Below, piece by piece: positions 1 to 21,617 of a stretch of DNA of 21,617 nucleotides. The translations under genes were made by a program, and so were the position numbers. The stretch comes from a virus. Within the stretch, counting starts at the first letter, position 1; each line of letters starts with the position of its first letter. Below the pieces are notes generated by a model. It saw only the letters and a program-made list of their open reading frames with translations, did not search any database and was not told the DNA's origin. The stretch lies in the IMG/VR virus record IMGVR_UViG_3300038369_000329, positions 1-21,617 of that record, one strand, 5' to 3'.

Positions 1-1
1 A

Positions 2-58
2 TTTAGAATCGAGGATGAAAGAATTGTAATAAGAAATGTCACTATTGAAAATGAATAA
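2..58 (+). CDS. C-terminal end of an upstream gene (partial)
   Basis: Reading from base 2 there is an open frame to the TAA at 56-58, giving 18 residues that end IVIRNVTIENE. The 5' part lies outside the window, so no family can be named. The frame ends just inside the start of the next small gene (ATG at 51), an overlap style typical of this genome. The stretch is too short to exclude chance, so confidence is moderate. Confidence 0.45.
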   Translation, partial: FRIEDERIVIRNVTIENE

Positions 59-302
59 ATCTTATGATGACTCTAACTGGAGAGAGGAGTATAAAGGTTA
101 CACAAATAACAAAAGATATATTGAACTACTTGAGAACGGACCTAAGAGTTTATCTCAGGCATGGTTGTTAGGTGCTCTCCATAATGAATGGAAAAAGATG
201 AAAGGATATGACAAGTTTGATCCCGATGAGAATGAAGGTCAACTACAATCTTCTTTGTCAGAATGGGAAGAAAGTATAAAAAAATATCAAAACGATAAAT
301 AA
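51..302 (+). CDS. Small conserved-type phage protein of unknown function
   Basis: The product is 83 residues from ATG 51. An in-frame ATG at 36 would add five residues. I prefer 51 because it leaves only an 8-base overlap with the upstream stop; neither start has a clear Shine-Dalgarno. The protein is charged, soluble and probably helical, with NWREEYKGYTN near the start, a GPKSLSQAWLLGALHNEWKKMKGY core and an acidic C-terminal half. It has no signal peptide or membrane segment. From memory, this NWREEYK/AWLLGA pattern recurs as a hypothetical protein in T4-like cyanophages; I know no function for it. A late-promoter-like motif overlaps its stop codon. Confidence 0.85.
   Translation: MNKSYDDSNWREEYKGYTNNKRYIELLENGPKSLSQAWLLGALHNEWKKMKGYDKFDPDENEGQLQSSLSEWEESIKKYQNDK
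294..301 (+). promoter_or_regulatory. T4-type late promoter-like motif GATAAATA
   Basis: GATAAATA matches the T4 late promoter consensus TATAAATA at 7 of 8 positions. It overlaps the stop codon of the upstream small gene and lies 20 bases before the HNH gene start. The recurrence of this motif in other gaps of the window supports it. Confidence 0.5.
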
Positions 303-321
303 AAGCAAGTCGCAAGCACGT

Positions 322-693
322 ATGAGAGTTTTATCTTCACCTCAACAGTATTTGTTCAATTTGGAAACAACTAGTTCACAAGAAGCAAAAAGGTTATGGA
401 GGCGAAAGATAAAAGAATCATGGGATTATGAATGTGCTTACTGTGGATCAGATAATCACATAACAATAGATCACATTGTTCCTCGTTCAAAAGGAGGAGC
501 AGACTTTACAAAGAATGTAGTATGCTGCTGTCATTCCTGCAATCAAGATAAGTCACATACTCCGTGGGAAGAATGGTATTTCTCTCAGGAGTTTTTTAGT
601 AATGAGAGATATGAAAAGATAAAAGAATGGATGGAACCAGACCCTCCAACTAACTTATTTGCTTATCGACCAAGACGGAATAATGCAACTTGA
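322..693 (+). CDS. HNH endonuclease (homing-type, small)
   Basis: This 123-residue protein carries a compact HNH/beta-beta-alpha-metal nuclease domain. C38-x2-C41 (ECAYC) and C70-x2-C73 (CCHSC) look like a structural zinc site. D50-H51 in ITIDHIVPRSKGG supplies the metal-binding and catalytic pair, and N65 and N74 are the following conserved asparagines. The first 30 residues are basic and may contact DNA, and the tail after residue 105 is proline-rich. Such enzymes cut DNA; freestanding phage copies are often homing endonucleases that spread themselves next to their cleavage site. The gene has no obvious Shine-Dalgarno and is followed by a hairpin with a T-run. Its place at the edge of the structural block fits a mobile insertion, though a packaging or DNA-processing role cannot be excluded. 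Confidence 0.9.
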   Translation: MRVLSSPQQYLFNLETTSSQEAKRLWRRKIKESWDYECAYCGSDNHITIDHIVPRSKGGADFTKNVVCCCHSCNQDKSHTPWEEWYFSQEFFSNERYEKIKEWMEPDPPTNLFAYRPRRNNAT

Positions 694-700
694 ATAAATA
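693..700 (+). promoter_or_regulatory. Late promoter-like motif AATAAATA
   Basis: AATAAATA, 7 of 8 matches to T4 TATAAATA, begins on the last base of the HNH stop codon. It lies upstream of the hairpin at 708-723, so a transcript from it would meet that hairpin before the gene at 752. That position lowers confidence. Confidence 0.35.
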
Positions 701-707
701 AAACATA

Positions 708-730
708 GACAGTATATACTGCCTTTTTTT
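708..730 (+). terminator. Probable intrinsic terminator after the HNH gene
   Basis: The perfect 12-base palindrome CAGTATATACTG (710-721), extended by a G-C pair after one mismatch, is followed by CC and a run of seven T (724-730). This has the shape of a short rho-independent terminator between the HNH gene and the structural block. The loop-free palindrome makes a weak hairpin, so termination may be partial. Confidence 0.5.
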
Positions 731-751
731 GGTACATACCGAATGAGTTAA

Positions 752-2638
752 ATGGCGACACCATATAGATTTAAACGCTCTGCTATAGCAGGGAAGAGAC
801 CCACTTTGGCAGATTTAGAGTTAGGAGAGATTGCTCTTAACACTTACGATGGAAAATTATACGCAGAAAGAGAGACTAATGGTGTTGGTATAGCTGATAC
901 GGTTGCATTACTTAATCCTTGGGAAGAGACATATGGTGGAGGTTCGATTGAATATGTCGGTACTGTAACTGCCACAACATATACTGGTAATCAAGTTATA
1001 GGAACACCTGCAGGTGGATTTAAGTCAGGAGCATTTACGATAAACAATACAGATCATACAAAAGACTCAATTAACGAATTAAATTTTATATTAGGAAAGT
1101 TAGTTCCTGATCCACCAACAACAATCAACAATGCAGTTGTTGATCTAACAAATGATACAGAGCATTTTCTCTGTGCTGGATTTACTCCTACAAACAATAC
1201 AGGTGGTGCTGCACCCGATCAAACTGGTACTACTTCATACGTCAGAAATACTACAAGTCAGGTAACAACTGATACTCTAACAGAATACGGACCAGGAGAT
1301 GCTGGAACTGTTAAAGGATTTATAAATGCAGTTGGTGTAGGAACAGTTGTTCTATCTACATCAAATAATGATGGAACCTATGATAAATTAGTCATTTCAA
1401 ATAATGAGGATGCATCTAATTCAACCAGAGATCCAGGTATCACATCAGAATTTTATCAGATATATGATGCGAAGTTATTAAATGCTGCATCACCTGATGG
1501 ATTTAATAAAGCATTCTTTACACAAGACTCAAGCACAACTCAATCAACCTTCTGGTATGAAGATCCAAGTACAGTAGGTGTACCTGATATGACTTTTGGT
1601 GCTGTCTCTCCACCAGGATCACCAACATTATCATATTCATCATATGTTCCTCATTATACTGAGGCATCAGGAAATGCATTCAGTTATAATATATCTGTTA
1701 CTAATGCAACTGGTGACATGTATAATAGTAATAATAATGTATTACTCACTGCTGAGAGTCAAACCACTGGATTTACCAGACCAGATGCATCTAAACTTTT
1801 CAATGAGACAAGTGTTTCTGGTGTGCAAGGATCTCATCCACCTCAAAGAAATTGGGGTGCATCAGGAACTCCTGCGATTGTAACTGCAACTCACGTTCCA
1901 AGAAACGTACACGCAACGATAACTTCAAACCATTTCCATAGATGGGATTGCACTACTCCTTATGGAAGTGATTTAAATGAAAGAGCAACATTAAGTTCTG
2001 CAGTCAACATCATGGGTACGACTGCTGACTTTACAAACAACGTTGATGAAGATGCTATTGAATGCACAGTTGGTAGTTTAACTGGTGGTTCTGCTACCAG
2101 AGTCAAGGCAGGAGCAAGTGGTGATACACCATCTCCAACCTTTGTAACTTGGGATGGTAACGCAGCGGGAACCCCTGCTGTATATGAAGCAATCGTAAGA
2201 GGTGGAGATCTACGTCACGATCAGACAAATTATGCATCTGGATATCTTCCAGCTGGTCCTAATCTATCTTCTGGTAGAAGTGGAACTCAATACTTCCAGT
2301 TCCAATTCATACAGTCTGCGATCTCTCAGTTTAACATATCATATACTGGTTCACTCGCAGGATGTTTTGTGTGTATGCCTGATAACTCTGCATGGACGAG
2401 TGGATTATCTAACACAAATGGTTGGGCAGATATGTTCCAAGCATACATCGGTGCTGGTGTACCTAATAATGCAAATCCAGGTTGTGCATCTGGTGGTGTA
2501 ATGGATACTAATGGTGGTACATTTACTTGTGTATTCGGATCAGAGTCATCTTCTAATGATAGTAATAATCGAGTTTTGATTAGATTTAAGTTAACTGATG
2601 GAAATTCCATTAGTGATATTTCATTGTCGGATACATAA
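752..2638 (+). CDS. Virion structural / tail fibre-like protein with Mtd-like N-terminus
   Basis: This 628-residue protein opens with FKRSAIAGKRPTLADLELGE followed by IALNTYDGKLY, the signature of the N-terminal domain of the phage major tropism determinant family, which trimerises and attaches receptor-binding proteins to the virion. The remainder is rich in Thr, Ser, Asn and Gly and has no membrane segment. The C-terminal 130 residues (about 495-628) form a distinct aromatic block containing FQFQFIQSAIS, GCFVCMPDNSAW and NGWADMFQAYIGAGVPNN, and end VLIRFKLTDGNSISDISL. I recall similar C-terminal blocks in cyanophage structural proteins. An upstream in-frame ATG at 743 runs straight into a stop, so 752 is the start; only a weak GAG lies upstream. 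It is probably a fibre or baseplate-associated adhesin; the exact virion position is inference. Confidence 0.88.
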   Translation: MATPYRFKRSAIAGKRPTLADLELGEIALNTYDGKLYAERETNGVGIADTVALLNPWEETYGGGSIEYVGTVTATTYTGNQVIGTPAGGFKSGAFTINNTDHTKDSINELNFILGKLVPDPPTTINNAVVDLTNDTEHFLCAGFTPTNNTGGAAPDQTGTTSYVRNTTSQVTTDTLTEYGPGDAGTVKGFINAVGVGTVVLSTSNNDGTYDKLVISNNEDASNSTRDPGITSEFYQIYDAKLLNAASPDGFNKAFFTQDSSTTQSTFWYEDPSTVGVPDMTFGAVSPPGSPTLSYSSYVPHYTEASGNAFSYNISVTNATGDMYNSNNNVLLTAESQTTGFTRPDASKLFNETSVSGVQGSHPPQRNWGASGTPAIVTATHVPRNVHATITSNHFHRWDCTTPYGSDLNERATLSSAVNIMGTTADFTNNVDEDAIECTVGSLTGGSATRVKAGASGDTPSPTFVTWDGNAAGTPAVYEAIVRGGDLRHDQTNYASGYLPAGPNLSSGRSGTQYFQFQFIQSAISQFNISYTGSLAGCFVCMPDNSAWTSGLSNTNGWADMFQAYIGAGVPNNANPGCASGGVMDTNGGTFTCVFGSESSSNDSNNRVLIRFKLTDGNSISDISLSDT

Positions 2639-2641
2639 TAT

Positions 2642-2650
2642 AGGAGAGGA
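2642..2650 (+). promoter_or_regulatory. Strong ribosome binding site that fixes a GTG start
   Basis: AGGAGAGGA sits 6 bases before GTG 2657. It is one of the few strong Shine-Dalgarno sequences in the window and is the reason for accepting a GTG start for the 1039-residue fibre gene. A near-identical TATAGGAGAG occurs before the gene at 16213. Confidence 0.8.
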
Positions 2651-2656
2651 AATTAA

Positions 2657-5600
2657 GTGTCAGCAACTACCGAACAAAAGGTTGATTTTCTACTAAAGAA
2701 AGTTGGTTTTACCTTATCAAAGACTGGATCTGTAACAGGAACTGGTTCAATAAGTGGTGGCACAACGAAAGAACCCTTTGCAGAATCTTTACCATCTCCA
2801 TTAGTTGTACCTGATAGTAGTATTTGGAATCAGAGTTTAAGTATTCCAACGACTCCACCAGGATCAGATACTGCCATAGTAAAAGTTTATAGCACTTCAT
2901 CTGCTCTACGGATGACAGCAGACAGTTCTGTCTCTGGTAGTCGTGCTTTCATTGCGTATACGACATATAATAATACATCTTCTGCACGTTTAACTGATTG
3001 GATTGACACTCAGTTTGGAACTGCTTATGTTCTTAAAGTTTATAAGGGAGATCCAAACTCTGGTGGTACTTTATTACCTGCTGGTGGTTCAGGATCTAAT
3101 GATGGATGGTTCTTTGATTATTCATCTGGTGTTCTAAACTTTAATGGATCAGGATTACCGAGTGGTGTAACTGATAGTAATATTTACATTGTTGGTTACA
3201 GATACATTGGTAGTAAGGGTGTATCATCTCCTGGTCAACTCAGTCCTACTAATCTTTTTGTTGCTGGTATCTCTACTTTTGTTGGAGTCGGTACGTTTCA
3301 AAGTGATTTATCAGTTGCTGGTCAGTTCAAGGGATATACAAATCTTGTAGCTCCACATAGTGCAACCACAAAAAACTTTACTGTTACTGTTGCAAGTAAG
3401 GATGCTTCTCACAGATATAATGGAACAGGAAGTGGTAATGCATATTTGATTGATGGCATACAAGCACCAATTTTAACTTTAACACCTGGCAGAACTTATA
3501 GATTTACGAATGATAATACAGGAAGTCATCCATTAAAGTTTTATCTTGAAGCAGATAAAACTACAAATTATACTACAGGTGTTAATTTCCAGAATACTTA
3601 TACTGAGATTACAGTAAGTGATGAGACACCAAATGTTTTACATTATCAGTGTACTGCTCATGGTTACATGGGTAATGCGATTGTCACTAACTCAAATGTA
3701 GTTAATAGTAATTACGCTGCAACTCTTCGTGGTGGATTAAATGTAAGTGGTGGTGAGACAGTTCTTTCTTCTGCTACAGTTTCTGACCTAACAGATAATA
3801 GAGTTGTTATTGCAGGAACATCTGGAGTACTAGAAGATAGTGGAAACTTAACATTCAATGGATCACAGTTAGGTATTACTGGTACTGTAAATGCTTCAAG
3901 CACAATCACTGGTACTGAGTTTCATACTGGTGCATCTGGATCAGCAATTAGAGTTACATCAAACACAATCTCAGGTCCTGCGACATTTACTCTTGACCCT
4001 GCGGCTGTTGGTGATAATACAGGTAAAGTTATAATTGCTGGTGACTTACAGGTAGATGGTACAACAACCACAGTCAACTCTACGACTGTTAATATTGTTG
4101 ATAAAAATATTCAAGTTGCAACTGGTGCTGCGAATGACGCTGCTGCAAATGGTGGTGGTATTACAATCGCATCAGGAAGTGGTAATAAGACATTCCAATT
4201 TGAAGCAACAGGGAGTAACTTAGCATCTTCTGAAAACTTAAACCTTGCATCAGGTAAAGTATATAAGATTAATAATACTGAGGTAATTTCCGCAACTCAA
4301 CTTGGTTCAACGGTTCTTGCTTCTGTGTTGACAAGTGTTGGTACATTAACTTCACTTAATGTTTCTGGTATCACTTCATTCACAAAAGTAGGTATTGCTG
4401 ATTCAATAACATTTAATCATAGTCCAGAAAATTATATTCAACATATTCCTCAATCTGGTATTGATATTGTAAGTGCAGGTAGTAACAAAGCAATAACATA
4501 CTCAGCAGATAATCATTACTTTTTAAGTGGCGATTCCACAGGAACACATGCACTATTCAATAAAAATGCATCAACTCAATTATTTTTCAATAATAATCTT
4601 AAACTAGAAACGAATAATACGGGTGCTGTTGTTACGGGTATTTTATCTGCTACATCTTTTACTGGTGATGGTTCAAACTTAAGTGGAGTACCAGCCGTAG
4701 CAAACCAAGCAAATAATAGATTAATTACCTGCACAGGAACTACAGACTCATTAAATGGTGAGTCAACTTTACTTTTTTCAAATAGTAATTTACTTATTGG
4801 TTTAACTGCATCACCTGTAAGTAGTTCAACTGAGCAAGGAGTTTTTCTCTCTGGAGCAAACTCAACACAATCCGTTATCGCCTCAGATGCAACACCATTT
4901 GTTGTTAATAGAGTTGGCACGGGGAACCAAGATAGAAACTGTATTGAATTTAGAAATAACGGAAATTTACGAGGAACTATTGGTGCGATTGGTGGATCAA
5001 ATGGAATATTTTTCCAATCTGGAGTAACTGAAAGAGCTAGAATTTCATCAGGAGGTAATTTTGGTATCTCAACTACCAATCCAACTTCAAAACTTCATGT
5101 TGTTGGTCATGCATTAGTTAGTGGTGTCACTACATCAACTGGTGGTTTTTCTGGTAACTTATCTGGCACAGCAACTCTTGCAACTGACCTCGCAATCAAT
5201 GGTACAAATCAGATTGTATATCAAGATTCAAATAATGACTCAGATGTACTACCAACAGGTAACGCAGGTCAGATACTTGCATCAAGTGGTGCAGGTGCCG
5301 CTCCACAATGGGTAAACTCTGCTCCTGCTGGTGCGATTGAGGGTATCACAATTCGTGATGAAAGCACTATCGTTGGTACAGCAAACAGTATTTCAACTAT
5401 CAACTTCATAGGTAGTGTTGTGACTGCTGATGCAGCTGCTGGTGCAGGTATTGCAACGGTGACTGTCAATGCAATCGCAGGACTAGGAATATCTGAGGGA
5501 AGTGGTAGTAAAGCAACTGGTGCTACAGGACTTGACTTTGTAGGTCCATTAATAGGTGTTGATGCATCATCTAATACTGGTATCTCTACTGTTCGTGTTG

Positions 5601-5776
5601 ATGCTTTAACAATTAAAGATGAAGGATCAACAGTCGGAACTGCAGGTAGTATCACCACAATCAACTTTGTTGGAGCTGGTATCGCTGCTGCTGTTTCAGG
5701 TGATACTGCAACTGTTACATCTGCTGGTGGTGTTACGAATGCTGATGTTGTTGCTCTGGCGATTGCTTTGGGATGA
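2657..5776 (+). CDS. Large tail fibre-like structural protein with embedded cupredoxin-like domain
   Basis: The 1039-residue product starts at GTG with a strong upstream ribosome site. Residues 1-190 form an N-terminal domain (TEQKVDFLLKKVGFTLSKTG; WNQSLSIPTTPPGSDTAIVK; a WFFDYSSGVLNFNG block) that I associate with cyanophage fibre proteins. Residues about 239-345 look like a cupredoxin fold with ligands H291 (SHPLKF), C332, H335 and M338 (CTAHGYM). A long beta-repeat shaft follows, with VDGTTTTVNSTTVNI near 470, a VTGILSATSFTGDGSNLSGV repeat at 659-678 and RARISSGGNFGISTTNPTSK near 800. Two imperfect C-terminal copies of an I(R/K)DE..TVGTA..I.TINF block lie near 896 and 983. No peptidase S74 chaperone domain is visible at the end. 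It is most likely a trimeric fibre. A perfect late promoter motif follows the stop codon. Confidence 0.9.
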   Translation: MSATTEQKVDFLLKKVGFTLSKTGSVTGTGSISGGTTKEPFAESLPSPLVVPDSSIWNQSLSIPTTPPGSDTAIVKVYSTSSALRMTADSSVSGSRAFIAYTTYNNTSSARLTDWIDTQFGTAYVLKVYKGDPNSGGTLLPAGGSGSNDGWFFDYSSGVLNFNGSGLPSGVTDSNIYIVGYRYIGSKGVSSPGQLSPTNLFVAGISTFVGVGTFQSDLSVAGQFKGYTNLVAPHSATTKNFTVTVASKDASHRYNGTGSGNAYLIDGIQAPILTLTPGRTYRFTNDNTGSHPLKFYLEADKTTNYTTGVNFQNTYTEITVSDETPNVLHYQCTAHGYMGNAIVTNSNVVNSNYAATLRGGLNVSGGETVLSSATVSDLTDNRVVIAGTSGVLEDSGNLTFNGSQLGITGTVNASSTITGTEFHTGASGSAIRVTSNTISGPATFTLDPAAVGDNTGKVIIAGDLQVDGTTTTVNSTTVNIVDKNIQVATGAANDAAANGGGITIASGSGNKTFQFEATGSNLASSENLNLASGKVYKINNTEVISATQLGSTVLASVLTSVGTLTSLNVSGITSFTKVGIADSITFNHSPENYIQHIPQSGIDIVSAGSNKAITYSADNHYFLSGDSTGTHALFNKNASTQLFFNNNLKLETNNTGAVVTGILSATSFTGDGSNLSGVPAVANQANNRLITCTGTTDSLNGESTLLFSNSNLLIGLTASPVSSSTEQGVFLSGANSTQSVIASDATPFVVNRVGTGNQDRNCIEFRNNGNLRGTIGAIGGSNGIFFQSGVTERARISSGGNFGISTTNPTSKLHVVGHALVSGVTTSTGGFSGNLSGTATLATDLAINGTNQIVYQDSNNDSDVLPTGNAGQILASSGAGAAPQWVNSAPAGAIEGITIRDESTIVGTANSISTINFIGSVVTADAAAGAGIATVTVNAIAGLGISEGSGSKATGATGLDFVGPLIGVDASSNTGISTVRVDALTIKDEGSTVGTAGSITTINFVGAGIAAAVSGDTATVTSAGGVTNADVVALAIALG

Positions 5777-5777
5777 T

Positions 5778-5785
5778 TATAAATA
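5778..5785 (+). promoter_or_regulatory. Late promoter, perfect TATAAATA
   Basis: TATAAATA is identical to the T4 late promoter consensus. It starts 1 base after the stop of the large fibre gene and 38 bases before ATG 5824, leaving room for a short leader. It probably drives the small structural genes that follow. Confidence 0.7.
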
Positions 5786-5811
5786 TCTCAACGGGGATAT
5801 TGCACCTTTTT
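5782..5811 (+). terminator. Hairpin with short T-run, possible weak terminator
   Basis: Bases 5782-5789 can pair with 5794-5801 around a 4-base AACG loop, giving eight pairs including one G-U. Five T follow at 5807-5811, separated from the stem by GCACC. The left arm overlaps the TATAAATA promoter, so the hairpin would form only in read-through transcripts from upstream. The stem-to-T-run gap weakens the case. Confidence 0.3.
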
Positions 5812-5823
5812 AAACTATAAAAA

Positions 5824-6153
5824 ATGGCTAATACTTTTAAATTAAAATCGAAAAATAATATTGGTGTATCCACAGTTGGAATATACACAGTACCTGGTGC
5901 GACAACCACAGTTATAATTGGTGTGACTTGTACGAATGTTTCAGGTCAAGGAATTAATGTTGGAATTGGAATATCAAGAGCAACAAATGGAGATGATATA
6001 AACATATTAAAGAATGTTCCTATCCCACAAGGATCTGCATTAGAAATTATGCAAGGAAATAAGATAGTTGTAGAAGCAGTCGATACAGTCACAGCATTGA
6101 GTGATGTGAATAATAGTTTAGATGTTGCCTTGACTATCATGGAGATAACATAA
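5824..6153 (+). CDS. Small virion structural protein
   Basis: This 109-residue protein (MANTFKLKSKNNIGVSTVGI then YTVPGATTTVIIGVTCTNVS) is a single beta-sandwich-like domain with alternating hydrophobic strands and a terminal LDVALTIMEIT. It has no transmembrane or signal segment. The pattern MANTFKLKSK...YTVP..TTTVIIG recurs, from memory, among small structural proteins of T4-like cyanophages. The terminal MEIT resembles the MEV endings of the downstream fibre tips and may reflect a shared last strand. It follows a perfect late promoter and sits 1 base from the next gene, so the two are probably co-translated. Its place in the virion is not evident from sequence. Confidence 0.85.
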   Translation: MANTFKLKSKNNIGVSTVGIYTVPGATTTVIIGVTCTNVSGQGINVGIGISRATNGDDINILKNVPIPQGSALEIMQGNKIVVEAVDTVTALSDVNNSLDVALTIMEIT

Positions 6154-6154
6154 T

Positions 6155-6697
6155 ATGGCACTATCAACTTCTATCACAGTTGTTACTCGAAGTGGTTTAA
6201 GTACTCATGATCATTATGATGTTAGAAATCTTTTTTCAGTTGGTGTAGCAACTTTTTCAAATTTTAAAACTGGATCTACAAACGTTCATAATATAGGAAT
6301 TGAAGCTGCTGGAATAAATGTTCTTGGCGCAGACACTCCTATTGGTTCTGGATCAACAATATATGATGATGGTGGAGCAAGGTTTAGTGGTATTGTATCT
6401 GCTACTAAATTTGTTGGTGACATATCACAAGCAACTGGTGCAGCTGCAGGATTGGGAACAGCCTTGTCTCAAACACAGACCAGTCCACTAAATAAAATTT
6501 ACTTCACTGATAATATATTAAGTATTGGTGCAACAGTAACTATTGATCCTCCTCCTTCATCAACTGTTGCTTATACAAATTACTCTGAGATAAAAATTTC
6601 AGGTGCTGATTTAATAATTAAAGATGGTGATGATTTTATTCCTGATATATTAGGATTATCAACCACCTCTTTAAGAGGAAGATACACCTACAATTAA
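6155..6697 (+). CDS. Fibre-like structural protein
   Basis: The 180-residue product begins MALSTSITVVTRSGLSTHDH and holds one truncated copy of the fibre repeat (FSGIVSATKFVGD, residues 77-89), an ALSQTQTSPLNKIYF linker and a C-terminal block ending TTSLRGRYTYN. It lacks both the MSEIRV handle and the MEV tip of the later fibres. The start lies 1 base after the upstream stop. The repeat ties it to the fibre family, but its short length suggests a connector or accessory fibre part. A CTAAATA motif follows the stop. Confidence 0.8.
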   Translation: MALSTSITVVTRSGLSTHDHYDVRNLFSVGVATFSNFKTGSTNVHNIGIEAAGINVLGADTPIGSGSTIYDDGGARFSGIVSATKFVGDISQATGAAAGLGTALSQTQTSPLNKIYFTDNILSIGATVTIDPPPSSTVAYTNYSEIKISGADLIIKDGDDFIPDILGLSTTSLRGRYTYN

Positions 6698-6705
6698 ACT
6701 AAATA
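6698..6705 (+). promoter_or_regulatory. Late promoter-like motif ACTAAATA
   Basis: ACTAAATA directly follows the stop codon and is continued by ACTAAAA. The same CTAAATAACTAAAA string occurs at 18144, and TAAATAACTAAAA at 11694, suggesting a genome-specific version of the T4 late motif. The next ATG is 16 bases downstream. Confidence 0.55.
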
Positions 6706-6721
6706 ACTAAAAAACATAATC

Positions 6722-7525
6722 ATGTCGAGATTAAGAGCAAATCAAATAACAAATGAGAATGCCAACGGTGCACCTAATTTTCCGCATGGTTTAACCGTAA
6801 CTGGTATTATCACTGCAACTAATAGTCAAACAACCTTTAGTAATATTGTTGTTGGTTCAGCAGTCACAGCAAATTCACAAGGTATAGATGTTACTGGTAT
6901 TGTAACTGCAACATCATTTAAAGGTGATGGTTCAAGTTTAACTGGTATTGATGCCACACAAATAGCAACGGGAAATACAAAGGTTCAAACTGTTGCATCT
7001 AGAATTGATAATAAGATTGATAACGTAGGAGTGCTCACTGTAACATCAGCAGGAGCTAATATCTCTGGAATCTTAACCACCAGTTATCATAAAGTTAATA
7101 GCTTCGATCTTATTGGTGCTGTTAGTATGAGAAGTTTGCATAATGTTAGTTCTTCTAGTAACATGCATAATGCTGCTGAAGATTTAAAATTTTCAACTGG
7201 AACTCATCCAGGAGCAAACACAAACGTTTATAATTCAACAAATGGCAGATATACCGCTCCAGTTCGTGGACTTTATTTGTTTATGTTGAGAGGATTACTT
7301 GATGATTCACATAGTGGTGGCGCAGCTGAACTAAAAATTTATATAAACGGTTCAAACTCTAATATCATTGTGTACTATGAAAGTGCTAATAGCAAATACC
7401 AAGCGGTTGGTTCATCTGCCATACTTAATTTAAATGCGAATGATTATTTCACCCTCTATGGTAATAGTAAATTGCACATATCCCAAGAGACACAATTTAG
7501 CTGCTGTTTATTACAAGCTTATTAA
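6722..7525 (+). CDS. Tail fibre protein with C1q-like tip domain
   Basis: This 267-residue protein has three parts. Residues 1-10 (MSRLRANQIT) are the shared N-terminal handle. Residues 23-80 hold two fibre repeats, the second being VTGIVTATSFKGDGSSLTGI at 57-76. Residues about 128-266 resemble a C1q/TNF-like trimeric jelly roll: NVYNSTNGRYTAP, RGLYLFMLRGLL, AAELKIYING, SSAILNLNANDYFTL and a terminal FSCCLLQAY. C1q-like domains trimerise and bind ligands, which suits a receptor-binding tip. An 81-residue gene follows after a late promoter-like motif and may be its partner. The C1q assignment rests on the spaced G.Y.AP..G.Y.F and L..NG patterns. Confidence 0.88.
   Translation: MSRLRANQITNENANGAPNFPHGLTVTGIITATNSQTTFSNIVVGSAVTANSQGIDVTGIVTATSFKGDGSSLTGIDATQIATGNTKVQTVASRIDNKIDNVGVLTVTSAGANISGILTTSYHKVNSFDLIGAVSMRSLHNVSSSSNMHNAAEDLKFSTGTHPGANTNVYNSTNGRYTAPVRGLYLFMLRGLLDDSHSGGAAELKIYINGSNSNIIVYYESANSKYQAVGSSAILNLNANDYFTLYGNSKLHISQETQFSCCLLQAY
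6890..6949 (+). repeat. VTATSF fibre repeat family (best copy shown; 11 copies in window)
   Basis: This 60-base unit encodes VTGIVTATSFKGDGSSLTGI. Full or partial relatives in frame lie at 4631-4690, 6383-6421, 10009-10044, 11847-11906, 12238-12276, 13289-13348, 14204-14263, 15748-15807, 15871-15930 and 18485-18532. They occur in fibre genes of different tip classes, always between the N-terminal handle and the tip. The unit is probably one turn or segment of a trimeric beta-shaft. Confidence 0.8.
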
Positions 7526-7529
7526 TCTG

Positions 7530-7537
7530 AATAAATA
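7530..7537 (+). promoter_or_regulatory. Late promoter-like motif AATAAATA
   Basis: AATAAATA lies 4 bases after the stop of the C1q-tipped fibre gene and 21 bases before ATG 7559. It matches 7 of 8 positions of TATAAATA and leaves a plausible short leader. Confidence 0.55.
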
Positions 7538-7558
7538 ATCAAAAGAATAACAAAAATT

Positions 7559-7804
7559 ATGATACATACAAGTTACTCAGTCGGAATTACAACAGCAGAA
7601 TATAAAGCACTTCAGTCCTGTATGATTGATCAGAAAGAATGGCTTACAAATGCAATTCAAGTTCGTGCAAGCATTGCAATTTCTCAAATACAAAATGCTT
7701 ATACAAATTATAAAATCAACAAAGGAGAAGCTATCACTGCAATTGGAACGACAGCTATAATCGAAGCTGCTTATGCAGAGGGTGTAGTCGGCATCGCAAC
7801 ATAA
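7559..7804 (+). CDS. Small protein, possible fibre-assembly partner
   Basis: The 81-residue product is predicted to be mainly helical: TTAEYKALQSCMIDQKEWLT, NAIQVRASIAISQIQNAYTN, then KINKGEAITAIGTTAIIEAA. This contrasts sharply with the beta-rich fibres around it. Small proteins with EYKAL...WI.NAI..RA patterns sit beside fibre genes in many marine phages as I recall, and their function is unproven. Its place directly after the C1q-tipped fibre parallels the four fibre-chaperone pairs downstream, so a chaperone or assembly role is a reasonable inference. Confidence 0.8.
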   Translation: MIHTSYSVGITTAEYKALQSCMIDQKEWLTNAIQVRASIAISQIQNAYTNYKINKGEAITAIGTTAIIEAAYAEGVVGIAT

Positions 7805-7818
7805 TAAAGGTTTAAATT

Positions 7819-8580
7819 ATGCCTTATCTTGGTCGAGAACTCACTTCTGGTAATTATTTAAAACTGGATGATATATCATCTCAGTTTGATGGATCTACTG
7901 TCACTTTTCAGTTGAAGAGTGGTGGTAGTGATTTTTTTCCTGGTTCATCATTCTCACTTCTAGTATCAGTCGCTGGTGTAATTCAAGAGGCAGACTCTGC
8001 TTATCAGATTAATAATAATGAAATAACTTTTGCACAGGCACCTGCTTCAACAGATGATTGTTTCATCATTGTTCTTGGTCTTGCATTAGGAATTGGAGTT
8101 CCTGGTGATGGCACAGTTGGACTTCAACATTTACAAGATAGTGCAAAGTTAGGCATATCAACATCGAATGCGAATAATACATCAACTGTAAGTGTTGGTG
8201 GTGGAGTTACCTCTCTTAATTTTGCAGGTCCAGGTGTTACCACTGCGTTTGTCACAAATGGTATTGCTACCGTGTTTGTACAAGGTGGTGGAGGTGGTGT
8301 TGGTGCTGCTGGTACTTGGGCATCTGATGAAGTTGGTGTTGCAACCAGTAAAGTTGTTGGTGTTGGTACAGCACAGGCAGTTGGTACAGCAAACTCCGAA
8401 GGTGCATTACAGTCACTCGGTAATATTGCAATTACAGATGGTGCACTTCTAATTGATAATGATATTAGTAGCAGTATTAATGTTCCCTCTGGAAAGAATG
8501 GATTATTAATTGGTACAGTCAGTGTTGCAGTCGGAGCAACAATTGACGTTGCAACAGGTTCAGTTTTAGTGGTGGTGTAA
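7819..8580 (+). CDS. Tail fibre-like structural protein, VVV-ending class
   Basis: The 253-residue product starts MPYLGRELTSGNYLKLDDIS. Residues 1-100 form a domain with FDGSTVTFQLKSGG, LLVSVAGVIQEADSAY and LGLALGIGVPGDGTVG, a pattern I associate with cyanophage fibre proteins. The middle has a TSLNFAGPGV block and a glycine run (QGGGGG near 155) that looks like a flexible hinge. The C-terminus (SGKNGLLIGTVSVAVGATID then VATGSVLVVV) belongs to a short tip class shared with the products at 8582, 15616 and 18173. AAAGG lies 8 bases before the ATG. The stop is 1 base from the next gene, whose N-terminus (MAYLGNR) is related, so the two look like diverged tandem duplicates. Confidence 0.87.
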   Translation: MPYLGRELTSGNYLKLDDISSQFDGSTVTFQLKSGGSDFFPGSSFSLLVSVAGVIQEADSAYQINNNEITFAQAPASTDDCFIIVLGLALGIGVPGDGTVGLQHLQDSAKLGISTSNANNTSTVSVGGGVTSLNFAGPGVTTAFVTNGIATVFVQGGGGGVGAAGTWASDEVGVATSKVVGVGTAQAVGTANSEGALQSLGNIAITDGALLIDNDISSSINVPSGKNGLLIGTVSVAVGATIDVATGSVLVVV

Positions 8581-8581
8581 C

Positions 8582-9874
8582 ATGGCATATCTAGGTAATC
8601 GTAACGCAACAGGGGAAAATAATAGTTTTAAGATCTTAGATGATCTTGCCTTTACTACGACCTTTAATGGTTCAGATAGTAATGTTGTTAATCATGTGGC
8701 AGATACAATCACAATTAACAATCATAGATTTTTAACTGGTTCAAGAGTTACATATACGAATGGTGGTGGTGGAAATATCACAGGACTCGCAACAGGCACA
8801 GTATATTTTGTAATTAAGATAGATCATAATACAATTAAATTAGCAACCAACGCATCAAACGCAAACTCTGGAACAGCAATTAATATTACAGGAACTGGAA
8901 CTGGTACAGCACACACTCTAAGTGTTGCTTTTGATGGAGTTAATACAAAGTTTGTAGCAACATATGATGGTGGTACAAAAGCACAGATGACAAGGGCAGC
9001 TCAGTTGTTCTTATCACATAATGGTGTCATACAAAGACCACATGATTCAACATCACCTGCAAATGGATATGGTATAAATTCAAATGGTTCAGTAATCGTC
9101 TTCGCAGCTGCACCATCCTCCTCTGATGTTATCTTTGGTAATCTTGTCGCAAATAACTTCCCAACATTTGATATCTCAGACAATAAGGTAGATACCTTCA
9201 CTGCTGATGGAAGCACAACAACTTTTACTCTATCAAGAGCAGTCGTTAATAATGATAATATATTAGTTGCATTAGATGGTGTGATGCAGTATCCATCTGA
9301 TTCACAAAACACAAGATCATATAATGTTTCTGGCACAGGATCTAACTCACTTACATTTGCATCTGCACCTGCACAAGGAACAGTCATTCATGTAAGACAT
9401 ATTGGTTTTGCTGGTGCTTCTACAAGTGGTGTTACAGGATTTTTAGGTAGATCGGGTAATATTGAATTGATTGATTCTGATCCAGTTGTTGGTATTCAAT
9501 CTGCTGGCTCAGGTATCGGAACTGTTCGTATTCTTAATTTTGTTGGTGCTGGTAATACATTTAAGAGAGATGGTAATCGAATTGATATAAGCATTGCAGG
9601 TGGTGGAGGAGGAGCTGGTGCATTTACCACAGCGATCACTGGTATTCAAACTTCTTCACAGACTGTTGGTATTGGAACTACAAACGTTGATGATCCTGAC
9701 CTACAAGGCATAGGTAATTCTGCAAGAGGACTTTATGTAAGTAATGGTATGATATTATATGATAATGCAATCAATGGTAATCATTATATTGGAACCTCAA
9801 TGAATGGTCTGATGGCAGGTCCTGTATCAGTCAATGGTGTTCTAAATGTTGATGGTAATTTTGTGGTGGTATAA
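8582..9874 (+). CDS. Tail fibre-like structural protein, VVV-ending class
   Basis: This 430-residue protein has an N-terminus related to its upstream neighbour (MAYLGNRNATGENNSFKILD). It contains two FDG/ADGSTTTFTL-type beta domains: residues 117-195 (FDGVNTKFVATYDGG, LFLSHNGVIQRP) and 205-280 (FTADGSTTTFTLSRAVVNND, VALDGVMQYP). These look like an internal duplication of the unit present once in the product at 7819. A TVRILNFVGAGNTF block and a GGGGGAG hinge follow. The tip is YIGTSMNGLMAGPVSVNGVL then NVDGNFVVV, the short VIV/VVV class. It is probably a homotrimeric fibre component. A late promoter-like motif overlaps its stop. Confidence 0.88.
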   Translation: MAYLGNRNATGENNSFKILDDLAFTTTFNGSDSNVVNHVADTITINNHRFLTGSRVTYTNGGGGNITGLATGTVYFVIKIDHNTIKLATNASNANSGTAINITGTGTGTAHTLSVAFDGVNTKFVATYDGGTKAQMTRAAQLFLSHNGVIQRPHDSTSPANGYGINSNGSVIVFAAAPSSSDVIFGNLVANNFPTFDISDNKVDTFTADGSTTTFTLSRAVVNNDNILVALDGVMQYPSDSQNTRSYNVSGTGSNSLTFASAPAQGTVIHVRHIGFAGASTSGVTGFLGRSGNIELIDSDPVVGIQSAGSGIGTVRILNFVGAGNTFKRDGNRIDISIAGGGGGAGAFTTAITGIQTSSQTVGIGTTNVDDPDLQGIGNSARGLYVSNGMILYDNAINGNHYIGTSMNGLMAGPVSVNGVLNVDGNFVVV

Positions 9875-9880
9875 TAAATA
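9873..9880 (+). promoter_or_regulatory. Late promoter-like motif AATAAATA close to a start codon
   Basis: AATAAATA overlaps the stop of the upstream gene and ends only 5 bases before ATG 9886. If it works like a T4 late -10 element, the transcript would start at or beside the ATG, leaving no room for a ribosome site. Confidence 0.4.
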
Positions 9881-9885
9881 AAGTT

Positions 9886-11169
9886 ATGACTGTAATTCGA
9901 CCAAATAGTGTATCAGGAATAAACAGTATCACTGCTAATGGTGGTGATATAAATCTGTTTCGTGCTGATGGAACTAAGGCTGATATTCCTATTGTTAATA
10001 ATATAACTGCTGGTGTTGTAACTGCAACTAAATTTGTTGGTCCGATTGAGGGTAATGTAACTGGTGGAACTATAAATGCTGCGAGTGCAACTATTACAGG
10101 TAATCTTGGGGTAGGTGGTGTATTGACGTATGAGGATGTAACAAATATAGATTCAGTCGGTGTTATTACAGCAAGAGATGGTCTTCGTGTTACTGGAATT
10201 GCAACTATCAGTGGAGCTGTTTCAATTGGAGATTCGATAGTTCATACTGGAGACACGAATACTTCAATAAGATTTCCTGCTGCTGATACATTTGCAGTAG
10301 AGACATCAGGTGTTGAAAGACTTCGCATCGGAAGTGCAGGTCAATTAGGAATTGGTGGTGCAAACTATGGAACAGATGGTCAGGTATTGACAAGTAAAGG
10401 TGGTAGTGCTGCTATACAGTGGGCAACAATCTCAACAGGTAGACCAATCCCAACAAGAAATTTAAGATATGTTATTAACTTTGACTATCCAGATAATACT
10501 AATGCAACCGATTATGTTAAAAGAGAAATGGTAACACCATTTATTAATGGATTATCAATTTATTCAAATAGTGGAAATCCTTTTCAATATATGCATAAAA
10601 CAGGTGGTTTGGATGGTGGTCCAAGATATTCAAATACAGGTTCTGTTGGTAGTAATTATTTAAAATACGAAACAGGATCTTTATTAAGTGTAAAGGAAAC
10701 AAGAGCTTGTTGGTATAAAAGTAATTCCAACGGTGGTCAAAGTTTAGCAGGTGACTCTCATTCTCCTGGTGTCGTACTATGGGGTGATACAAGAAACTCT
10801 ACATATGGTGGACTTGGTATTAGAAATGGATTACCTACTGCTACTACAAATAGTAATGCACATTATAATGCATCAACATCAGTAAATGATGGAAACTGGC
10901 ATCATATAGCATTTGTAACTGATGGACCAGGTACAAATATAAAGATATATGTTGATGGAACATTAGAGAAGAATGAGAATAGTCCTAACTGGACTAGTAG
11001 CACACAGGCTGATCACATAGGAGGACATTATGCTTATAGTAATACAGCATCTCCAGATAATATGGCAAATGTGGTATTGTATGATAGACTATTAACACAA
11101 ACAGAAATACAAGCGTTAGTTGATGCTCGTGAACTGTACAGAGGAACTATATTTACTGGTTCTAACTAA
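9886..11169 (+). CDS. Tail fibre protein with LamG-like lectin tip
   Basis: The 427-residue product starts MTVIRPNSVSGINSITANGG. Residues 42-53 are a short fibre repeat (AGVVTATKFVGP). Residues about 78-105 are the GVLTYEDVTNIDSVGVITAR block shared with the products at 11712 and 18173. A VERLRIGSAGQLGIGG / GQVLTSKGGSAAIQW segment lies near 145-182. The last 235 residues look like a concanavalin/LamG jelly roll: VSVNDGNWHHIAFVTDGPG around W338-H340, then KIYVDGTLEK, ANVVLYDRLLTQTEIQALVD near the end. LamG-type domains bind glycans or proteins, so this is a plausible receptor-binding tip. The gene is followed after 14 bases by the oxygenase gene. Confidence 0.9.
   Translation: MTVIRPNSVSGINSITANGGDINLFRADGTKADIPIVNNITAGVVTATKFVGPIEGNVTGGTINAASATITGNLGVGGVLTYEDVTNIDSVGVITARDGLRVTGIATISGAVSIGDSIVHTGDTNTSIRFPAADTFAVETSGVERLRIGSAGQLGIGGANYGTDGQVLTSKGGSAAIQWATISTGRPIPTRNLRYVINFDYPDNTNATDYVKREMVTPFINGLSIYSNSGNPFQYMHKTGGLDGGPRYSNTGSVGSNYLKYETGSLLSVKETRACWYKSNSNGGQSLAGDSHSPGVVLWGDTRNSTYGGLGIRNGLPTATTNSNAHYNASTSVNDGNWHHIAFVTDGPGTNIKIYVDGTLEKNENSPNWTSSTQADHIGGHYAYSNTASPDNMANVVLYDRLLTQTEIQALVDARELYRGTIFTGSN
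10117..10200 (+). repeat. YEDVTN repeat block, copy 1 of 3
   Basis: This 84-base coding block encodes GVLTYEDVTNIDSVGVITAR plus RDGLRVTGI-type residues. Closely related blocks of equal length occur at 11775-11858 and 18413-18496 in two other fibre genes. Many differences are at synonymous third positions. Confidence 0.8.
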
Positions 11170-11183
11170 AAATATACTTTATT

Positions 11184-11696
11184 ATGATTAAAATTGAAGA
11201 TAATTTTTTAAATACACAAGTATTTAAAAATATACAAGAACTTTATTTTAGTAATCAGATACCTTGGACTTATGGAGAAGTCGTATATGATCATGAATTG
11301 AAATCTGATGCATTTAAACTTGATAATTACCAATTTAGTCATCTTTTATATTCATATGAGCAACCATCATCAAATCTATTTGAACAAGTAGTGCCCGTGT
11401 TAAATTCAATTGATTTAGCAACTATATGTAAGGTTAAAGTTAATATGAATACAAGAACATCAAAAATAGTAGAACATGGATTTCATACTGATGTCCCATT
11501 TAAATGCAAAACAAGTATTTTATATCTAAATACAAATAATGGTTATACGATTTTTGAAGACGGAACTAAAATTGAAAGTATTGAAAATAGATTAGTGACT
11601 TTTGATTCTCACATAAAACATTCGGGTACATCATGTACAAATCAAAAAGTAAGATTAGTTCTTAATATGAATTACTTTGCATTTGACCCAACATAA
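11184..11696 (+). CDS. 2OG-Fe(II) oxygenase family protein
   Basis: The 170-residue protein matches the short phage 2-oxoglutarate/Fe(II)-dependent dioxygenase type. H101 and D103 (EHGFHTDVPF) form the HxD iron-binding pair. H146 (SHIKHSGTS) is the likely third iron ligand, although H143 is nearby, and R157 (KVRLVLNMNYF) fits the arginine that holds 2-oxoglutarate. SILYLNTNNGYTIFEDG gives the connecting core strands. Such enzymes couple decarboxylation of 2-oxoglutarate to hydroxylation of a protein, nucleic acid or small molecule; the substrate cannot be read from sequence. The gene is the only clear enzyme within the fibre block, 14 bases after the LamG fibre, with a late promoter-like motif at its stop. 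Modification of a virion protein is an inference from position only. Confidence 0.88.
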   Translation: MIKIEDNFLNTQVFKNIQELYFSNQIPWTYGEVVYDHELKSDAFKLDNYQFSHLLYSYEQPSSNLFEQVVPVLNSIDLATICKVKVNMNTRTSKIVEHGFHTDVPFKCKTSILYLNTNNGYTIFEDGTKIESIENRLVTFDSHIKHSGTSCTNQKVRLVLNMNYFAFDPT

Positions 11697-11699
11697 ATA
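11692..11699 (+). promoter_or_regulatory. Late promoter-like motif CATAAATA
   Basis: CATAAATA overlaps the stop codon of the oxygenase gene and is followed by ACTAAAAA, as at 6698 and 18143. The next ATG (11712) begins 12 bases downstream. Confidence 0.55.
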
Positions 11700-11711
11700 A
11701 CTAAAAACCTG

Positions 11712-12137
11712 ATGGGAATACAACTAAACGGAATTACAGGAGATGCGATTATACCAGGTGACGTTGGTATCGGTGGTACTCTGACCTATGAAGACGTAAC
11801 GAATGTAGACTCAGTTGGTGTCATCACTGCAAGAGATGGTATAAGATGTACAGGTATTGTTACTGCGACTGCATTTCATGGTGATGGTGCAAATTTAACA
11901 GGAGTCAGTGGATTTTCAACTGCACTTGGTAATACACAAGGTACACTTGAAAATCTGATATTCAAAACAACAGAAACATTTACAATTGGTGCAGGTCAAT
12001 CAATTAGATTAGAGTCAGATAATATTTCTGGTAATACTCTTTTCACAAGATTGGGTCGTATCAATGTCTCAACAGGTGCAACCTTCCATGTATCTGCTGG
12101 AACTACGTTTGTAATGAATGTGTTGAATGTATTCTAA
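11712..12137 (+). CDS. Small fibre-like structural protein
   Basis: This 141-residue protein starts MGIQLNGITGDAIIPGDVGI. It carries the GTLTYEDVTNVDSVGVITAR block (22-41), merging into a fibre repeat CTGIVTATAFHGDGANLTGV (46-65). The short C-terminal part (TTETFTIGAGQSIRLESDNI ... ATFHVSAGTTFVMNVLNVF) resembles loosely the VIV/VVV-ending tips. It has no chaperone gene directly after it. Two of the shared repeat modules make up about a third of its length, so it may be a minimal fibre, a decoration protein or a remnant with a shortened tip. Confidence 0.83.
   Translation: MGIQLNGITGDAIIPGDVGIGGTLTYEDVTNVDSVGVITARDGIRCTGIVTATAFHGDGANLTGVSGFSTALGNTQGTLENLIFKTTETFTIGAGQSIRLESDNISGNTLFTRLGRINVSTGATFHVSAGTTFVMNVLNVF
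11775..11858 (+). repeat. YEDVTN repeat block, copy 2 of 3
   Basis: This is an 84-base block encoding the same segment as 10117-10200, here running directly into a VTATSF-type repeat at 11847. Confidence 0.8.
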
Positions 12138-12144
12138 CTAAATA
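12137..12144 (+). promoter_or_regulatory. Late promoter-like motif ACTAAATA
   Basis: ACTAAATA starts on the last base of the upstream stop and ends 18 bases before ATG 12163. An A-rich stretch follows it. Confidence 0.5.
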
Positions 12145-12162
12145 AAAAAAAGATCTTAAAAA

Positions 12163-12783
12163 ATGTCTGAAATCAGAGTCGAAAATATAATAGGAGAAAC
12201 TGGTGTTGACGCAGTTAAGTTTACTAAGGGTGTCAATGTAACTGGTGTTGTTACCGCAACATCATTCACTGGGTCTGTCGCTGCAAGTCAATTGACTGGT
12301 GCATTACCAGCAATAAGTGGTGCAAACTTAACAGGTGTGGGTGCTGGAAAACTTTTAAAAATACATCATGCTGCAACAGGTACAACAGTAAACGTAACCA
12401 CTCCAACAAGAGCAGACACAGGTTTAACCATAACTTTTACACCACAAGCACTTGGTAGTAAATTTTATATTCTAGCAAATCAATTTGGTTTAAATGGTGT
12501 AAGTAGCGATCAGGCTCTCTTTAACTTATATTTGATGAGGTCTATTGCTGGTGGAACTGCAACTGAATTAGAGGAATGGTATTATTGTGGAAACTACACC
12601 TCAAATGATAGGGCGTATCACTGTAATGTATTAGGATATTATGACATCCCTTCTTATTCATCAGGGCAGACTCTTAATTATCACGTTGAAGTGGGATTTT
12701 ATACAGCTAACTACAGTCTAAATTATAGTGCTCAGAATGGGCAATTAAAGAGTACAATTTTTGTATATGAAATGGGAGCATAA
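12163..12783 (+). CDS. Tail fibre protein, MEV-tip family (cassette 1)
   Basis: The 206-residue product begins with the handle MSEIRVENIIGETGVDAVKF. A partial fibre repeat, VTGVVTATSFTGS, covers 26-38, and ISGANLTGVGAGK joins it to the tip. The tip (about 60-206) starts GKLLKIHHAATG, has the ITFTPQALGSKFYILANQFG core and ends STIFVYEMGA, a divergent member of the TP..SK...ME(V/I/M) tip family found seven times here. It contains several aromatic and cysteine residues (WYYCGNYTSNDRAYHCNVLG). A chaperone-like gene follows after 3 bases, making the first adhesin-chaperone pair. Confidence 0.87.
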   Translation: MSEIRVENIIGETGVDAVKFTKGVNVTGVVTATSFTGSVAASQLTGALPAISGANLTGVGAGKLLKIHHAATGTTVNVTTPTRADTGLTITFTPQALGSKFYILANQFGLNGVSSDQALFNLYLMRSIAGGTATELEEWYYCGNYTSNDRAYHCNVLGYYDIPSYSSGQTLNYHVEVGFYTANYSLNYSAQNGQLKSTIFVYEMGA

Positions 12784-12786
12784 ACA

Positions 12787-13149
12787 ATGGCAATTTTAAC
12801 AAAACACGATGCACTTATGTCCTTAAAACCTGGCGAAGGTTGGTCTTGGGCAGGTTTTGATTATAAAGATTTAAATTGGCAAGGAAAAACTACAAAACCA
12901 ACTGAAGCAGAAATAGATGCAGAATTAACAAAGTTAAATAATGCAGAACCTATGACACAATTAAGATATGAAAGAAATAAAAAAATAGCAGAGAGTGATT
13001 GGAGAGCAAATTCAGATGTTACTCTTTCAAACGAATGGAAAACTTATCGTCAAGCATTGAGAGACATAACAAGTGGTGCATCACCTAAACTAGACAGTGT
13101 AGGTAGATTAGATATGACATCAGTAACTTGGCCAACAGAACCATCATAA
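12787..13149 (+). CDS. Tail-assembly chaperone-like protein, APC family (cassette 1)
   Basis: The 120-residue protein is hydrophilic with a helical centre. It has LKPGEGWSWAGFDYKDLNW near the N-terminus and RYERNKKIAESDWRANSDVT followed by WKTYRQALRDI and a terminal TWPTEPS. The RN..I...DW...D......W..YRQALRD...WP pattern is typical of phage tail assembly chaperone proteins (Phage_tail_APC type), which help fold or trimerise a fibre. It is clearly paralogous to the product at 16740: both share LKPG, RNKKIAE, YRQALRD, ASPKL and WPTEPS. It sits between two fibre genes, 3 bases after one and 1 base before the next. Confidence 0.88.
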   Translation: MAILTKHDALMSLKPGEGWSWAGFDYKDLNWQGKTTKPTEAEIDAELTKLNNAEPMTQLRYERNKKIAESDWRANSDVTLSNEWKTYRQALRDITSGASPKLDSVGRLDMTSVTWPTEPS

Positions 13150-13150
13150 T

Positions 13151-13828
13151 ATGTCAGAAATTAGAGTTACAAGTGTAGTCGGAGAGAATGGTGGAGATCG
13201 TGTCGGTCTTACCACTGGACTGACTGTGGGACCTTTGACTGGAACAACTGGTATTGGTGCAACAATAACTCATCAAGGTCATGCACAATTCGCTGGTGTA
13301 TGCACTGCAACTTCATTTAGTGGTAGCGGAGCTAACTTAACGGGAATTAGTGGAGGTAAAATTCTTCAAGTTGTCCAAACAGTAAAAACTGATGTTTTTT
13401 CAGAAACAAGTTTAAGTCCTGGAACATTTACAGGTGCAATATTATCAGCAACAATTACTCCAACATTAAGTACAAGTAAAATTTTAATTATGGCATGTCT
13501 TTCTGTAAGTATTTCTAATGATAATAGAATTGGAATGGGTATTTTTAGAGGTGGCTCTATTATTACAGCTTCTATAGGTGATGCTAATAGTAGCAACAAT
13601 AGAGTTGCTGTTAGTTCACTTCTTTCAAGTACTTCATTTCAAGCGAATATGAATGTTCATTTTTTAGATTCACCATCTACAACAAGTGCTACTACTTATG
13701 ACATTCGTGGAACTCATGGAAGAAATAGTAGTGTAACTTTTTATGCTGGTAGAGAAAACACAACTGCAACTTCAAATGATCGTATGAGGTCTGCACAATT
13801 TTTAACTCTTATGGAGGTAGAAGCCTAA
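13151..13828 (+). CDS. Tail fibre protein, MEV-tip family (cassette 2)
   Basis: The 225-residue product begins MSEIRVTSVVGENGGDRVGL (handle). It carries a fibre repeat at 47-66 (FAGVCTATSFSGSGANLTGI) and then the tip from about 68 (GGKILQVVQTVKTD). Tip landmarks are ATITPTLSTSKILIMACLSV, NVHFLDSPSTTSATTYDIRG and the final AQFLTLMEVEA. These place it in the seven-member tip family; the FLDSP..TSATTY loop is nearly identical in the products at 13151 and 17596. Its stop overlaps the start of the next gene by one base (TAATG), so translation of the chaperone is probably coupled. Confidence 0.88.
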   Translation: MSEIRVTSVVGENGGDRVGLTTGLTVGPLTGTTGIGATITHQGHAQFAGVCTATSFSGSGANLTGISGGKILQVVQTVKTDVFSETSLSPGTFTGAILSATITPTLSTSKILIMACLSVSISNDNRIGMGIFRGGSIITASIGDANSSNNRVAVSSLLSSTSFQANMNVHFLDSPSTTSATTYDIRGTHGRNSSVTFYAGRENTTATSNDRMRSAQFLTLMEVEA

Positions 13829-14115
13829 TGGATCATGATGCAATTTACAGAGCATATCCAGATTGTAAAAGAATAGATGATGCTTTGGGAGCTTTCAAGG
13901 CTGATGGATCGAAAATAGATTTGGTGCAATCTGATATTGACGCGGCTAGGACGACATTAAATTCTGAAGCGGCAGCAGTTCAATATAAATTTCAAAGAAA
14001 GGAAGAGTACCCAGATTGGGGTGTGCAATTAGATTACATCTATCATAATGGAATTGATAAATGGAAAACAGATATAGTAGACCCAATTAAATCTAAGTAT
14101 CCTAAACCATCATAA
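13828..14115 (+). CDS. Tail-assembly chaperone-like protein, YP/QLD family (cassette 2)
   Basis: This 95-residue protein (MDHDAIYRAYPDCKRIDDAL; EYPDWGVQLDYIYHNGIDKW; a terminal YPKPS) belongs to a second small family. Its landmarks are AYP near the N-terminus, a central VQSDIDAAR segment and YP..G.QLD.(I/L)YH. The YPS...QLD..YH motif recurs in phage tail fibre assembly or XkdW-like proteins. The product at 15272 is its paralogue (VQSNVDAAR, YPNIGTQLDQLYHDMADG). The start overlaps the upstream fibre stop. A chaperone role is inferred from motif and position. Confidence 0.85.
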   Translation: MDHDAIYRAYPDCKRIDDALGAFKADGSKIDLVQSDIDAARTTLNSEAAAVQYKFQRKEEYPDWGVQLDYIYHNGIDKWKTDIVDPIKSKYPKPS

Positions 14116-14118
14116 ATA
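14111..14118 (+). promoter_or_regulatory. Late promoter-like motif CATAAATA close to a start codon
   Basis: CATAAATA overlaps the upstream stop and ends 4 bases before ATG 14123. As at 9873 and 16727, a transcript starting from it would be essentially leaderless. Confidence 0.4.
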
Positions 14119-14122
14119 AAAA

Positions 14123-14443
14123 ATGGCATCAGAAATTAGAGTAAATAAAATAACGCACACCGCAGGTGTTGGTACAATTACAACCAATGCTGATGGTATT
14201 GTTGTTGCTGGTATTGTTACCGCAACTTCGTTCAGTGGTAGTGGTGCAAACCTTACTGATGTTTCTTCTGGTGAGGTATATGGTTTTACTGGAATTGGAA
14301 GTAATCTACAAGTGAGAACCACGAACAAGGGTGCTGATAATATTACTGGTGATCAATATGCAGCATTTGAACAAGTTATGTTTGCTCCATCGGGCATAAC
14401 TTTCAGTATAAATAGCAGTGGGAATCTAATCGCAACCATTTGA
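14123..14443 (+). CDS. Short fibre-like structural protein
   Basis: The 106-residue product starts MASEIRVNKITHTAGVGTIT, the cleanest form of the shared handle. A fibre repeat follows at 28-47 (VVAGIVTATSFSGSGANLTD). The remainder is a short domain (GSNLQVRTTNKGADNITGDQ ... APSGITFSINSSGNLIATI). It is only half the length of the neighbouring fibres and carries neither the MEV tip nor the VIV tip, so it may be a structural adaptor or a truncated fibre. There is no chaperone gene directly after it; the next gene starts 4 bases on. Confidence 0.82.
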   Translation: MASEIRVNKITHTAGVGTITTNADGIVVAGIVTATSFSGSGANLTDVSSGEVYGFTGIGSNLQVRTTNKGADNITGDQYAAFEQVMFAPSGITFSINSSGNLIATI

Positions 14444-14447
14444 TAAC

Positions 14448-15272
14448 ATGGCAACAATTGATTTAGGAAAAATAAAACAAGTCTTTCGAGGGACGTATAA
14501 TAATGCAACAGCATATGTTCCTGATGATTTAGTGGTGTTCACTGATGGTTCAGTAACTTCAACTTATATTTGCACGACTGCAACAACTGGAAACAATCCA
14601 TCATCAGGTGGAACAGCACATGCAAACTGGGCGTTTGTAGCAAAAGGTCAAGCAAGTTCACCAACGACAACACAAGGTGATTTGATAGTCAGAGGTGCAA
14701 GTGCTGATGAAAGACTTGCAATTGGTGCTGCTGGTAAAGTATTAAAAGTAAACTCAAGTGCAAATGGTTTAGAATATGGAGCTGGTGGTGGACTGGTTCA
14801 AACTAAATCTACACATAAAAGTAATACTTTCGTTACTAACTCTACGAGTTACACTGACATAACAGGATTAAATGTAAACATAACTCCCACAAGTTCTTCA
14901 AATAAAATATTAGTTCTTGTTAATATATCTTACGGTGGACACAGTAATCTATATGGTTTTGGAAGATTGGTGAGAACGATATCTGGTGGTTCTGCTACTG
15001 CAATAGGATTGGGTAATGCTGATGGAAACAGAACTCAAGCAGGTTTTCCGCTTCAAAATCTTGATCTTGCTAATTCAGTATATCACGTTAAAGAATCTTC
15101 TTTTATGTTTTTAGATTCACCAAATACTACCACTTCAACAGAATATCAAGTACAGTGCATGACTCATACTGGAAGTCAAGATGTACATATAAATTATCCG
15201 AATAATAATGATAACTCAAATTACATTGGTAGATTCAGTTCAAATATCATAGCCATGGAGGTAACACCATAA
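14448..15272 (+). CDS. Tail fibre protein with carbohydrate-binding-like N-domain and MEV tip (cassette 3)
   Basis: This 274-residue protein differs at its N-terminus: MATIDLGKIKQVFRGTYNNA, then AYVPDDLVVF, TSTYICTTATTG and HANWAFVAKGQ (residues 1-68). The W/F-rich Y..DD.V...G..Y.C......P......W pattern resembles small chitin/carbohydrate-binding modules and is frequent, from memory, in marine phage fibres. Residues 76-112 (GDLIVRGASADERLAIGAAG ... GLEYG) form a linker. The tip (about 118-274) shows VNITPTSSSNKILVLVNISY, FMFLDSPNTTTSTEYQVQC and the ending IIAMEVTP. The stop overlaps the next start (TAATG), giving the third adhesin-chaperone pair. Confidence 0.88.
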   Translation: MATIDLGKIKQVFRGTYNNATAYVPDDLVVFTDGSVTSTYICTTATTGNNPSSGGTAHANWAFVAKGQASSPTTTQGDLIVRGASADERLAIGAAGKVLKVNSSANGLEYGAGGGLVQTKSTHKSNTFVTNSTSYTDITGLNVNITPTSSSNKILVLVNISYGGHSNLYGFGRLVRTISGGSATAIGLGNADGNRTQAGFPLQNLDLANSVYHVKESSFMFLDSPNTTTSTEYQVQCMTHTGSQDVHINYPNNNDNSNYIGRFSSNIIAMEVTP

Positions 15273-15598
15273 TGTCAATAGATATAGCAGCAATAAAAAA
15301 AGCATATCCATCCATAGTTACTTTTGATGAATCATTTGTTGATTATGGATTAGATGCAAGTGGAAACAAAGTCTCTATCGTTCAATCAAATGTTGACGCA
15401 GCAAGAGTTGAATTAAATAAGTTACAATATCAAACAGACCGAGTAAGTTTTGCAAGCACAGTTCATTATCCAAATATAGGCACACAGTTAGATCAACTGT
15501 ATCATGATATGGCAGATGGGAAACTTGGAGTAGCTGCCACAACTGGTAGTTGGTATGTTGGAATCACAAGTGTAAAAATAGCACATCCAAAACCATAA
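15272..15598 (+). CDS. Tail-assembly chaperone-like protein, YP/QLD family (cassette 3)
   Basis: The 108-residue product (MSIDIAAIKKAYPSIVTFDE) is paralogous to that at 13828. Shared points are AYP, VQSNVDAAR, YPNIGTQLDQLYHDM and a C-terminal K.AHPKP comparable to YPKPS. It is charged and mostly helical, unlike the fibres. It starts within the stop codon of its partner fibre gene, which suggests translational coupling and a roughly matched supply of chaperone and fibre. Its partner shares the tip family of the product at 13151, which has the same chaperone family beside it. Confidence 0.85.
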   Translation: MSIDIAAIKKAYPSIVTFDESFVDYGLDASGNKVSIVQSNVDAARVELNKLQYQTDRVSFASTVHYPNIGTQLDQLYHDMADGKLGVAATTGSWYVGITSVKIAHPKP

Positions 15599-15601
15599 AT
15601 T
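15594..15601 (+). promoter_or_regulatory. Weak late promoter-like motif CATAAATT
   Basis: CATAAATT overlaps the stop of the chaperone-like gene and matches 6 of 8 positions of TATAAATA. The next ATG is 14 bases downstream. The TATAATATAATG just before ATG 15616 could equally be read as chance AT-rich sequence. Confidence 0.25.
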
Positions 15602-15615
15602 GAAAGTATAATATA

Positions 15616-16200
15616 ATGTCTGATATCCGATTTAACAACTGGAAACATCAATCGGGCACTGGAGGTGTCACGCAGAATTCTGGTGGAAATGTGGGTATCG
15701 GATCTACACTTCCATCATCGAAACTTGATGTTGGTGGTGATGGTAAGTTCACTGGTGTTGTAACTGCCACAAGTTTTGTAGGAAGTGGAACTGCTTTGAC
15801 TGGTATTGATGCAGCAACACTTAAATTCGGTAATGCAACAAAGGCAGAAGCAAACAATAGTGGTGTCGTAATCACTGGAGTTGCTACTGCGACTAAGTTT
15901 GTTGGTGATGGTTCTGATCTAACTGGTCTTCCAGTAAGTAGTGAATTTAATTTTGGAACTACTGGTATTACAACCACAAAAAATCTTGGTATTAATACAT
16001 CGACTGTTGACAATTATGAAACAGTTGGTGCTGCAAATTCATTTAGAGGTATTTACATCGGTGATGGTTCTCTTATCTTTAATGCAAGGTTAGATAATCC
16101 AAATGGATATTATATTGGAACTGGTCGAAACGCACTGAATGCAGGACCAATTACATTAGGTTCAACTATGACACTTGACGGTGCATGGGTTATCGTGTAG
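15616..16200 (+). CDS. Tail fibre-like structural protein, VIV-ending class
   Basis: The 194-residue product begins MSDIRFNNWKHQSGTGGVTQ. It has NVGIGSTLPSSKLDVGGDGK, a common fibre shaft motif, and two tandem fibre repeats: FTGVVTATSFVGSGTALTGI at 45-64 and ITGVATATKFVGDGSDLTGL at 86-105. The C-terminal part contains NSFRGIYIGDGSLIFNARLD and ends YYIGTGRNALNAGPITLGST then MTLDGAWVIV, the short VIV/VVV tip class shared with the products at 7819, 8582 and 18173. No chaperone gene is directly downstream, in line with the other members of that class. Confidence 0.87.
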   Translation: MSDIRFNNWKHQSGTGGVTQNSGGNVGIGSTLPSSKLDVGGDGKFTGVVTATSFVGSGTALTGIDAATLKFGNATKAEANNSGVVITGVATATKFVGDGSDLTGLPVSSEFNFGTTGITTTKNLGINTSTVDNYETVGAANSFRGIYIGDGSLIFNARLDNPNGYYIGTGRNALNAGPITLGSTMTLDGAWVIV

Positions 16201-16203
16201 TAT

Positions 16204-16210
16204 AGGAGAG
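16204..16210 (+). promoter_or_regulatory. Ribosome binding site AGGAGAG
   Basis: AGGAGAG lies just before ATG 16213 (4 bases from AGGAG to the start). It repeats the TATAGGAGAG context found before GTG 2657. Confidence 0.7.
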
Positions 16211-16212
16211 TT

Positions 16213-16731
16213 ATGGCAATTACATTTCATCCAAACGGAGATATTACAGGAACTGGTGCTTCTAATTTTGGATCTTCTGGACAAATTTTACAAATAAAAA
16301 CCGATACCCGCACTGGTGCTGCTGTTGATATTACTCATTCATCCACAGAAGTAACCTCTTTTGGTGCAGATTTAGAAGTATCTATAACTTTTTCTTCTAC
16401 AAGTAATAAATTTGTTGTAGCATGTTTTATACCAGATATTTACAACTTCGCAAATGCTAACAGAGCTTTTCACGGAGGTTTCAGTTATTCCACTGATAAT
16501 TTTTCCTCTGATACTGTAATGGGAGGTGCCTCTATAATATCGGATTATATAGGTTGGCAAGGATCAACAAATTCTGATTTGAATGAAGCGACATATACTA
16601 CAAGTGGAAATTGCCCTACAACATCTGCAATCAAAATAAGACCACACTTTACCACTGTCAATGGTAACATGCGTATGATGGCTAACGCTGTGGGTATTGC
16701 ACATCTAACAGTTATGGAAATAAAGGCATAA
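16213..16731 (+). CDS. Tail fibre protein, MEV-tip family (cassette 4)
   Basis: This 172-residue protein has a very short N-terminal part (MAITFHPNGDITGTGASNFG) that lacks both the MSEIRV handle and the fibre repeat. The tip begins near 24 (GQILQIKTDTRTGAAVDITH), with the core EVSITFSSTSNKFVVACFIP and the ending IAHLTVMEIKA. The ITGTG segment resembles the N-terminus of the product at 18735 (INGNGSITGISAGG), so these two form a sub-type with a different attachment end. A strong ribosome site precedes it. The chaperone-like gene at 16740 follows after 8 bases. Confidence 0.86.
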   Translation: MAITFHPNGDITGTGASNFGSSGQILQIKTDTRTGAAVDITHSSTEVTSFGADLEVSITFSSTSNKFVVACFIPDIYNFANANRAFHGGFSYSTDNFSSDTVMGGASIISDYIGWQGSTNSDLNEATYTTSGNCPTTSAIKIRPHFTTVNGNMRMMANAVGIAHLTVMEIKA

Positions 16732-16734
16732 ATA
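16727..16734 (+). promoter_or_regulatory. Late promoter-like motif CATAAATA close to a start codon
   Basis: CATAAATA overlaps the fibre stop and ends 5 bases before ATG 16740, the same tight spacing as at 9873 and 14111. Confidence 0.4.
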
Positions 16735-16739
16735 AGATT

Positions 16740-17099
16740 ATGAAATATACAATTGTAGATGCATTACATTCATTAAAACCAGGAGCACAATGGACTCTTC
16801 GTGGGAATGATTACACTGGTCTTGAATGGTTAGATAGTGAGCAACAACCAACAAAAACAGAAGTTGCTGATAAGATCGCAGAACTTGATGCAGCAGAACC
16901 AATGAGATTATTGCGTATTGAAAGAAATAAAAAAATTGCAGAGACAGATTGGAGAGTACTACCAGATCAAACACCCTCTGATGATTGGACAAACTATCGT
17001 CAGGCACTTCGTGATTTACCTGCAAGTGCATCTCCTAAATTAAATAGTAGTGGGGAATTAGATTTTTCATCCTTTACTTGGCCAACTGAACCTTCATAA
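16740..17099 (+). CDS. Tail-assembly chaperone-like protein, APC family (cassette 4)
   Basis: The 119-residue product is the paralogue of that at 12787. Shared blocks are LHSLKPGAQWTLRGNDYTGL, RIERNKKIAETDWRVLPDQT, NYRQALRDLPASASPKL and a terminal TWPTEPS. The DW..LPD.........YRQALRD.P motif is a good match to the phage tail assembly chaperone type. The N-terminal third differs more from the paralogue than the C-terminal half, as expected if the N-terminal part contacts a different fibre tip; that reading is inference. The gene lies between two MEV-tip fibre genes with gaps of 8 and 2 bases. Confidence 0.88.
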   Translation: MKYTIVDALHSLKPGAQWTLRGNDYTGLEWLDSEQQPTKTEVADKIAELDAAEPMRLLRIERNKKIAETDWRVLPDQTPSDDWTNYRQALRDLPASASPKLNSSGELDFSSFTWPTEPS

Positions 17100-17101
17100 C
17101 C

Positions 17102-17596
17102 ATGTCATCAGAATTAAGAGTCGATAAAATAATTCCAACTGCTGGTGTCCCCACTGGTGGAGCAGGAGGTGTCATTCAAGTTGTTGGCACAATGAATACA
17201 ACACAAGTATCAACAACTACTACTGCATTGGGTTCTCCTACAGACTCTGGAATGTCGGTAGTTATAACTCCTAAATTTGCAACAAGTAAAATTTTGATTA
17301 TGATCAATGCATCATTGAGAGGTGATGGTAGTAATGCTCATGTAAATGCTATGATTAAACGTAATGGTACCTTGATTGATTATAGTCCTTGTGTTGATGA
17401 TGGAATGTTAGATTACTCAATAAATTTTGTCTCCAGTAATTCATCTTGGAACTTTTTTGACTCTCCAAATTCAACATCCGCATTAACTTATGGGTTTTTC
17501 TTTTCAAGATATGGTGGAAGTGGTACAGCATATTTTAACAATAATGGTAGTCACTATTCATGTAGTACAATGACCGCAATGGAGTTATCAGCATAA
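17102..17596 (+). CDS. Minimal tail fibre protein, MEV-tip family
   Basis: This 164-residue protein joins the handle (MSSELRVDKIIPTAGVPTGG) almost directly to the tip at about residue 22 (GGVIQVVGTMNTTQ). There is no fibre repeat between them. Tip landmarks are VVITPKFATSKILIMINASL, WNFFDSPNSTSALTYGFFF and the ending TMTAMELSA. A close-length relative follows with a one-base TAATG overlap, and neither has its own chaperone gene. Both could use the chaperone encoded just upstream, or fold unaided. Confidence 0.87.
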   Translation: MSSELRVDKIIPTAGVPTGGAGGVIQVVGTMNTTQVSTTTTALGSPTDSGMSVVITPKFATSKILIMINASLRGDGSNAHVNAMIKRNGTLIDYSPCVDDGMLDYSINFVSSNSSWNFFDSPNSTSALTYGFFFSRYGGSGTAYFNNNGSHYSCSTMTAMELSA

Positions 17597-18147
17597 TGTC
17601 AGAATTAAGAACCAATCGAATTATTCCAAGAGATGGAATACCATCTGGTGCAAGTGGTGGTGGCATTATTCAAGTTGTATTTGTTGAAAAAAGTGATACG
17701 GAATCACTCACATCAAATTCAACTCCACAATTAATACCAGGATTATCAGCTACAATCACACCAACAAGATCTGACAGTAAAATTTTAGTTCAAGTTGTGT
17801 TTCATGCATCAATTGGTGGTAATTATGCTGCTCATTATATTGTATTAAGACGAGGATCAACAGATATAAACGTAGGTGATGCTGCTAGTAATAGAGTTAG
17901 AGGAAGTATTGCTCTACAAAGTGCAACCTTTTGGGATGATAATAGTAGTGCTAATTACAGCACTGGACAAGCAAGTTTGAATTTTTTAGATAGTCCTGCC
18001 ACTACAAGTGCGACTACATATGGATTATATCATGCTGATGCAGATGGTACTAATGCTTTATATGTAAATAGATCAAGGGCTGATAGCGACAGTAATAATT
18101 ATATTAGACTTGCATCGACAATTACTTTAATGGAAGTATCAGGCTAA
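17596..18147 (+). CDS. Minimal tail fibre protein, MEV-tip family
   Basis: The 183-residue product (MSELRTNRIIPRDGIPSGAS) again has the handle fused directly to the tip (GGGIIQVVFVEKSDTESL). Tip landmarks are ATITPTRSDSKILVQVVFHA, LNFLDSPATTSATTYGLYH and the ending STITLMEVSG. With its upstream neighbour it forms a tandem pair sharing the handle (S.ELR...II P..G.P.G), which points to local duplication followed by divergence of the exposed tip. A GCTAAATA motif overlaps its stop. Confidence 0.87.
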   Translation: MSELRTNRIIPRDGIPSGASGGGIIQVVFVEKSDTESLTSNSTPQLIPGLSATITPTRSDSKILVQVVFHASIGGNYAAHYIVLRRGSTDINVGDAASNRVRGSIALQSATFWDDNSSANYSTGQASLNFLDSPATTSATTYGLYHADADGTNALYVNRSRADSDSNNYIRLASTITLMEVSG

Positions 18148-18150
18148 ATA
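18143..18150 (+). promoter_or_regulatory. Late promoter-like motif GCTAAATA
   Basis: GCTAAATA overlaps the fibre stop and continues ACTAAAAGGA, matching the 6699 context. It ends 22 bases before ATG 18173, a spacing that allows a normal leader. Confidence 0.55.
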
Positions 18151-18172
18151 ACTAAAAGGATATACTAAAAGA

Positions 18173-18712
18173 ATGAGTACCCTTAGAATTCATGGTATTG
18201 AGGCAAAGTCAGATCCTACTAGTGCATCAGTCAACGAAAAAATAAAAATAACAAATTCTAATGGAGACTTACTACTTCACTTAGATGGAACGCAGGCGGG
18301 TATTGGTACTGTTGGTGTCACCACAACTGGTACAACTTTTCATGTAGATCGTGCGACAGGGGAAATAACTTTTGTAACTGATGCCAAGTTCAATGGAACT
18401 GTTGGTATTGCAGGTACATTAACATACGAAGACGTAACAAATATAGATGCGATAGGAATAATTACAGCAAGAGCAGGTATCAATGTCTCTGGTGGAACAA
18501 TCACTGGTGATGGTTCTGGTTTAACTGGACTACCTGCAGGTGCTCCTGTTGGTGGTGCGTCTACGAACACTGTGTTCTTTGAGAATGACAATTCAGTCGA
18601 TGTGAGTTATACTATATCTACAGACAAAAATGCGATGGCTGCAGGACCGATAGCAATCAAAGCTGGCGTTACAGTCACTGTGCCATCAGGTAGTTTTCTG
18701 ACTATCGTATAA
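18173..18712 (+). CDS. Tail fibre-like structural protein, VIV-ending class
   Basis: The 179-residue product starts MSTLRIHGIEAKSDPTSASV (handle). Residues 81-103 are the GTLTYEDVTNIDAIGIITAR block, followed by a shortened fibre repeat (GTITGDGSGLTGLPAG, 108-123). The end is STDKNAMAAGPIAIKAGVTV then TVPSGSFLTIV, placing it in the short VIV/VVV class. FHVDRATGEITFVTDAKFNG near 56-75 is a shaft-type segment. The nearest upstream AAGGA is 12 bases from the ATG, so the ribosome site is weak. A perfect TATAAATA overlaps its stop. Confidence 0.86.
   Translation: MSTLRIHGIEAKSDPTSASVNEKIKITNSNGDLLLHLDGTQAGIGTVGVTTTGTTFHVDRATGEITFVTDAKFNGTVGIAGTLTYEDVTNIDAIGIITARAGINVSGGTITGDGSGLTGLPAGAPVGGASTNTVFFENDNSVDVSYTISTDKNAMAAGPIAIKAGVTVTVPSGSFLTIV
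18413..18496 (+). repeat. YEDVTN repeat block, copy 3 of 3
   Basis: This is an 84-base block encoding GTLTYEDVTNIDAIGIITAR plus AGINVSG. It is the most diverged of the three copies (10117, 11775, 18413) but is equal in length and has no internal gap. Confidence 0.75.
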
Positions 18713-18715
18713 ATA
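18708..18715 (+). promoter_or_regulatory. Late promoter, perfect TATAAATA
   Basis: TATAAATA overlaps the fibre stop codon (TAA 18710-18712). It lies 19 bases before ATG 18735, with a GAGGA ribosome site at 18721-18725 between them. Confidence 0.68.
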
Positions 18716-18734
18716 TTGATGAGGAAATAATCTT

Positions 18735-19310
18735 ATGCCAGTAACAATTAACGGGAACGGAAGTATTACAGGGATTTCTGCAGGTGGTCTACCAGCTGGT
18801 AGTTTAACATTGTCTAAAACTGATATGCCAGCAGGAACTGTTATTCAATGTATAACAGATACAACAACATCTGCAACAAATAATGATGGTAATACATATG
18901 TTACAATTAATGGTCTTTCAGTTACTATGACACCAAGAGCAGCTAATAGTAAATTCTATGCTATCTTTGAAGGTCATTTTTATGTGGATTATGGTGGTAG
19001 TGGTAGTAATTCTGCTCATGGAATTGGATATAATATTTACAAAGATGGTACACGATTTACTACAAGTCCAAATGATTCTGGTGGTAGTGAGAATAGTGAG
19101 AGACCATATGACTGGTATAACGATGGAGCACACAGAACTGTGGCAAGATTAATGAAAACAGGACAGGGAACATTTGGTTCAACAAGTGCTGCAACTTTTA
19201 CGGTGAAATTTAAAGGATATTATGCAAACTCTACACACACCGTAAAGTTAAATGAAAATGGTGTTGATGAAACACAGGCACAACTTACAGTAATGGAGAT
19301 TGCAGTATGA
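18735..19310 (+). CDS. Tail fibre protein, MEV-tip family
   Basis: This 191-residue protein starts MPVTINGNGSITGISAGGLP, the alternative N-terminus also glimpsed in the product at 16213, and not the MSEIRV handle. The tip begins about residue 37 (GTVIQCITDTTTSATNNDG), with the core LSVTMTPRAANSKFYAIFEG and the ending QAQLTVMEIAV. It is the seventh tip-family member. GAGGA lies 9 bases upstream of the ATG. The stop overlaps the next start by four bases (ATGA). No chaperone-like gene is adjacent. Confidence 0.87.
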   Translation: MPVTINGNGSITGISAGGLPAGSLTLSKTDMPAGTVIQCITDTTTSATNNDGNTYVTINGLSVTMTPRAANSKFYAIFEGHFYVDYGGSGSNSAHGIGYNIYKDGTRFTTSPNDSGGSENSERPYDWYNDGAHRTVARLMKTGQGTFGSTSAATFTVKFKGYYANSTHTVKLNENGVDETQAQLTVMEIAV

Positions 19311-19999
19311 GTAACATAAAATTAGTACATTCGGGAGGCAACAGTGTCTCTCTCACAACACCAGACAGCAACCCAGCTGCAAACCGTACCTTCAAATTAC
19401 CTGGTGCCGACGGGACATCTGGGCAAGCGATGGTCACGAATGGTAGTGGTGCATTATCGTTTGCAACTGTATCAACACAATCTTGGGTACATGGAGCTAG
19501 AACGGACATAAGTGGAAGTGATGGATATACATTCACTGGTATTCCAGCTGGAGCATCTCATATTCGATATAATTTATCATACTGTAGTGCCTCTGCAACA
19601 CAACAATTTAATTTAAGATTAGAAAAATCAACAACTGGTGGTTCTAAAAGCATAATAGGTTCTGGATATCAATCATATTCGTCATATACACATAGTGGTG
19701 CATATGGTGGTGGAGGAAAAACAACATCAGTAGAATTGTGGTGGGGTATGACAAATACTACAAATAAGTTGTTTGGAACGTTAGATATTTACCGACTAGG
19801 TTCAAATGGAACTGAATATCTTATAAATCATGTAGGATTTGTGAATTATAATAACGGAACTATGTACACAACTACACAAGCTAATGGTTACGTTGATTTA
19901 GGATCAAGCAGCACTGATTTTATTTCTGGTGCTCGTTTCTATCTTAATGGTGGCACCATAGATGGTGGATATGCATCTCAAAGTTATCATATATCATAA
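19307..19999 (+). CDS. Tail fibre protein with distinct C-terminal domain
   Basis: The 230-residue product opens MSNIKLVHSGGNSVSLTTPD, then RTFKLPGADGTSGQAMVTNG and SGALSFATVST. This KL.HSGGN....L..P......TFKLPG.DG..GQ....NGSG.LS N-terminal domain (1-60) is a common phage fibre module that leads into a tip. The tip (about 60-230) is unlike the MEV and VIV classes. It contains DISGSDGYTFTGIPAGASHI, a YGGGGKTTSVELWWGM segment and FISGARFYLNGGTIDGGYAS, and is probably a beta-sandwich. It overlaps the upstream fibre gene by 4 bases and lies 2 bases before the next. Confidence 0.87.
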   Translation: MSNIKLVHSGGNSVSLTTPDSNPAANRTFKLPGADGTSGQAMVTNGSGALSFATVSTQSWVHGARTDISGSDGYTFTGIPAGASHIRYNLSYCSASATQQFNLRLEKSTTGGSKSIIGSGYQSYSSYTHSGAYGGGGKTTSVELWWGMTNTTNKLFGTLDIYRLGSNGTEYLINHVGFVNYNNGTMYTTTQANGYVDLGSSSTDFISGARFYLNGGTIDGGYASQSYHIS

Positions 20000-20001
20000 T
20001 C

Positions 20002-21138
20002 ATGAGTACATTAAAAGTAGACGCAATCAGACACAATAATGCAACGAGTGATGCAATCACAACACACTCAGATGGAACAGCATCCGCAAAAATAGCTGAT
20101 GTTGGAGGAAGTCAACTCTCTAATCGCAACCTTCAAGTCAACGGTGCGATGGTCATAGCTCAAAAAGCGACAACGGATACGGGATCTGAGGGTATAGCAA
20201 CTGTTGATAGATTTGGATTATCGACAGCAGGGGAAGATGAAGATTTGACACAGGCACAAGGTGATGTTGCAAGTGGAACTACACCTTATAGTTTAGGATT
20301 TAGAAAAACATATAAAATTACAAACGGAAACCAAACAAGTGGTGCTGGTGCTGATGATAGAGCTATTGTTCATACCACCTACGAATCACAAGATATTGCT
20401 AATTCTGGTTGGAATTACACTTCGAGTACTGGTTTTGTAACATTATCTTATTGGGCTAAGTCAAGTGTTGCACAGACTTTTTATCTAGCCTTGACAACTA
20501 GTGATGGATCAAGTTATCGTTATGCCACTCCAATTACTTTTACTTCTGCAGATACTTGGACTAAATTTACTCACAAAATTCCTGGCAATTCTAATTTACA
20601 ATTTGATCAGGATGCTGGTAGAGGTTTACAAATGTATTGGACATTGTTTAGAGGAACTAACACCACTGATAATAGTTTTACTATCAATCAATGGGCAGCA
20701 TACAATAGTTCAATAAGATACCCAGATATTACGTCAACATGGTGGACAACAAATGATTCAACATTTGAACTGACGGGAGTTCAATTTGAGGTTGGGGACA
20801 CACCGACTTCTTTTGAGCATCGCACCTATGGAGATGAACTCAGACGTTGCCAACGCTATTATGAAGAAACATATGTAATGACAGATGCTGGTAATTCTTA
20901 CGTAAGAGTTCCTGTTCTTTGGAAAGTTGAGAAAAGAGCTGCTGGAACTCCTGTCTCATACGCAAAAAGACCCGATGGAGTTGGAACTGGTGCAGCTAAT
21001 AAAGCATATCAAGCTAATGGTGAAAGAGATGCTGTATGTAATTACTCGTGGACAGGAGGCACAATGCTATTTGTTACTGGATATTCTAATAATTATGATA
21101 CTTTTGGAAATATTAGAGTTGACGTTGGCTCGTTTTAA
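20002..21138 (+). CDS. Tail fibre protein with carbohydrate-binding-like domain
   Basis: The 378-residue protein begins MSTLKVDAIRHNNATSDAIT (handle), then a phage fibre signature, SNRNLQVNGAMVIAQKATTD, near 40-60, with IATVDRFGLSTAGED. Residues about 90-280 look like a CBM-type jelly roll: SGWNYTSSTGFVTLSYWAKS, WTKFTHKIPG, WWTTNDSTFELTGVQFEVGD and TPTSFEHRTYGDELRRCQRY. The final 95 residues form a smaller domain ending TFGNIRVDVGSF. The NRNL.VNGAM and TSFEHR..G.EL..CQRYYE motifs are widespread in tail fibres of marine and enteric phages. It is the last structural gene of the block; the sigma-70 promoter and RNA locus begin 4 bases after its stop. Confidence 0.9.
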   Translation: MSTLKVDAIRHNNATSDAITTHSDGTASAKIADVGGSQLSNRNLQVNGAMVIAQKATTDTGSEGIATVDRFGLSTAGEDEDLTQAQGDVASGTTPYSLGFRKTYKITNGNQTSGAGADDRAIVHTTYESQDIANSGWNYTSSTGFVTLSYWAKSSVAQTFYLALTTSDGSSYRYATPITFTSADTWTKFTHKIPGNSNLQFDQDAGRGLQMYWTLFRGTNTTDNSFTINQWAAYNSSIRYPDITSTWWTTNDSTFELTGVQFEVGDTPTSFEHRTYGDELRRCQRYYEETYVMTDAGNSYVRVPVLWKVEKRAAGTPVSYAKRPDGVGTGAANKAYQANGERDAVCNYSWTGGTMLFVTGYSNNYDTFGNIRVDVGSF

Positions 21139-21142
21139 TAGC

Positions 21143-21171
21143 TTGACAAGTATTAAAAAATACATTATAAT
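21143..21171 (+). promoter_or_regulatory. Consensus sigma-70 promoter
   Basis: TTGACA (21143-21148) and TATAAT (21166-21171) are both perfect consensus hexamers, separated by exactly 17 bases. Initiation is expected near 21178. It is the only such promoter I see and contrasts with the late-type motifs elsewhere. It implies recognition by unmodified host RNA polymerase, as for T4-like early genes. Confidence 0.88.
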
Positions 21172-21177
21172 AGAAAA

Positions 21178-21275
21178 GTCTTTAGCATCCTTGTAGATTT
21201 GGGACTAAAGATACTCCCCTGTGGTGGGGGGAGTGTGTTGGTGGTAACACAAAGGGAGGGTATCCTCCCTTTTTT
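21178..21275 (+). ncRNA. Candidate structured small RNA or attenuated leader
   Basis: Between a perfect sigma-70 promoter and an intrinsic terminator lie about 100 bases with no convincing gene but four consecutive hairpins. Bases 21179-21185 pair with 21205-21211 (TCTTTAG/CTAAAGA). 21213-21219 pair with 21228-21234 (ACTCCCC/GGGGAGT). 21235-21239 pair with 21246-21250 (GTGTT/AACAC). 21254-21259 pair with 21264-21269 (terminator). Stems 1-3 abut almost without linker. The middle two loops both contain GGTGG. I do not recognise a tRNA or a known riboswitch. Either it is a free-standing early small RNA, or it is a leader that controls read-through into glutaredoxin, whose ATG lies 35 bases beyond the T-run. 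Confidence 0.6.
21254..21275 (+). terminator. Strong intrinsic terminator
   Basis: GGGAGG and CCTCCC form a perfect 6-pair stem around a GTAT loop, extendable by A-T pairs. It is followed by TTTTTT (21270-21275), then ATTTT. This is the clearest rho-independent terminator in the window. Confidence 0.88.
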
Positions 21276-21279
21276 ATTT

Positions 21280-21287
21280 TATAAATC
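21280..21287 (+). promoter_or_regulatory. Late promoter-like motif TATAAATC before glutaredoxin
   Basis: TATAAATC matches 7 of 8 positions of TATAAATA. It starts 5 bases after the T-run of the terminator and ends 23 bases before ATG 21311. It would let the glutaredoxin gene be transcribed late, independently of the RNA locus. Confidence 0.45.
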
Positions 21288-21310
21288 ATTATTTAAGGCT
21301 AACAACAAAC

Positions 21311-21553
21311 ATGAATTTCACTGTGTTTTCAAAGAAAGGATGTTCATATTGCGAAAAGGTAAAAAAGGTATTAGAGTTGACAAGTAGTAGTTTTGTGGTG
21401 TATACTTTAGGTGAACACTTTGATGAAAAGGCATTCACTGATGAATTTGGATATGGAACTACATTTCCACAGGTCATTTGTGATGGTAAAAAACTAGGAG
21501 GTACGGTTGAAACAGTTAAGTTCCTCAGAGAACAAAAAATCATCTCCGTCTGA
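21311..21553 (+). CDS. Glutaredoxin
   Basis: This 80-residue protein is a complete small glutaredoxin. It has the redox motif C11-S-Y-C14 after the first strand (MNFTVFSKKG), the cis-proline in TTFPQVI (P53), and the glutathione-binding GG in KLGGTVETVKFL (G63-G64). The length fits the 80-90 residue dithiol class. In phages such proteins pass electrons to ribonucleotide reductase or keep thiols reduced during infection; which applies here cannot be told, as no nrd gene is in the window. T4 nrdC is a functional analogue, but orthology is not shown. AAGG lies 12 bases upstream, a weak ribosome site. Its coding AGGAGG near 21496 may serve as the ribosome site for an overlapping next gene. Confidence 0.93.
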   Translation: MNFTVFSKKGCSYCEKVKKVLELTSSSFVVYTLGEHFDEKAFTDEFGYGTTFPQVICDGKKLGGTVETVKFLREQKIISV

Positions 21554-21617
21554 GCTAAATAAATCAAACCTCGAAATCAATCGTGGTTTTGAATTTATCC
21601 TCTACGGAGGAAAGAAG
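21507..21617 (+). CDS. Possible N-terminal part of a downstream gene overlapping glutaredoxin
   Basis: A frame offset from glutaredoxin stays open from 21498 to the window end. TTG 21507 lies 5 bases after AGGAGG (21496-21501). It encodes LKQLSSSENKKSSPSE then LNKSNLEINRGFEFILYGGK, a plausible protein-like sequence without an ATG in view. The alternative is that the next gene starts just beyond base 21617 behind the GGAGG at 21606-21610, in which case this frame is fortuitous. I cannot name a family. Confidence 0.35.
   Translation, partial: MKQLSSSENKKSSPSELNKSNLEINRGFEFILYGGKK
21554..21561 (+). promoter_or_regulatory. Late promoter-like motif GCTAAATA
   Basis: GCTAAATA begins directly after the glutaredoxin stop. 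It lies 44 bases before a GGAGG ribosome site (21606-21610) and would suit a late gene starting just past the window end. Confidence 0.45.

Follow-up and report, generated by a model that had tools for sequence, protein, structure and literature searches.

A candidate stand-alone small RNA gene of T4-like cyanophages, located between tail-fibre-type genes and nrdC

A promoter, a series of hairpins and an intrinsic terminator found together in a viral genome fragment probably constitute an independent small RNA gene carried by T4-like cyanophages. The fragment is IMG/VR record IMGVR_UViG_3300038369_000329, whose 21,617 nt are referred to here as the window, and the analysis is derived from sequence throughout. 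The RNA recurs with covarying base pairs in related viruses and has no counterpart among catalogued RNAs, so it is very probably a genuine, previously undescribed viral small RNA. Computation established the anatomy of the gene, its covarying structure and, in several genomes, its independence from nrdC, the usual downstream neighbor.

The locus lies on the plus strand and begins with a sigma-70 (host-type) promoter at 21143-21171, in which TTGACA (21143-21148) and TATAAT (21166-21171) are separated by 17 nt. This is the single 12/12 match to the sigma-70 consensus in the region scanned, and only 0.019 perfect matches are expected by chance in the whole window. The 5′ end of the RNA is predicted at or near 21178, from which a molecule of ~97 nt would extend through four adjacent hairpins. 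H1 (21178-21212), identified by folding and covariation, comprises an outer stem, an inner UCC/GGA stem and the conserved loop UUGUANNUUU. H2 (21213-21234) presents a near-invariant hexaloop, GUGGUG, at 21221-21226, and the following H3 or linker (21235-21250) carries a conserved GUUGGUG at 21237-21243. The 3′ end is formed by an intrinsic terminator at 21251-21275, with a 9-bp stem, a stem-loop spanning 21251-21272 and a T-run at 21270-21275. The fold of 21178-21280 has an energy of -44.7 kcal/mol (z = -4.84), which none of 200 shuffled sequences reached, and with the terminator removed the RNA bodies of 78 homologues retain a mean z of -2.0.

A sequence-only reading of the window had drawn attention to this perfect promoter, to about 100 bases of near-continuous hairpins and to the terminator with its T-run, and each of these features is borne out by the analysis. 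That reading had also seen no convincing gene between promoter and terminator. There is no ATG between 21178 and 21275, and the indels that separate homologues are not multiples of three and would break any frame; the RNA region is therefore judged to be non-coding, and it did not prove to be the 5′ part of a conserved protein gene, a possibility that the reading had raised against itself. Its placement of the locus among late-type genes was only partly right. The locus does adjoin a long tail-fibre-type gene array, which ends at 21138, but it sits at the junction of this array and nrdC (21311-21553, plus strand), a glutaredoxin gene (Pfam PF00462, E = 2.9e-9) that lies outside the RNA gene. 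Just behind the terminator, at 21280-21286 on the plus strand, is TATAAAT, a T4-late-type promoter motif (PMC3037559) for this next gene. The window contains no tRNA genes. An 11/12 sigma-70-like site, TTGACA-18-TATACT, is present inside nrdC at 21377-21406.

Conservation of the stems in related phages, which the sequence-only reading had made a test of its proposal, was looked for and found. In a MAFFT alignment of 28 sequences that was built without reference to structure, 13 of the 25 base pairs show changes on both sides, and all five measures of structural conservation lie above the shuffled mean, four of them beyond all 500 shuffles. A second alignment of 78 distinct sequences was fitted to the covariance model and hence leans towards it, a bias from which the MAFFT result is free; here double changes occur in 18 of 25 pairs, 87.4% of cells are paired (77.8 ± 0.5 in shuffles), double-change cells number 219 (68 ± 9.5), and the covariation score is 0.322 (0.159 ± 0.006, with structures slid along the alignment scoring 0.06-0.10). 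The strongest stem is H2, with 99.2% of cells paired and double changes in seven of eight pairs, and the pair that closes its GUGGUG loop varies among U-G, G-U, A-U and U-A. H3 is paired in the clade of the window, and across all members 57% of its cells are paired; outside that clade, most members have a single-stranded linker bearing GUUGGUG here. The terminator is kept in homologues with a divergent stem sequence. The UGGUG shared by the H2 loop and the linker was found at both places in 53 of 53 members of a mostly pattern-selected set, but this invariance is broken among loci selected by nrdC, where the second copy reads UGAUG in L371, L373 and L374.

Among relatives of nrdC in IMG/VR, a matching promoter, hairpins and terminator precede the gene in dozens of contigs, and overall the promoter-RNA-terminator unit was found in more than 100 IMG/VR contigs of marine and freshwater lineages. 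A blastn search also located the complete unit in a cultured isolate, the freshwater Synechococcus phage S-SRM01 (Kyanoviridae). A loop pattern matched at least 119 viral contigs, mostly genuine copies with some chance matches, and at least 120 matches to an H1 pattern were listed; loci found in this way are biased towards the pattern used, and many IMG/VR contigs are near-copies of one another. To avoid this circularity, we also drew an RNA-blind sample of 80 phage loci picked by nrdC alone. A covariance model, whose E-values are rough, found the RNA in 39 of the 80, counting one weak and degraded match (L403). This apparently degraded version lies upstream of nrdC at 877-941, scores 25.7 bits and is devoid of GGTGG motifs. 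On the nrdC tree, presence of the RNA is clustered, requiring 6 changes, of which at least two are forced by well supported branches, as against 27 in shuffles, and the RNA-bearing part of the tree spans the lineages of both the window and S-SRM01.

The RNA was not found in the records of Syn9, P-SSM2, P-SSM5, S-PM2 and six other cyanophages. A model search of 299 cyanobacterial genomes (the order of a Synechococcus strain, under stricter filters) gave no homologue, so the RNA appears to be phage-specific. Pattern matches in bacterial genomes were judged by eye to be chance matches within coding sequence, and four whole cyanobacterial genomes among them gave zero model hits. Likewise, blastn matches of the RNA alone in sequences other than cyanophages cover promoter or terminator pieces only, and those in ACG-2014f cover only the terminator and TATAAAT, with no model hit in that genome. 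One further contig (L087, minus strand, 12680-12560) has a consensus-like promoter, the whole of H1 and only the 5′ half of H2, which run into a glycine-rich (GGT/GGA) tail-type reading frame; it looks like a truncated copy of the RNA with a recombination junction at a shared GGTGG motif.

The RNA is bounded by a promoter and an intrinsic terminator of its own, as an independent small RNA gene would be. In about 75 loci the promoter has 11-12 of 12 consensus matches and a 17-nt spacer; it falls to 10/12 in L036 and L039, and only the L107-type copies lack a recognizable promoter. The distance from the end of the -10 box to H1 is 7 nt nearly everywhere, with rare exceptions of 8-9 nt, and H1 should therefore be the very 5′ end of a transcript that consists of the RNA alone. 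In the L107-type copies (L107, L108, L113, L116, L168 and L187) the RNA and terminator are intact and lie shortly behind an 89-aa gene; an mRNA 3′ end is the possible source of such a copy. T4-like phages use host-type promoters early and TATAAAT-type promoters late (PMC5780444; PMC3037559), so the RNA would be early and nrdC would be served by a late-type promoter. The early timing is read solely from the host-type character of the RNA promoter.

Since most loci place the RNA ~35-60 nt upstream of nrdC, it is conceivable that the RNA is a 5′ leader of this gene, similar to a riboswitch or attenuator, such that nrdC is transcribed from the sigma-70 promoter and the hairpins determine whether the terminator forms. 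The order of promoter, structured RNA, terminator and gene is indeed the usual anatomy of a terminating leader. However, the RNA is INDEPENDENCE from nrdC in several genomes, where it is 4-7 kb away, elsewhere, or doubled. Two genomes (G004 and G005) have two RNA copies each, and in G004, G007 and G012 nrdC is 4-7 kb from the nearest copy. Other copies are unlinked to nrdC (L105/L122/L177 and the L107 type), a further sigma-70 promoter and a small gene coming next in those of the L105 type, and in L391 and L400 a 212-aa ORF is inserted between RNA and nrdC. The RNA thus persists intact without a fixed neighboring gene (L105, L107, L144, L391 and L400). Moreover, nrdC has its own late-type motif behind the terminator: TATAAAT lies between RNA and nrdC in homologues and is absent behind the L105, L107 and L144 copies.

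Folding offers the leader explanation some support of its own. When transcripts are cut at the terminator loop, the 5′ arm of the terminator pairs upstream in some members, and the 5′ arm of H2 shows a slight preference for the terminator 5′ arm of its own sequence over swapped arms (-9.5 versus -9.1 kcal/mol, 1 of 200 swaps, a comparison confounded by relatedness). This weak complementarity keeps a slight chance of a leader role. Nevertheless, the probability of upstream pairing ranges from 0.02 to 0.99 across members and is not conserved, the minimum free energy folds of all members examined contain the terminator, and no conserved antiterminator exclusive with the terminator was found among the folded members. 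The swap signal is also dwarfed by the H2 control in the same test (2.6 kcal/mol). Because of the unlinked and double copies, the TATAAAT before nrdC and the lack of a conserved antiterminator, the evidence favors an independent trans-acting small RNA, and we consider a leader unlikely. Two features support the stand-alone status proposed in the sequence-only reading: some copies have no link to nrdC, and the distance from promoter to H1 is fixed.

Less likely still is that the locus merely insulates transcription, as a promoter-driven terminator block that parts the late tail-fibre region from nrdC and yields a functionless RNA. The position at the junction and the intrinsic terminator would suit such a role, but a terminator alone would suffice for it, and the near-invariant unpaired motifs, the compensatory changes in H1 and H2 and the consensus promoter at fixed distance would go unexplained.

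If the RNA is an independent small RNA, we infer that it is a regulator. The host RNA polymerase, using its main sigma factor, would start at the consensus promoter, probably from the first minutes of infection, and produce a ~97-nt transcript that begins directly with H1 and stops at the intrinsic terminator. This RNA would then act in trans through the H1 loop and two unpaired, G/U-rich and nearly invariant motifs, GUGGUG in H2 and GUUGGUG in the linker or H3; all three are likely sites of contact with a partner. Candidate partners are C-rich (CACCA-type) sites in host RNA or an RNA-binding protein. Antisense pairing with mRNAs of the phage itself, such as nrdC or late genes, would be a plausible role for a linker that is unpaired and has a conserved motif, and yet it is quite improbable, as the RNA pairs no better with its own nrdC start region than with swapped ones (H1 region, -8.6 versus -9.7 kcal/mol; linker, -7.4 versus -7.2) and duplex energies with the start regions of predicted ORFs in three phage genomes (S-SRM01, G002 and G003) are no stronger than those given by shuffled RNA. 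Given these negative results for phage start regions, including that of nrdC, we favor a host partner, either RNA or protein.

The most far-reaching form of the preferred reading, a widespread family of trans-acting RNAs produced by T4-like cyanophages as soon as infection begins and directed at the host, is offered tentatively, as a real possibility that falls somewhat short of an even chance. A bolder version, in which the repeated UGGUG of H2 and the linker would pair with the CACCA at tRNA 3′ ends or with another CACCA-bearing host RNA and so affect the translation machinery, is weakened by the UGAUG in the second copy of L371, L373 and L374. The scan of phage start regions gave one outlier, a strong predicted site in G003 (-27 kcal/mol) upstream of the gene for a 761-aa secreted-type protein. 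It was rejected, since it forms the 3′ arm of a hairpin and occurs in a single genome. In the 211-kb phage genome L508, a long hairpin lies on the minus strand upstream of a 761-aa ORF, and one of its arms resembles the linker of the RNA (GGTGAGTTG). The L508 protein has a signal peptide and a beta-barrel-like C-terminus.

The RNA can be described as a putative new family within an established class, the phage small RNAs. None of the 4227 models of Rfam 15, among them wcaG, manA, PhotoRC-II and Glutamine, matches it at the curated gathering cut-off. Near-matches on 221 bases to DapZ (E = 0.005) and SraC (E = 0.017) reach about half to two thirds of the gathering scores and are unrepeated in homologues, and we regard them as chance matches between hairpins. 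No description of an nrdC-linked RNA was found in the literature searched, which consisted mostly of papers open without subscription. The wcaG, manA, PhotoRC-II and glnA motifs (Weinberg et al. 2010, PMC2864571; listed in PMC10665884) are likewise structured RNAs of T4-like cyanophages, but they are described as cis elements. Another intergenic non-coding RNA of a lytic T4-like cyanophage is CfrI of S-PM2 (Millard et al. 2010, cited after PMC12197685); this ~225-nt RNA is antisense in cis to psbA and has a linked homing endonuclease gene. In contrast, the present RNA is ~97 nt long, has its own sigma-70 promoter and terminator, lies between nrdC and a gene of tail-fibre type, and does not run antisense to psbA; the S-PM2 record gave no match to it. 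Independently transcribed phage small RNAs such as OOP of lambda, sar of P22 and VpdS of VP882 (reviewed in PMC12197685) are similarly short and are thought to work apart from a coding gene, although these come from temperate phages of other hosts and have no known sequence relation to the RNA of T4-like cyanophages considered here.

T4 itself makes two small stable RNAs, C and D, whose role is unclear. They are encoded in the tRNA cluster of that phage, whereas the window is free of tRNA genes, and the likeness is by description only. Oceans and lakes are rich in T4-like cyanophages, and the present RNA family is common to marine and freshwater lineages. The regulatory RNAs that the papers found report for such phages are either cis elements or antisense RNAs; this one would be a stand-alone family with conserved structure. 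As one cultured pair carries the RNA (S-SRM01 on Synechococcus KCZYC6), tests of expression, deletion and targets are directly feasible.

Two minor observations concern neighboring sequences. A match to the Glutamine riboswitch (RF01739) occurs downstream of nrdC in the same neighborhood in three loci, above the gathering score in L006 (2176-2224) and below it in L001 (4453-4504) and L039 (2320-2368). In the window, 11184-11696 encodes a 170-aa protein whose PHROGs family is named 'DNA endonuclease V'; it appears to resemble a 2OG-Fe(II) oxygenase more closely, with a prolyl-hydroxylase-like HTD...H pattern, and the family name may be wrong.
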